Positions 1 to 55,504 of a stretch of DNA of 55,504 nt are shown piece by piece. The position numbers and the translations under genes were made by a program. Location of the stretch: the NCBI GenBank assembly GCA_026387915.1, contig JAPLKS010000023.1, positions 1-55,504 on the forward strand, read 5' to 3'. The DNA comes from Gemmatimonadota bacterium (GTDB taxonomy: Bacteria > Gemmatimonadota > Gemmatimonadetes > Gemmatimonadales > Gemmatimonadaceae). Below the pieces are notes generated by a model. The model made no database searches. It was not told the origin of the DNA and saw only the letters and a program-made list of their open reading frames with translations. Position 1 is the first letter of the stretch, and the number at the start of each line of letters is the position of its first letter.

Positions 1-1
1 A

Positions 2-2119
2 ATCACCACGGCCCAGGGTCATTCGCTGACCAATGTGCCCATCAGTTGGACCGTGACGGCCGGTGGTGGCACCATCGCGCGTGAGGACACCGTGGGTGGA
101 TCGCTTGTGTGCAACGCGACGGTGGGCTCTTCATTCGACGCGGTCACAAACACTTCAGGCAAGTCGCACGCCTGCTGGACGCTTGGCGCCATTGCGGGGA
201 CGAACACCGTCACCGCGACGGCAAGTGCCGGTGGCGATGCGCCGGCGGGTGTGACGTTTGTGGCGACCGGCACCAGCTGGACGACGACCGCCGCCAAAGC
301 CGTCGCGACGCTTACGCTCAGCGGGCTCGATCAGACGTATAACGGTGACGCCAAGAGCGTGACGGTCACTACTACACCTGCCTCGCTTTCGCTGGTCAAC
401 GTGACCTACGGCGGCTCAACGACAGCACCGAAAACCGCCGGTAGCTATGCGGTGGTCGCCACGCTCGACAATCCGAGTTATCAGGGAACGGCGAGTGGCA
501 CACTCGTAATCGCGCAGGCATCTCAGTTGCCGCTCAGCATCACATCGCCGGCTCCGGGTGCGGCGTTTGGCGGAACGGTGCAGTTGTCCACCGATGGCGG
601 CAGCGGCACTGGTACCGTGACGTACGACGCTACGGGCTCAACGGCATGCACGGTCACTGCCGGTGGACTCGTGAGCATCACGCACGGCACCGGCACGTGC
701 TCCGTTACGGCCTCGAAGGCTGCCGACACGAACTACGGCTCCGTCAGCTCGAGCGCGTTCACGCTCACGGTGAGCAAAAAGAACACAACGATCACGCTGA
801 GCAATCTCGGTTACACGTACGACACCACACCCAAGAGTGCGACGGCGACGACGGACCCGGCTGGACTCGCCGGCGTCGCCATTACATATGATGCGAGCGC
901 TACGGCTCCGACGAATGCCGGGAACTACGCCGTCGCCGCATCGCTCGATAATCCGGATTACGCCGCGCCGACCGTGACGGGAACGCTCACGATCGCCAAG
1001 GCCAACCAGGCAACGCTGCTCGTGAATGCGCCGCCCTCGGCCACGTTCAACAGCGGCACGGTGCAGTTGACCACGAGCGGTGGCAACGGCGGCGGCGCGG
1101 TGACGTATGACGCCAGCACCACACCACTTGTCTGCTCGGTGAACGCGACCTCTGGGGCGCTGACGATTCTCGTCGGTACCGGTTCGTGCGTGGTATCCGC
1201 GGCCAAGGCCGGTGACACAAACTACAATGGCACAACGTCTGCCACGGCCTCCATCACGCTGAACAAGGGCAGTCAGAGCATCACCTTCAGCCCACTAGGC
1301 GGCAAAACGTATGGCGATGCCGCGTTCAGTGTGAATGCGACGGCTTCTTCATCGTTGGCGGTGAGCTTCGCGGCGGGCGCAACGGACAAGTGCACAGTCT
1401 CGGGTAACACCGTCACGCTCACGGGCGCCGGAAACTGCACCATCACCGCTTCGCAGGCTGGCAACGGAAACTTTGCTGCCGCCACGCCGGTGCCGCAGAC
1501 CTTTGCGATTGCCCAAAAGGCAGCAACGGCGACCGCGGGCAGCGGCAGTATGAACTTCGGCTCGGCGGTGCCGTCGCTCCCGTGCGTGGTGAGCGGCCTG
1601 CTCGGCTCGGACGCCGTGACGTGCAGCACCACGGTACCAGCCATCACGGTTGGCACGCTCGTCACCACGGCGTCGCTGAATGCGGCGGCGGCCGCGACGA
1701 ACTATTTGTGGAACTACGTTGATGGCGCGCTTGTCGTGAACAGTCTGGTCTACACGCAGTACAACTGCTTTGCCTCGCCAATGACGAGCACCGCGGCGGC
1801 GGCCAAGACGGCAGAGCACAACTCCACGGTGCCGCTCAAGTGCAAGCTGCTGGATGGGAGCGGTCGTCCGGTGTCAACGGCCAAGGGCAATCTGACCGTT
1901 CAGGATAAGGGCAAAGACGGCACGACGAACGGCTCCACCGTATTCTCGGCGACAAACGTCTTCAGGTACATGACGTCCGACGATGCCGACGAAGGACAGA
2001 ACTACTATCAGTACAACCTGTCCACCTCCACGAACAGCTACACGAGGGGTCACTACTACCTCGTGACCGCCACGTGGACCGACGGTTCCACCACGAAGGG
2101 CTGGATCTTCGTCAAGTAG
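2..2119 (+). CDS. MBG/Ig-like repeat surface protein, 5' end missing
   Basis: The reading frame is open from base 2, so the window holds only the C-terminal part of a larger protein. About 700 residues are visible. MBG-type repeats (for example the YTYDTTPKSATATTDP block and its earlier copy LDQTYNGDAKSVTVTTTP) alternate with Ig-like blocks. Each Ig-like block has a paired Cys and an A-K/Q-A-G/A-D-x-N-Y-type strand. The last roughly 115 residues contain P-L-K-C-K-L and end in W-I-F-V-K, like the PxKFxF-type terminal domain of bacterial Ig-repeat proteins. Composition is rich in Thr, Ser, Ala and Gly, as in exported adhesin-like proteins. A strong terminator follows. No catalytic motif is visible; a structural or adhesive role at the cell surface is inferred. 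Confidence 0.75.
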   Translation: MTTAQGHSLTNVPISWTVTAGGGTIAREDTVGGSLVCNATVGSSFDAVTNTSGKSHACWTLGAIAGTNTVTATASAGGDAPAGVTFVATGTSWTTTAAKAVATLTLSGLDQTYNGDAKSVTVTTTPASLSLVNVTYGGSTTAPKTAGSYAVVATLDNPSYQGTASGTLVIAQASQLPLSITSPAPGAAFGGTVQLSTDGGSGTGTVTYDATGSTACTVTAGGLVSITHGTGTCSVTASKAADTNYGSVSSSAFTLTVSKKNTTITLSNLGYTYDTTPKSATATTDPAGLAGVAITYDASATAPTNAGNYAVAASLDNPDYAAPTVTGTLTIAKANQATLLVNAPPSATFNSGTVQLTTSGGNGGGAVTYDASTTPLVCSVNATSGALTILVGTGSCVVSAAKAGDTNYNGTTSATASITLNKGSQSITFSPLGGKTYGDAAFSVNATASSSLAVSFAAGATDKCTVSGNTVTLTGAGNCTITASQAGNGNFAAATPVPQTFAIAQKAATATAGSGSMNFGSAVPSLPCVVSGLLGSDAVTCSTTVPAITVGTLVTTASLNAAAAATNYLWNYVDGALVVNSLVYTQYNCFASPMTSTAAAAKTAEHNSTVPLKCKLLDGSGRPVSTAKGNLTVQDKGKDGTTNGSTVFSATNVFRYMTSDDADEGQNYYQYNLSTSTNSYTRGHYYLVTATWTDGSTTKGWIFVK

Positions 2120-2148
2120 TGCCTGCAGCTGCCGTACCCCCCGGAACG

Positions 2149-2182
2149 AAAACGGGCTCCGAGATAATCCGGAGCCCGTTTT
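2149..2182. terminator. Intrinsic terminator, bidirectional
   Basis: A perfect 13-bp stem (AAAACGGGCTCCG paired with CGGAGCCCGTTTT) encloses an 8-nt loop. T-runs follow in both directions. It sits between the end of the MBG-repeat gene and the convergent DinB-like gene, so it can serve both. Its core stem recurs at 4827-4858. Confidence 0.9.
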
Positions 2183-2205
2183 CTTCTTCCGCGTCGACCC
2201 CGCGG

Positions 2206-2730
2206 TTATTTCGCCGGCTTGCTCGAGGGAGGCACCAGGTTGTTCATGCGGAGATACGTCACGAGGTTGCCGTAGTGTTCGTTGTCGTGCGTTGCATTCT
2301 CCAGCAGCGTGAACAGGCGCGAGTGCGGTGCACCGAACAGATCCACCGTCGCGGCCGACGCCGCATCGGTCTGCGCGTAGGCTTTGGCGCAGTACGCATT
2401 CGAGCTCTTCATGGCGTCGATGAGCGCGGCCTTCGTCTTGGCGGCTTTCTCGACCGCATCTTCGGCGGGAGGCTTCTCACCCATCGCGATGGCGCAGAAC
2501 ATCCGCTGCGATCCGGCGACATGGCCGATCAACTCACCGAACGACCGCACCGCAGGCGTCGGCTTAAACGCGAACTTCTCTTCCGGCATGTCAACCGCGG
2601 ACTGCACGATGTACTCGGTCACGCCTTTCCAGAGTTCGCGAGCATCGGCCATGGGCGATGATGCCGGCTTGCCCTGCGCAAACAATGGCGTGCTCACGCA
2701 GGCGAGCACCAACAGAGAACGGAGATTCAT
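2206..2730 (-). CDS. Secreted DinB-family protein
   Basis: 174 residues with an N-terminal signal peptide (MNLRSLLVLACVSTPLFAQG). A four-helix DinB/YfiT-like domain follows. The three expected metal-ligand histidines are visible: one in L-I-G-H-V-A-G-S near residue 70, and a pair in the late helix T-H-D-N-E-H-Y-G near residue 150. The family includes thiol-dependent transferases and many uncharacterised stress proteins. A periplasmic form such as this has no assigned substrate. The gene stands alone and converges on the MBG-repeat gene, sharing its terminator. Confidence 0.8.
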   Translation of the reverse strand: MNLRSLLVLACVSTPLFAQGKPASSPMADARELWKGVTEYIVQSAVDMPEEKFAFKPTPAVRSFGELIGHVAGSQRMFCAIAMGEKPPAEDAVEKAAKTKAALIDAMKSSNAYCAKAYAQTDAASAATVDLFGAPHSRLFTLLENATHDNEHYGNLVTYLRMNNLVPPSSKPAK

Positions 2731-2904
2731 GAGAAGAGGGGTGTGAGGGGGGACGAAACCAATCCGCCGCGACGCGGCGCTCCAGACGAATTACCCTGCT
2801 CCCGCCAAAAATCGCAAGCGCTCATTTCGATTTATCTGCCGGTGTACACGCCGCTGTTCCATTCCTGAAGTCCCTCCGCTCCCCCCCAAGCCGTGAGGTC
2901 GTTC

Positions 2905-4818
2905 ATGCATCGTTCGAAGCGCTTTGCCGCGCTCATTCCGCTCGTGCTGTTAACCGCCGGCGCACGTCCCGTACGTGCCCCAGAGAGTATTCACGCCAAT
3001 GAAAACCGGGTCGCCGCTGGCACGCTGGCAAATGGCGTGTGGACCGTGCGGCTCGAAACACGCACTGGCATCTGGCAACCAGAAGGCCCGGAAGGTCGGG
3101 CAATCACGGTTGGAGCATTCGCGGAAGTCGGCAAAGCGGCAACCGCCCCAGGACCACTGATTCGCGTGCGCGCAGGAACAACAGTGCACGTCCTCCTCCA
3201 GAACAACTACGACGCGCCGCTCACGGTGTCCGGATTTGGTAAGACGCGCGGAGCGTCTGACAGTACCGTCATTGCGCCCCATGCTTCGGCCGACCTGCGT
3301 TTCGTTGCCGCTTCGCCAGGCACGTACTACTACACGGCGCATCGTCCACCCCAGGGCGGAAACGTTGCTCCTGAAGATTTGCAACTCGGCGGCGCGATCG
3401 TCGTAGATCCTGCGAGCGGGTCGGCGGCAGACCGCGTATTCGTGATTGGTTGGTGGCTCACGGTTGACCCCAAGAGTCCGACCGGATTGGGGCGCGGCAC
3501 CATGACCATCAACGGACTCTCGTGGCCGCATACCGAACGGCTCGACTACGCGCAGGGTGATTCGGTGCGCTGGCGCGTGGTGAATCTCACGGGCGCCGAT
3601 CATCCGATGCATCTGCACGGATTCTATTTTCGTGTGAATGCGCGAGGCGATGGGATCACCGACTCGCTCTACACGGCCGAACAGCAGAAGATGGAAGTCA
3701 CGCAAATCGTCGACCCAGGTGCCACCATGGCTGTGGCCTGGCGCGCGACGCAGCCTGGCAACTGGATCTTTCATTGCCATTATGCGACCCATCTCTCCAC
3801 CACCGTAGCGCTCGACACGGAAAATGGAGAGATCGACGAATCGATGGCCGAGCATCATATGTCTGATCGGCCGCATCAGATGTATGGACTCGTGATGGGG
3901 ATTCGCGTGGAGCCACGCGGCGTACAGGCCGCCGCGCCCACTGGGGCGCGTCCTATTCGGCTGATCGTGCGCGAGCAGCCGAAGGTGTACGGCAATCAAC
4001 CTGGATTTTCATTTGTACTTGGCGGCACACCTGACGAACTGAATCGCGATGCGATGCCCGTGCCCGGCCCAACGCTGGTTCTTGAGCGCGGAAAGCCGGT
4101 GGCCATCACGATCATCAATCACTCGATTGACCGTGCCGCGGTGCACTGGCACGGCATTGAACTGGAGAGCTACCCCGACGGCGTTCCGGGGTGGAGCGGT
4201 GCCGGCACCAATGTGCTGCCGTCTATCGGACCCGGCGATTCCATTACCGTGCGCTTCACGCCGCCGCGCGCGGGCTCGTTTATGTATCACTCGCATTTCA
4301 ACGAACTGCGGCAAATCAGCGCGGGGTTGTACGGCTCCATTGTTGTGGTAGAGCCCGGCACACGCCTCAACACGGAAACCGACCGTCTGCTGTTCTTTGG
4401 CACTGCGGGCTACGGCATCAATCCGGTCTTTGGCCCGTACCCGGCATTTGTGATGAATGGCCAAACACAACCGGAGCCGATGAACCTCAAGGTAGGAACG
4501 AAGTATCGGTTCCGGCTTTTCAATCTCGCCGGTGACGAGCCGCTCCTCGTATCATTGAACGCAGGTGCCACACCAACGGCTTGGCTCCCAGTCGCAAAGG
4601 ACGGATATCCACTGCAGGCAGCACAGGTCAAGTCGCAAGCGGCCAAATTGGTGTTCGATCCGGGCGAAATATATGATTACGAGTTCACCCCCACGGCCTC
4701 CGGCGAGCTGACGCTCTCCTTTGGTCCGGTGCCAGATCCGCCAGGCACACCACCATTGCCGCCGATATTTCAGCCGCGCGCACCCAGGGTAACCGTGCAA
4801 GTGCACGTGCATCAGTAG
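2905..4818 (+). CDS. Four-cupredoxin multicopper oxidase with permuted domain order
   Basis: About 637 residues from the ATG at 2905, which has GAGG 7-8 nt upstream; a GTG at 2893 is the alternative. A hydrophobic signal peptide starts the protein. All trinuclear-site histidines are present as four HxH pairs. HPMHLHG (His233, 236, 238) and HCHYATH (His290, Cys291, His292, His296) come first. HWHG (His414, 416) and YHSH (His462, 464) come second. In ordinary laccase-type enzymes HWHG/HSH is N-terminal and HPMHLHG/HCH is C-terminal, so the order is reversed here. The N-terminal cupredoxin (about 35-175) has lost its ligands, and the last domain resembles domain 2 of three-domain enzymes. The type-1 axial position (Cys+10) is Val301, predicting a non-coordinating axial residue. 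Likely role: periplasmic oxidation of metal ions or phenolics. Confidence 0.88.
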   Translation: MHRSKRFAALIPLVLLTAGARPVRAPESIHANENRVAAGTLANGVWTVRLETRTGIWQPEGPEGRAITVGAFAEVGKAATAPGPLIRVRAGTTVHVLLQNNYDAPLTVSGFGKTRGASDSTVIAPHASADLRFVAASPGTYYYTAHRPPQGGNVAPEDLQLGGAIVVDPASGSAADRVFVIGWWLTVDPKSPTGLGRGTMTINGLSWPHTERLDYAQGDSVRWRVVNLTGADHPMHLHGFYFRVNARGDGITDSLYTAEQQKMEVTQIVDPGATMAVAWRATQPGNWIFHCHYATHLSTTVALDTENGEIDESMAEHHMSDRPHQMYGLVMGIRVEPRGVQAAAPTGARPIRLIVREQPKVYGNQPGFSFVLGGTPDELNRDAMPVPGPTLVLERGKPVAITIINHSIDRAAVHWHGIELESYPDGVPGWSGAGTNVLPSIGPGDSITVRFTPPRAGSFMYHSHFNELRQISAGLYGSIVVVEPGTRLNTETDRLLFFGTAGYGINPVFGPYPAFVMNGQTQPEPMNLKVGTKYRFRLFNLAGDEPLLVSLNAGATPTAWLPVAKDGYPLQAAQVKSQAAKLVFDPGEIYDYEFTPTASGELTLSFGPVPDPPGTPPLPPIFQPRAPRVTVQVHVHQ

Positions 4819-4826
4819 CACACACA

Positions 4827-4858
4827 CAACGGGCTCCGGATTTCTCCGGAGCCCGTTG
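4827..4858. terminator. Intrinsic terminator
   Basis: A 14-bp perfect stem (CAACGGGCTCCGGA paired with TCCGGAGCCCGTTG) with a 4-nt loop is followed by TTGTTTTG. It lies 9 nt after the multicopper oxidase stop and before the convergent tesB stop. The stem core ACGGGCTCCG matches the terminator at 2149-2182. Confidence 0.9.
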
Positions 4859-4874
4859 TTGTTTTGTCGGTCTA

Positions 4875-5741
4875 TTACTTCGGTTCGCGCATGCGCAGCA
4901 ATCCTTCCTGCGCTACAGACGCTACGAGTTCACCACTCTGCGTGTAGATCGACCCACGCACAAAGCCGCGCGCGCCGGCGGCGACTGGGCTATCCATGGC
5001 ATAGAGCAACCATTCATCCACGCGGAACGCGCGGTGCATCCATACCGAGTGGTCGAGCGACGCGATCTGCAGGCCGCGCGAACGAAACGGAACGCCGTGC
5101 GGCTGTAGCGCCGTGGGAAGCAATCCGTAGTCTGACGCATACGCGAGCACGGCCTGATGAATCCACGCGTCATCGGGCAGCGTGCCGAGTGCACGGAACC
5201 AGGTATGGCGCACGGGTGGACGTTTTTCCGATTCGAATGGCGAGAGCGGCTGCACGGGACGCCAGTCAATGGGACGATCCTGCGTCAGCACGGGCCGCAA
5301 CAGCTCTGGAATTTGGTGCGCCATTTCGCGAATGAGGCTCAACTCAGGCGCCAGCGACTCGGGATCTGGCACATCCGGCATCTCCGCATGGTGCGAGAGC
5401 CCCGGCTCTTCGATATGGAACGACGCGGAGAGATTGAAGATCGCGCGTCCATGTTGAATGGCGGTCACGCGACGCGTGGTGAAGCTCGCGCCGTCGCGCA
5501 ACCGATCTACGAAATACACAATCGGGGCGCTGAGATCACCGGGCAGAATAAAATAGCCGTGCGCGGAGTGCGCGACGCGCGGCCCTTCTACTGTGCGCTG
5601 AGCAGCGACCAGCGCCTGCGCAAACACTTGGCCGCCAAAGACGCGGCCGGTGCCAAGGTCGCGGTTGGTGCCGCGGTAGATATTGACCTCGAGCGGTTCG
5701 AGGTCGAGCAGGGCGAGGAGTTTGGCGGTGGTATCAGGCAT
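4875..5741 (-). CDS. tesB: Acyl-CoA thioesterase II
   Basis: About 288 residues in the double-hotdog TesB family, which hydrolyses acyl-CoA to fatty acid and CoA in the cytoplasm. Family landmarks are the early G-R-V-F-G-G-Q-V-F-A-Q-A-L segment of the first hotdog, R-P-P-x-x-H-T-W-F-R-A near the middle, A-S-D-Y-G-L-L-P-T carrying the expected catalytic Asp, S-L-D-H-S-V-W-M-H in the second hotdog, and V-A-S-V-A-Q-E-G carrying the expected Gln. Length matches the E. coli enzyme (about 286). I chose the ATG at 5741 because the protein then starts at the usual family position; a GTG 15 nt upstream is possible. An inverted repeat lies just upstream. Confidence 0.92.
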   Translation of the reverse strand: MPDTTAKLLALLDLEPLEVNIYRGTNRDLGTGRVFGGQVFAQALVAAQRTVEGPRVAHSAHGYFILPGDLSAPIVYFVDRLRDGASFTTRRVTAIQHGRAIFNLSASFHIEEPGLSHHAEMPDVPDPESLAPELSLIREMAHQIPELLRPVLTQDRPIDWRPVQPLSPFESEKRPPVRHTWFRALGTLPDDAWIHQAVLAYASDYGLLPTALQPHGVPFRSRGLQIASLDHSVWMHRAFRVDEWLLYAMDSPVAAGARGFVRGSIYTQSGELVASVAQEGLLRMREPK

Positions 5742-5750
5742 CCTGCAATA

Positions 5751-5774
5751 TCGCACGAATCATCATCCGTGCGA
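5751..5774. promoter_or_regulatory. Inverted repeat upstream of tesB, possible operator
   Basis: TCGCACG and CGTGCGA are perfect 7-bp inverted arms separated by 10 nt. They lie 10-33 nt upstream of the tesB ATG at 5741 and downstream of the preceding minus-strand gene. The layout fits a dimeric repressor site or a leader hairpin. No binding protein can be named. Confidence 0.25.
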
Positions 5775-5839
5775 CACCGTCGCTCATGCGCGCCAAGGCA
5801 GGGGGGTGGCCGAGACGCGCACGAGCGAGGGCGGCCCTG

Positions 5840-6460
5840 CTACGGCATGGCGCTGCCAGGCGCGGCGCCGGAGCTCTTTTTGACCACCGCACCAAGGGCC
5901 TCAATTACCGCGGCTGTTTCCGCAGGTGGGTTGGCCGGATCGGCCCCCAGTTTTTTGGCGACTGCGAGCGCATCGTCTACGGCCTTCTGCGATTCGGCCG
6001 ACAGTTTTTGCTTTTCCCACCGCGCCGCGCGCGCCACATACTGTGCCGCACGGTCAATATCCTCAGCCACGCGCTCCATCTTCGTAAAGCGCGGCTTGGC
6101 CCATCCGTTTGCCGCCAGTTGATGATGATGTTCGGCGAGCAGGTGGTCGTATTCGGCGAATTCTTTTTCTAGCGAGGCCGCGCTTGGCGGGGTCGCGGCG
6201 GCGAGTTTGGCGCCGAGCGCGTCGATCTTTGGCTCCGTTTGCATCATCCGGCCGCCAATCACTTCGTCCTTGCAACGCCCCAGTTCCTTTCGGAAATCGA
6301 GCGAAACAGCACCCATCTCGCGAGAGGCAAGGCGCGCCTGCTTGCTGGTGAACAACTGAAAGACGTGGTCGGTGCCAATCAGGTCTGCTTGCGCGCCAAC
6401 GGGACGAGTGGCGACGGCCGCCAACAACACCCCAAGCGCAATGCGTGATACGGTGCGCAT
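5840..6460 (-). CDS. Secreted hypothetical protein, helical
   Basis: About 206 residues from the ATG at 6460, which is preceded by a strong GGAGGGTGATC ribosome binding site. The longer open frame upstream is proline/arginine-rich and lacks such support. The first 25 residues (RTVSRIALGVLLAAVATRPVGAQA region) form a clear signal peptide. The mature part is mostly predicted helix with many Ala, Lys and Glu, a His-rich turn (L-A-E-H-H-H-Q-L-A) and a single Cys. There is no CxxCH haem motif and no catalytic signature. I do not recognise the family. A periplasmic role is inferred from the signal peptide only. Confidence 0.65.
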   Translation of the reverse strand: MRTVSRIALGVLLAAVATRPVGAQADLIGTDHVFQLFTSKQARLASREMGAVSLDFRKELGRCKDEVIGGRMMQTEPKIDALGAKLAAATPPSAASLEKEFAEYDHLLAEHHHQLAANGWAKPRFTKMERVAEDIDRAAQYVARAARWEKQKLSAESQKAVDDALAVAKKLGADPANPPAETAAVIEALGAVVKKSSGAAPGSAMP

Positions 6461-6647
6461 GATCACCCTCCAGGCGAGTATCGCCGGACGCGCCGGAACT
6501 CGGCGGCGGCCGGAGCTCCTGCACGTTGGCGTGCCTTGGTCCGGAGGCGCCATACCGTATTAGATGACGGGGCGACAGGGAAACGCCGACCACCGCTCGG
6601 CACCGGAGCCTCCGAGAGGAGACCCCGGGACGCTGGTTACTTCCGAG

Positions 6648-7940
6648 TTAGCGTGGCCAGCCCGACTGTGGGATTCCGGGGGTGAGTTTCAGCGCATTCT
6701 GGAAGTACACCTTCTTCAGGACGGCATCCGGCAGATCGATGCCGTACAGTTTCCAGAAGGCGTGATAGCCGCGATAGTAATCGAAGTATTCGTCATGCGT
6801 TTCGAACACGCGCCAATAGTACGGATACTCTTCTGGCTGAAAGGAGTCTTTGCCAAAGAGAATGCGATCTTGGTAGGTGATAAAGAAATCGTGCGCGCCG
6901 CGCGGCTGACGGCCGAGGTCGTACAGCACCGCGCCGAGTTCCGTGTAGACGTTCGGGTAGTCGGTGAGCAGTTTGCCGAGGCGGCCGAGGTCGTTGGCGT
7001 ACCACGCCATATGCGCGGCGACGAACGTCGTCTTGGGATGTTTGCGGAACAGGTTGTCGCGCTCCGTCATCAAATCTTCGAACTTCGGGAAGCGTTCCGG
7101 CGGATAGCGACGATCGGAGAAGAGCGCGAGTTCGAGCCACCGTTCGTTCTTGGAGTCGATGGGCTCGAAGAACTCCTGCGGGTCGGCCGTGTGGATGAAC
7201 ACCGGCAGCTTGAGACGCGCGCAGGCGTCCCAGATTGGATCGAGTTCAGGATCGTCAATTTTGAGACGGCTGCCATCGGGCTTTTTGACGTTGAGGCCGA
7301 GGCTTTTTGGAATTTCACCGACGCCTACGGCGCCCGCGGCGACGTCGGCTTCGAGCTGCTTGATGGCGCGCTCGGCCCAGCCCGGCCCAACGTTACTGAA
7401 GTTCACGCCAGCCAGCACGCGGACGCGATCCTTCATTTTTGGCGAGGCGTTGATCACCGCCATCGCGCGCTGCAGGCGATCGCCGGACATGTTGTCGGCG
7501 GCGACCATCATGCGCACGTTGAGGCTATCGAGCGACGCCCCAAGGCTCGCAATGCTTTCGGCGGAGCCCAGCAATCCCTGCGGATGGCCGTGGAAATCGA
7601 TGGCCGGGTACTTCGCCTGCGGCACTTTGTGTGCGGGGGTCGTGAGCGTGGAGTGCGGGCGATAATCGAGAATACTGGGTGCCGGAAAGTCCGGCTCGCG
7701 GCAGAGGCGTGGCCGAATCTCGGTAGAGCCCGGTGGGCAGCTCTCGCCAGGCGCTATCGTGTTGCCACCGCGACCGCCGCCGCGACCGTTGGTCGGTTGT
7801 TGGGCAAAGGCGGGCTGGCTTACGGCCAGTACTGCGGTGAATGTGAAGACGGCTGACGCGAGGCGCACAAAATCTCCGAAGGGGACGAAGGAATGAATCT
7901 GGGGCGCGGACGGCTCGTGCGAAACCCGTTTTTCGGACAC
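6648..7940 (-). CDS. Secreted amidohydrolase (amidohydrolase-2 type TIM barrel)
   Basis: 430 residues. The N-terminus carries a hydrophobic export segment ending in A-F-A-Q-Q, then a Gly/Arg-rich linker. The barrel shows the metal-site signatures of the ACMSD/amidohydrolase-2 family: D-F-H-G-H (HxH on strand 1), F-I-H-T-A-D, A-A-H-M-A-W and the late L-F-G-K-D-S with the catalytic Asp. Such enzymes hydrolyse or decarboxylate cyclic or aromatic substrates; the substrate here is unknown. The gene starts 68 nt from the divergent haemoglobin gene, so both promoters lie in 7941-8008. Downstream, 6461-6647 contains no gene I can support. Confidence 0.82.
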   Translation of the reverse strand: MSEKRVSHEPSAPQIHSFVPFGDFVRLASAVFTFTAVLAVSQPAFAQQPTNGRGGGRGGNTIAPGESCPPGSTEIRPRLCREPDFPAPSILDYRPHSTLTTPAHKVPQAKYPAIDFHGHPQGLLGSAESIASLGASLDSLNVRMMVAADNMSGDRLQRAMAVINASPKMKDRVRVLAGVNFSNVGPGWAERAIKQLEADVAAGAVGVGEIPKSLGLNVKKPDGSRLKIDDPELDPIWDACARLKLPVFIHTADPQEFFEPIDSKNERWLELALFSDRRYPPERFPKFEDLMTERDNLFRKHPKTTFVAAHMAWYANDLGRLGKLLTDYPNVYTELGAVLYDLGRQPRGAHDFFITYQDRILFGKDSFQPEEYPYYWRVFETHDEYFDYYRGYHAFWKLYGIDLPDAVLKKVYFQNALKLTPGIPQSGWPR

Positions 7941-8008
7941 TCGCTTGAATTTTCAGACGAGTTGCTCACTTCCATCGCCCTCGGCGAAGGCTACGGTATC
8001 TTATTCTG

Positions 8009-8437
8009 ATGAATTCCGACCAAACTCCATTTGAGATGCTGGGTGGTGACGCCGCCGTTCACCAACTCGTAGACCGTTTCTACGACCTCATGGAACGCTC
8101 GCCGGAGGCCGCGCATGTGCGCGCCATGCACGCAACGTCACTCACGCAGTCGCGGATGAAACTCTATCTGTTTCTCAGTGGCTGGCTTGGAGGGCCGCCG
8201 CTCTACGTCGAACGCTACGGCCATCCACGACTGAGGGCGCGGCATCTGCCCTTTGCTATCGGCGCACTGGAGCGCGACGAATGGCTCTGGTGCATGCAAC
8301 GGGCTCTCGCTGAACAGTCCATACCAGCAGACGTGCGTCACGATCTGTTCGAGAAGCTGAGTAGCCTCGCTGATCACATGCGCAATCAGCCAGATCCTGA
8401 CGCGCCGGCGCATACGATGCCAATTTTCCCCGCCTGA
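8009..8437 (+). CDS. Truncated haemoglobin, group II
   Basis: 142 residues with the 2/2 globin layout of group II (trHbO/YjbI-like) proteins. The phenylalanine/tyrosine-rich B helix (V-D-R-F-Y-D-L-M) carries a tyrosine at the expected distal site. The proximal histidine sits in R-A-R-H-L-P-F, and the group-II tryptophan in D-E-W-L-W-C-M. The segment F-L-S-G-W-L-G-G-P-P-L-Y is typical of the group. Likely role: haem-based binding or detoxification of O2, NO or peroxide in the cytoplasm. The stop codon lies 9 nt from the convergent aminotransferase-like gene, with no obvious terminator between them. Confidence 0.9.
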   Translation: MNSDQTPFEMLGGDAAVHQLVDRFYDLMERSPEAAHVRAMHATSLTQSRMKLYLFLSGWLGGPPLYVERYGHPRLRARHLPFAIGALERDEWLWCMQRALAEQSIPADVRHDLFEKLSSLADHMRNQPDPDAPAHTMPIFPA

Positions 8438-8446
8438 CGCGCTCCG

Positions 8447-9703
8447 CTACGCCAACTCCAGCTTGAGCGCAGCCAGCAGCGCATCCACGTCGCGCTCGGT
8501 ATTGAAGAGATGCGTGGAGATGCGGTTGCCATTCAGCATATTGGCTGGAACGACCTTCACCTGGATGTGATGTTTGTCGAAGAGTCGCGTCGCCAGCTCG
8601 CCGCTCGGCGCCTCGGGAGGGAGCGAGAACGTCAACTGCGCGGTTGAAAGCGGGCCAGGTGCGGCACTCACGACGGTTGCCTTTGATACACGCTTCATAC
8701 CGTCGTAGAGGCGGCGGTACAACGTGTTGTTGTGCGCCTCAATGCTCGTGAGTCCAATCGACGAGATGTAATCGATGGCGGCGCCAAGCCCCAGTGCGCT
8801 CGGTGTGCTACACACGCCGGTAGAGGCATTGTACGCGCTATGACCGCTTTGTAGCGCAATGGGATCAATGCGCGCACCAACATCGGCGCGAATATACAGC
8901 AGGCCGGTTCCCTTGGGTCCGAGGAGCCACTTATGCCCACTGGTGGCGTAGACGTCGCAGCCGAGCGCCGTCATATCGAGAGCGACAGCACCGATTGCTT
9001 GTGCGCCGTCCACGACAGATAAGCACTTACGTGAACGCGCCAGCGCCGACAGTTCGGCCACGGGCATCCGCAGCCCCGTGGAGGTGAGGAGATGCGAGAA
9101 ACTCAACACGCGCGTACGCGGCGTCATCTGCTGGCGGAAGCGCGCGACGATCGCCGACGGATTATTCTCGCCCGGCGGAATAGGCACGACATCGATGATC
9201 ACGCCGTATCGCCGCGCGACGTAGTCCCAGCAGGCCCGTCCACCGGGATGCTCTTGGTCGGTGGTCAGAATCCGGTCACCGCGCGCGAAGGTGATGCCCT
9301 GTGCCACCCAGTTCATTCCTTCTGAGGTGGAGTTGGTGAGCAAGAGCTCGTCGGTGCCACACCCGATGAACGCCGCCGCTTTGGCACGCACCTCCTCCAT
9401 CTCTTGTTCGTGCTTCCCGTAGCAGACGAGCGTGGGATTGCGTTCGAGTTCCTTCCACGCTTCCATTGTGCGCTCAATGACGGGGCGCGGCGTGGGCCCC
9501 AACGAACCCGTTTGCAGATAGACGAGCCCTGGGGCAAAGCCAAAATCATCGGCGGCGGCAAGGCCGCGCCGTATCTCCGTGGCCGTACGACCGATATTTG
9601 CCCCTCCGGTGGCGGCCCATGCACGCACAGGAAGCGCGCCGGCTACCGAGAGCGCGCCGAGCGAGGAGAGAAACGCGCGCCGCGTGGGTGAGGGCTGTGT
9701 CAT
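8447..9703 (-). CDS. Class V aminotransferase-like PLP enzyme with Tat signal
   Basis: 418 residues from the ATG at 9703. It begins M-T-Q-P-S-P-T-R-R-A-F-L-S-S-L-G, a twin-arginine signal, then an Ala-rich hydrophobic stretch, so a folded PLP protein is likely exported. The PLP lysine lies in S-G-H-K-W-L-L-G-P-K-G, and the cofactor Asp in V-V-D-G-A-Q-A-I-G. N-S-T-S-E-G and Q-E-H-P-G-G are further class V landmarks. The closest look is the isopenicillin-N epimerase/cysteine desulfurase-like branch; the reaction is not predictable. The open frame continues upstream to 10186, but that extension overlaps the divergent oxidase gene and has no coding look. Confidence 0.85.
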   Translation of the reverse strand: MTQPSPTRRAFLSSLGALSVAGALPVRAWAATGGANIGRTATEIRRGLAAADDFGFAPGLVYLQTGSLGPTPRPVIERTMEAWKELERNPTLVCYGKHEQEMEEVRAKAAAFIGCGTDELLLTNSTSEGMNWVAQGITFARGDRILTTDQEHPGGRACWDYVARRYGVIIDVVPIPPGENNPSAIVARFRQQMTPRTRVLSFSHLLTSTGLRMPVAELSALARSRKCLSVVDGAQAIGAVALDMTALGCDVYATSGHKWLLGPKGTGLLYIRADVGARIDPIALQSGHSAYNASTGVCSTPSALGLGAAIDYISSIGLTSIEAHNNTLYRRLYDGMKRVSKATVVSAAPGPLSTAQLTFSLPPEAPSGELATRLFDKHHIQVKVVPANMLNGNRISTHLFNTERDVDALLAALKLELA

Positions 9704-9866
9704 GAGGGCCACGGAGAAAGTAGAAAGCGGAGGGGCTCTGCCGCCAAAAGTACGGTACGGTGGAACGAGCGGCAAACGCGCTTCGCGCACACGTAGTTGC
9801 CGTTCGCTTCCAAGCCACCGCCAATCGACTAGTGACTCTCCCGAGTCGGCGCCATAACTTTGATAT

Positions 9867-11243
9867 ATGTCCGTATTATTTTCCGACGCCTGGGCGCATG
9901 CGCTGGGTGACGCGCTGAATGCGAGCGCAGCGTATCGCGACGCCGCCGCAACCTGGGAGGGCGCCCTCCTCCTTGAATGGTTGCCAGATCCGCAGTCGCC
10001 ACCTGAGCACTCGGTGTACCTCGATCTTTGGCACGGCGCCTGTCGTGAAGCCAGACTGGGTACCACCGCCGATACCGAACGCTCGGCGTTTGTGCTGCGC
10101 GGTGACGCGGTCACGTGGGATGCGCTGCTCGATGGACGGACCTCTCCGATTACAGCGTTGCTTCGCGGCAAGCTCAAACTCTCCAAAGGAAGTTTGGCTG
10201 CGTTGCTCCCGCACGTCGCGGCGGCGAACGCGCTGGTGGAGGCCGCACGACAGGTGCAGAACTCGGTTGCGGCAGTCAGCCTCGCGCCCGTGTCGGTGCC
10301 CGAGCCAGTGGCTCGCAGCGTCGTCGCGGCTCCTGCCGCCGGGGAATCCGTGCGGCGTTTTCAGAGTATTAGCGCCACCGCCCTGCGCTACGACACGCCA
10401 CCGATGCGGCTGTGGGACAAAGCCAAGCGACTCGGCATCTGGAATCCGGCCGATATTGATTTTTCGCAGGATCGAAAAGATTGGGCGGCGCTCGCCGACG
10501 ATGAACGCGATTTTCTCTTGCGACTCACGGCGATGTTTGAAGCCGGCGAAGAGTCAGTGACCGCCGACATTCTCCCGCTCATGATGGCGATCAGCGACGA
10601 AGGACGGCTCGAAGAAGAACTGTACCTCACATCGTTCCTCTGGGAAGAGGCGAAGCACGTTGAGGTGTTTCGGCGCTTCTTTGACGATGTCGCCGGTGTG
10701 CGCGAAGACCTGACCCGGTACCACACGCCGTCGTATCGCCGAATCTTCTACGACGAACTGCCACACGCCATGGGGCGGCTCCGAACGGATCGTTCGCCAA
10801 TAGCACAGGCCCGCGCGTCGGTGACGTACAACATGATCGTCGAGGGCGTGCTCGCGGAGACGGGATATTACGTCTACCACCAAGTACTGCAGACACGCGG
10901 CATTATGCCCGGGATGCAGAAAGTGTCCGCGTTACTCAAGGGCGATGAATCGCGGCATCTGGCGTACGGCGTTTTTCTGTTGTCACGGTTGGTTGCCGAG
11001 CACGGCGAACCATTATGGCAGGCCATTCTCGCTCGCATGAATGAGCTGGTGGACCCTGCCGTGCAGATCGTGCACGAAGCCTTTGCGTGCTACGATCCCG
11101 CGCGTGTGCCCTTTGGACAGAGCCCAGGCCCGTACGTGGAGTACGCGATGGGGCAGTTCGAGAAACGCATGGCGCGCATTGAACGGGCGCGCACGCAAAC
11201 GCTCGCGGATGTGTACGGCAGCCAGGAATACGAAACGAACTGA
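9867..11243 (+). CDS. R2-like ligand-binding oxidase fused to an N-terminal SCP2-like domain
   Basis: 458 residues. Residues about 5-130 look like an SCP2 sterol/lipid-transfer domain (W-E-G-A-L-L-L-E-W-L, L-D-L-W-H-G, F-V-L-R-G-D, G-K-L-K-L-S-K-G). After a linker, residues 175-450 form an R2lox ferritin-like oxidase (R-L-W-D-K-A-K-R-L-G-I-W-N-P-A-D-I-D-F). Metal ligands align with one constant offset of 159 to the Geobacillus R2lox numbering I recall: Glu228, Glu261, His264, Glu326, Glu361 and His364. The ether cross-link pair also fits: Val231 and Tyr321 (T-Y-N-M-I-V-E-G). Known R2lox proteins hold a Mn/Fe centre and a long-chain fatty-acid ligand. A lipid-binding N-domain suggests ligand delivery. 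The usual R2lox length is about 300 residues. Confidence 0.9.
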   Translation: MSVLFSDAWAHALGDALNASAAYRDAAATWEGALLLEWLPDPQSPPEHSVYLDLWHGACREARLGTTADTERSAFVLRGDAVTWDALLDGRTSPITALLRGKLKLSKGSLAALLPHVAAANALVEAARQVQNSVAAVSLAPVSVPEPVARSVVAAPAAGESVRRFQSISATALRYDTPPMRLWDKAKRLGIWNPADIDFSQDRKDWAALADDERDFLLRLTAMFEAGEESVTADILPLMMAISDEGRLEEELYLTSFLWEEAKHVEVFRRFFDDVAGVREDLTRYHTPSYRRIFYDELPHAMGRLRTDRSPIAQARASVTYNMIVEGVLAETGYYVYHQVLQTRGIMPGMQKVSALLKGDESRHLAYGVFLLSRLVAEHGEPLWQAILARMNELVDPAVQIVHEAFACYDPARVPFGQSPGPYVEYAMGQFEKRMARIERARTQTLADVYGSQEYETN

Positions 11244-11248
11244 CGCCG

Positions 11249-11275
11249 GTGGGGCAGCCTCTAGCGACGCCCCAC
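11249..11275. terminator. Weak hairpin between convergent genes
   Basis: A 7-bp stem (GTGGGGC paired with GCCCCAC) with a 13-nt loop spans the gap between the R2lox-like gene and the convergent secreted CotH-like gene and enters the end of the latter. No T-run follows, so terminator function is uncertain. Confidence 0.3.
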
Positions 11276-12364
11276 GCAGGTGCGCAGCAGACGTTCGTCC
11301 ACATCGCGCGGGGTCTTGATGGCGTCGTAGAATTCGTCGAAGTATGCCAGTGACTTCTTCACGTTGGCCGGCGTGATCAGCTTGCCAACCTCATCGGCAT
11401 ACAACGCATAGATCGCGTCTTTTTTGGCACGGAAGAGCGCGAGCGCCGCTGGCAGACTGGCCGCGTGCGCGCAGTAGCCGCGGTACAGGCGATCGGTCAC
11501 CCGCCGAATGGGAAGTGACGGATCGACGGTCGCGTACGGCGCGTTCACCGCGCCGGAGAAATCAAAATCATACGCGATCGGAATGACCGGACTCCCGTCT
11601 GGCTTGGCGACGAGCTCGGTGTTATGCAGTCCATTGAACGAAAAATCAGTGTTGGCAATCAGGTACTCAAATACGTACGCCACCGCGGCCGCATCAGCGT
11701 CGAGGTCGTCTGCCTGCGCGCCTTTTAGCTTCGTGATCTTCCCGCCGAGTCGTACCGCCATCTCGGCGGGATCCTCGAACACAAATCCGTAGCGCGTTTC
11801 TTTGGCCTTTCCGGTGGCGCTGTCCGTCCACGTGACGCGGAGCGCGCGGGCGCGGTGACTCGACGGCGTGAGCAGCTGATAAATCCGATAGAGCTGCAGC
11901 TCCTTGAGGACGTCCTGTTCGGCACCGTCCGCGTCGCGGCAGACACTGACCATCTTCGGTTTTTCCAAGCCTTCGAAGAGTGTGCGCTTGGTTGTCTTCC
12001 CACTGAAGTTCAGGCGCAGGGGCGGCAAATCGCAGTGCTTGAGACGCCAAATGCCATGCGTTTTGATTTTGAGCGGCACGGCGACAGGGTTGCCGTCGGC
12101 ACCCGCATACGACATGGTGGCGCTGCGGTACGGTGATGCCGTGTCGCGGTCGCTTCGCAGCCGCTTCAGGTTGACGGTGATATTCACCGCCAGCGGTGCT
12201 TCGCTCGCAAAGAGCGGAACGGCGCGGCTCGCGACTTTTGCTGAGTCTGCCGCCTTGATGGGTGGCGGCGAGCCCCCAGCAGACTGCGCGGTGAGTGATG
12301 GTGTCGGCAGGCCAACGAACAGGGCCGTCATGGCGACGGCGGCGACACCGTTGATCACTCGCAT
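11261..12364 (-). CDS. Secreted protein, distantly CotH/kinase-like
   Basis: 367 residues starting with a signal peptide (MRVINGVAAVAMTALFVGLP region). I do not recognise a named family with certainty. P-L-K-I-K-T-H-G-I-W-R near residue 97 and D-L-P-P-L-R-L-N-F near 112 recall the N-lobe of CotH-type spore-coat kinases. I-A-N-T-D-F-S-F-N-G-L-H-N-T-E-L (237-251), followed by I-A-Y-D-F-D-F-S-G (263-271), recalls an atypical-kinase catalytic loop and metal-binding Asp segment (candidates Asn238, Asp240, Asp266, Asp268). If correct, it would be an extracytoplasmic protein or glycan kinase. It is last in the minus-strand run after the GNAT gene, with an 83-nt gap. Confidence 0.55.
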   Translation of the reverse strand: MRVINGVAAVAMTALFVGLPTPSLTAQSAGGSPPPIKAADSAKVASRAVPLFASEAPLAVNITVNLKRLRSDRDTASPYRSATMSYAGADGNPVAVPLKIKTHGIWRLKHCDLPPLRLNFSGKTTKRTLFEGLEKPKMVSVCRDADGAEQDVLKELQLYRIYQLLTPSSHRARALRVTWTDSATGKAKETRYGFVFEDPAEMAVRLGGKITKLKGAQADDLDADAAAVAYVFEYLIANTDFSFNGLHNTELVAKPDGSPVIPIAYDFDFSGAVNAPYATVDPSLPIRRVTDRLYRGYCAHAASLPAALALFRAKKDAIYALYADEVGKLITPANVKKSLAYFDEFYDAIKTPRDVDERLLRTCVGRR

Positions 12365-12447
12365 AAGGTTCGCTTCCTACGCTGGGGGGACTCGACTTCG
12401 CGTACGCCGAATATGGACCACAAACCGCGTGGCGGCCAGTCGAGCGG

Positions 12448-12984
12448 TCAGCCGTCAATGGCGCGATGCATGCGCACAAATCGGATGGGCGTACCGTCGG
12501 GTACGATGTCCGTCACCCGTTCGGTTTCGGTAAAGCCACAGGCTTCGTAGAGCGGCACGCCGGGCAGCGTTGCCATCAGTTCGAGCTGGCGGAAACCGGC
12601 TGCACGGGCGGCTTCGGTACACGCCTCGAGGAGTTGCCGACCAATACCCTGCCGCGCCGCCTCCGGTGCCACAAAGAAAGCGCGGATCTTCGCCGCCTCA
12701 GTTGCGGGGTCGAGAACATCGCGCGTACCCACCGGCCGTTGATCGCCGCCGTACAGTGTCCGCCGCCAGCTCCAGCCGCCACATCCGATGATTCCTAATT
12801 CATGCTCAACCACAAAGTAGGTGCCGTCTGAAATCAATCGCGAATCGACACCGAACACGTGCGTGATGGCGGACTCGCTTTCACGCGTCGTGTAATAGCC
12901 AACACTGAGCGCCCGGGCAGCGCGCGCAATGTGCAGCTGGAGCGCAGGAATATCAGCGGTGGTCGCCAGTCGTAGCGTACGCAT
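12448..12984 (-). CDS. GNAT-family N-acetyltransferase
   Basis: About 178 residues from the ATG at 12984, so it begins M-R-T-L-R-L-A-T-T-A-D-I-P, the usual GNAT opening. The acetyl-CoA binding motif A is seen as I-R-A-F-F-V-A-P-E-A-A-R-Q-G-I-G-R-Q-L-L, matching the Q/R-x-x-G-x-G/A rule. The late segment P-L-Y-E-A-C-G-F is motif B. The acceptor substrate is unknown. The start lies 11 nt after the stop of the formate/nitrite channel gene on the same strand, so the two are probably cotranscribed. The longer frame, which would begin inside the channel gene, was not used. Confidence 0.88.
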   Translation of the reverse strand: MRTLRLATTADIPALQLHIARAARALSVGYYTTRESESAITHVFGVDSRLISDGTYFVVEHELGIIGCGGWSWRRTLYGGDQRPVGTRDVLDPATEAAKIRAFFVAPEAARQGIGRQLLEACTEAARAAGFRQLELMATLPGVPLYEACGFTETERVTDIVPDGTPIRFVRMHRAIDG

Positions 12985-12994
12985 GAGGCTGGCG

Positions 12995-13825
12995 CTATTC
13001 CGTGGGCGGCGCCGAAGCTCCGGCCGCGCGTTGACCACGAAGGTACGCCACCCAGTACACACCGGCCACCAATAGCGTCCCTCCCACCAGGTTGCCGGCG
13101 GTCACCGCGACGAGATTCCGGACTACGCCGTCGATGGCCACCGTGCCCTGCGTGTCGAGCGCGAGGCCAAAGGGCAAAAAGAACCAGTTGGCAATGGAGT
13201 GCTCAAAGCCCATGGCGACAAACGCCGTAATCGGAAATACGATCGCGAGAATTTTATCGGACACACTGCGTCCACCCATCGCAATCCATACCGCGAGGCA
13301 GACAAGAGCGTTGCACAGCACGCCGCGCGCAAATGCCTCAGTAAACGACAATCCTATTTTGGCACGAGCAATCTGCAGCGCGGCCTCGCCTACAGCCCCA
13401 TCACCGAGGGCCGCGCTTCCGGCCCACACGACGACCGCCACGGTACCAAGGCATCCAATCACGTTGCCGATGTACGCGAGCACCCAGTTCCGAATCACCG
13501 CGCGCGTGCCAATCAACCGACTCGCCCACGCCATCGCGAGCAAGTTGTTGCCCGTGAACAGTTCCGCGCCAGCGATGACCACCAGCACGAGGCCAAGGCT
13601 GAACGTCAACCCTCCCACCAATCGGGTCAATCCAAAGCCAAGCGTGGACTTGGTGACCACCACCGTAAAGAAAAACGCGCCCATAGAAATGAACGCGCCG
13701 GCGAGTGTCGAGAGGGCCAGCAGCGTGACCGTATCGATTTTGGCCTTGGTCACACCAAGCCGTTCAACCATCTGCGCGATTTCACGTGGAGGATGGGCGT
13801 CGGCGAAAAATGGAGTTTCGTTCAT
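12995..13825 (-). CDS. Formate/nitrite transporter family channel
   Basis: About 276 residues from the ATG at 13825 with six hydrophobic segments, the length and topology of the FNT (FocA/NirC) family. Family landmarks are L-A-G-A-F-I-S-M-G-A-F-F-F in the first membrane helix, A-G-A-E-L-F-T-G-N-N-L-L in the second half-helix region, the conserved loop W-V-L-A-Y-I-G-N-V-I-G, and G-F-E-H-S-I-A-N-W-F-F carrying the central-pore histidine. It conducts formate, nitrite or another small monovalent anion across the inner membrane. Its ATG overlaps the stop codon of the upstream pseudouridine synthase gene (ATGA), implying translational coupling. Confidence 0.93.
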   Translation of the reverse strand: MNETPFFADAHPPREIAQMVERLGVTKAKIDTVTLLALSTLAGAFISMGAFFFTVVVTKSTLGFGLTRLVGGLTFSLGLVLVVIAGAELFTGNNLLAMAWASRLIGTRAVIRNWVLAYIGNVIGCLGTVAVVVWAGSAALGDGAVGEAALQIARAKIGLSFTEAFARGVLCNALVCLAVWIAMGGRSVSDKILAIVFPITAFVAMGFEHSIANWFFLPFGLALDTQGTVAIDGVVRNLVAVTAGNLVGGTLLVAGVYWVAYLRGQRAAGASAPPTE

Positions 13826-14574
13826 ACGGTTTTGTTGTGAGAATCCAACTGCTGGATTTCCGCTGGCGTCAACTTCCGCCATTCCCCTTTGGCAAGCTCT
13901 CCGAGCTTGAGCCCACCGATACTCACGCGCACGAGACGTAACACTTCAATGCCGAGTTCTGCGAGCAATCGGCGGATGTGACGATTTTTCCCTTCATCGA
14001 GGACGATCTCGAGCCATGTGCTGCTCCGCGAGCCGACGCGGAGCAGTGCGACGCGCACGACCCCAAGTGCTTCGCCGGAACTCTGCTCGACGACCCCCAT
14101 CGCGACGCGCCCAATGGTCGCTTCGTCCACGAGTCCACGCACTTGTACATGGTACGTTTTCTCAACGTGCGATGCCGGATCGAGTAGTCGCGCCGACCAC
14201 TGCGTGTCGTTCGTGAGCAGGAGCAATCCTTCGCTCGCCTTATCGAGTCGGCCAACAGGCCCCACAAACGGAAGCGCCGCGCCCTCTAAACAATCGTAGA
14301 TCGTTTCGCGCCCCTGGGGGTCGTCGCGCGTCGTGACGAGGCCGCGCGGTTTGTTCAGCGCCACGTACACCCGTTCGGCGCGCGCCACGCGCACGCCGTC
14401 CACCGCAATCACCGCGGTCTCTGGCCGTAGGCGAAATGACACATCGCGAATGATGCGGCCGTCCACCGTCACGCGGCCGGCCGCTACCAATCGCTCGCCT
14501 TCGGCACGTGAGCAGACGCCGAGCTTGGAGAGCCCGCGCGCGATGCTCACCGTGCCAGCGGTGCCTGCGGTCAT
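13822..14574 (-). CDS. 16S/23S rRNA pseudouridine synthase (RsuA/RluB/E/F family)
   Basis: About 250 residues from the ATG at 14574. An N-terminal S4 RNA-binding domain (L-S-K-L-G-V-C-S-R-A-E-G-E-R-L-V) is followed by the catalytic domain. The active-site Asp is in V-G-R-L-D-K-A-S-E-G-L-L-L-L-T-N-D, the diagnostic motif of this family. The C-terminal G-K-N-R-H-I-R-R-L-L motif is also present. The exact uridine target cannot be set from sequence alone. Its stop overlaps the start of the formate/nitrite channel gene. The upstream BNR-protein gene ends 22 nt before this start, so the genes may share a transcript. Confidence 0.92.
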   Translation of the reverse strand: MTAGTAGTVSIARGLSKLGVCSRAEGERLVAAGRVTVDGRIIRDVSFRLRPETAVIAVDGVRVARAERVYVALNKPRGLVTTRDDPQGRETIYDCLEGAALPFVGPVGRLDKASEGLLLLTNDTQWSARLLDPASHVEKTYHVQVRGLVDEATIGRVAMGVVEQSSGEALGVVRVALLRVGSRSSTWLEIVLDEGKNRHIRRLLAELGIEVLRLVRVSIGGLKLGELAKGEWRKLTPAEIQQLDSHNKTV

Positions 14575-14596
14575 GGCTACACCCGTACCCCGACCG

Positions 14597-17500
14597 TTAG
14601 CACTTGGGCGGCGCCACGGCGGTAGCAGCGGGCAATGCTGCCTTTCCGTTCTTCGTGAGCAGCGCATTCATTGCCGGGAGTTCCTTGGTATTGATCCCCT
14701 GCCACCGCGTGACAACCTTGGCGAGATCTCCGCAGGCGGTCGCGAAACCATGCAACATCGACTCCGTCGGCGCGAGATCGCCGTTCTCCTGCGTATTGAA
14801 CTGACCCATCAACCGTCCGTGAACGGTGACGAAATTCGGCAATGCCGCGGCCGCACCACCTCGCCCACCGAAGCCGCGACCGCCGCCAGCGTTGCCGCCC
14901 ACCGAGTCGAGTTTCGCACGGAACGTGACAATCGCTTTGCCAAGTTCGGACGTTGAGTCAGACGGCATCGCAGCGCCGAGTGCGGTGCGCCACGCCGAAA
15001 CATTCTGCGAGCCATCCCACGCCACCTGCAAACCGGCGTGCAACTTCTTCACGAGCGCTGCCTGCGCGCGCACGTCGGCCGTGCTCGCTGGCGAGCGCGG
15101 ATCGTTGACCACCACGGCGGGTTGCGTGTAGCTCTTTCCACCCACAGTGAGCTTGATAGTGTACACGCCTGGTGCGGCGAGCCCACCTTCAGGCGATGCG
15201 GGCGTCAGGCCGGGGTTCGCATTGATTTCAAAAGCGTGCGTGAATGATGGCGGCGCGTTCGTGCGCAAATCCCAGTTGACGCGGTTCGTACCGACCTCCG
15301 TCGGAAGCGGCTCCGGCGTGGCGAGCCAGAAGTTCGGATGCGGCGGCTGCGCGGCTTCCTTCACCGGCGCAATCGGCGCGCTCGACAGATGACGCACCAC
15401 CGTTCCCGCGGAGTCGATCACATCAATCGTGATATCGCCCGACGGTTTGGACGTCAACGAGTAGTGAATCATCACACCGTCGAGCGGGTTGAGCGCGTGT
15501 GGCACTTCGGGCGGGAACGGTGTGTTCCAGCCGATGTTGCGCCGTACGCGTACCGACGGATCGGGCTTGAACAAATGCACCGGCTCATCCGCGATGGCCG
15601 CCGTCATCTGCCGCAACACGGCACCGTCATCGAGAATCCAGATGCCACGACCATAGGTGCCCACAATCACATCGTTTCCATGGAACGTAATGTCGCGATA
15701 CGACGTGTTCGGAAGATTCAACTGCAGCGACTGCCAGTTGTCACCGTCATCAAACGAGACGTACATCCCACTTTCGGTGCCAGCATACAACAGCCCGGCA
15801 CGCTTGGGATCGGCACGAATCACGCGGGCGGCACTGCCACTTGGCTGATTCGTGGGGAGTCCGTTGGTGATGCGCGTCCACGTCTTGCCAAAATCGTGGG
15901 TGCGGTAGAGGTACGGCGTGTAGTCACCTACGCGCGCAAGATCGACCGCTACGTAGGCGCCGCCGGCATCCGTATGTGAGGCGTCGACCATCTCAATCAG
16001 CGCGCGCGTCGGATACGGAAGATTGGGAATCGAGACATCGTCCCACGTCTTCCCTTCATCCTTCGTGACTTTGATGAGTCCGTTGTTCGTACCGACCCAG
16101 ATCGTGCCTTTGGCGACCGTGGATGCGGTCATGGACTCGATCGCGCCGCCAGGCGTCGCACCTGGTGCCGGTGTGGCCGTATCGGCGGGCGGCTTTACGC
16201 CCTTGGGGTAGCCGAGGTCGGGGCTGATCTTTTTCCAGTGCGCGCCGCCGTCGGTGGTGGCCATAACGAATTGGAACGCCGCCAACAACTCGCGCTGGTT
16301 CCACGGCGCAAAGGCGAGCGGCTGCGACGACGTTGTGCGCAGGCGCACGTCCGGATTGGTGGCTGGACTCACATTGATGTACTGCTCACTCGGATAACTG
16401 ATGCGCGAAATGCCTGATCCGCTCGCGTACACAATGTTCGGGTTCAGCGGGTCGGGGAGCACCGTGCCCCATTCCCACCCATTGACGGGATTCCAGTCGA
16501 GCGGCGTGATGGCGCCCAAGTTGCCGCGACTCCGCGTACGGATGGCGCCCGCGTCCTGCTGCGACGCGTAGATGTAGTACGGCCAGTTGTTATCGGCGGA
16601 GATGTGATACACCTGCTCCGTGGACTGATTGTACCACGAGCTCCACGTGGCACCGCCGTCGAGCGAGACGATTGCACCTTGATCGTATCCGAGGAGAATG
16701 CGCTGGCCGTTGGTCGGGTCAATCCAGTGGGCCTGCGGGTCGTCGCCACCGGGCGCGCCCTTGAGGCCCGTAAAGGTGTTGCCGCCGTCGGTCGACTTGT
16801 AGGCCGCCGTGTTGAACGTATAGACCAGGTCGGGATTCTTTGGATCAACAAAGACCCCGGTGTTGTAGCCGCCCTGTCCGTTGCGAATGCGCGTGTCGGT
16901 GGCAGCCATCGGCTTCCACGTGGCGCCGCCATCATCCGTGCGGAAGAGTCCGTTGTTCGTAGTGAGATAGACGCGCTGCGCGTTCGTGTTCATCGCCACA
17001 GCAATCGACGTGCGCCCGCTGAGGCGCGGCAAGCCGCCGCCGGAGAGTTCTTTCCAGGTCACGCCACCGTCGAGAGACTTGAACACCATAGTGGCCGTCG
17101 GGCCGGCCGCGCCGGCACCGCCCCCGCGTCCGCCCTGCGGCGCCACGCCACTCGGCGGCGGCGGCGCATTGTAATGCAGCACGGTCGTGGCGTATACCAC
17201 ATCTGGCCGGTCGAACGCGCTCGCGAGTTTTTGCACGCCCGTGGAATCGTTGACGTACAGCGTCTTCGTCCACGACGTGCCGCCGTCGGTGCTGCGATAC
17301 ACGCCACGCGTGTCGGTCTTGGCGTGGAGATCACCCTGCGCGGCCACGAGCAGCACGTCCGCGTTGCGCGGATCCACGACGATCGACGGAATTTGCTTGG
17401 AGGCGGCGAGCCCGATGCGCTTCCAGTTCTTTCCCGCATCGACAGACTTATACATGCCGTTGCCTTCGTTGATCACACCGCCGGTCACTTGGTCGCCCGT

Positions 17501-17836
17501 GCCCACGTAGACGACGTTCGCGTTCGACGGCGCGACTTCCACCGCGCCCACGGACGACACGTCCTTGATCGAATCGAAGACGGGATACCAGACCGCGCCC
17601 GCGCTGGTGGTCTTCCAGACGCCGGCTGCGGGGAGTCCCACGTAAAACGTCCCCGGCTCGCCGATCGCGCCGGACGCCGCCGATATGCGGCCGCCGCGGA
17701 AAGGACCAACGTTGCGCCACTGCAGTCCGTTGAGCAGGTCGGGACGGATGGGAGTGGCCGCGCTCACGAAGAGCAGGCACGCGAACGCGAGCGTCGCGCG
17801 CGCAGGAGTGGCGATCGACCGCAGACGGTTCAGCAT
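14597..17836 (-). CDS. Secreted sortilin/BNR-type beta-propeller protein (1079 aa)
   Basis: The ATG at 17836 starts a signal peptide (L-A-F-A-C-L-L-F-V-S-A-A). Residues about 35-700 form two or more propellers made of BNR/Asp-box repeats, such as S-x-D-G-G-x-T-W, F-R-T-D-D-G-G-A-T-W and Y-K-S-V-D-A-G-K-N-W. The opening L-Q-W-R-N-V-G-P-F-R-G-G-R-I is the hallmark of the secreted VPS10/sortilin-like proteins often annotated as glycosyl hydrolases. The C-terminal part (about 760-1079) holds an Ig-like block, a helical region and a Gly/Arg-rich stretch. True enzymatic activity is unproven. A paralogue lies at 28229-31426. The VOC gene upstream ends 45 nt before this start. Confidence 0.85.
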   Translation of the reverse strand: MLNRLRSIATPARATLAFACLLFVSAATPIRPDLLNGLQWRNVGPFRGGRISAASGAIGEPGTFYVGLPAAGVWKTTSAGAVWYPVFDSIKDVSSVGAVEVAPSNANVVYVGTGDQVTGGVINEGNGMYKSVDAGKNWKRIGLAASKQIPSIVVDPRNADVLLVAAQGDLHAKTDTRGVYRSTDGGTSWTKTLYVNDSTGVQKLASAFDRPDVVYATTVLHYNAPPPPSGVAPQGGRGGGAGAAGPTATMVFKSLDGGVTWKELSGGGLPRLSGRTSIAVAMNTNAQRVYLTTNNGLFRTDDGGATWKPMAATDTRIRNGQGGYNTGVFVDPKNPDLVYTFNTAAYKSTDGGNTFTGLKGAPGGDDPQAHWIDPTNGQRILLGYDQGAIVSLDGGATWSSWYNQSTEQVYHISADNNWPYYIYASQQDAGAIRTRSRGNLGAITPLDWNPVNGWEWGTVLPDPLNPNIVYASGSGISRISYPSEQYINVSPATNPDVRLRTTSSQPLAFAPWNQRELLAAFQFVMATTDGGAHWKKISPDLGYPKGVKPPADTATPAPGATPGGAIESMTASTVAKGTIWVGTNNGLIKVTKDEGKTWDDVSIPNLPYPTRALIEMVDASHTDAGGAYVAVDLARVGDYTPYLYRTHDFGKTWTRITNGLPTNQPSGSAARVIRADPKRAGLLYAGTESGMYVSFDDGDNWQSLQLNLPNTSYRDITFHGNDVIVGTYGRGIWILDDGAVLRQMTAAIADEPVHLFKPDPSVRVRRNIGWNTPFPPEVPHALNPLDGVMIHYSLTSKPSGDITIDVIDSAGTVVRHLSSAPIAPVKEAAQPPHPNFWLATPEPLPTEVGTNRVNWDLRTNAPPSFTHAFEINANPGLTPASPEGGLAAPGVYTIKLTVGGKSYTQPAVVVNDPRSPASTADVRAQAALVKKLHAGLQVAWDGSQNVSAWRTALGAAMPSDSTSELGKAIVTFRAKLDSVGGNAGGGRGFGGRGGAAAALPNFVTVHGRLMGQFNTQENGDLAPTESMLHGFATACGDLAKVVTRWQGINTKELPAMNALLTKNGKAALPAATAVAPPKC

Positions 17837-17881
17837 ATCGGATGTTCCGGTAAGGGTTGGCGCTACGTATGCGCCGGCACG

Positions 17882-18274
17882 TTACGACGCGCTGCTGATC
17901 GTGATGAGGAAACCATCGGGATCCACGAGGGCGAAAGCCATCGGCCCCCAGGGCAGCGGTGCCGGGTCGGCATCGAGCTTGACGCCGGCGGCCTTCGCGC
18001 GATCAGCCAGCGCGACGAGGTCCTGTGCCGTCTGGATCCAGAAGCGGGCGCCGACTCCCTTCACGCGGTCGCGCCCCTTGGCAAAATCGTCCTGCCCAAC
18101 ACCGAGCATCACGTTGCCGGCCTTGAGCATGGCAAAGCGCAGCACGCCGTCCACTTCATTCTTGTCGACGATCTCGAAGCCGAGGCCGTCGACGTAAAAG
18201 TGAAGGCTCTTGGTGATGTCGTTCACGGTCAGCGACGGGAACATCGTCGCGGCGTTCAGGGCTGCACTGGTCAT
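17882..18274 (-). CDS. VOC-superfamily (glyoxalase/bleomycin-resistance-like) protein
   Basis: 130 residues with one pair of beta-alpha-beta-beta-beta modules. The opening segment F-P-S-L-T-V-N-D-I-T-K-S-L-H-F-Y-V-D-G-L-G-F and the closing segment P-W-G-P-M-A-F-A-L-V-D-P-D-G-F-L-I-T-I are typical of the vicinal-oxygen-chelate fold. The protein would act as a dimer in the cytoplasm. The substrate is unknown. The gene lies between the Ser/Thr kinase gene (27 nt away) and the BNR-protein gene (45 nt away) on the same strand, so cotranscription is likely but gives no clear functional link. Confidence 0.88.
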   Translation of the reverse strand: MTSAALNAATMFPSLTVNDITKSLHFYVDGLGFEIVDKNEVDGVLRFAMLKAGNVMLGVGQDDFAKGRDRVKGVGARFWIQTAQDLVALADRAKAAGVKLDADPAPLPWGPMAFALVDPDGFLITISSAS

Positions 18275-18301
18275 CGAATCCTCAAGAGTTGGCGTACGGA
18301 A

Positions 18302-20908
18302 CTACGGTTTCACCACACGATACATCCACGCATCGCCGCGCGTTTCCTGCCAGCCGACGGTCGCCCGTTTAAGATCGGCGGACACCGTCAGATCGCCCGC
18401 GAGATGCGGCACGAGTCCGAGCGACTGTACCTGATTCGGCGCGGTCACCTTTAGTAATTCGACGGCCTCGGGCCGCGTCCAAAGCCGCACGACAATCGAG
18501 CCGTCGGCGAGCCACGTGGCCGCCATGCTGTCGCCGAAACGCGAGAACCACTGCGCCGACGCGCCCCCCGCGACCGGCACCACGTCCGCACGCAGCGTGT
18601 CGCTCGTCGGCGAACCCCAGCCGACGATCAGGAGTTTCGTGCCGTCCGGCGATGCGTGCACTTCGTTCAGGCCGTCGAACCAGGCGGGCTTCGGGATTTC
18701 GTGGCGGGCACCGTTCTGCTCGACAATCACGCGATCGCGATTTTTCGGAATCCAGGCCCATCCATTCGGGAGCGGCGTCGCACGCACGCGCCCGGAGTCC
18801 GGAACATCGAGCGCGCGCCCCGCCGCACCGGTGCGCACGTCCATCAGTGCAATACGCGTTCCCTTTGGAGTGAACGCGACTGTCATCAGTGTCACGGAAT
18901 CGGCCCATCCGGCGCCGCGCACGCGACCCGACACATTCACTGGCGTTTCGGCGCCGCCGCCGAAGGGTGCGACCGAGAGGCGCAGCTCGTCCGAGCCGTT
19001 CGCTCCGGGCACGTTGCGGGACATCAGCAGCCGCGCGCCATCTGGCGAAACGCTCGCGCTAACATTGTTCGACGCCTGCATCAACGGCGCGCCGCTGGGC
19101 ACCGTCCCCTTCAACAGTTCGGGCAACCCGATCGCAATCACGGACGACGTGGTGCTCCCGTCGTCCACCGCCATCTGCGTGCCGTCGGACGTCACCGAAA
19201 GATTCGTGAAGCGCCCGCTGTAGATCGTGTCCTGCCGCGTCGCGAGCTTCCCGGTGTTCGGGTCGAGCGCCACGCGCACGACGGCCTCGGCCGCTGTCGG
19301 CCCGGCGCGCGTCATCCAGATGGCGTCGTGCGCGGCCATGCCGCCGCAGGTGCAGGCATTGACGAGTTTGTCCGTAACCTTGCCGTCGCGGTCGAGCACC
19401 TGCCAGAGACCATGCGGCGGCTGGAACACCATCGCCACGATCCGCGTCGTGCCGGGCACCGAGGAGAGCGCGCCGATCCCGACGCCGGGGCCAGCCACGC
19501 GAATGCTGTCACGCACGGCGCCCGTGAGACCGGTGACACGAACATAGAACGTGCTGTCGGTTTTGAACGCAGGGGCGATCAGCAGCGAGTCGCCGCTGGC
19601 GAAGAACGTGGCGAGTCCCGGCGTGAGCAGCGTCGGTGATCCGCCGAGCGCCGAGACGATGAACGAGCCACCGCGTCCGCCGAGTACGCCGCCGACGATC
19701 AGGTTTCGGCGATCCGGGCTCCATTCCAAACCATTGGCGGTCGTGATGCCATCGAGGATGTGACGGGTGACCGTACTGCCGACGTCTTGCACGTCCACGG
19801 AGTAGCTACACTCGGGACCTTTGCACGTGCGCGTGAAGTACGCGAGCTGCTTGCCGTCGGCCGAGAGCGTGGGCGAGTAGATCTTACCGGTGAAGGTCAG
19901 CTGTGTGCGGTCGCGCAGTGCCGCCGAGGTGCCTTCGCCGCCGAACCGCTGCTTGGCGCCAAGCATCACGATGGCGCCGAGCATCGCGACCGCGCCAACG
20001 ATGCCAGCGGCCATCATCGCCCGGGAGCGGGGCTGCGGACGCGACGCGGCCGATGGTGCGCTGGTCGCCGGCGCGGGTGCTGCTTCGAGCGCCTTCACGA
20101 AGTCGCCGGCACTCGCAAAGCGGTCGGCCGGCACCTTAGAGAGCGCCTTCTGCACGGCGGCGTCGACCACCTCCGACACCGTCGGCCGCACCGTGCGGAT
20201 GTGCGTCGGCTGCTCGGTGAGGAGCTTTGCGATCACCGCCTGCACGGTCTTGCCCTGCATCGGCGGATCGCCGACGAGCATTTCGTAGAGCACCGCCGCC
20301 AGCGAGTAGAGATCGCTGCGCGCGTCGAGATCGCGGTCACCGGTGGCCTGCTCGGGGCTCATATACTGCGGCGTGCCGAGCGAGAGTCCGGTTTCAGTGA
20401 GGCGGTTGCCGCCCGACTCCTGCACCGCGAGCGCGATGCCGAAGTCCGCCAGCATCGCTTCTCCTTCCTGCAGTAGAATATTCTCGGGCTTGATGTCGCG
20501 GTGCACGACACCCTGCCGGTGTGCATAGTCGAGCGCGCTGGCGATGTGCTTGGTGATCGCGAGCGCCTGCTCGATTCCCAGTTGCTGCTCGCGGTTCAGC
20601 AGGTCGCGCAGCGACTCGCCGCGCACGTAGGGCAGCACGTAGTAGAGCAAGCCGCCCGCGACGCCGGAGTCGATGAGCGTCAGGATATGCGGATGATCGA
20701 GACGCGCGGTGATTTTGACTTCCGCGAGGAAGCGGTCCGTCCCCAGCACCGCCCCAAGTTCGGGGCGCAGCACCTTGAGCGCCACTTGCCGTTCGAGCTT
20801 GAGGTCGTCGGCGAGATACACCGTGGCCATCCCCCCCTGCCCCAGCTGCCGCTCGATGCGATATCGATCGGTCAGAATAGCCGCGAGTTGCGGGGATGAT
20901 TCAGTCAC
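18302..20908 (-). CDS. Ser/Thr protein kinase with TolB/WD40-like extracytoplasmic propeller
   Basis: 868 residues starting at a GTG (20908) with GGAG about 10 nt upstream. Residues about 15-275 are a Hanks-type kinase: glycine loop L-G-Q-G-G-M-A-T-V-Y, V-A-L-K-V-L, catalytic V-V-H-R-D-I-K-P-E-N, D-F-G-I-A and A-P-E analogue M-S-P-E-Q-A-T-G. A single membrane segment follows near residue 300 (M-M-A-A-G-I-V-G-A-V-A-M-L-G). The C-terminal 540 residues form a TolB/PD40-type beta-propeller outside the cytoplasm, a layout frequent in Gemmatimonadota and Acidobacteriota. It presumably senses a ligand or protein and phosphorylates cytoplasmic targets. The CsgG/TPR gene lies 82 nt upstream on the same strand. 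Confidence 0.93.
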   Translation of the reverse strand: MTESSPQLAAILTDRYRIERQLGQGGMATVYLADDLKLERQVALKVLRPELGAVLGTDRFLAEVKITARLDHPHILTLIDSGVAGGLLYYVLPYVRGESLRDLLNREQQLGIEQALAITKHIASALDYAHRQGVVHRDIKPENILLQEGEAMLADFGIALAVQESGGNRLTETGLSLGTPQYMSPEQATGDRDLDARSDLYSLAAVLYEMLVGDPPMQGKTVQAVIAKLLTEQPTHIRTVRPTVSEVVDAAVQKALSKVPADRFASAGDFVKALEAAPAPATSAPSAASRPQPRSRAMMAAGIVGAVAMLGAIVMLGAKQRFGGEGTSAALRDRTQLTFTGKIYSPTLSADGKQLAYFTRTCKGPECSYSVDVQDVGSTVTRHILDGITTANGLEWSPDRRNLIVGGVLGGRGGSFIVSALGGSPTLLTPGLATFFASGDSLLIAPAFKTDSTFYVRVTGLTGAVRDSIRVAGPGVGIGALSSVPGTTRIVAMVFQPPHGLWQVLDRDGKVTDKLVNACTCGGMAAHDAIWMTRAGPTAAEAVVRVALDPNTGKLATRQDTIYSGRFTNLSVTSDGTQMAVDDGSTTSSVIAIGLPELLKGTVPSGAPLMQASNNVSASVSPDGARLLMSRNVPGANGSDELRLSVAPFGGGAETPVNVSGRVRGAGWADSVTLMTVAFTPKGTRIALMDVRTGAAGRALDVPDSGRVRATPLPNGWAWIPKNRDRVIVEQNGARHEIPKPAWFDGLNEVHASPDGTKLLIVGWGSPTSDTLRADVVPVAGGASAQWFSRFGDSMAATWLADGSIVVRLWTRPEAVELLKVTAPNQVQSLGLVPHLAGDLTVSADLKRATVGWQETRGDAWMYRVVKP

Positions 20909-20990
20909 GTGGTGTCGCTCCGGTTTCGGGTCTTTTCAAGCCGTTGAATATGGAGAAAACTGCTCCCCTTGGCGAGCCGGCGATTCCACC

Positions 20991-23231
20991 TCAGGGCTCC
21001 GGCGCCGAACCCCAGGTCCACGCCTCTGGCACGAGCACGGCGAGTGACAGACGCCAGCCGTCGAGCGGCATCCGGGGTCCCCACTTGGGGGCCAATGTTC
21101 CCCACATCATTTGTGCCGCCGGGGCAATCTCTAGTACGCCAAGGTTTACACGGACCCTGGCTCCGGCCTGAAATACAGAACCGAGCTGCGCACCTGCGGT
21201 GCTCCACCAACGGACATCGGCAAACGGATCGACAGTGACTGCCGCCGCCGCGACCACAGCCGACACGCCAACGCTCGTCACTCGCTCGGCTGGAACCGTG
21301 CCGCCGCCGAGCAAGGCGTGATCGCGCCGGTCGACCGTCCAGGCGGACACCTTCCAGTTCACCGCACCGATGGGCTGCGAGAAGGCCGCCTGCACGAGCG
21401 AACGATCCCCCGCATCGAACGACACGCCGCCAGCCTTTGACGCACCGAACTCCACGAGCGTGACACCTCCGGAAAACTCACCGCGACCGACGGCGTGACT
21501 CGCGGCAAAGCGGATGCGGGTCGCCATCCCGGGATGCACAATCGTTGAAGGCGCTCCGGTCGCGGTGGACGGATGGTAGGCACCAGCGTGCTGTGTCGCG
21601 AGACCGAGGCCGAGGCTCCATCCAGCTGCGTACAGCGCATAGGCAGCACCCGCGGTGAATGAGGCGCTGCGACTTCGCAACAGACTCGCCCAGGGAAGAA
21701 AATCGCTCGACAGTTGGGGCGCGATGTAGAACGCGAGCGAATCCATATTCCGAAGCGAAGCGGTGGGCAACGCAGCACTCGCAGAAAAAGCGAGTCGGCC
21801 GCCGGCGAGAGACCACGTACCGCGAACGAACGTGTCGGTCAGCCCGGAAGTCGTGACTCGGAACGCCGGCGCTTCGAACGATGCGAACGCCAGCGCCGTC
21901 GACACGTCAAAGCGGACGCCGTCAAACGGGGAGAGGGACAAGGCGAGCGGCAGGACACTCTCGTGCACGCGGCGAAGCACATACCGGGACGGGCCGGAGC
22001 GCACGAGCAGGCTGTCCTCGGCGTCGTCGAGTTCGCCAGCCTCAAGCACCAGCAGTGCTACGTTGTTTTCGCCAGAGGCATCTCCGATGGAGACCGGATT
22101 CACTGCGTTGGCGACATCGTCCGCCGCTGAGGGCAAGATGCGGCCAGACGCGTCGAGTTCGAGCGGCGCATCGGACGCAGACGCTCCAGCCGTTATGGCC
22201 GCGTCCATCAGTTCTGCGGCGGACGCAGCCGTCTCGAAGTGGGCATCGATGAGTGCCGCGTCATGAAAATACCGCTGGGCATCGCGGAGCCGGTTGGCAT
22301 CGCGCGCCAACAGCCCGGCGCCATATTGCAGAAACGCGGCGATCGACGTTGTGGACCGATGACCCATGGCCGCCCGTTCCTGCTCGGTCAGTGGGACGCC
22401 GAGCGCGTCGTGTACGCCAACGGCGATGCGAGACTCGAGGTCGAAGATCGCATCCATGGTCGCGTCGCCACCCGCCCGCGCGAGCACGGCGCCACTCTCG
22501 GCGTCCACCACCTGCGCGTCGATCCGCAGCGACTGACCGTCGAGCTGAGTGATCGCGCCCTGCACAAAACGTCCGGCGCGCAGCAACCGACCGGCCCGCA
22601 CGGCCGTCGCTGAATCGGTTGCCCCGCTTGCGCTCACCGCCAATTCGGCGGTGATCGCATGAAGCTGTTCGCGCTCAAGCACCGTCAACCTGCCGGTTCG
22701 AGCGAGATCCACAGACAAGAGGTCCGCGAATCCGCGCTCGAGTGGTCGAAGCGTAGAGTCGGCGCCGCGAAACTGAAACGGCAGCACCACGATAACGTTC
22801 GCACGGCCGACGAGAGGCGTGAGCGCCGCTTCGTCGCGCATGGCACGCGCGGTCGCTTCCGCCATCTCACGCTGCCGCAACCGTACGAGCCGTGCTTCAA
22901 GGGAGCGCCGCAACGACGGACGCAATCGCGAGACGGAAAGGTAGGTGGCGTACGCGGCACGCGCGTCGGCATCGTTTCCGAGCCGTTCCTCCACGCTGCC
23001 AAGCCACAGCGGCAGCTCGGCGCCCGCGCCGCCGAGCGCACGGGCTTTCAGGAATGCTTCCCGCGCGCTACGCAGTGTTCCCGTCGCATACAGTCGTTTG
23101 CCTTGCGCCAGCCACTCGGCACCCGTGAGCGTGTGCGAGGCCGGCTGCGACAATCCCTCGCCAGCGCCAAGCACCAGCGTGGCACAAAGCGCGAGCACCC
23201 GGCGTACCAGCGTCGCTCGGTCAGGGGGCAT
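20991..23231 (-). CDS. Secreted TPR / CsgG-like / probable beta-barrel protein
   Basis: 746 residues with a signal peptide (residues 1-29). Residues about 33-120 look like TPR-type helical repeats. Residues about 141-270 match the CsgG/FlgO-like nucleotide-free Rossmann domain (N-V-I-V-V-L-P-F-Q-F-R-G, G-F-A-D-L-L-S-V-D-L-A, L-T-V-L-E-R-E-Q-L). More helices follow. From about residue 430 to the end the sequence alternates hydrophobic and polar residues, as in outer-membrane beta-strands. CsgG-type domains build outer-membrane secretion pores or sense the envelope. A barrel on the same chain suggests an outer-membrane complex. The gene directly precedes the Ser/Thr kinase, and a joint signalling role is inferred. 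Confidence 0.7.
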   Translation of the reverse strand: MPPDRATLVRRVLALCATLVLGAGEGLSQPASHTLTGAEWLAQGKRLYATGTLRSAREAFLKARALGGAGAELPLWLGSVEERLGNDADARAAYATYLSVSRLRPSLRRSLEARLVRLRQREMAEATARAMRDEAALTPLVGRANVIVVLPFQFRGADSTLRPLERGFADLLSVDLARTGRLTVLEREQLHAITAELAVSASGATDSATAVRAGRLLRAGRFVQGAITQLDGQSLRIDAQVVDAESGAVLARAGGDATMDAIFDLESRIAVGVHDALGVPLTEQERAAMGHRSTTSIAAFLQYGAGLLARDANRLRDAQRYFHDAALIDAHFETAASAAELMDAAITAGASASDAPLELDASGRILPSAADDVANAVNPVSIGDASGENNVALLVLEAGELDDAEDSLLVRSGPSRYVLRRVHESVLPLALSLSPFDGVRFDVSTALAFASFEAPAFRVTTSGLTDTFVRGTWSLAGGRLAFSASAALPTASLRNMDSLAFYIAPQLSSDFLPWASLLRSRSASFTAGAAYALYAAGWSLGLGLATQHAGAYHPSTATGAPSTIVHPGMATRIRFAASHAVGRGEFSGGVTLVEFGASKAGGVSFDAGDRSLVQAAFSQPIGAVNWKVSAWTVDRRDHALLGGGTVPAERVTSVGVSAVVAAAAVTVDPFADVRWWSTAGAQLGSVFQAGARVRVNLGVLEIAPAAQMMWGTLAPKWGPRMPLDGWRLSLAVLVPEAWTWGSAPEP

Positions 23232-23361
23232 AACGATAATCTAGTAGCGTCGCATTGCCGGCGCGGCAGGCAATTTGCTCTTGCCCAGTCACTGCTCCGC
23301 TCCGACATTCCAAGCATGGATCGTCCCGTGCCACCGCCACCTCAGCGCGCGCCACAACCAT

Positions 23362-25455
23362 ATGAATAGGCTCCGCCCGTTTATCGCCGCCCTACTGGTT
23401 GCGCTCGCTCTTCCTGCGAACGCTCGCGCCTCTCGCCTCGCCGACGATCCTCGGCTCATTCCCAAGCCGCGCGAGCTCGCCGCCGCTGGGATGGCTGATT
23501 TGCCCAAGACCATGACCATCGCCGGCGCAATCAACGATGATGACCGGTTCGCGGCACAGGAGTTCGCCGAGTTCCTCAAGGATCGCGGGTTCAAGGCTAT
23601 CGTCGGCGGGGCGGACGGCCCATATCGCGTCACCTTTGCTCGGGTCGGCACGGCGACCGCTGACAAGATTCTCGCTGACCACCACCTCACCTTCACCAAT
23701 GCGATGAAGGCCGAGGGGTATGTGCTAATCACGACGGGCGAGAACGCGCATATCGTGGCGGCCAGTGCGGCCGGCATGTTCTATGGCGCGCAGACGCTCA
23801 AGCAGCTCATCCACACCGAAGGCGGATCACCCCACGTACAGCTCGCGGTCATCCGCGACTGGCCCGCGATGAAGTACCGCGGCTGGCAAGACGACCTCTC
23901 CCGCGGACGGGTGCCGACGCTCGAGTTCCAAAAAAAGCAGATCCGCGTGCTGGCGGCCTACAAACTCAACGTGTTCTCTCCGTACTACGAGCACACGCTG
24001 CAGTACGCCAACAATCCGCTCATCGCGCCACCGGGTGGGAGCACGAGCCGTGAAGACGTACGCGCGCTCGTGGCATACGCGCGCAAGTACCACGTGGATG
24101 TCATTCCAGAGCAGGAGGCCTTTGGTCACCTCCACCACGTGCTCAAATACGACATCTACGCGCCGTTGGGCGAAACGCCCCATGGGCATGTGCTCGCGCC
24201 CGGCGACCCAAACTCGCTCCCGCTCATCAAGAGTTGGTTCGCCGAAATTGATTCACTCTTTCCGTCGAAGTTCGTCCACATCGGCGCCGACGAAACCTTT
24301 GAACTCGGACTCGGCCGCACCAAAGAGCGTGTACTCAAGGAAGGCATCGGTCCGGTCTATCTCAACTTCCTCAAAGACATCGAAGCCGCGCTTCGTCCAA
24401 GTGGTAAGCGCCTGTTGTTCTGGGGCGACGTGGCACAAAACCATGGCGATCTCGTCAAACTGCTCCCCAAAGACATGATCGCGGTTGGCTGGGACTATTG
24501 GAGCACCAAAAATTTTGAGCGCTATGTCAAACCGTTTGCCGATGCTGGTATTGAGACGTGGGTCGCGCCTGGTGTGAACGTGTGGAACCGCGTCTTCCCG
24601 AACAACGACATCGCGCTTCGCAACATTCAGGGCTTCATTCGCGACGGCCAGAAGATGGGCTCCACCGGCGTCATCAACACCACCTGGGGCGATGACGGCG
24701 AGGCGATTTTCAATCAGACCTGGTATGGCTTCATTTTTGGTGCGGCCGCGAGTTGGCAGCCGGGCGAATCGTCCATCGAAGATTTTCAGCGGAGCTACGG
24801 CCTGCAGTTCCACGGCGACGCGAGCGGAAAGATTGACGCGGCGATGGTCAAGCTCGCGCAGGCCCACGTGCTCTTGCAAAAATCTGGCGTGGGCGAGGCG
24901 ACCAACGAACTCTACTGGCTGGATCCGTACACGCCCGATGGCCAGATCGCCGCGCAGAAACTGAAGGTCGTCTCGCACGACTATCGCGTGCTTGCCGAAA
25001 GCGCCATCGTGCTGATTGCGCAGGCGCGCCAACAAAAAGGCATCCGCGAACCGGAAGTCCTCGACGCCATCGACATGGGCGCGCGACGCATGGATTTCAT
25101 TGGCATGAAGTTCCAGTTGGCCGACGAAATCGCCCAGCTCTACGCGAACGCTGGCGAGCCGGGCGGCAATCCGGGACACGACCTCAATGAAATTTCTTCG
25201 CGCATCAACGGTCGTGCACAGGATCTGCGCGACGGCTATGTGCTCGGGCGTGAACTCTACGAAAAATCTTGGCTCGCCGAGAACCGGCCGTACTGGCTAC
25301 ACAACGTGCTCAATCGATTCGATGCGAGTGCGCAGTTGTGGATTGCGCGCGGCGACAAAATCAATCAGGCGCGCTCCGTGCTCAATCGCACGAAGAAGTT
25401 GCCGCCACCGGAAGAACTGGGGTTCCCACGTCCGCGGCCCGTCATTCAACCCTGA
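23362..25455 (+). CDS. Secreted GH20 beta-N-acetylhexosaminidase-like enzyme
   Basis: About 697 residues from the ATG at 23362, beginning with a signal peptide (N-R-L-R-P-F-I-A-A-L-L-V-A-L-A-L-P-A). Residues about 30-165 form the alpha/beta domain that precedes GH20 barrels. The catalytic TIM barrel follows. Its key pair is visible in V-H-I-G-A-D-E-T-F-E-L-G (Asp310, Glu311), where the Asp orients the substrate N-acetyl group and the Glu is the acid. Upstream, M-K-Y-R-G-W-Q-D-D-L-S-R-G replaces the usual R-G-x-x-x-D segment. Likely role: release of N-acetyl-hexosamines from chitin, peptidoglycan or glycans outside the cytoplasm. A strong terminator follows. Confidence 0.88.
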   Translation: MNRLRPFIAALLVALALPANARASRLADDPRLIPKPRELAAAGMADLPKTMTIAGAINDDDRFAAQEFAEFLKDRGFKAIVGGADGPYRVTFARVGTATADKILADHHLTFTNAMKAEGYVLITTGENAHIVAASAAGMFYGAQTLKQLIHTEGGSPHVQLAVIRDWPAMKYRGWQDDLSRGRVPTLEFQKKQIRVLAAYKLNVFSPYYEHTLQYANNPLIAPPGGSTSREDVRALVAYARKYHVDVIPEQEAFGHLHHVLKYDIYAPLGETPHGHVLAPGDPNSLPLIKSWFAEIDSLFPSKFVHIGADETFELGLGRTKERVLKEGIGPVYLNFLKDIEAALRPSGKRLLFWGDVAQNHGDLVKLLPKDMIAVGWDYWSTKNFERYVKPFADAGIETWVAPGVNVWNRVFPNNDIALRNIQGFIRDGQKMGSTGVINTTWGDDGEAIFNQTWYGFIFGAAASWQPGESSIEDFQRSYGLQFHGDASGKIDAAMVKLAQAHVLLQKSGVGEATNELYWLDPYTPDGQIAAQKLKVVSHDYRVLAESAIVLIAQARQQKGIREPEVLDAIDMGARRMDFIGMKFQLADEIAQLYANAGEPGGNPGHDLNEISSRINGRAQDLRDGYVLGRELYEKSWLAENRPYWLHNVLNRFDASAQLWIARGDKINQARSVLNRTKKLPPPEELGFPRPRPVIQP

Positions 25456-25486
25456 GCGACCACGCGCACGGCAACAGAACACCAAC

Positions 25487-25521
25487 ACAACGGGTGCGTC
25501 CGCTCAGGATGCACCCGTTGT
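25487..25521. terminator. Intrinsic terminator overlapping the 3' end of the histidine kinase gene
   Basis: A 15-bp stem with one G-U pair (ACAACGGGTGCGTCC with GGATGCACCCGTTGT) and a 5-nt loop lies after the GH20 gene. Its right arm encodes the last codons and stop of the convergent histidine kinase. It fits a terminator for the GH20 transcript and perhaps for both genes. Confidence 0.85.
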
Positions 25522-28035
25522 GAGTTTCAGGGTCGCGCGCACTACACCGCCGAGTTCGCTCATCGTGAAGGGCTTGGCGAGATGCACCACTTGTTCAGGG
25601 AGCGCTGCCTGTCCCGATCCGTCTTCGCGCGCGTAGCCGCTCATCACGATGACCGAAATATTGGGGTTTGCCGCCAGCACGCGACGCGCCAGCGTGCCGC
25701 CGTTCATTTTGGGCATCATCATGTCGGAGAGCACGAGGTCCACCTTCCACGACTCGGCTTCTAGTATCGCCAGCGCCGACACCCCCTCGGGCGCTTCCAT
25801 GATGTCGAAGCCCGCTCGCGTCAGGTAGCGGACGATCAGTGCCCGAATCGCCTCCTCATCCTCCACCACGAGAATGCGGCCGCGACCCTCGGCGGTGGTT
25901 CGCATCGGCGTCACGACCCGCGGCCGCTCATGCGCACTGACGGCGAGCGGGAGGAGCAGGGTGACTGTCGTTCCACGCTGACGGGCGGAGTCGATACGGA
26001 CAAAGCCCTCATGCGCCGTGATAATGCCGTGCACCGTCGCGAGTCCAAGCCCCGTACCCTTGCCGGTCGGCTTCGTTGTAAAGAATGGCTCAAAGGCATG
26101 CGCCAGCGCCTCGTCGCTCATGCCATCCCCATCATCGGTAACCGTGAGCCGCGCATACGAACCGTGTGGTACCGCCCGCTGCTGCCACGCGTCGCCTTGA
26201 CTCACCTGTAAGATAGAGGTCTCGACGGAAATCACTCCACCATTCGGCAACGCGTCGCACGAGTTGGTGACGAGGTTCATGAGGACGATGTCGAGTTGCA
26301 CCGTATCACCGTTCGTCCACACCTCGCCTGGCTCGCCATGGATCACGAGCTGCACCGCTTTCGGGAGCACGCGCCGAAGCATCGGCTCCATGTCGTTGAT
26401 CAGCACCGCCGCGTCCAGCGATTCGCGTTCCGGCGCCCCCGATCGACTGAAGGCCAGCAACTGGCGACACAATGAGGCGCCGCGCTCTGACGCACGGGCA
26501 ATGTCTTCGAGTTCCGTCACGCCGACCGCCGGATGATCAATATGAAGCAACTCGGCGTTCGCTTTGATGACCGTGAGGAGATTGTTGAAATCGTGGGCGA
26601 TGCCACCCGCCAACAACCCCACCGCTTCGAGTTTTTGCGTTTGCCGTAATTCGCGATCGTGACGGCGGCGCTGCGTGACATCGCGGCAATGGAGGACCAC
26701 GCCGCGCACTTCGTCGTCGAATCGCAGATCGGTGACCTGAGATTCCACGTCGCGGGCATCGGCGCCCATGTTGGTCTGCCAGGTGATGATCGCACCGTCT
26801 TCGGGATCGCCGCACATTTTTTCCACCTCCGCGCGATCCCGAGCCGCCACGAATTCACTGATGCTTCGCCCCAGCAACGATTCGTGACTCGCCCACAAGA
26901 GCATTTCGACGGCGGGGCTCGCGAATGTGATCCGTCCGCCGGTATCCAGAATCACCAGCGCCTCAGCGGATCGGCGTACCAATGTGTTCAGTCGCTGCGC
27001 CTGCGCACCGCGTTGCTCGGCAGCGGAGGCGATTTGCCGGCCTGCAATTAGTAAACGCAGGACAATCAAGGCCGATCCAATCAGCAGCGTGAGCGCTAGT
27101 GCCGCGATCGATGGCCCGTCGATCGTGTCATCGGTGACTTCGTGTACCACTAACAGCCCGATCGTCAGCATCGAGATGTACGGCAGCACACGCATGTCGC
27201 GCGGCCATTGGCGCAACGCGTCACCTTCACGATTGACGGAAGCGTACAGGAGCGTTCCACTGAAGAAGCCGGCGGCCGACACAGCCCAGACGATGTCCGC
27301 GGCCTGACGGGCTGCCTCCAGCCCATGCAACCGTGCGCTTTCGGACAAAAAGAAGCCGACGGTTGTCGCAAATTTGGAAATAGCGATCAACTGCAACGCG
27401 GCACCACCTGGTAGTTGCGGCGACCGGTGTAGGGTGGCCGTGACCACGAGCAGGATCGCCAGCTCCATCCATGTAGCGGCAAGAGCAGGCGTGTCGTGAC
27501 TCCCGATGGCACGCGTAAAACTTTCGCCGCCACCATCAAACTGGTAGTACAGCGCGAGCGATGCCGTTACCAGCAACACGAGTGCAATTTCCACACCGAG
27601 TTTGGCGTAGGCATACCGTCCGCGGGGGCGCACCAGCAGGAGGCTGAACCCAACCAGCGACAACAATCGGCTAGCGTAGGCGTCGAAATAATCTTGCGCG
27701 GTAATGCCGAACCACCGAGCGTCTGGCAGGGCCTCAGAGGCGATGGCGCCGAGTCCCACAACCAGCCAGGCCGCGGCGAGCAACCGCCACGCCATCCGTT
27801 CTCTCGCTTCGATTTCCGCACGGCGACCGGCGAAGAAACAACCGACCGCTGGCAGGATCGTGAGCGGAATGAATCCCAGTTCTTCGAACTGCCGAGTCGG
27901 AACGCCGAGTCGCAGCAGGAGTACGCCGATAAATCCCAGCGCATACACCCACGTCAACACCAGCACGGCGATCCCTAGCCGCGAGAGCCTGGTGCCTACG
28001 ATCTCTCCCGCTGCATCGCGGTGTTCCAGGAGCAC
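25504..28035 (-). CDS. Membrane-bound hybrid sensor histidine kinase (PAS-HisKA-HATPase-REC)
   Basis: About 843 residues from a GTG at 28035. Seven to eight membrane helices (first: L-G-I-A-V-L-V-L-T-W-V-Y-A-L) occupy the first 350 residues. A PAS domain (L-V-R-R-S-A-E-A-L-V-I-L-D) follows, then HisKA with the phospho-acceptor in G-G-I-A-H-D-F-N-N-L-L, HATPase (N-L-V-T-N-S-C-D-A-L, T-G-L-G-L-A-T-V) and a C-terminal receiver (L-V-L-S-D-M-M-M-P-K-M-N-G). The frame stays open to an ATG at 28197, but that extension is Pro/Arg-rich, includes a C10 tract and would crowd the divergent gene. I therefore prefer the GTG, although no good ribosome binding site supports it. The signal sensed is unknown. 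Confidence 0.87.
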   Translation of the reverse strand: MLLEHRDAAGEIVGTRLSRLGIAVLVLTWVYALGFIGVLLLRLGVPTRQFEELGFIPLTILPAVGCFFAGRRAEIEARERMAWRLLAAAWLVVGLGAIASEALPDARWFGITAQDYFDAYASRLLSLVGFSLLLVRPRGRYAYAKLGVEIALVLLVTASLALYYQFDGGGESFTRAIGSHDTPALAATWMELAILLVVTATLHRSPQLPGGAALQLIAISKFATTVGFFLSESARLHGLEAARQAADIVWAVSAAGFFSGTLLYASVNREGDALRQWPRDMRVLPYISMLTIGLLVVHEVTDDTIDGPSIAALALTLLIGSALIVLRLLIAGRQIASAAEQRGAQAQRLNTLVRRSAEALVILDTGGRITFASPAVEMLLWASHESLLGRSISEFVAARDRAEVEKMCGDPEDGAIITWQTNMGADARDVESQVTDLRFDDEVRGVVLHCRDVTQRRRHDRELRQTQKLEAVGLLAGGIAHDFNNLLTVIKANAELLHIDHPAVGVTELEDIARASERGASLCRQLLAFSRSGAPERESLDAAVLINDMEPMLRRVLPKAVQLVIHGEPGEVWTNGDTVQLDIVLMNLVTNSCDALPNGGVISVETSILQVSQGDAWQQRAVPHGSYARLTVTDDGDGMSDEALAHAFEPFFTTKPTGKGTGLGLATVHGIITAHEGFVRIDSARQRGTTVTLLLPLAVSAHERPRVVTPMRTTAEGRGRILVVEDEEAIRALIVRYLTRAGFDIMEAPEGVSALAILEAESWKVDLVLSDMMMPKMNGGTLARRVLAANPNISVIVMSGYAREDGSGQAALPEQVVHLAKPFTMSELGGVVRATLKLTTGAS

Positions 28036-28088
28036 GGCTGGGGGGCGGCGGGAAAGTAACCGGAGCGGAGCCGACGAACGGCTCCGGA

Positions 28089-28098
28089 GGGGGGGGGG
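28089..28098. repeat. Poly-G/C homopolymer tract (10 bp)
   Basis: Ten consecutive G on the plus strand (C on the kinase coding strand). It lies about 55 nt upstream of the preferred kinase start, or inside the gene if the ATG at 28197 is used. Such tracts are prone to slippage. Confidence 0.8.
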
Positions 28099-28228
28099 AT
28101 GATTCGGAATGTGCGCCCCTGACCATTCTCGGACAAGAGAGAACACCTGACCCCTCCCGTCGGGGGAAACCCACCATACCATATAAGGCGGCACCATTCC
28201 GGCTCATTTCCTCTTTCTCACACAGTCT

Positions 28229-31200
28229 ATGCGAACCCCCAGATCGCTCGCCTTTGTCTTTGCCTTCGCGCTTGCCGCCGCCTCACTCGGTGGCCAGCAG
28301 CTCGACAGCGCCACCGTGTCGGCCTTCCGCTGGCGGAGTGTCGGACCGGCCAACATGGGCGGCCGTATCACCGACGTGCAGGGCATTCCCTGGCCGTCAC
28401 GCACCTTCTACGTCGCGACTGCTGGCGGTGGGCTCCTCAAGACCACGAACGCCGGCACCACCTTCCGTGCCGTCTTCGATACCGCGCACGTCTCGTCCGG
28501 CGGCATGATTGCCATCGCACCCAGCGACACCAACGTTGTGTACTACGGCACCGGCGAGCCGAACTCCCGCAACTCGATGTCGCCTGGCGCTGGACTCTGG
28601 AAAAGCGCCGACGGTGGCAAGTCGTGGAAATTCATGGGACTCAAGGAAACGCAGCACATCGGTCGTATTGTGGTGCATCCGAGCGATCCCAACACGGCGT
28701 ATGTCGCTGCGCTGGGCGCCGCATGGACCACAAACGCCGACCGCGGCCTCTACAAAACCACTGACGGTGGCGCCACCTGGATAAAGATCAAGTTCATCAG
28801 CAATAGCGCCGGCTTTGTGGACGTGGCACTTGATCCGCGCAATCCGGACGTGGTGTGGGCGGCGAGCTACGAACGCCTCCGCGGCCCCTATTTCCTCACC
28901 TCCGGTGGCCCTGGCTCGGCGCTTTGGAAAAGCACCGATGCTGGCAAGACTTTCACCGAGGTAAAGGGAAATGGCTTCCCGGAAACGACCAAGGGTCGCA
29001 TCGGAATCGCTATCGCGTTGTCGAATCCGGATGTTATGTACTCGATGGTCGAAGCTGACACGGCGGCAAACACGAAAGAGGACGCCAAAGTCAAAGCACA
29101 GAAATCCCCGAGCGGCCTCTATCGCTCAGCGGACGCCGGCAAGTCGTGGACCAAAATGAACGACGAGAATACGCGTCCGTTCTATTACTCGCAGGTGCGT
29201 GTGACGCCGAACAACCCGGATCGCGTGTACTGGTCGTCCACGCCGGTGAAGGTGTCCAATGACGGTGGCAAGACGGCGATGAATGCCACGCAGGGAATTC
29301 ACGTCGATCACCACGCCATGTGGATTGACCCCAAGGACCCGTCGCACATCATCGTCGGTGACGACGGCGGCGTGAGCCAGAGCTGGGACGGTGGCGGCAA
29401 CTACGATTTCCTCAACGTGCTTGCCATCGGTCAGTTCTACAACGTCAGTTATGATTTTCAGATTCCCTACCGCGTCTGTGGCGGCCTGCAAGACAATGGC
29501 AGCTGGTGCGGGCCGAGCCGCCGCCAGCGCGGCTCGATCACCAACGCGATGTGGCACAACGTGGGCGGTGGCGATGGGTTTGTGACGGCGCAGAGCGCGG
29601 AAGATCCGAATATTATCTTCTCGGAATCGCAGGGTGGTGCCATCGGTCGCGCCAACTTCGCCACCGGCGAACGCTCCAGCATGCGCAAGCCGCAGTGGCG
29701 TCCCGTGTATCTCCAGTGGGAAGATTCCATCGTGGTCACGCGCGGCGACACCACCAAGCCGCTCGCCAAGGATGTCAAAAAGAAAGTGGACGATTTCCGC
29801 GCGCGGCAGCTTGCTGACTCTGCGGCGATGGATCTGCGCTGGAACTGGAACACACCGTATTTCATCTCCAAGCACAACGCGCAGACGGTGTACTTCGGCG
29901 CCAATCGCGTGCTCAAGAGCACCAAACTCGGCGACGACATGTTCTTCATCTCGGGCGATCTCACGACGCGCGACACGATGAAGATCCGCATCTCAACCAA
30001 GACAACCGGCGGCATCACCACCGACGCGACCGGCGCCGAAACATATTCGACCATCGTGTCGCTCAACGAGTCGCCGCGCCACGCGGGGTGGCTCTATGCC
30101 GGCACCGATGACGGGAAGGTGTGGACGACGCAGGATGACGGCGCCCACTGGACCGACCTTACCGGCCGGTTCCCTGGCCTACCCGCTGGGACCTACGTCT
30201 CGCGCATCGAGCCGTCGTACGCCAACGATGATGTGTTCTATGTGAGTTTCGACAATCACCGCAACGGCGACTTCGCACCGTATCTGTTCGCGACGGCTGA
30301 TGGCGGCAAGAGTTTCGCCTCGATCGTAAACAATCTCCCCAAGGGGAGCGTGGACTACGTGCACGTCGTGCGCGAAGATCCCAAGAATGCCAAGTTGCTG
30401 TTTGTTGGCATGGAGACCGGCGCCTATGTGTCCATTGACCAAGGCAAGTCGTGGGCGCGGTTCCACACGGGGTTGCCCACCACGCCGGTACACGATCTGC
30501 AGATTCACCCGCGCGACGGCGAACTGATTGCTGCCACGCACGGTCGATCGATTTGGATTGTCGACATCCACGCTCTTGAGCAAGTGAATAGCACAGTACT
30601 CGCCAAGGCGAACTATCTCTTCGCGCCCAAGACGGCCTTTCAGTACGGTGAAAGCACCATCAATGGTGGTGATGTCGGACACAAACAGTTCGAAGGGCAG
30701 AGCCCCACGTATGGTGCGGAGTTCGCGTACCGACTGGCGCAATCGGCCACGGGTGTAAAACTCGTCGTGCAAGATGCGATCGGTGACACCGTGTATGCAC
30801 AGAATGCATCCGGTGCCGCTGGCATCACGCGCGTCACCTGGAACATGCGCGGCCGTCCCGCCCCGACGGTCGCGGCCAAGTTGTCGCCGGCGGCGCTGCG
30901 CGACAGCGTGGTCAACCAACGCAAACTGCTCACGACGCTCGATTCACTCGAGAAAGAAGGCACCGTTCCCAAGATGTTGATCGATCGCGTGCGTGCGGCG
31001 CTTAACTCGCCCGAGGGACTCATGGGCTTGATGCAGCAGTTCGGCCCCGCATTCGCTGGCGGTGGTGGACGCGGCGCAGGCCCGCAGCGCTTCAACGAAC
31101 GCCCCGGCGAGCAGGCGACGCCGGCCGGTGGACGTGGCGGTGCTGGTGGAGCCGCCGGTGCACCGGCGGGACGCGCGGGCGGTGAAGGCGCGCCAGCCGC

Positions 31201-31426
31201 CGATGCGATGCCCGATATGGGGCAACTCTCGGGTCTCTTCCGCGCCTTCCAAGGTTTCGGCGATCGCCTCTTCACGCAGGGGCGTGGGCAGGCCTCGATG
31301 GTTGAGACGGGCACCTACAAGCTGTCGCTCGTCATCGGCACAGCGGTCGTACAGTCGCAGACGCTCAAAGTGGAGCGCGTGAGCGGCACGGGCGCTGGCG
31401 GTGGTGGGTTCTTCGAAGAGCGCTAA
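28229..31426 (+). CDS. Secreted sortilin/BNR-type beta-propeller protein (1065 aa)
   Basis: The protein starts with a signal peptide (R-S-L-A-F-V-F-A-F-A-L-A-A-A). It then shows the family opening F-R-W-R-S-V-G-P-A-N-M-G-G-R-I. BNR/Asp-box repeats recur (L-L-K-T-T-N-A-G-T-T-F, L-W-K-S-A-D-G-G-K-S-W, L-Y-K-T-T-D-G-G-A-T-W, L-W-K-S-T-D-A-G-K-T-F). The segment V-C-G-G-L-Q-D-N-G-S-W-C-G-P near residue 415 is conserved in VPS10-like secreted proteins. A C-terminal Ig-like region and a long Gly/Ala/Arg-rich segment (about 930-985) precede the last strand-rich stretch. Often annotated as glycosyl hydrolase, but no glycosidase residues can be assigned. It is a paralogue of the protein at 14597-17836 and is divergent from the histidine kinase. 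Confidence 0.85.
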   Translation: MRTPRSLAFVFAFALAAASLGGQQLDSATVSAFRWRSVGPANMGGRITDVQGIPWPSRTFYVATAGGGLLKTTNAGTTFRAVFDTAHVSSGGMIAIAPSDTNVVYYGTGEPNSRNSMSPGAGLWKSADGGKSWKFMGLKETQHIGRIVVHPSDPNTAYVAALGAAWTTNADRGLYKTTDGGATWIKIKFISNSAGFVDVALDPRNPDVVWAASYERLRGPYFLTSGGPGSALWKSTDAGKTFTEVKGNGFPETTKGRIGIAIALSNPDVMYSMVEADTAANTKEDAKVKAQKSPSGLYRSADAGKSWTKMNDENTRPFYYSQVRVTPNNPDRVYWSSTPVKVSNDGGKTAMNATQGIHVDHHAMWIDPKDPSHIIVGDDGGVSQSWDGGGNYDFLNVLAIGQFYNVSYDFQIPYRVCGGLQDNGSWCGPSRRQRGSITNAMWHNVGGGDGFVTAQSAEDPNIIFSESQGGAIGRANFATGERSSMRKPQWRPVYLQWEDSIVVTRGDTTKPLAKDVKKKVDDFRARQLADSAAMDLRWNWNTPYFISKHNAQTVYFGANRVLKSTKLGDDMFFISGDLTTRDTMKIRISTKTTGGITTDATGAETYSTIVSLNESPRHAGWLYAGTDDGKVWTTQDDGAHWTDLTGRFPGLPAGTYVSRIEPSYANDDVFYVSFDNHRNGDFAPYLFATADGGKSFASIVNNLPKGSVDYVHVVREDPKNAKLLFVGMETGAYVSIDQGKSWARFHTGLPTTPVHDLQIHPRDGELIAATHGRSIWIVDIHALEQVNSTVLAKANYLFAPKTAFQYGESTINGGDVGHKQFEGQSPTYGAEFAYRLAQSATGVKLVVQDAIGDTVYAQNASGAAGITRVTWNMRGRPAPTVAAKLSPAALRDSVVNQRKLLTTLDSLEKEGTVPKMLIDRVRAALNSPEGLMGLMQQFGPAFAGGGGRGAGPQRFNERPGEQATPAGGRGGAGGAAGAPAGRAGGEGAPAADAMPDMGQLSGLFRAFQGFGDRLFTQGRGQASMVETGTYKLSLVIGTAVVQSQTLKVERVSGTGAGGGGFFEER

Positions 31427-31447
31427 GCGCTGGGGGCCAGACAAGTG

Positions 31448-31490
31448 AACGCCGGGTGTGCCGCGGAACTCGCGCGGCGCACCCGGCGTT
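31448..31490. terminator. Intrinsic terminator
   Basis: An 18-bp stem with one G-U pair (AACGCCGGGTGTGCCGCG with CGCGGCGCACCCGGCGTT) and a 7-nt loop is followed by TTAT. It lies 21 nt after the BNR-protein gene and before cysK. The start codon available at 31458 lies inside this hairpin, one reason to prefer the cysK start at 31536. Confidence 0.88.
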
Positions 31491-31535
31491 TTATCGTCAT
31501 CCCCCAGTTTGTATCCCGCCTCCAGGATCTCCGCC

Positions 31536-32453
31536 ATGCGAGCCGCAAGCATTCTCGACACGATCGGTCACACACCGCACGTTCGCATTAATCGGCTATT
31601 TGGCGCCAACGTTGAAGTTTGGCTGAAACTCGAACGAGCGAATCCCGGTGGCAGTATCAAAGATCGTATTGCACTGGCCATGATCGAGGAGGCTGAGAAA
31701 CGCGGCGTGCTCAAGTCCGGCGCGACAATTGTCGAGCCGACGTCAGGCAACACGGGGATTGGACTCGCGCTCGTGGCGGCGGCCAAGGGATACAAACTCA
31801 TTCTCGTGATGCCGGAATCGATGTCCGTGGAACGGCGCCGCATCGTCAAGGCATACGGCGCCACTCTCGAGCTCACGCCTCGCGAAGTGGGGATCAAAGG
31901 CGCGATTGCTCGGGCTCAGGAAATTGTCGCCGCGACGCCTGGGGCATGGATGCCGCAGCAGTTCGAGAATCCAGACAATCCGGACATCCACCGTCGCACC
32001 ACCGCGCAGGAAATTCTCGCCGATTTCCCCGAGGGATTTGATGCGTTGATCACCGGCGTCGGGACGGGCGGTCACATCACTGGCGTGAGCGAAGCGCTCA
32101 AGACGCGCTTCCCCGCCATGCAGACGTTCGCCGTCGAGCCGGAAAAGTCATCGGTGATCGCCGGCGGCACACACACCCCGCACAAGATTCAGGGCATCGG
32201 ACCGGGGTTTGTCCCAGCCGTGGTCAACCGCGCCACGATCGACGGTACCATCTCAGTGACCGAGGAAGAAGCGTTTGACTATGCGCGGCGCGCGGCGCGC
32301 GAGGAGGGGATCTTCATCGGGCCGTCGTCCGGTGCGTCACTCGCCGCGGTCGCCAAAAAACTGCCGGAACTCGGCGCGAACGCGCGGGTGCTCGCGTTCT
32401 GCTACGACACCGGCGAGCGCTACCTGTCGGTCGAGGGACTGTTTCCGGAGTAA
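31536..32453 (+). CDS. cysK: Cysteine synthase A (O-acetylserine sulfhydrylase)
   Basis: About 305 residues from the ATG at 31536, the normal family length. It opens I-L-D-T-I-G-H-T-P as in CysK. The PLP lysine is in [10 protein letters not shown], the substrate loop is T-S-G-N-T-G, the phosphate-binding loop is [10 protein letters not shown], and the C-terminus D-T-G-E-R-Y-L-S is diagnostic for CysK rather than CysM. It converts O-acetylserine and sulfide to cysteine and acetate in the cytoplasm. It stands between two terminators as a single-gene unit. No cysE or sulfate-reduction gene lies nearby. Confidence 0.95.
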
Positions 32454-32467
32454 AAACCCGTGCATCG

Positions 32468-32515
32468 GAGCGCGAGCGTTGCGGCGCACAGCATCTGCCG
32501 CACCGCTCCGCGCTC
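32468..32515. terminator. Probable terminator between cysK and dctA-like genes
   Basis: A two-part stem: GAGCGCGAGCG pairs with CGCTCCGCGCTC with one bulge, and the inner TGCGGC pairs with GCCGCA around an 11-nt loop. It fills the gap between two convergent stops. No T-run is present. Confidence 0.5.
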
Positions 32516-33758
32516 AGCCGCCGTTGTTCGCTACCGCCATTTTCGCGTCGTCAAACGCCCCCTCCGACCGCGAAATCACGAGCGTGGCCACGCCGTTGCC
32601 AATGAGATTCGTGATCGCGCGCGCTTCACTCATAAAACGATCCACGCCGAGCAGGAGCGCGACGCCTTCAATCGGTACGACGCGCACCGCGGCGAGCGTA
32701 CTGGCGAGCACAATGAACCCCGAACCCGTGACGCCGGCCGCGCCCTTCGACGTCACCATCAGAATGCCGAGGATGGCCAGCTGCTCGCCAATCCCGAGTT
32801 GCTTGCCGTGCACCTGCACGAGGAAGATCGTCGCCATCGTCAGGTAAATGCTCGTGCCGTCGAGATTGAACGAATAGCCCGTCGGCACCACGAGCCCGAC
32901 AATCGGCCGCGCGCAGCCGTAGCGCTCAAGCTTATTCATCAGCCCCGGCAGTGCGGCTTCGCTCGACGACGTACCGAGTACAATTAGTATCTCTTCGCGA
33001 ATAAATCGCAGGAACTTCCATAAACTGAAGCCGTACCAACGCGCGATCAGGTTCAGCACTACAAAAATGAAGATCGCCATCGTCAGGTAGACGTCCGCCA
33101 TCAAGCGCCCGAGCGGAATCAGCGTACGCAGGCCGAACGTCCCCACCGTGAACGCCATCGCGCCGAACGCGCCGAGTGGCGCCACCTTCATGATCATACT
33201 CACGATCTTGAAGAACACCTCGAGCGTCTTTTCCAACACATCGCTCAATGGCGCCGCGTTGCCGCCAATCGCCACCATCGCGAAGCCGAACATCACGGCA
33301 AAAAAGACTATCTGCAGAATATCGCCGTCGGCAAAGGCCGCCACGGGGCTTGAGGGCACGATGTGCGTGAGAAAGTCCACAAAGGTCAGCGCTTTTCCCT
33401 GCGTCGCGTAGGCCGAAGCGTCTCCCTTCGCGAGCGCGCTCACATCAAGTCCGGCGCCAGGCTGCGTCACGTTCACCACCACCAAACCAATGCCAAGCGC
33501 AAAGGTGGTGACGATCTCAAAATAGAGAAACGCCTTCCCCCCGACTCGGCCGATCTTCTTGATGTCGGCAATGTTCGCAATGCCCAGAACGATCGTGAGG
33601 AAGATGATCGGCCCGATCACCATCTTCACCAGTTTCACGAAGGTGTCGCCCACCGGCTTCATCTGCTTGGCCAGATCGGGGGCTAGGACCCCCAGAATCA
33701 CGCCGCAGGTCACCGCGAAGAGCACTTGCACCGTCAAATTTCGCGCGAATCTTCTCAT
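32514..33758 (-). CDS. dctA: Dicarboxylate/amino acid:cation symporter (DctA/GltP type)
   Basis: 414 residues with about eight membrane helices and two re-entrant loops. Family signatures are the serine-rich hairpin L-G-T-S-S-S-E-A-A-L-P, then G-Y-S-F-N-L-D-G-T-S-I-Y-L (helix 7 region with the cation-site Asn and Asp) and the S-K-G-A-A-G-V-T-G-S-G-F hairpin 2. The late D-R-F-M-S-E-A-R-A-I-T-N-L-I-G-N-G carries the substrate-binding Asp and Arg. The Arg in that segment fits the DctA/glutamate branch. It imports C4-dicarboxylates or glutamate with protons or sodium. Only 19 nt separate its start from the divergent TauE/SafE gene. Confidence 0.92.
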   Translation of the reverse strand: MRRFARNLTVQVLFAVTCGVILGVLAPDLAKQMKPVGDTFVKLVKMVIGPIIFLTIVLGIANIADIKKIGRVGGKAFLYFEIVTTFALGIGLVVVNVTQPGAGLDVSALAKGDASAYATQGKALTFVDFLTHIVPSSPVAAFADGDILQIVFFAVMFGFAMVAIGGNAAPLSDVLEKTLEVFFKIVSMIMKVAPLGAFGAMAFTVGTFGLRTLIPLGRLMADVYLTMAIFIFVVLNLIARWYGFSLWKFLRFIREEILIVLGTSSSEAALPGLMNKLERYGCARPIVGLVVPTGYSFNLDGTSIYLTMATIFLVQVHGKQLGIGEQLAILGILMVTSKGAAGVTGSGFIVLASTLAAVRVVPIEGVALLLGVDRFMSEARAITNLIGNGVATLVISRSEGAFDDAKMAVANNGG

Positions 33759-33777
33759 AGGTCGCTAAGATCATTGT

Positions 33778-34578
33778 ATGCTCACGCCTGCGCAACATGT
33801 TGCCGTCGCCGGAGTCGCCGTTTTAGCCGGCGCGGCTAACGCCATAGCCGGTGGCGGAATGCTGCTGGTCTTCCCCGCCCTGATCGGGCTGGGGGTGCCC
33901 TCGCTCATGGCCAATGCCACGAGCACCGTGGCACTCTGGCCGGGAGGCATGAGTTCCATATTTGGGTACCGCGCAGAACTGGTGTCCGCGCGCCAGTGGG
34001 CGACCCACTTTGTCATTCCCAGCGTGCTCGGTGGGCTGGTTGGTGGCGTGCTGCTCACCCTCACGCCGCAGGCGCGGTTCGACCAGATCGTCCCATGGCT
34101 CGTCTTTTTGGCCACAGCGCTGTTTGTCGCGCAGCGGCCGGTGCTTGATCTGCTCCGGCGGCAACTAGGCTACCGCACGCACGGCACCGACGAGGCCACA
34201 TCACACATCCCGCCGCGCGGCTTCCTAGTCTTTCACTTCTTTGTGGCGATTTACGGCGGCTACTTCGGCGGGGGCGCGGGGCTCATCATGCTCGCCGCAC
34301 TCGCGCTGATGGGGTTCACCAACATCCATCAGATGAACGGGCTCAAGCTCGCGTTTGCCGTGACGTTCAACTTTGTCGCGATCTGCGCGTTCATTGTGAA
34401 AGGACTCGTGGTCTGGCCACTCGCCGCAACGATGGCCGTCGGCGCCATCGCTGGCGGGGGGCTCGGGAGTCTGCTGGCGCAGCGCGTCCCACAGTCAGTC
34501 GTTCGCGCATCCATTGGGCTGATTGGATTCACGAGCGGGGGCTGGCTGCTCTACGAGCAAATTTCGCACGCTCGGTAA
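33778..34578 (+). CDS. TauE/SafE (TSUP) family membrane transporter
   Basis: 266 residues with about eight hydrophobic helices. It shows the family repeats: G-A-A-N-A-I-A-G-G-G-M-L-L-V-F-P-A-L near the N-terminus, M-A-N-A-T-S-T-V-A-L-W-P-G, and the second-half counterpart G-G-Y-F-G-G-G-A-G-L-I-M-L-A-A-L. Members export sulfite, sulfoacetate or related organosulfur anions. Here the substrate is not indicated by any neighbour. Transcribed away from the dctA-like gene with only 19 nt between the start codons. The stop is 6 nt from the convergent GHL10 hydrolase. A second, more diverged TauE/SafE gene lies at 43778-44542. Confidence 0.9.
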   Translation: MLTPAQHVAVAGVAVLAGAANAIAGGGMLLVFPALIGLGVPSLMANATSTVALWPGGMSSIFGYRAELVSARQWATHFVIPSVLGGLVGGVLLTLTPQARFDQIVPWLVFLATALFVAQRPVLDLLRRQLGYRTHGTDEATSHIPPRGFLVFHFFVAIYGGYFGGGAGLIMLAALALMGFTNIHQMNGLKLAFAVTFNFVAICAFIVKGLVVWPLAATMAVGAIAGGGLGSLLAQRVPQSVVRASIGLIGFTSGGWLLYEQISHAR

Positions 34579-34584
34579 CAGAGC

Positions 34585-36162
34585 TCAGGGCGTCCGCACC
34601 GCCACCGTCGGCGACGCATTCCCCACGCGGTCGATCGCCGTCACCGCAATCACCTCGGCGGGCCCCACCGAATCGCTCCCGAGCTCACGGAGCGGCACCT
34701 TTCGCCGCGCGCCGTCCACAAGCTGCGACTGCCACGTCGCGCCATGTCGCATTTGCACGAGCCACCAGCGCACCACGCTCTTGCCCGTGGGCGTGAGCGC
34801 GAGCCGATCGTCCCCGTCGCCCTTGTCGACACCGACGGTAGGAGCCGAGGGTGCTTCGCGCCCCATCCACGGAGAAGCTGGAATCAAGGCTCGTTCCGCA
34901 TACACCTGCTGCGCGAGTGCCGTGGCTACGCTGTCGGGATTGTCGAGAAACGCACGCGCTGAAAAATGCACATTGCCCGTGGACCCCGGCTGCTCGCGCG
35001 TCGCGCGCACTTGCGCCACCAACTCGTCGCGCCGCCAGGCACTCGCCGACGCGCTCGTACTCACACGACTCGTGTAGTTGCCCGGCCACATATGCCGCTG
35101 TTGCACGTTTTGATCCACCCACCACTGCAACAGCTCCGGATAGCGCTGCCCCTGCTTATCAATGGCCCAGTAGAGCTGGGGGGTGAAGTAGTCCACCCAC
35201 CCTTCACGCAGCCACTTCCGCGAGTCCGCGTAGAGTTGGGTGTACGCGTCAAAGCCCACGACGGTCTCGGGGTTGCCGGGCCGCCAGATGCCAAACGGGC
35301 TGATCCCGAACTTCACCCACGGCTTCAGTTTGGCGACTTGTGCGTGAAGGTCCTCAATCAGCTGATCCACATTCTGCCGCCGCCAGTCGTCGCGGTCGAG
35401 GGCGCCGCCCTTCTTTTGGTAGCGCTTGTAGCTCGCGTTGTCCGGAAACTCGGTAGAGCCGTTGGCGCGCTTTTCTTTGTACGGATAGAAGTAGTCGTCG
35501 AGGTGCACGCCATCCACGTCGTACCGCTTCACCACATCCAACACCACTTTCACGGTCTGCGCGCGGACTGCTGGCTCGCCGGGATCCATCCAGAGATGCG
35601 TGCCGTACGATTTTACCAACTCCGGCCGACGGCGCGCCATATGACTCTTGGCGAGTGGCCCCTTGGCACTCGGATGCTTGGCGCGATACGGATTGAACCA
35701 GGCGTGGAGCTCGAGTCCGCGCGCGTGCGCTTCCTTCACCGCAAAGGCGAGCGGATCCCAAAACGGATCGGGGGCCTGCCCCTGCTTCCCTGTGAGATAC
35801 TCCGACCACGGCTCGAGCTTGGACTCATACAGCGCGTCGCCAGCCGGCCGCACCTGAAAGACGACGGCGTTCAACCCACTCGCCGACGCGCGATCGAGCA
35901 TCGCAATCAACTCGTGCTGCTGCTCGGCGGTGTTCAAGTCTTTGCGGGACGGCCAATCAATATTCGACACGCTCGCCACCCACACGCCACGAAACTCGCG
36001 GCGCAACGACGGCGGCACGCAGTCCGCTTCGCTCGCGGGGCATCGCATGGCACTGCTTTGCGGTGCGGGCTTGGCGCGCGGCTGGGCAAACGCCCCACTC
36101 GCACTGACCGCACATAAAACCGCGGCGCACACGGCGCCCACTCGTCGATTATTCCACCACAT
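34585..36162 (-). CDS. Secreted GHL10/DUF187-type glycoside hydrolase
   Basis: About 525 residues from the ATG at 36162, which gives a compact signal peptide (W-W-N-N-R-R-V-G-A-V-C-A-A-V-L-C-A-V). The barrel begins R-E-F-R-G-V-W-V-A-S-V-S-N-I-D-W-P-S, the hallmark of the YngK/GHL10 family. It continues with L-H-A-W-F-N-P-Y-R and the catalytic-region strand V-D-G-V-H-L-D-D-Y-F-Y-P-Y. A C-terminal fibronectin-like or Ig-like domain follows about residue 430. Members probably cleave peptidoglycan-like or other glycans outside the cell. The start overlaps the end of the cupredoxin gene by 14 nt, so it is the last gene of the copper-handling operon. Confidence 0.88.
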   Translation of the reverse strand: MWWNNRRVGAVCAAVLCAVSASGAFAQPRAKPAPQSSAMRCPASEADCVPPSLRREFRGVWVASVSNIDWPSRKDLNTAEQQHELIAMLDRASASGLNAVVFQVRPAGDALYESKLEPWSEYLTGKQGQAPDPFWDPLAFAVKEAHARGLELHAWFNPYRAKHPSAKGPLAKSHMARRRPELVKSYGTHLWMDPGEPAVRAQTVKVVLDVVKRYDVDGVHLDDYFYPYKEKRANGSTEFPDNASYKRYQKKGGALDRDDWRRQNVDQLIEDLHAQVAKLKPWVKFGISPFGIWRPGNPETVVGFDAYTQLYADSRKWLREGWVDYFTPQLYWAIDKQGQRYPELLQWWVDQNVQQRHMWPGNYTSRVSTSASASAWRRDELVAQVRATREQPGSTGNVHFSARAFLDNPDSVATALAQQVYAERALIPASPWMGREAPSAPTVGVDKGDGDDRLALTPTGKSVVRWWLVQMRHGATWQSQLVDGARRKVPLRELGSDSVGPAEVIAVTAIDRVGNASPTVAVRTP

Positions 36163-36493
36163 ATACCAGTCGCTTGGTCTTGGGATGCGTCGTGCACACA
36201 CCGGCATATGTGCCCGGATAGGCGATTGTGTATTCGCGGGTCTCTCCCGCATTGGCGCCGAAGAGCGCCAGTTCGTGACGGACGGTATCGCGATTCACCA
36301 CACGAAGCGTGGTGCCGCGCCCCGCCGCTGCGACGTGCAACGTTTCCGGAAGCAGGACACGGCCCGTCATCCGTTCTACCCACGCCGATCCACCGCGTTC
36401 AATCACGATCACCGCTGAGGGTCTAGGCCACATCCACCAGCCGATCGCGACCAATGCCATCACCACCAAGGCGGCGCTGGCGTTACGGCGCAC
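36149..36493 (-). CDS. Membrane-anchored small cupredoxin-like protein
   Basis: 114 residues from a GTG at 36493; an ATG at 36526 is an alternative but overlaps the upstream gene more. An N-terminal anchor (A-S-A-A-L-V-V-M-A-L-V-A-I-G) follows two Arg. The exported domain has a cupredoxin layout. Type-1 ligand candidates are His73 (D-T-V-R-H-E-L), Cys100 and His103 (Y-A-G-V-C-T-T-H). No Met follows at the usual axial position. It sits between the PCuAC gene and the GHL10 gene in one overlapping minus-strand chain. Role: periplasmic copper binding or electron transfer, inferred from motif and context. Confidence 0.75.
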   Translation of the reverse strand: MRRNASAALVVMALVAIGWWMWPRPSAVIVIERGGSAWVERMTGRVLLPETLHVAAAGRGTTLRVVNRDTVRHELALFGANAGETREYTIAYPGTYAGVCTTHPKTKRLVYVVE

Positions 36494-36917
36494 GGACCTG
36501 TGCACCGAAGCGCAGCGACCGGCCACGGCTCGTGGCGATGACCAGCGTTACGGAATCACCCGCGGCAACGCGACGCTTGAGTCCGATCACCATCAGATGT
36601 TGTGCGCCCGGCGTCAGGACGAGCGAATCACCAGGCTCAATCACGGGCGATGCCGTCGTCGGGAGCATATGTGCCATACCGTCCATCACCATCGTCTGGT
36701 GCAGTTCCACACTCGCCGCATCCGGGGACGACCACGAGGTGATTTCCACGGTGACCGTGTCGCGATTCACGTACGTAAAATAGGCGGCGGTCGTCGCCGC
36801 CGAATCGGCTGGGCGCGCCCACGCGCCACGCACCGGCGATGCCTCACGATCCGCGCGCACGCAGCTGACCGTTCCAGCACCGATGAACAGGGCAGCCATC
36901 ACAAGAATCTTTTTCAT
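36483..36917 (-). CDS. PCu(A)C-type periplasmic copper chaperone
   Basis: 144 residues with a signal or lipoprotein-like leader ending S-C near residue 19. The cupredoxin-like fold carries the Met/His Cu(I) site of PCu(A)C proteins: E-L-H-Q-T-M-V-M-D-G-M-A-H-M, then P-G-A-Q-H-L-M-V-I-G-L. Such proteins deliver Cu(I) to the CuA or CuB site of cytochrome oxidase, usually with SCO. Here the start overlaps the SCO stop codon (ATGA), so the pair is translationally coupled. No cytochrome oxidase subunit gene is in this window. Confidence 0.93.
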   Translation of the reverse strand: MKKILVMAALFIGAGTVSCVRADREASPVRGAWARPADSAATTAAYFTYVNRDTVTVEITSWSSPDAASVELHQTMVMDGMAHMLPTTASPVIEPGDSLVLTPGAQHLMVIGLKRRVAAGDSVTLVIATSRGRSLRFGAQVRAP

Positions 36918-37507
36918 TTGATAAAGTGTCGGAGGTCCGAGGCAATGTCGTCGGCGCGCGTCGCGGGAGGAAACAGCATCCGCACGCGGCCTTCTCGGTC
37001 AATCACATAACTCTGCGCGGGATGCGACATACCGTAGCCGTTCGCCGTTCCCGTTTCTTCTTTCATCACGGCAAAATGCCAGTTGCCCGCAAGGGTGGCG
37101 AGATCCGCGGCCGTGGCGGTGAGTCCAATGAACGTCGAGTCAAACTGCGCCGTGTACGCGGCGCTCACCGCTGGCGTGTCACGCTCGGGGTCCACCGAGA
37201 CGAAGACAAATCGAACCTGCTCGGCGCGTTTGCCAAGTGTGCGCTTGGCCTTGGCCCAGTCGCTGAGCGTGGCGGGGCAGATGTCCGGACAATGCGTGTA
37301 GCCGAAATACAGCAGCACCACATGTCCTTGCTCCGTCGCGAGATCGAACGGAGCGCCATTCACGCGCGCAATCCGTAGCGCCGGCGCGGCGTCGGCGGGG
37401 TCAAACACCACGCCATGCAACGGCGGCAGCTTCTCGCTGCAGGCCGCCAGCACGGTCGACCCCACCGCTAGGGAGAGGATGCGAATCGCACGCCAAATAG
37501 ACATCAT
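36914..37507 (-). CDS. SCO1/SenC family copper-binding thiol lipoprotein
   Basis: 197 residues from the ATG at 37507. A lipoprotein signal ends V-L-A-A-C (Cys23), anchoring a thioredoxin-fold domain in the membrane. The SCO copper/redox site is complete: G-Y-T-H-C-P-D-I-C-P (Cys73, Cys77) and the distant His162 in M-S-H-P-A-Q. F-V-S-V-D-P-E-R-D-T-P is the family signature. It matures the CuA site of cytochrome c oxidase. First gene of the chain SCO - PCuAC - cupredoxin - GHL10 hydrolase. A much longer open frame upstream to 38353 runs antisense through the SDR gene and was not used. Confidence 0.95.
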   Translation of the reverse strand: MMSIWRAIRILSLAVGSTVLAACSEKLPPLHGVVFDPADAAPALRIARVNGAPFDLATEQGHVVLLYFGYTHCPDICPATLSDWAKAKRTLGKRAEQVRFVFVSVDPERDTPAVSAAYTAQFDSTFIGLTATAADLATLAGNWHFAVMKEETGTANGYGMSHPAQSYVIDREGRVRMLFPPATRADDIASDLRHFIK

Positions 37508-37546
37508 TAGAAAGCTAATGCGTTCCACCTTCCACCCGGAGTCTCC

Positions 37547-38308
37547 GTGGCACACGACCGCTTTTCCCTCGCCGGCAAAGTTGCTCTCGTCACCGGCGGT
37601 ACGCGCGGCATTGGCAAGGGAATCGCCAAGGCGTTTGCTGAGGCGGGGGCGCAGGTGATGATCGTGAGCCGCAAGGAGCCCTCGGTGGAAGCCGCCGTGG
37701 CCGAACTCGCGAGCGCGGGGACCGTACGCGGTCTCGCCGCCAACGTGGCGCGCCCCGAGGAGCAGACCAAAATCGTCGACGCCACCATCGCAGCGTTTGG
37801 CGGGATCGACATTCTCGTGAATAATGCGGCCACGAATCCACTTTTCGGCCCCGTGGAGAACACGAGCTCCGAGATCTTCGACAAAATCATGGCGCTCAAC
37901 CTCCGTGCCCCCTTCGAGTTGGCCAAGGCGGTGCGCCCGCATTTCATCGCCCGCGGCGGCGGGGCCATCATCAATCTGTCGAGCATCGGCGGCGTGAGCC
38001 CCGAAGCAGGGCTGGGCATCTACAATGTGAGCAAGGCCGCGCTCATCAGCCTTACACAGGTGCTGGCTCGAGAGTGGGGCAAGGACAACATCCGCGCCAA
38101 CGTCATCTGCCCTGGACTCATCAAGACGGACTTCAGCGCCGCCCTCTGGCAGAACGAACAGATTCTCAAGCACATGATGCGCGGACAGGCGCTCACGCGC
38201 CTTGCCGATCCGGTGGATATTGCGTCGCTGGCCCTGTTCCTCGCGGCGGAAGCCTCCGCGTTCTGCACGGGCGCCACCTTCATGGCGGACGGCGGCTACA
38301 CCATCTAA
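37547..38308 (+). CDS. Short-chain dehydrogenase/reductase
   Basis: 253 residues from a GTG at 37547 preceded by CGGAG. Classical SDR: cofactor loop V-T-G-G-T-R-G-I-G-K-G, I-L-V-N-N-A-A, the catalytic Ser in N-L-S-S-I-G-G, and Tyr/Lys in I-Y-N-V-S-K-A-A. The closing F-M-A-D-G-G-Y is standard. The residue after the second strand (S-R-K in I-V-S-R-K-E) suggests NADP(H), but only weakly. The overall look is that of 3-oxoacyl-ACP-reductase-like or polyol-type SDRs; the substrate is unknown. It is divergent from the SCO operon with 39 nt between starts. Confidence 0.92.
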   Translation: MAHDRFSLAGKVALVTGGTRGIGKGIAKAFAEAGAQVMIVSRKEPSVEAAVAELASAGTVRGLAANVARPEEQTKIVDATIAAFGGIDILVNNAATNPLFGPVENTSSEIFDKIMALNLRAPFELAKAVRPHFIARGGGAIINLSSIGGVSPEAGLGIYNVSKAALISLTQVLAREWGKDNIRANVICPGLIKTDFSAALWQNEQILKHMMRGQALTRLADPVDIASLALFLAAEASAFCTGATFMADGGYTI

Positions 38309-38315
38309 ACCGCAG

Positions 38316-38350
38316 CGCCGAGTCGATCTGCTCCCCAGTTCGACTCGGCG
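38316..38350. terminator. Hairpin between convergent SDR and DUF1295 genes
   Basis: A perfect 11-bp stem (CGCCGAGTCGA with TCGACTCGGCG) encloses a 13-nt loop. It lies 8 nt past the SDR stop. It has no T-run, so it is a likely but not certain terminator. Confidence 0.6.
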
Positions 38351-38362
38351 CATCCCCAGCGC

Positions 38363-39145
38363 TTACCCCGCGCGCGGCCACCACGGCACAAACGCTGACG
38401 TGCGCCGTTGGTACGCCGCGAACTTCTCCCCGCGCGAGCGCAGCATGTGCGATTCCGTCGCGGGAATGCCCGTGACCTTGAGCAGGAAGTACAACATCAT
38501 CGCTGGGCACGCCACGCTCACCCACCCCCACGGCGACCCAAAGGCGAACAGCGCAACGGCGCACCAGACGAGCCACTCAAAGAAGTAGTTCGGGTGCCGC
38601 GAGTACCGCCACAATCCCGCGTCGCACACCCCGCCCCGATTCGCTGGGTTCGCGCGGAACGCGCGCAGCTGCGCATCCGCCACACTTTCTCCCACCAAGG
38701 CAATCAGCCATACCGCCACACCGGCGTATTCAAATGCGCCCAATTCCGGCGCGGCGTTGCGCGACGCCAACAGAAAGGGCACGGCGAGCACGGCGTCGAG
38801 CACCCCCTGAAACAGAAAGAAGAACAGGAACTTGAGCTTGGTGTTCCCCCCCCAGCGTGCTCGAATGGCCTGATATCGCGCATCCTCGGGCTCGCCCGCC
38901 ACCCGCCGCGCCAAGTAACCGGCGAGACGCACGCTCCATAGGCCGCCCATCACCCCGACTATCGCTCGGCGGAGCCAAAAGCCTTGGCCAATAAGCGCAT
39001 ACAGCACGGCCAACACGCCGATTCCTGCCGCCCACGCCACATCCACCACCGAGGCGTTGCGCAGCTTGAGGTGGAGCAACCACACGAGGAACATCATCGT
39101 GGTGGTCACTGCCGTGCCGATTGCCAGTAATGTCCAGCTGTGCAT
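38363..39145 (-). CDS. DUF1295 membrane protein (steroid-reductase / isoprenylcysteine-methyltransferase clan)
   Basis: 260 residues with six to seven membrane helices. The family core is the C-terminal segment G-L-W-R-Y-S-R-H-P-N-Y-F-F-E-W, the cofactor-binding motif shared by DUF1295, steroid 5-alpha-reductase C-terminal domains and isoprenylcysteine methyltransferases. The closing Y-Q-R-R-T-S-A-F-V-P-W-W-P fits DUF1295. A reductase or methyltransferase acting on a membrane lipid is inferred; no substrate is indicated. The start is 83 nt from the divergent triple-domain hydrolase gene. Confidence 0.9.
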   Translation of the reverse strand: MHSWTLLAIGTAVTTTMMFLVWLLHLKLRNASVVDVAWAAGIGVLAVLYALIGQGFWLRRAIVGVMGGLWSVRLAGYLARRVAGEPEDARYQAIRARWGGNTKLKFLFFFLFQGVLDAVLAVPFLLASRNAAPELGAFEYAGVAVWLIALVGESVADAQLRAFRANPANRGGVCDAGLWRYSRHPNYFFEWLVWCAVALFAFGSPWGWVSVACPAMMLYFLLKVTGIPATESHMLRSRGEKFAAYQRRTSAFVPWWPRAG

Positions 39146-39228
39146 CCCCGCTCCATTGGCCGACCCGCGTTTCCGCGGATACTTTGGCTCGTATCGGTAT
39201 TCCTTCCAACTTCTGGCGCCTTCCTATC

Positions 39229-42111
39229 ATGCACCGAACGCTCTTTACCCGAAATGGGTTCACGAGGGAGTGCGTCTCCGCGCTGTTTCTTCTGTTCGTC
39301 GCGTTCGGCGCCTGCGCCTCGCCACGTCCATTCGGTGGCGTCTCCGGCGGCAGCGCGATCGTCGGGCCAGCCAACGGCTCGCTCGTCATAGTGGGCGGCG
39401 GCGCGATGGGACCGGAGCTTTACAAGAAGTTCATTGAACTCGCGGGCGGCCCGGATGCTCCGATTGTCGTGGTCCCCACGGCCGGCGGCGATTCGGTGTA
39501 CCCCGCCGACTGGGTGGGCATTCGTGCGCTACAGGCCGCGGGCGCTCGGCACGTGACCGTGCTGCACACCCTGAGCCGCAAAGAAGCCGACAGCGAAGCG
39601 TTCGTGGCACCGCTCCGCTCCGCAGGCGGTGTCTGGTTCCCGGGCGGACGCCAATGGCACCTCGTGGATTCCTACCTCGGCACCCGCACCGAACGAGAGT
39701 TCCACGCCGTGCTCGCGCGCGGCGGAGTCGTTGGTGGATCGTCGGCCGGTGCGTCTATCATTGCCAGTTACCTCGTGCGTGGCGCCCGCGAAGGGAACAC
39801 CGTGATGATGGCCCCTGGCTACGAGCAAGGGTTCGGTTTTCTGCGCAACGCCGCCATCGATCAGCACGTCGTCGCACGCGACCGGCTTGAGGATCTCCCC
39901 GAGGTGATCGCCAAACACAAAGAACTCATCGGCATCTCCGAGGATGAAGGCACCGCGTGGGTCGTCCGCGGCGATCAAGCCGAAATTATTGGCCGCAACA
40001 AAGCGTTCGTGTACGGTGGCTCCGACGCCAATGATCCCGGCAAACCATACCTCACGCTGCGCGCCGGCGACCGCTACGACCTCGCCAAACGCACCGTGAC
40101 GCATCGCGCGAGCGCCGACTCGCCACTCACCGCCGCGTTCATCGATTCGCTCTTTGCCGATTACGCCAAGCCCGGTACGCCCGGCGCCGCCGTGCTCGTC
40201 GCACAAGACGGCAACATGCTCGTCAACCGCGGCTACGGGTTGGCCGATGTCAATGCCAACGCCGCAGTCACCACGCGCACCAACTTCCGACTCGCGTCCG
40301 TCACCAAGCAGTTTACCGCCGCCGCCACGCTACTCCTCGTGAAGGACGGTAAACTCACGCTCGACGAAACACTCGCCGACATCTGGCCCGATTTCCCCGC
40401 GTATGGTCGGCGCGTCACGGTCAAACAGCTCCTGACGCACACCGGCGGCCTGCTCAGCTACGAGGACTTCGTTCCCGACTCGCAAACGCGCCAGACCAAA
40501 GATGCCGAAGTTGTCGACATGATGAAGCACGTCGACAGCACCTACTTCGCACCAGGCTCGCAGTTCCGCTACAGCAACACGGGCTACGCGGTGCTCGCAG
40601 AGATCGTCGCAAAACGGAGCGGCATTCCCTTTGCCACGTTCCTACGCGACCGCATCTTCGTACCGCTCGGCATGCACAAGACCATCGCCCGCGAAGATCG
40701 CGGCGGCCCCGTCCTGATGCGTGCGTACGGACACTCAATGGTCGACGGCAAATGGCAGCAAACCGACCAGAGCAACACCAGCGCCGTCCTCGGCGACGGC
40801 GGTATCTACAGCTCGGTGGACGAACTTTTTCGATGGAGCGAAGCGCTCTATAGCGACGAACTTCTCCCAGCAGCGCTCCGCACGCAGGCCTTCACCAATA
40901 CGGTTCTCACCGACGGAAAAAAGAGCGGATACGGCTTTGGGTGGTTTGTCGATCCCTACCGCGCCCTGCCGCGCCTCTTTCACACGGGCAGCTCGCGCGG
41001 CTTTCGCACGGTGATCGTGCGCTTTCCGACCATGCACGCCACCATCATCATTCTCACAAATCGCAACGAACCGTCGCCCGAAGGCATCGCCAATGCAATT
41101 GCCGACCGACTGCTCTTCACGCAGGGCGACGCACGCTGGGAAAAACAAAAGTTCGCCTCCACGTCGAGTTGCCGGAGTCTGAGTGCCGTAAGCGAAACGG
41201 TCGCGTGGGCCGGTTGCACCGGCGGCAAAGTGTTTCACACCTCCGACGGCGGCGCCACGTGGATGGTAGACAGCGTTCCCGGCGCCGCGCGACTCGACTT
41301 CCGCGGCATCAAGGCCTTCGACGCCAACACGGCGGTCGTCAGCAGCGCCGGTCCAGCCGAACAAGGCCAAGCGCGCATTTATCGCACCACCGATGGTGCC
41401 AAGAGCTGGCAACTCGCGTGGAGCGACTCCACCAAAGGCATCTTCCTCGACGGCCTCGCCTTTTGGGATGCGCTCCACGGTTTCACCTTCAGCGATCCGA
41501 TCGACGGCAAGCTCGTCATCTTCACCACCGATGACGGTGGAAAAAGTTGGCAGCGCGTAAATGCCGCAAACATTCCCCCAGTCATCGCAGGCGAAGCAGC
41601 GTTCGCCGCCAGCAACACCCAGCTCACCACGCAGGGTGAGAAGAACGCGTGGATCGCGAGCGGCGGGGGCGTGGAAGCGCGTGTCTATCGCACCACCGAT
41701 CGCGGGCGCACGTGGCACGTGAGCGGCACCGGCATGCCGGGCGGTGCGAGCGCCGGGTTGTTCGGCATTGCCTTCAGCGATGCGCGCAACGGACTCGCCG
41801 TCGGCGGCGATTTCAACATCGCGCGCGGCCTCACCGATTTTTCCATTCGCACTTTTGATGGTGGCGTCACCTGGCACCCCGCCGGCCGGCCCGACGGTGC
41901 CACGCAAGGGCTTCACCTCGTGCCGGGCTCCTCGCCGCCCATGTTTGTGGGCGCCGGCGCTTGGGGCACCGCCATCTCGCGCGACTTCGGCACCACCTGG
42001 CAGCACGGCGACACACTCACCGCGTGGGGCATCGGCTTCGTATCGCCGACCACCGGCTGGGTCGTGGGACCGCGCGGTCACCTATCTCGCTTCCGGGGAT
42101 CATCCAAATGA
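39229..42111 (+). CDS. Cyanophycinase-like / beta-lactamase-like / BNR-propeller fusion
   Basis: 960 residues from the ATG at 39229. A signal peptide, possibly lipoprotein type (F-G-A-C at 29), leads three domains. (1) Residues 50-290, peptidase S51/cyanophycinase-like: V-I-V-G-G-G-A-M at the start, F-P-G-G-R-Q, and the nucleophile elbow G-G-S-S-A-G-A with Ser172. (2) Residues 300-635, class C beta-lactamase-like serine hydrolase: S-V-T-K (Ser357, Lys360), Y-S-N (Tyr448, Asn450) and H-T-G (585-587) in place of K-T-G. (3) Residues 640-960, BNR/Ycf48-like propeller: V-F-H-T-S-D-G-G-A-T-W, I-Y-R-T-T-D-G-A-K-S-W and I-R-T-F-D-G-G-V-T-W. Two active sites suggest stepwise hydrolysis of a peptide-like substrate. 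The amidase gene overlaps its stop by 4 nt. Confidence 0.9.
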   Translation: MHRTLFTRNGFTRECVSALFLLFVAFGACASPRPFGGVSGGSAIVGPANGSLVIVGGGAMGPELYKKFIELAGGPDAPIVVVPTAGGDSVYPADWVGIRALQAAGARHVTVLHTLSRKEADSEAFVAPLRSAGGVWFPGGRQWHLVDSYLGTRTEREFHAVLARGGVVGGSSAGASIIASYLVRGAREGNTVMMAPGYEQGFGFLRNAAIDQHVVARDRLEDLPEVIAKHKELIGISEDEGTAWVVRGDQAEIIGRNKAFVYGGSDANDPGKPYLTLRAGDRYDLAKRTVTHRASADSPLTAAFIDSLFADYAKPGTPGAAVLVAQDGNMLVNRGYGLADVNANAAVTTRTNFRLASVTKQFTAAATLLLVKDGKLTLDETLADIWPDFPAYGRRVTVKQLLTHTGGLLSYEDFVPDSQTRQTKDAEVVDMMKHVDSTYFAPGSQFRYSNTGYAVLAEIVAKRSGIPFATFLRDRIFVPLGMHKTIAREDRGGPVLMRAYGHSMVDGKWQQTDQSNTSAVLGDGGIYSSVDELFRWSEALYSDELLPAALRTQAFTNTVLTDGKKSGYGFGWFVDPYRALPRLFHTGSSRGFRTVIVRFPTMHATIIILTNRNEPSPEGIANAIADRLLFTQGDARWEKQKFASTSSCRSLSAVSETVAWAGCTGGKVFHTSDGGATWMVDSVPGAARLDFRGIKAFDANTAVVSSAGPAEQGQARIYRTTDGAKSWQLAWSDSTKGIFLDGLAFWDALHGFTFSDPIDGKLVIFTTDDGGKSWQRVNAANIPPVIAGEAAFAASNTQLTTQGEKNAWIASGGGVEARVYRTTDRGRTWHVSGTGMPGGASAGLFGIAFSDARNGLAVGGDFNIARGLTDFSIRTFDGGVTWHPAGRPDGATQGLHLVPGSSPPMFVGAGAWGTAISRDFGTTWQHGDTLTAWGIGFVSPTTGWVVGPRGHLSRFRGSSK

Positions 42112-43775
42112 CCTACGATCTGCGTGGTGGAAAATTCCCGCGACTCGGCACGGGCGCACTCCGGCTCGTGGCCAAACTCGCCGAAATGCCGGTCCTCGGC
42201 CCGCTCCTCATTGAGAAACTCAAGAACGACGGCGGACTCACCAGCATTCGGAACCAGTTTCCCAACGAAGCGCCCACGCTCTTCCCGCATCTCGACGCCG
42301 ATCCGCGCGCCGTGCCGCCCCTCGTGCATGAATCGGAGCCGTCGAGCATTCCGGGATTTCATTATCCGGGGCTCGACGACTATCACACTGCCTTTCGCAC
42401 GGGTCAGGTCACACCCGTGGAGGTCGCCGAGCGTTTTCTTGCGCAGCAGAAGGCCAGTGACAGTGGGCCGAAGCCATTGCGCGCGTACATCGCCATCAAC
42501 GCGGAGGATGTACTCGCTCAGGCCCGCGCGAGCGCCGAACGCTGGCGCGCCGGAACAACGCTTGGGCTCTTCGACGGCGTTCCTGTTGCGATCAAAGACG
42601 AAATGGATGTCGCCGGCTACCCGACCACCGTCGGCACCAAGTTCATTGGCGGCGAACCAGCACGCGAAGACTGTACCGCCGCCGCGCGGCTCCGCGCGGC
42701 CGGCGCCGTGATCACCGGCAAAACCAACATGCACGAGATCGGTATCAACGTCACCGGTCTCAATCCGCACCACGGCACCACACGCAACCCGTACAACGAC
42801 GGCTTTCACACGGGAGCGTCTTCGAGCGGTTCGGCCACAGCGGTCGCCGCCGGACTCGTCCCAATTGCGATTGGTGCCGACGGTGGTGGCTCCGTGCGCA
42901 TTCCCGCCGCACTGTGCGGACAAGTTGGGCTCAAAGCCACCTTTGGGCGCGTCAGCGAGTTCGGGGCGTATCCGCTCTGCTGGAGTCTCGCGTACATCGG
43001 CCCCATCACCACCTCCGTCGCGGATTGTGCGCGCACCTACGCCATCATCGCCGGCGCCGATCCGCGCGATCCGCACTCGCTCGGCCATCCCAGTGTCGCA
43101 ATCGACAGCGCCGCTCCCGGCTCTCTCGCCGGCGTGCGACTGGGCGTGTACTGGCCTTGGTTCCGTGACGCGTCACCCGACGTCGTGCAGCACTGCGAAA
43201 CGCTGCTCCGCGATCTCACCAACCGCGGCGCCACACTCGTCGACGTCGACATCCCCGAGCTCGAATCGCAGCGCGTTGCGCACATTGTCACCATCACGAG
43301 CGAAATGGCGTCGTCGATGATGCGCCATCTCCCCCGCCATCAACACGATTTCGGGCTCGACGTGCGCGTCAACATTGCCGTCGCCCGTTCGTGGCGCGCA
43401 CAAGAGTACGTGGCCGCACAACGCATCCGCACGCGCGCACTGGCCATCTGGGCCAATGCGCTCGCTAATGTGGACGCGATCATCACCCCGACCACCGGTC
43501 AGGCCGCGCCGCGCATCAACGAAGCCGCGCTCCCCGACGGCGAATCAGATCTCACCACCACCGTGCAGATCATGCGCTTCGCCTTCGCGTCCAACCTGAC
43601 GGGACATCCGGCCATCACCGTTCCCGCTGGATATGACAAACAAGGACTCCCTGTCGGACTGCAGGTGATTGGACGTCCGTGGGGTGAACAACTGCTCTTC
43701 CGCGTGGCTGCTGCTGCCGAACGCCTCGTCGAACGTCGCGGTCCTCAGCGGTACTATCCGCTCCTCGGCGCCTAA
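42108..43775 (+). CDS. Amidase-signature family hydrolase
   Basis: About 555 residues from the ATG at 42108, which overlaps the upstream stop (ATGA). The catalytic Ser-cisSer-Lys triad can be placed: Lys in P-V-A-I-K-D-E, cis-Ser in G-A-S-S-S-G-S-A, and the nucleophile in G-G-G-S-V-R-I-P-A-A. About 85 residues precede the usual amidase core. Members cleave linear amides, for example GatA-like, fatty-acid amide or aryl-acylamide hydrolases. No signal peptide is visible, so it acts in the cytoplasm. Context with the upstream cyanophycinase/beta-lactamase fusion suggests a second step in breakdown of an amide compound. Confidence 0.93.
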   Translation: MTYDLRGGKFPRLGTGALRLVAKLAEMPVLGPLLIEKLKNDGGLTSIRNQFPNEAPTLFPHLDADPRAVPPLVHESEPSSIPGFHYPGLDDYHTAFRTGQVTPVEVAERFLAQQKASDSGPKPLRAYIAINAEDVLAQARASAERWRAGTTLGLFDGVPVAIKDEMDVAGYPTTVGTKFIGGEPAREDCTAAARLRAAGAVITGKTNMHEIGINVTGLNPHHGTTRNPYNDGFHTGASSSGSATAVAAGLVPIAIGADGGGSVRIPAALCGQVGLKATFGRVSEFGAYPLCWSLAYIGPITTSVADCARTYAIIAGADPRDPHSLGHPSVAIDSAAPGSLAGVRLGVYWPWFRDASPDVVQHCETLLRDLTNRGATLVDVDIPELESQRVAHIVTITSEMASSMMRHLPRHQHDFGLDVRVNIAVARSWRAQEYVAAQRIRTRALAIWANALANVDAIITPTTGQAAPRINEAALPDGESDLTTTVQIMRFAFASNLTGHPAITVPAGYDKQGLPVGLQVIGRPWGEQLLFRVAAAAERLVERRGPQRYYPLLGA

Positions 43776-43777
43776 CC

Positions 43778-44542
43778 ATGTTCATTGCGGCCCTCGGCTT
43801 TGCACTCGTCATCGGCATCCTTCTCGGAATGCTGGGCGGTGGTGGTTCTATTCTCACGGTGCCGGTGCTCATCTACGCGCTCGGATTCGACCCCAAGCTC
43901 GCCATCGCCATGAGCCTCCCGATTGTGGGGTTCACGAGTGCCATCGGTGCTTGGCGTCACTGGCGCGCGGGCAACGTCGATGTGCGCCAAGCCTTGCTAT
44001 TCGGCATCGTGGCAATGACGGGCGCGTATGCCGCGGGCCGCGCCTCTCGTGGCATCGACCCGCGAATCCAACTTGCCATTCTTGGCGTGGCAATGACCGG
44101 CGCCGCGATCTCGATGTTGCATTCCGCGTCCAATGACGCTGCTGCGCGCCCGGCGGAGACCAAGAGCTCACCGTGGTTTCTCTACGGAGTCGGACTCGCC
44201 GTCGGCGTCCTCACTGGCGTGGTGGGTGTTGGCGGCGGATTCCTTATCGTACCGGCACTCGTCGTTCTCGGCGGCATCCCCATGCGCCAAGCCGTCGGCA
44301 CTTCGCTGATGGTCATTGCCATGAACTGCGCTGCCGGCTTTGCTGGGCAGGCGGGTCACCAGCCCATCGACTGGCGTTTCGTTGCCACATTCAGCGTGGT
44401 AGCCACCGGCGGTATTGTCAGTGGTGCGATGTTGCTCTCGTACGTGAAACAGCAAACACTCAAGCGCGCGTTCGCCGTACTGCTCCTTATGATTGCCGCT
44501 CTTATTCTTTGGCAAAACCGCTCCCTTCTCGGTCTCTCATGA
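43778..44542 (+). CDS. TauE/SafE family exporter in sulfur-oxidation operon
   Basis: 254 residues, about eight membrane helices, starting 2 nt after the amidase stop. TSUP repeats are [18 protein letters not shown] near the N-terminus and [19 protein letters not shown] in the second half. The partner gene, a persulfide dioxygenase-rhodanese, starts inside its stop codon. The same pairing of TauE with such an enzyme occurs in the Staphylococcus cst operon, where persulfide is oxidised to sulfite. Export of sulfite or thiosulfate is therefore the likely role here. Confidence 0.92.
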
Positions 44543-45957
44543 TCTTTCGACGCTTTTTTGACGCCGGCCTCGCGCAGGCGAGCTATCTCATTGGCTGCGA
44601 AAGCACCAAAGACGCCATTGTCATAGATCCCAACCGCGACGTTGAGCAGTACATCGCTGCCGCGGCCGCCGAAAAACTTCACATCCGCTATGTCACCGAC
44701 ACACATATCCATGCGGATTATGTGTCAGGCGCGCGCGAACTCGCCCACCTCACCGGCGCGGCGCTCCATCTGTCGGCAGAGGGTGGCAACGACTGGCAAT
44801 ACGCCTTTGCCGCGCAGGATGGTGTCGCGCTGCTCCACGACGGCGACGTCCTCCGTATTGGACGCATTCGCGTGGATGTCCTACACACGCCGGGACACAC
44901 GCCTGAACATCTTGCCTTTTTGGTGACGGATGAAGCGATGAGCGATCGCCCCGTGGGGATTGTGAGTGGCGATTTCGTATTTGTTGGCGATGTCGGACGC
45001 CCCGACTTGCTCGAACGCGCGGCCAACTTCGCCGATACCATGCGGGACTCCGCACGGGTCCTCCATCGATCGCTCGAACGTTTCCGCGCGCTCCCCGACT
45101 ATCTCCAACTCTGGCCTGGCCACGGCGCCGGCTCGGCGTGCGGCAAGGCGCTTGGCGCGATGCCGCAATCCACCATTGGGTACGAAAAAATCGCAAACTG
45201 GGCCCTCGCCCCACGGAGCGAAGAGGCATTCGTCGAAGAAGTACTCGCCGGCCAGCCCGAGCCCCCGACGTATTTCGCCGATATGAAGCGCATCAATCGC
45301 GATGGTGCGCCCATGCTGAACGGCTTGCCGCACCCACCGATGCTTGATGGCGCCGTGCTTGCCGATACACTCGCCAGCGGCACGCTGGTCATCGACACGC
45401 GGAGCACCGATGCCTACGCCGCAGGGTTTGTCCCCGGCACACTGAACGTCCCGCTCAGCAAAGCGTTCTCGACCTACGCTGGGTGGTTCGTGCCCTACGA
45501 TACGCCCGTCTGTTTCATCGCGGACTCCAGCGCCGACGCCGATCTCGCCGCCCGCGAGCTCGCGATGATCGGCCTCGATCACTTCGCGGGGTGGTTCCCG
45601 GCGAGCGCCGTCGGCGACTGGGCCACCGGCGGCCGCACCCTCGGAGAGGTGGAGCAGCGACACGTTAGCGACATCACACTGCCGATCAGTAACGACGTCG
45701 TCGTGATCGATGTGCGCAATCGCTCGGAGTGGGAACACGGCCATATCCCCGGCGCCATCCATATACCGATGGGCCACCTACCGCGTCGACTCGCCGAAAT
45801 TCCGCGCGGACGGCCGATCGTTGTGCACTGCCAAGGCGGATCCCGTTCGGCGATCGGCTCAAGTGTCCTTCTCCGGAGCGGCATCGATGATGTGCACAAC
45901 CTGCGCGGCGGTTTCGCGGAGTGGGAACGGCAGGGGAAACCCATCGTTCTCGACTAG
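44539..45957 (+). CDS. Persulfide dioxygenase (MBL fold) with two C-terminal rhodanese domains
   Basis: 472 residues from the ATG at 44539 (ATGA overlap with tauE). Residues 1-240 are an ETHE1-like metallo-beta-lactamase: T-H-I-H-A-D-Y (His56, His58, Asp60), H-T-P-G-H (His120), G-D-V-G-R-P-D (Asp151) and W-P-G-H-G-A-G-S (His195). This class uses one Fe(II) to oxidise glutathione or CoA persulfide to sulfite. Residues about 270-360 are a rhodanese domain whose active-site Cys seems lost (V-C-F-I-A-D-S-S in place of a C-x5-R loop). Residues about 375-472 are an intact rhodanese with Cys431 in H-C-Q-G-G-S-R-S. Layout and function resemble CstB. Likely role: cytoplasmic persulfide detoxification, product exported by the adjacent TauE. 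Confidence 0.93.
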   Translation: MIFRRFFDAGLAQASYLIGCESTKDAIVIDPNRDVEQYIAAAAAEKLHIRYVTDTHIHADYVSGARELAHLTGAALHLSAEGGNDWQYAFAAQDGVALLHDGDVLRIGRIRVDVLHTPGHTPEHLAFLVTDEAMSDRPVGIVSGDFVFVGDVGRPDLLERAANFADTMRDSARVLHRSLERFRALPDYLQLWPGHGAGSACGKALGAMPQSTIGYEKIANWALAPRSEEAFVEEVLAGQPEPPTYFADMKRINRDGAPMLNGLPHPPMLDGAVLADTLASGTLVIDTRSTDAYAAGFVPGTLNVPLSKAFSTYAGWFVPYDTPVCFIADSSADADLAARELAMIGLDHFAGWFPASAVGDWATGGRTLGEVEQRHVSDITLPISNDVVVIDVRNRSEWEHGHIPGAIHIPMGHLPRRLAEIPRGRPIVVHCQGGSRSAIGSSVLLRSGIDDVHNLRGGFAEWERQGKPIVLD

Positions 45958-46117
45958 CACTCGGTCACATTGTCCGACTGCTCTATCACAAAGTGTTCAG
46001 ATTCGTCATGTCACTGCCGATATTCTGATGCGGAGGTCTCCATTTGGCCTCTCTATCGCGGTCCCCAGGAAGGTGGGCCGTATGTAGTGCATTCGCTGGA
46101 CACGGAGATGGAGCGTC

Positions 46118-48412
46118 ATGGACGACAGGCACCACGCACTCGACGCGGCAACGCGTCAGGTGTTCACCGGCATCACACGCTACACGTGGATCGCGTTCGT
46201 CGCGCTCCTCGCGATTAGCGCGGCAGAGCTGGCGGTGTTTGCCTCGCATCGGCAGTCGCGCACCTTCGCGCTTCGGAGCCGTGATGCGGTACGACTAGCC
46301 CGAACGGCTGAACTCGCCGCCGCCGATCGTGACGCCAATCTTCGGCTGTACCTCCTGTCGCACCAGAAGGCACTCCTCGCGCGCGAAGATACCGACCGCA
46401 TCACGTTACAGAGCTCGCTCGACTCGCTCGAACTCATGACCGCTGGTCAGACGGCCCAACAGCGGCGCGTGCGCGACATCGCGCGTTCGTTGGCCGCGTG
46501 GGAGAGCGGGTTCGCCGAACCGGTCCGCACAGGACAGCCGCTCAACGCCGCGGCCAGCACGGTGCTTTTCCAGCCGGTTCGACAACGCCTCGCTGACCTC
46601 GTGGCCATCGAAGAAGAGGCGTTCGACGTGCACGTACTGCGAGACGAGTCGTCGGCCGGCATGGGTGCGGCAATCATGCTACTCCCCCTTCTCGCGCTCG
46701 CCATCATCGTCGTAGCCCTCGGCCGAAACGTGCGAGCACAAGCGCTGGAACTCCTCGATCAGCATCAGCAGGTGCGATTGCAGTCCGGTGAACTCGAAAC
46801 GCAGGTAGCCCGTCTCAAAAAAGCAAACCGCGAACAAGCCTTTGCCGTGGCCGCCGCGGAGGATGCCCGCGAGCAAGCGCGACACGACGCCCTCGAGCGC
46901 TCGCGCGCCACGGCCATGCTCGACGCAGCACTCGCCAGCGCCCCGATGGGCTTTGCCTTTGTAGATCGGAATCAGCGCTACGTCACCGTGAACCGCGCAC
47001 TCGCCGCCCTGCGTGGCGTGAATCCGGAGTCGCTGATGGGGTGTGCGGTCGCCGACGCCCTTCCTCCGGAGTTGGCCACGGCGGTGTCCGAACAAATCGC
47101 CGAGGTGCTCGAAACGCTCCGTCCACACCTCAACGTGCGCGTCGAATCACCGCCGGTCGGCGGCCATCGCCTGTCCTGGATCGTGAGCTGCTATCCCGTG
47201 CTCGCTAGCGGCGATGATCTCCGAGGCGTGGGAGTCATGATCGTGGACATCACCGATCGTGCCGAACTCGAAGAACAGATCCGGCAGTCGCAGAAGATGG
47301 AGGCCGTTGGTCGCCTCGCCGGCGGTGTGGCGCACGACTTCAATAACCTCCTCACCGTCATTCGGAGTTACGGCGATCTCGTATTACTCGAGACCGCAGA
47401 ATCCGATCCGCGGCACGAGGATCTCCTTGAGATCCGGAGCGCGGCCGATCGCGCTGCCACGCTTGCGCGGCAGCTTCTCGCCTTCAGCCGCAAGCAGGTG
47501 CTCATTCCAAAAATTCTCGATCTCAATGAAATCGTCACCGGCCTCGAATCCATGGTCAGTCGATTGCTGCCCGAGGCCGTCCGGCGAGAACTCCGCCTCG
47601 GCACCGACCTCTATCGCATCAAGGTCGATCCCGGGCACATGGAGCAGGTGCTTCTCAACCTCGTGATCAATGCCGCCGACGCCATGCCTAAGGGCGGGCA
47701 GCTCACGGTGGCCACGACGAACATCGTCCTCGATGCGGAAGAAGCGGCGCGCGCACCCGACGCGGCGGCGGGCGAGTATGTACTCGTATCCGTCAGCGAT
47801 ACCGGTACCGGAATGGATGACGCAACACTCCACCGAATCTTCGAACCGTTCTTCACCACCAAACCGACGGGCAAAGGCACCGGACTCGGCCTCAGTACGG
47901 TGTATGGCATCGTCAAGCAGGCGGGTGGATTCATACGGGTCACGAGCGTCGTCGGTCAGGGCACGACCTTCCGCGTCTACTTCCCGCGCACCCGCGATCT
48001 CCCCGCACGCCCAGCACGGAGCCGCGAACCCGGCGCACCCGTGGAGTACGCCACCGTGCTCATCGTCGAAGACGAAACGGGCGTCCGCTCCACACTGTCG
48101 CGCATTCTGCAACGCACCGGCTACGCCACGCTCGAAGCGGCCCACGGTGGCGCCGCGATGCGACTGGCCAAGGAACACCCGCAGCGCATCGACCTCGTCA
48201 TCAGCGACCTGATGATGCCGGGGATGAATGGTCAGGAGTTCATTGAACGATTCTCCGGGCTGCATCCGGAGTCCCAGGTGTTGTTCATGTCGGGCTTCAC
48301 GGACGACGAGGTCCTGAGCAAGGGACTCTCGAAACAGAAGAATTTCATTGAGAAGCCGTTCACCGTTGAACAAATCACGAGCAAAGTGCGTGACGCACTT
48401 GAGAGGACATAG
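46118..48412 (+). CDS. CHASE3-PAS hybrid sensor histidine kinase
   Basis: 764 residues from the ATG at 46118 with GGAG 6 nt upstream. Two membrane helices (about 22-42 and 185-205) flank a CHASE3-like helical sensor (L-R-L-Y-L-L-S-H-Q-K-A-L-L). A coiled coil (205-270) leads to a PAS domain. HisKA has its phospho-acceptor in G-G-V-A-H-D-F-N-N-L-L. HATPase motifs are N-L-V-I-N-A-A-D-A-M, D-T-G-T-G-M and G-K-G-T-G-L-G-L-S-T. The C-terminal receiver has its Asp in L-V-I-S-D-L-M-M-P-G-M-N-G. The upstream 160 nt hold no gene. The REC-EAL gene begins one base after the stop, so the two form a signalling operon. Confidence 0.93.
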   Translation: MDDRHHALDAATRQVFTGITRYTWIAFVALLAISAAELAVFASHRQSRTFALRSRDAVRLARTAELAAADRDANLRLYLLSHQKALLAREDTDRITLQSSLDSLELMTAGQTAQQRRVRDIARSLAAWESGFAEPVRTGQPLNAAASTVLFQPVRQRLADLVAIEEEAFDVHVLRDESSAGMGAAIMLLPLLALAIIVVALGRNVRAQALELLDQHQQVRLQSGELETQVARLKKANREQAFAVAAAEDAREQARHDALERSRATAMLDAALASAPMGFAFVDRNQRYVTVNRALAALRGVNPESLMGCAVADALPPELATAVSEQIAEVLETLRPHLNVRVESPPVGGHRLSWIVSCYPVLASGDDLRGVGVMIVDITDRAELEEQIRQSQKMEAVGRLAGGVAHDFNNLLTVIRSYGDLVLLETAESDPRHEDLLEIRSAADRAATLARQLLAFSRKQVLIPKILDLNEIVTGLESMVSRLLPEAVRRELRLGTDLYRIKVDPGHMEQVLLNLVINAADAMPKGGQLTVATTNIVLDAEEAARAPDAAAGEYVLVSVSDTGTGMDDATLHRIFEPFFTTKPTGKGTGLGLSTVYGIVKQAGGFIRVTSVVGQGTTFRVYFPRTRDLPARPARSREPGAPVEYATVLIVEDETGVRSTLSRILQRTGYATLEAAHGGAAMRLAKEHPQRIDLVISDLMMPGMNGQEFIERFSGLHPESQVLFMSGFTDDEVLSKGLSKQKNFIEKPFTVEQITSKVRDALERT

Positions 48413-48413
48413 C

Positions 48414-49649
48414 ATGCAGATCAGCGAGTTCGCCTCCACCCGCGTGCTCATCGTCGACGACCAGGAACATGTGCGTCGCTGGGTTCGCTCCGTACTCAAA
48501 GGCGCCGGTATCACCGACGTCACCGAGGCCACCGACGGCAAGGGCGCCTTCGACATCGTCACCCGAAAGGATGAACGCTTCGACCTCATTCTCTGCGACC
48601 TCCGGATGCCCGGCCGCGACGGAATCGAGACGATCCGCAGCCTCTCACCGCTGCATCTCGATACGGCCATCGCCATCATGAGTATCGAAGAAGAGCGCGT
48701 CATCGAAACCGCCGGTATCCTCGCCGAAGTGCAGGGGCTACACCTGCTCGGTACCGTCTCCAAACCCCTCACGGCCGCCAAACTCACCCCGCTCCTTGAG
48801 CGGATGCGTGAGCACGAAACGCAGCGCCGGTCGCCAGCAGCGGCGGCCACCGTGATCGAACCAGCCCTTGAGCATGAGCTGCGCTCGGCCTTCGAGCTCG
48901 GCGAGCTGACGATGGCCTATCAACCCAAGATCCGGATGCTCACCGGTGAATTCGCCGGCGTTGAGGCGCTCGTGCGCTGGAATCACCCGCAACGCGGGTT
49001 GCTCAGTCCGGCGTTCTTTGTGCCGGCCCTTGAAGCCTCCGATGAGTTCTCCCCTTGGCTCACCGACTTTGTACTCGAACACGCCATCAGCACGGCGGGA
49101 CGTTGGCGACAGTCCGGGCGCGAACTTCCAGTGGCGATCAATCTGTCGGTGCGGGCCTTCGACCAGCTCGACCTCCCCGAACGCGTCGAACTCTACGCCC
49201 GCGATGCCGGTGTCCCCGCCGAGTGGATCACACTCGAAATCACCGAAACGCAGGTAGAACGCGACGAAATTCGCCTGCTCGACGTCGCCACCCGTCTCCG
49301 GCTCAAGGGCTTCAATCTCTCGATCGATGACTTCGGCACGGGGCAGTCCGGGCTCTCCAAGCTGCACCGGCTCCCCTTCAATGAGCTAAAAATCGACCGC
49401 CAGTTCGTCCACGGCGCTTCGCATTCAAGCACACAGCGCTCAGTGGTCGAGGCAAGCCTGGCTCTCGCGCGCAGCTTGCGCATGACGGCCGTCGCCGAGG
49501 GAATTCAGCAGCGCCCAGACTGGGATCTGCTGGTCGGGCTTGGCTGTGAGGTCATGCAGGGGTTCTTCGTCGCGAGGCCGATGTCCGAGGAGGGACTCAC
49601 CGCGTGGACGGCGCACTGGAAGAGCACTGCGGGTGAGCGGCTGCAGTGA
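48414..49649 (+). CDS. REC-EAL response regulator, cyclic-di-GMP phosphodiesterase
   Basis: 411 residues from the ATG at 48414, preceded by GAGAGG. The N-terminal receiver (residues 1-125) has its phospho-Asp in L-I-L-C-D-L-R-M-P-G-R-D-G. The EAL domain (about 150-405) keeps the signature residues: Y-Q-P-K-I, G-V-E-A-L-V-R-W, I-N-L-S, L-E-I-T-E, I-D-D-F-G-T-G, L-K-I-D-R-Q-F, A-V-A-E-G-I and M-Q-G-F-F. Catalytic activity against c-di-GMP is therefore likely. Cotranscription with the hybrid kinase suggests that phosphorelay sets its activity. A strong terminator follows. Confidence 0.94.
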   Translation: MQISEFASTRVLIVDDQEHVRRWVRSVLKGAGITDVTEATDGKGAFDIVTRKDERFDLILCDLRMPGRDGIETIRSLSPLHLDTAIAIMSIEEERVIETAGILAEVQGLHLLGTVSKPLTAAKLTPLLERMREHETQRRSPAAAATVIEPALEHELRSAFELGELTMAYQPKIRMLTGEFAGVEALVRWNHPQRGLLSPAFFVPALEASDEFSPWLTDFVLEHAISTAGRWRQSGRELPVAINLSVRAFDQLDLPERVELYARDAGVPAEWITLEITETQVERDEIRLLDVATRLRLKGFNLSIDDFGTGQSGLSKLHRLPFNELKIDRQFVHGASHSSTQRSVVEASLALARSLRMTAVAEGIQQRPDWDLLVGLGCEVMQGFFVARPMSEEGLTAWTAHWKSTAGERLQ

Positions 49650-49687
49650 TTGAGTCACAAGACGTTCGAAACCTCTTGCGACAAAAT

Positions 49688-49726
49688 CGAAAGGCCGAGC
49701 GACTCGTGAGAGCGCTCGGCCTTTCG
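49688..49726. terminator. Intrinsic terminator
   Basis: A perfect 14-bp stem (CGAAAGGCCGAGCG with CGCTCGGCCTTTCG) with an 11-nt loop, A-rich before and T-rich after. It ends the kinase/EAL operon. The next 180 nt (49727-49905) contain short GC-rich direct repeats (GCGGCACCAC) and no gene that I can support. Confidence 0.9.
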
Positions 49727-49905
49727 TCCTTCTGTCGTCCCACTGCGCCCGGACGCGTCGCAGGCCGACGCCAAGACGATACAACAATCAGTGGTCAATG
49801 CGCAATAGTGAATGCACAATTTCGCGACACCAATATTTCGCGGCAACACCAGGCGCGGCACCACGCGGCACCACGCGTTGACGCGCGACGATGCGTTGGG
49901 ACGCG

Positions 49906-50187
49906 CTACGACGAAAGATTCGCCGTCACATTCGTCATCGCGCCGCCATTCACGACGCGCGTATAGCCGAGTCGCTGCAGCGTCTCACGCGCTGCCGCAG
50001 AACGTCCGCCACTCGCGCAGTACACCAAGATGCGCGCATTGCGCGCAATTTCGGTGCGCGCCGGCAACGTCTCGTGAATGCCGTCCACCGGCATACACAC
50101 CGCGCCCGGCACATGCCCGAGCCAAAACTCAAGCTTCGAACGAACATCAATGATGTGATCAATCGGCTGCTGCTGAAACGACGGCAT
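49906..50187 (-). CDS. Single-domain rhodanese-like sulfurtransferase
   Basis: 93 residues from an ATG at 50187 with GAGG 6 nt upstream. A short rhodanese domain: I-I-D-V-R-S-K-L-E-F-W-L-G-H-V-P-G-A, then the active-site loop Y-C-A-S-G-G-R-S-A with its catalytic Cys. The N-terminus is shorter than in most single-domain rhodaneses. It probably transfers sulfane sulfur in the cytoplasm. It is transcribed away from the large NRPS-like gene, with an AT-rich promoter region between them. Confidence 0.9.
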   Translation of the reverse strand: MPSFQQQPIDHIIDVRSKLEFWLGHVPGAVCMPVDGIHETLPARTEIARNARILVYCASGGRSAAARETLQRLGYTRVVNGGAMTNVTANLSS

Positions 50188-50202
50188 GCGATCCTCAGAG
50201 GA

Positions 50203-50242
50203 AAAAGTCTATATGTGAATGTATAGTTATATAGTATTTATG
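50203..50242. promoter_or_regulatory. AT-rich divergent promoter region
   Basis: A strikingly A/T-rich stretch in a GC-rich window. It lies between the divergent rhodanese and NRPS-like genes. On the plus strand TATAGT occurs twice (50222 and 50230). On the minus strand TATAAC occurs. No spacing to a clear -35 box can be fixed, so exact promoters are not assigned. Confidence 0.45.
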
Positions 50243-50286
50243 CAAGCCACCACCCGAAACACGCCTTCTATATGTAGCTTTGTGGC

Positions 50287-53200
50287 ATGCGACGAACGGC
50301 ACCCGCCGCGGAGCCCACGCTCCTCCACGAATTCTTCATCCGCGCCGCCGCGCGATGGCCGCAACACGTCGCCATCGACATCCCCTCCGGCGCGCTCCGC
50401 CCGGTCCGGCATCGCACCACGTACCAAGAGCTCGACCGCCAGTCCGACGCCATCGCCCACCGCATCGCACCGGCCGTCACCGGCGAATCCGTGGTCGCCG
50501 TCCTCCTCCCACGTTCCTCCTCCCACGTCTACGCCGCCCAACTGGGCGTGATGAAAGCGGGCGCCGCGTATACCTGCTGCGACCTCGCCTTCCCCGACGA
50601 ACGACTCCGCGACATTCTCGCCGACGCCAACCCCGTCGCCGTCCTCACCGACGCCGGCGGTCGCACCCGCGCTATCAATGCGGGCATTCCTGCCGATCGC
50701 ATCGTCAACGTTGTCGAACTGCTCCACGCCAACCCCAATCCACCGGCCTTCACCTCACCGGCCTGGCTCACCGAACGCAATCTCGCCTACGTCATCTACA
50801 CGTCGGGAACCACCGGACGCCCCAAAGGGGTGATGATCGAGCACCAGAGCGTCGTGAACCTCGTCGGCTCCGACATCCCGTACTTCCAGCTCTCCGAACG
50901 TGACCGGTGCGTGCAATGCTCCTCGCCGGCCTACGATTCCTCCGTCGAAGAGACCTGGATCGCCTTCGCCGTCGGCGCCACCCTCGTTGTCATGGACGAA
51001 CACGACGCGCGACTCGGCCCCGACATCGTCCCCTGGCTCCGGCGCGAACGCATCACCTTCTTCTGCCCGCCCCCCACACTCCTCCGCGCCTCCGGCTGCA
51101 ACGATCCCGCCGCCGCGCTCCCCGAACTCAAGTACGTCTACGTCGGCGGCGAAGCACTGCCGCAGGATCTCTCCGATCGCTGGGCCGGTGCCTGCGCCCT
51201 CGTGAATGGCTACGGCCCCACCGAATGCACCGTCACCGTCACACGCGTGCAAATGCGCGTCGGGCAACCGGTCACCATCGGCTCCCCAATCCAGAATGTG
51301 AACGCCTGGATCGTCGACGATGCGCTCGCCCCAGTGCCCGACGGCACCCAAGGCGAACTCGTGATCGGCGGCATCGCACTCGCGCGTGGCTATTGGAAAC
51401 AGCCCGAACTCACCGAGCAGCGATTCCCAACCCATCCGACCCTCGGCCGCCTCTACCGCACGGGTGACCTCGCAACTCGTAACTCCGACGGCGCCATTGT
51501 CTATCACGGCCGCGGCGACGCCCAAGTCAAACTGCGCGGCTATCGCATTGAACTCGGTGCTATCGAGTCCGCCCTCACTGCCTGCGATGGGGTTCGCGAA
51601 GCCGCATGCACCGTGCAGGGCGCCGAAGGTCGGCAAGTGCTCGTCGCGTTTATTGTACCAGATCGCGCCGACACGCCACCCGAGAGCGACTCGCTCCTCC
51701 AATCGCTCCGCACCTCGCTCCCCGACTACATGGTGCCCAAGCGCATCGGCGTACTCGAAGAGCTCCCCATCTCCAACAGCGGCAAACTCGACCGCAAAGC
51801 ACTCCCCCGCCTCGACGACGCCGCCGACAACGCCGCCGATCCGTCCACACAGGACGATCACCCCACCGGCGAGGCTCCGCGCACTGCCACGGAATCGCGC
51901 ATCGTCACGGCCATGCGCCACGCACTCGAGAGCCGAGGCCACGTCGGGGTCAACGATGACTTCTTCACTCGGCTCGGTGGCGACTCCCTTAGCGCCGCCG
52001 TACTGATCACCGCACTCCGCGAACACAGCGACACCGGCGTCCTCGACGTGCGCGACGTCTACGAAGCGCGCACCGCCGCCGCCCTCGCGCAACGCGCCGC
52101 CGCCGCAACTGCTCGCGCCAGCAACGGCGCCACGCCAGACGAAAGCGCAGCCGAACGCGCCACCACCGCCAACGCGCCGTCCCCAGACCGCAATGTCACC
52201 GGCGCCACGCTCGTGCAAGTCGCCTGGATCCTACGACGCATGGTGTTCGGCTCCGTCGTCGCTTGGTTCCTCGCCTTCGAAGCGTTCCCCTACCTCGTTT
52301 CCACCGTCGGACTCGTAAAGCTCCTGCTGCTCGCCGCGCCCCTGTCACTCCTTGGCATCGCCATTTACGCACCGCTCTCCGTACTGATCGCCAAGTTCAC
52401 CAAGGAATCGCTCATCGGCCGCTACACCGCATGCCGCGCCGATGCGTGGAGCAGCCTGCACGTCCGCAACTGGATTGTGCAGCAGACGGTCAAAAGCATT
52501 CCCTGGTGGCTCATCGAAGGCACCGAGTTTCAGTCCATGGCACTGCGCGCGCTCGGCGCACGCATCGGCAAGCGCGTTCATATCCATCGCGGCGTAGACC
52601 TTCGGCAGGGCGGATGGGACCTCCTCACCCTCGGCGACGACGTCTCCCTCGGCCAGAACGTGTCGCTGCGTATCGTCGAACTGGATCAAGGGCAGATCGT
52701 CTTTGCGCCCGTCACCATTCGGGATCGCGCCACCGTTGAGGTACACAGCGGCGTGGGCGGCAACACCGCCATCGAAGAAGACGGCTATCTCTCAGCCGGC
52801 TCCTCACTCTCGCGCGGCGATGTCATTCCGCGCGGAAAACGGTGGGAAGGACTCCCCGCTCGCCCCGCCGGCGCGTCGCCGACCCAGCCGAACGTACCGG
52901 CCGATCAGCGCCAACTCTCGCCGGTGTCCGCCGCCTTGATGATGTTCGCCGCGCGCATCGCGCTCTCGGCGTTCATTGCACTCCCCACCGCACTCATCGC
53001 CATCACCGTCACCGTCGTGCGCGAAGTCGACACCCAAGGCTTCCTCGACTGGCTGTACGTCGATTCTACCAACGCCGAGATTATGCTCTCGTGGGTGCTC
53101 ATCAGCATCCTCTCAGTGCCGATCGCGCTTGTGATGGAAGCGCTCGCCTGCCGCGTGATGGGCCGCGTGAACGAAGGCGTCATCGGGCGATGGACACCCG

Positions 53201-54336
53201 GCTATCTCCGCGTCTGGCTCAAACCGGTGCTCGTGGACAACGGATCTCGTTGGCTCTACGGCACCCTCTTCTGGCCGTCGTGGCTCCGACTCGCCGGAAT
53301 GAAAGTCGGCACGGGCTGTGAAATCAGCAGTCTCATCGACACCGTCCCCGAACTCGTCTCCATCGGCAGCAAGACCTTCTGCGCCGACGGCATCTACCTC
53401 GCCGGCGCGGTGGTGCATCGCGGTACCGTCTCAGTGGCGCACACATCCATCGGCGCCGACTGCTTCCTCGGCAACGGCGCCATCGTCGAATCCGGCGTGC
53501 ATATGCCCGACGACACACTCCTCGGCGTTTGCACCGTCGCCTCGCGCGCAGAACTTCGGTCTGGTTCCGCCTGGTTTGGCAATCCACCGTTCGAACTTCC
53601 GCACCGCGAAGTCATCGCATTCGACTCCGCTTTCACGTACGATCCCTCCCCGCTCCGCTACGCCTTCCGCGTCTGCTGGGAACTCGCCCGCTTTGCCGTC
53701 CCCGCCATTCCCGCGATGGTCGCGGCGTTCTGGTTCAACTGGCTCGCGGCCGAAGAAACGCTCTCGCTCCCCGTGCTCGTACTGTTCGCCGTCCCCGCCG
53801 TCACCCTGTGCGCCGCACTTCTCGTCACTCTGCTCATCATCGGTCTCAAGTGGGCGATGCTCGGCAAAGTGCGCCCCGGCGTGCATCCGTTGTGGAGTTC
53901 GTGGGCCAGTCGTTGGGACCTGATGTGCTTGGCCTGGAATGTCTTTGCCTCCGACATCGTCTCCGCGCTCGACGGCACGCTCTTGCTCAACGTGTTGCTG
54001 CGCCTCGTCGGCGTGCAGATCGGCAAACGGGTCCTCCTCGGCGCCGATTTCGCCGAAGACCTGCCCGACCCCGACATGCTCACCTTCGAGGACGGCGCCA
54101 CCGTGGACTGCCTTTTTCAGGCGCACACGTTCGAAGATCGCGTGCTCAAAATGGATCGCATCACCATCCGACGCGGCGCAACGGTGGGACGCAACGCCGT
54201 TCTGCTGTATGGCGCGGACATCGGCGCTAACACACGCGTCGCCGCTCATAGCGTGGTGATGAAGCACGAGCACCTGCGCCCCAACCGCACCTACGCCGGC
54301 TTCCCCACCCGTCCCATCGACGGCGCCGAACGGTGA
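50287..54336 (+). CDS. Pls/PosA-type single-module NRPS with three membrane-anchored C-terminal repeats
   Basis: 1349 residues. Adenylation domain about 10-505: Y-T-S-G-T-T-G-R-P-K-G (171-181), N-G-Y-G-P-T-E (307-313), Y-R-T-G-D-L (390-395) and the A10 lysine Lys500 in S-G-K-L-D-R-K. Carrier protein 530-605 with Ser567 in L-G-G-D-S-L. Then three modules, each of two membrane helices plus a left-handed beta-helix-like acyltransferase fold: helices near 645-705, 885-955 and 1130-1190, folds near 755-850, 1005-1100 and 1240-1340. This is the layout of epsilon-poly-L-lysine synthetase and the TIGR02353-type terminal domain. By eye the pocket reads D-S-E-C-Y-G-G-V-T-K; the acidic residue at the 239 position fits a basic amino acid. 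Likely product: an isopeptide-linked homopolymer or capped amino acid. Confidence 0.9.
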   Translation: MRRTAPAAEPTLLHEFFIRAAARWPQHVAIDIPSGALRPVRHRTTYQELDRQSDAIAHRIAPAVTGESVVAVLLPRSSSHVYAAQLGVMKAGAAYTCCDLAFPDERLRDILADANPVAVLTDAGGRTRAINAGIPADRIVNVVELLHANPNPPAFTSPAWLTERNLAYVIYTSGTTGRPKGVMIEHQSVVNLVGSDIPYFQLSERDRCVQCSSPAYDSSVEETWIAFAVGATLVVMDEHDARLGPDIVPWLRRERITFFCPPPTLLRASGCNDPAAALPELKYVYVGGEALPQDLSDRWAGACALVNGYGPTECTVTVTRVQMRVGQPVTIGSPIQNVNAWIVDDALAPVPDGTQGELVIGGIALARGYWKQPELTEQRFPTHPTLGRLYRTGDLATRNSDGAIVYHGRGDAQVKLRGYRIELGAIESALTACDGVREAACTVQGAEGRQVLVAFIVPDRADTPPESDSLLQSLRTSLPDYMVPKRIGVLEELPISNSGKLDRKALPRLDDAADNAADPSTQDDHPTGEAPRTATESRIVTAMRHALESRGHVGVNDDFFTRLGGDSLSAAVLITALREHSDTGVLDVRDVYEARTAAALAQRAAAATARASNGATPDESAAERATTANAPSPDRNVTGATLVQVAWILRRMVFGSVVAWFLAFEAFPYLVSTVGLVKLLLLAAPLSLLGIAIYAPLSVLIAKFTKESLIGRYTACRADAWSSLHVRNWIVQQTVKSIPWWLIEGTEFQSMALRALGARIGKRVHIHRGVDLRQGGWDLLTLGDDVSLGQNVSLRIVELDQGQIVFAPVTIRDRATVEVHSGVGGNTAIEEDGYLSAGSSLSRGDVIPRGKRWEGLPARPAGASPTQPNVPADQRQLSPVSAALMMFAARIALSAFIALPTALIAITVTVVREVDTQGFLDWLYVDSTNAEIMLSWVLISILSVPIALVMEALACRVMGRVNEGVIGRWTPGYLRVWLKPVLVDNGSRWLYGTLFWPSWLRLAGMKVGTGCEISSLIDTVPELVSIGSKTFCADGIYLAGAVVHRGTVSVAHTSIGADCFLGNGAIVESGVHMPDDTLLGVCTVASRAELRSGSAWFGNPPFELPHREVIAFDSAFTYDPSPLRYAFRVCWELARFAVPAIPAMVAAFWFNWLAAEETLSLPVLVLFAVPAVTLCAALLVTLLIIGLKWAMLGKVRPGVHPLWSSWASRWDLMCLAWNVFASDIVSALDGTLLLNVLLRLVGVQIGKRVLLGADFAEDLPDPDMLTFEDGATVDCLFQAHTFEDRVLKMDRITIRRGATVGRNAVLLYGADIGANTRVAAHSVVMKHEHLRPNRTYAGFPTRPIDGAER

Positions 54337-55504
54337 CCCACGCATCATCGCACGCCGAGTCCGAGCGGCACCGTGCGGTGATGGAGGCGGCGGACGCTAC
54401 GTCCGACTCGCACCGCAGTTCGCACCGCAGTTCGCACCGCAGTTCGCACCGCAGTTCGCACCGCAGTTCGCACCGCAGTTCGCACCGCAGTTCGCACCGC
54501 GAGCGATATCTCGCACTCGATGTGGCGCGCGGCTTCGCCGTTCTCGGCATGATCTGGATGCATCTCGTCCCCGCCGACGGCGCCACCACGCCGCTCGGTA
54601 ATGCCGTCACGATTCTCACCCGTTTTCTCGAAGGAAAATCGGCGGCGCTCTTCTGTGTGCTCGCCGGCATCGCGTGGGAACTGCAAGCACAGCGCGTAGA
54701 ATCGCCGCGCTACTTCCTGCGCCGCATCGTCACCCTCGCGTTGTTCGGCCTCGCACTGCACCTCGTGTGGCCCACTGAGATTCTCATTCCCCTCGCGCTG
54801 ATGATGGCCGTCGCGCTGACAGTGCGCGCACGAGGAAACGCCGCACTCGTGGCACTCGCCGCTGTCACGGTGTGCGCCGCGCCACTGTTGCAGGCATGGC
54901 TCCGCCCCGAGATCGCCGCCGACTGGAGTTGGGGCGTCGGCGACACGCACCGCGCCGAACTCGGCGCCAGCTGGGCGACCGTGCGCTTTTTGTTGATCGA
55001 CGGCAACTATCCCGTCATCCCGTGGCTGCTCTTCGCCATCGCCGGCATGCGCCTCTTCGCCAACGGTCTCCCCGCGCGAGCGCGGATGCGGCGCTGGTTC
55101 ATGGTGTCACTGTTTGTGCTCGTCGACTTGCAGTGTTGGTCGTGGTGGACGCGTACCCACCCATCAGCGCTTGGCGCGGCGCGTTTTTTCCTGACAGACT
55201 CTTGGATTCCCACGACCCTTCCATTTGTCGTGCTCAGCGGCGCTGCCGCCTTTGTTCTTTTGACGGGATTGTTATCGCTCAATCCAACTTGGATTCGGCG
55301 GCGGCTCGCATCGGTTGGCGCGCTCGGCCGAGCGTCGCTCACGCATTACGTGGCGCACATTCTGATGGTGTATCTACCGCTACGGGCCCTGTGGCCAGAC
55401 GAACTCTGGCCAGTCCGGTACGGCGTTGCCGCGCTCTTGGTCTACGTGATCGCCGCCCTGCCGCTATCGGTGCTCTGGTTTTCACGATTCCGTCACGGGC
55501 CTCT
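54333..55504 (+). CDS. DUF418/DUF1624-like membrane acyltransferase, 3' end missing
   Basis: 390 codons are visible before the window ends. The GTG at 54333 overlaps the NRPS-like stop (GTGA); an ATG at 54381 is an alternative. Residues about 25-57 are a Ser-His-Arg-Ser repeat encoded by seven perfect 12-bp units. The membrane part starts R-Y-L-A-L-D-V-A-R-G-F-A-V-L-G-M-I-W-M-H, the hallmark of DUF418/DUF1624 (heparan-alpha-glucosaminide N-acetyltransferase-like) proteins. Eight or more helices follow, with a late L-G-R-A-S-L-T-H-Y helix. It may move acyl groups across the membrane onto the NRPS product. This is inferred from overlap and family only. Confidence 0.82.
   Translation, partial: MTHASSHAESERHRAVMEAADATSDSHRSSHRSSHRSSHRSSHRSSHRSSHRSSHRERYLALDVARGFAVLGMIWMHLVPADGATTPLGNAVTILTRFLEGKSAALFCVLAGIAWELQAQRVESPRYFLRRIVTLALFGLALHLVWPTEILIPLALMMAVALTVRARGNAALVALAAVTVCAAPLLQAWLRPEIAADWSWGVGDTHRAELGASWATVRFLLIDGNYPVIPWLLFAIAGMRLFANGLPARARMRRWFMVSLFVLVDLQCWSWWTRTHPSALGAARFFLTDSWIPTTLPFVVLSGAAAFVLLTGLLSLNPTWIRRRLASVGALGRASLTHYVAHILMVYLPLRALWPDELWPVRYGVAALLVYVIAALPLSVLWFSRFRHGP
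54408..54500 (+). repeat. 12-bp tandem repeat, seven perfect copies, in coding sequence
   Basis: The unit CACCGCAGTTCG is repeated perfectly from 54411 to 54494, with partial copies at both edges. The length of 12 keeps the frame and encodes His-Arg-Ser-Ser repeats in the N-terminal cytoplasmic tail of the membrane acyltransferase-like protein. Perfect identity suggests recent slipped-strand expansion. Confidence 0.95.

Follow-up and report, generated by a model that had tools for sequence, protein, structure and literature searches.

What does an R2lox oxidase act on, and why should one carry a lipid-binding domain in the same chain? When R2lox was described, in 2009, it had a fatty acid bound; from then on its role in the cell has been termed unknown (PMC6060897). 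Both questions are raised by one gene in the window considered here, the whole stretch of 55,504 nucleotides of Gemmatimonadota DNA that was analyzed. The initial annotation read this gene as an SCP2-like domain fused to an R2lox oxidase, and proposed that the SCP2 part is a built-in lipid partner for an enzyme of unknown function. That description of R2lox was long accurate and is now slightly out of date; in 2024, lysates with GkR2loxI were reported to deplete alkanes, and the protein was described as an alkane monooxygenase (PMC10867098). We regard the mutant controls of that claim as weak, with the remaining alkane differing by only 11-21% between the wild type and a metal-ligand mutant (PMC10867098). 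Related bacteria with neighboring SCP2 and R2lox genes, some of them beside dehydrogenase genes, suggest that R2lox oxidizes long-chain lipids or alkanes brought by a carrier.

Two domains in one chain

The open reading frame was found where the initial annotation had placed it (Table 1), and profiles confirmed both domains. By profile and fold, the N-terminal domain is an SCP2 domain. PF02036 (gathering score, 21.3) matched residues 19-106 with 25.5 bits when residues 1-154 were searched alone and with 23.5 bits in the whole protein. In a sequence search, the Thermus SCP2 chains 1wfr and 2cx7 matched residues 4-132 (E ~1e-32), within a few residues of the limits 1-135 first proposed. Modeled alone with AlphaFold (pLDDT 94.3), the domain superposed on 2cx7 with a Z of 21.9 in VIA-align (TM 0.84/0.89, 48-49% identity), and Foldseek with the N-terminal part of the full model also gave 2cx7 (TM by target 0.90, 48% identity). 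The SCP2 fold on which the initial annotation had staked its case was thus recovered by both profile search and structure prediction. Z values of about 9-10 were seen with human, yeast, and insect SCP2, and of 8-10 with archaeal SCP2, the C-domains of alkylsulfatases, and UbiJ; among the matches is 1pz4 (Z 9.7), an SCP2 structure with a bound C16 fatty acid. We infer that the SCP2 domain of the fusion likewise binds lipid.

Table 1. Positions of the fusion gene, its domains, and its active-site residues in the window. Residue numbers are those of GkR2loxI (in parentheses; PMC10867098) plus 159.
Feature	Position	Strand	Remark
SCP2-R2lox fusion gene	9867..11243	+	ATG start, TGA stop, 458 aa
SCP2 domain, residues 1-134	9867..10268	+	PF02036 above gathering score; 2cx7 fold match
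Linker, ~residues 135-162, Pro/Ala/Val-rich	10269..10352	+	low model confidence
R2lox domain, residues 163-449	10353..11213	+	NF006202; 3ee4 and 4ac8 matches
E228, metal ligand (E69)	10548..10550	+	
V231, valine of Tyr-Val ether cross-link (V72)	10557..10559	+	
E261, bridging metal ligand (E102)	10647..10649	+	
H264, metal ligand (H105)	10656..10658	+	
Y321, tyrosine of ether cross-link (Y162)	10827..10829	+	
E326, metal ligand (E167)	10842..10844	+	
Y334, conserved cavity tyrosine (Y175)	10866..10868	+	role discussed in PMC4118035
E361, metal ligand (E202)	10947..10949	+	
H364, metal ligand (H205)	10956..10958	+	

The remainder of the protein is R2lox by every measure used. NCBIfam NF006202 (curated cut-off, 315) scored 398 bits over residues 170-449, and Mycobacterium tuberculosis R2lox (3ee4) matched residues 163-449 with an E of 1e-74. 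The R2lox part of the AlphaFold model superposed on 4ac8 with a Z of 39.5 and an rmsd of 1.5 over 294 residues; Foldseek of the fusion model found R2lox structures with a TM by target of up to 0.95. The set of six metal ligands (four Glu and two His) is complete, and together with the Val/Tyr pair all eight residues lie at the constant offset noted in the initial annotation. These residues, as well as G68, A171, and Y175 in GkR2loxI numbering, are invariant in 50 of 50 SCP2-linked R2lox rows (35 fused, 9 adjacent, and 6 operon).

It could be asked whether the protein is instead a ribonucleotide reductase (RNR) beta subunit that carries an unusual addition at its N terminus, given that its C-terminal part bears the Pfam label Ribonuc_red_sm and that it is the sole protein of this type in its genome. 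We rejected this on profile scores and on the RNR of the genome, and put its chances at next to nothing. The best RNR beta model gave 48.9 bits (cut-off, 237), compared to 398 bits for the R2lox model, and the Val/Tyr cross-link residues are present. The only RNR large chain found in the genome is the B12-dependent class II NrdJ (NF006417, 1126 bits), with no class I large subunit; class II enzymes work without a beta subunit, and the fusion is therefore not an RNR subunit.

In the AlphaFold model of the whole protein, run with a 51-row alignment (pLDDT 90.8, pTM 0.82), the two domains are joined by a linker of low confidence (pLDDT 49-64 at residues 141-170), with disorder at about residues 140-165. 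The linker is 33 to 50 residues long in 20 homologs, measured over the span from residue 132 to residue 176 of the window protein.

Where SCP2 and R2lox occur together

Full fusions were found in 8 of 298 Gemmatimonadota genomes. Their occurrence is patchy, extending to 2 of the 18 genomes within the window's own genus; a 95% identical fusion is present in an independent genome (G082). A search of 84,980 species representatives, of which the best 80 loci were kept, also met SCP2-R2lox fusions in Acidobacteriota, Chloroflexota, Calditrichota, Balneolota, and one Myxococcota record. At least 35 fused rows were collected, from at least six phyla. An artifact of assembly or reading frame was considered and rejected, since many independent genomes carry the same fusion across these phyla. 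Among 26 genomes searched whole, no fusion-bearing one has a second SCP2 of the fused subfamily.

Whether the fusion arose once is left undecided by the trees, which neither show nor exclude a single origin. On the R2lox tree, the fused state needs seven changes and the starred branches force only one; the SCP2 tree, built on few columns, is poorly resolved. In three fused proteins (L046, L049, and L050), part of the linker is FPGD- or FPGS-like and similar to the C terminus of stand-alone SCP2 (IFPGE in L059 and L065), as might be expected if neighboring genes had been joined. In one genome (G218, locus L024), an SCP2 gene of the fused clade has a reading frame that breaks past the linker, perhaps a decayed fusion of which SCP2 alone was kept.

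SCP2 is fused or adjacent to R2lox in Gemmatimonadota, Acidobacteriota, and Balneolota/Bacteroidota. At four loci (L058, L064, and L082 in Acidobacteriota, and L078), R2lox follows immediately on the end of an SCP2 gene. Within a deep R2lox clade of Gemmatimonadota, SCP2 is adjacent in 5 of 8 genomes and within 2 kb in 2 more. Counting fusions and genes within 2 kb, SCP2 is linked in 15 of the 24 Gemmatimonadota genomes with R2lox; chance would give about 0.1% per genome at roughly one such SCP2 gene per 3.5 Mb, the genomes here being related.

This deep clade (L019-L023, L027, L030, and L031) is divergent (about 33-42% identical), and the one member scanned (L141) scores below the NCBIfam R2lox cut-offs. 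An LPG_synthase_TM membrane protein is encoded upstream in at least two of its loci. The SCP2-R2lox pair at L141, in genome G281, has LPG_synthase_TM-like and transketolase-like neighbors, and the same neighbors flank a stand-alone SCP2 gene (L146) in G057, a genome without R2lox. Apparently, this locus has either gained or lost its R2lox.

Linkage to SCP2 is not a universal trait of R2lox. In 251 Chloroflexota genomes, with about 36 R2lox genes between them, a single gene is fused, and no linked SCP2 was found beside the remainder. About 12 Acidobacteriota R2lox genes, of the Acidobacteriae type, are without a linked SCP2, and the haloarchaeal and Streptomyces homologs examined had no such linkage.

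Companion genes of R2lox

In 111 Deinococcota genomes, 6 of about 24 R2lox genes stand one or two genes from SCP2. A zinc alcohol dehydrogenase (ADH) gene lies between the two in two sublineages, with an extra small gene there in L065, and in Thermus-like members an aldehyde dehydrogenase (ALDH) gene comes after R2lox. The resulting cluster, SCP2, zinc ADH, R2lox, and ALDH (L142:8628-12482, L127, and L129), looks like a complete chain-oxidation pathway. At L142, the single locus read further out, the cluster has beside it a divergent gene for a long-chain fatty acyl-CoA ligase, accompanied by genes for proteins without a Pfam match.

On Rhodococcus plasmids (L149:7804-18846 and L150), the R2lox cluster encodes an NDMA-dependent ADH, R2lox, an FAD oxidoreductase (ferredoxin reductase), a ferredoxin, an ALDH, SCP2, a CoA ligase, and MCE lipid-transport proteins. 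The FAD oxidoreductase and ferredoxin are candidates for the native electron donors of R2lox. A Mycobacterium plasmid carries R2lox with a CoA ligase, an ADH, and an SCP2-like protein of 136 residues that scores 18.8 bits, just under the PF02036 gathering score. SCP2, R2lox, and ADH therefore share a cluster in some Deinococcota, Rhodococcus, and Mycobacterium, and most of these clusters also hold an ALDH and a fatty-acid CoA ligase. The GkR2loxI cluster includes an ADH, an ALDH, and a CoA ligase (PMC10867098). A second R2lox of Geobacillus kaustophilus, on plasmid pHTA426 (L152), has genes for an adenylate-forming ligase, an iron-dependent ADH, and an ALDH in its vicinity, with no annotated SCP2 at the locus.

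The actinobacterial SCP2 proteins share about 60-66% identity with one another, and BLAST found no convincing similarity between them and the fused SCP2 domain. Judged from these sequence comparisons, they are another subfamily, so that R2lox and SCP2 probably became partners on more than one occasion, apparently through independent recruitment of SCP2 from two subfamilies. This bears on whether the SCP2 domain might be structural, aiding dimerization, stability, or membrane docking and holding no lipid for the enzyme. SCP2 domains are also present, as fold matches of the N-terminal domain, in Eis-type acetyltransferases and alkylsulfatases, where they need not act as carriers; the SCP2-like domains of Eis acetyltransferases are part of an oligomeric scaffold. 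A mere scaffold role poorly explains a pairing that also occurs as separate genes and, in Actinomycetota, with an unrelated SCP2 subfamily, and we consider it quite improbable.

No ADH, ALDH, or CoA ligase gene was found beside the window fusion gene, whose neighbors encode a truncated globin and an aminotransferase, besides unrelated proteins. The globin (PF01152) is encoded on the same strand two genes upstream (8009-8434, +). Convergent with the fusion gene is one for a protein of 367 residues (11261-12364, -) with a signal-peptide-like N-terminal stretch and no Pfam match. No promoter or terminator signals beyond chance were seen. When all open reading frames within 7 kb of R2lox were clustered over 80 loci, no neighbor of the fused genes recurred across phyla; those found are lineage local, and a conserved operon that would name the pathway of the fusion was rejected.

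A putative carrier-coupled oxidase

We think it rather likely that SCP2 keeps a long aliphatic chain, the substrate (or product), ready for R2lox, which oxidizes or hydroxylates this chain. The SCP2 domain would load an alkane, a fatty acid, or a similar long aliphatic chain out of the membrane or cytosol and hand it over in cis, by way of a flexible connection some 30-45 residues long, into the hydrophobic channel of its R2lox partner. We imagine that the dinuclear Mn/Fe (or di-iron) site, with electrons from a ferredoxin or reductase encoded elsewhere, would activate O2 there and then hydroxylate (or desaturate) the chain. In the relatives, the resulting alcohol may pass to ADH, then to ALDH, and finally to the CoA ligase. 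This model builds on the two domains, the complete active-site residues, the repeated SCP2 linkage, and the genes that accompany R2lox in Deinococcota and Actinomycetota. Chain hydroxylation, which we favor with moderate confidence, accounts most simply for a chain-binding carrier domain, a two-electron oxidant, and the downstream ADH and ALDH of relatives. Counting against it are the non-universal linkage in Chloroflexota and Acidobacteriota, a window gene without pathway neighbors, and the fact that SCP2 of the fused subfamily is common without R2lox.

SCP2 might also sit on the other side of the reaction, taking the oxidized chain or a tightly bound fatty acid off R2lox, or shielding it. 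The fatty acid that copurifies with R2lox blocks the site for O2, and has been regarded as an analog that is not turned over (PMC6060897, PMC4118035); for an enzyme blocked in this way, a release partner would make sense. The Deinococcota SCP2 genes stand as much beside ADH as beside R2lox. It is the recurring direct fusion and adjacency of SCP2 to R2lox itself that makes a role for SCP2 after the reaction unlikely in our view.

The nature of the lipid can be questioned as well. The N-terminal domain matches the fold of UbiJ-SCP2 (Z 8.4), several fusion hosts come from groups in which menaquinone is the usual quinone, and class-C loci in Gemmatimonadota include an LPG_synthase_TM-family membrane protein, all of which would suit an isoprenoid or quinone-type substrate rather than an alkane or fatty acid. 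For UbiJ, the proposal is that its SCP2 domain keeps intermediates of ubiquinone available to hydroxylases (PMC9499169). However, UbiJ is a distant SCP2, at 14% identity, and the ADH, ALDH, and long-chain CoA ligase of Deinococcota and Actinomycetota fit chain degradation, leaving a quinone-type substrate distinctly unlikely.

Oxidation of a carrier-borne aliphatic chain is the preferred reading. The fused and adjacent SCP2, and the clusters with ADH in other lineages, favor the view first put forward, that the lipid partner is built in. More tentatively, one can envision SCP2 as a partner that R2lox has recruited time and again, and the fusion, in which this is clearest, as a single-chain, carrier-coupled Mn/Fe oxygenase fed by its own lipid-binding domain. 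Should this hold, carrier-delivered hydroxylation of lipids or alkanes would be ancestral to R2lox or common among its members. The substrate class is narrowed by natural fusion and gene linkage of R2lox with a lipid carrier and by the presence of ADH, ALDH, ferredoxin, and CoA ligase, and the fusion offers a single-chain enzyme, along with several gene clusters, for direct study of that role. A literature search, with subscription papers outside its scope, found no paper that treats R2lox and SCP2 together, none on SCP2 and alkanes, and none on the context of Rv0233; an earlier description is possible.

How does the fusion compare with known systems? M. tuberculosis R2lox (3ee4, 4ac8) and GkR2loxI (4hr0) have the same fold, metal ligands, cross-link pair, and cavity tyrosine, at 40-45% identity, but the solved R2lox proteins start near fusion residue 163 and none has an SCP2 domain. 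The Thermus thermophilus SCP2-like protein (2cx7; TT1886, 1wfr), so close to the N-terminal domain in fold and sequence, stands alone and has no assigned function, whereas the window SCP2 is tethered to an oxidase. In SdsA1 and Pisa1, metallo-beta-lactamase fold hydrolases, an enzyme for long alkyl chains and an SCP2-type domain likewise share a single chain, with the SCP2-type domain C-terminal rather than N-terminal. GkR2loxI has its R2lox chemistry in common with the fusion (PMC10867098); its cluster has no reported SCP2, whereas the window fusion lacks the ADH, ALDH, and CoA ligase neighbors. In the UbiJ system, too, an SCP2 domain is thought to present a lipid to oxygenases, the Ubi hydroxylases (PMC9499169). 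There, the partners are separate proteins, the substrates are quinones, and the SCP2 is distant. The Ubi hydroxylases are flavin enzymes. In COQ7-COQ9, a dinuclear oxygenase of the ferritin-like type has a lipid-binding partner of its own, as proposed here for the fusion, although COQ9 has a TetR-like fold, a quinone substrate, and no sequence relation to the fusion.
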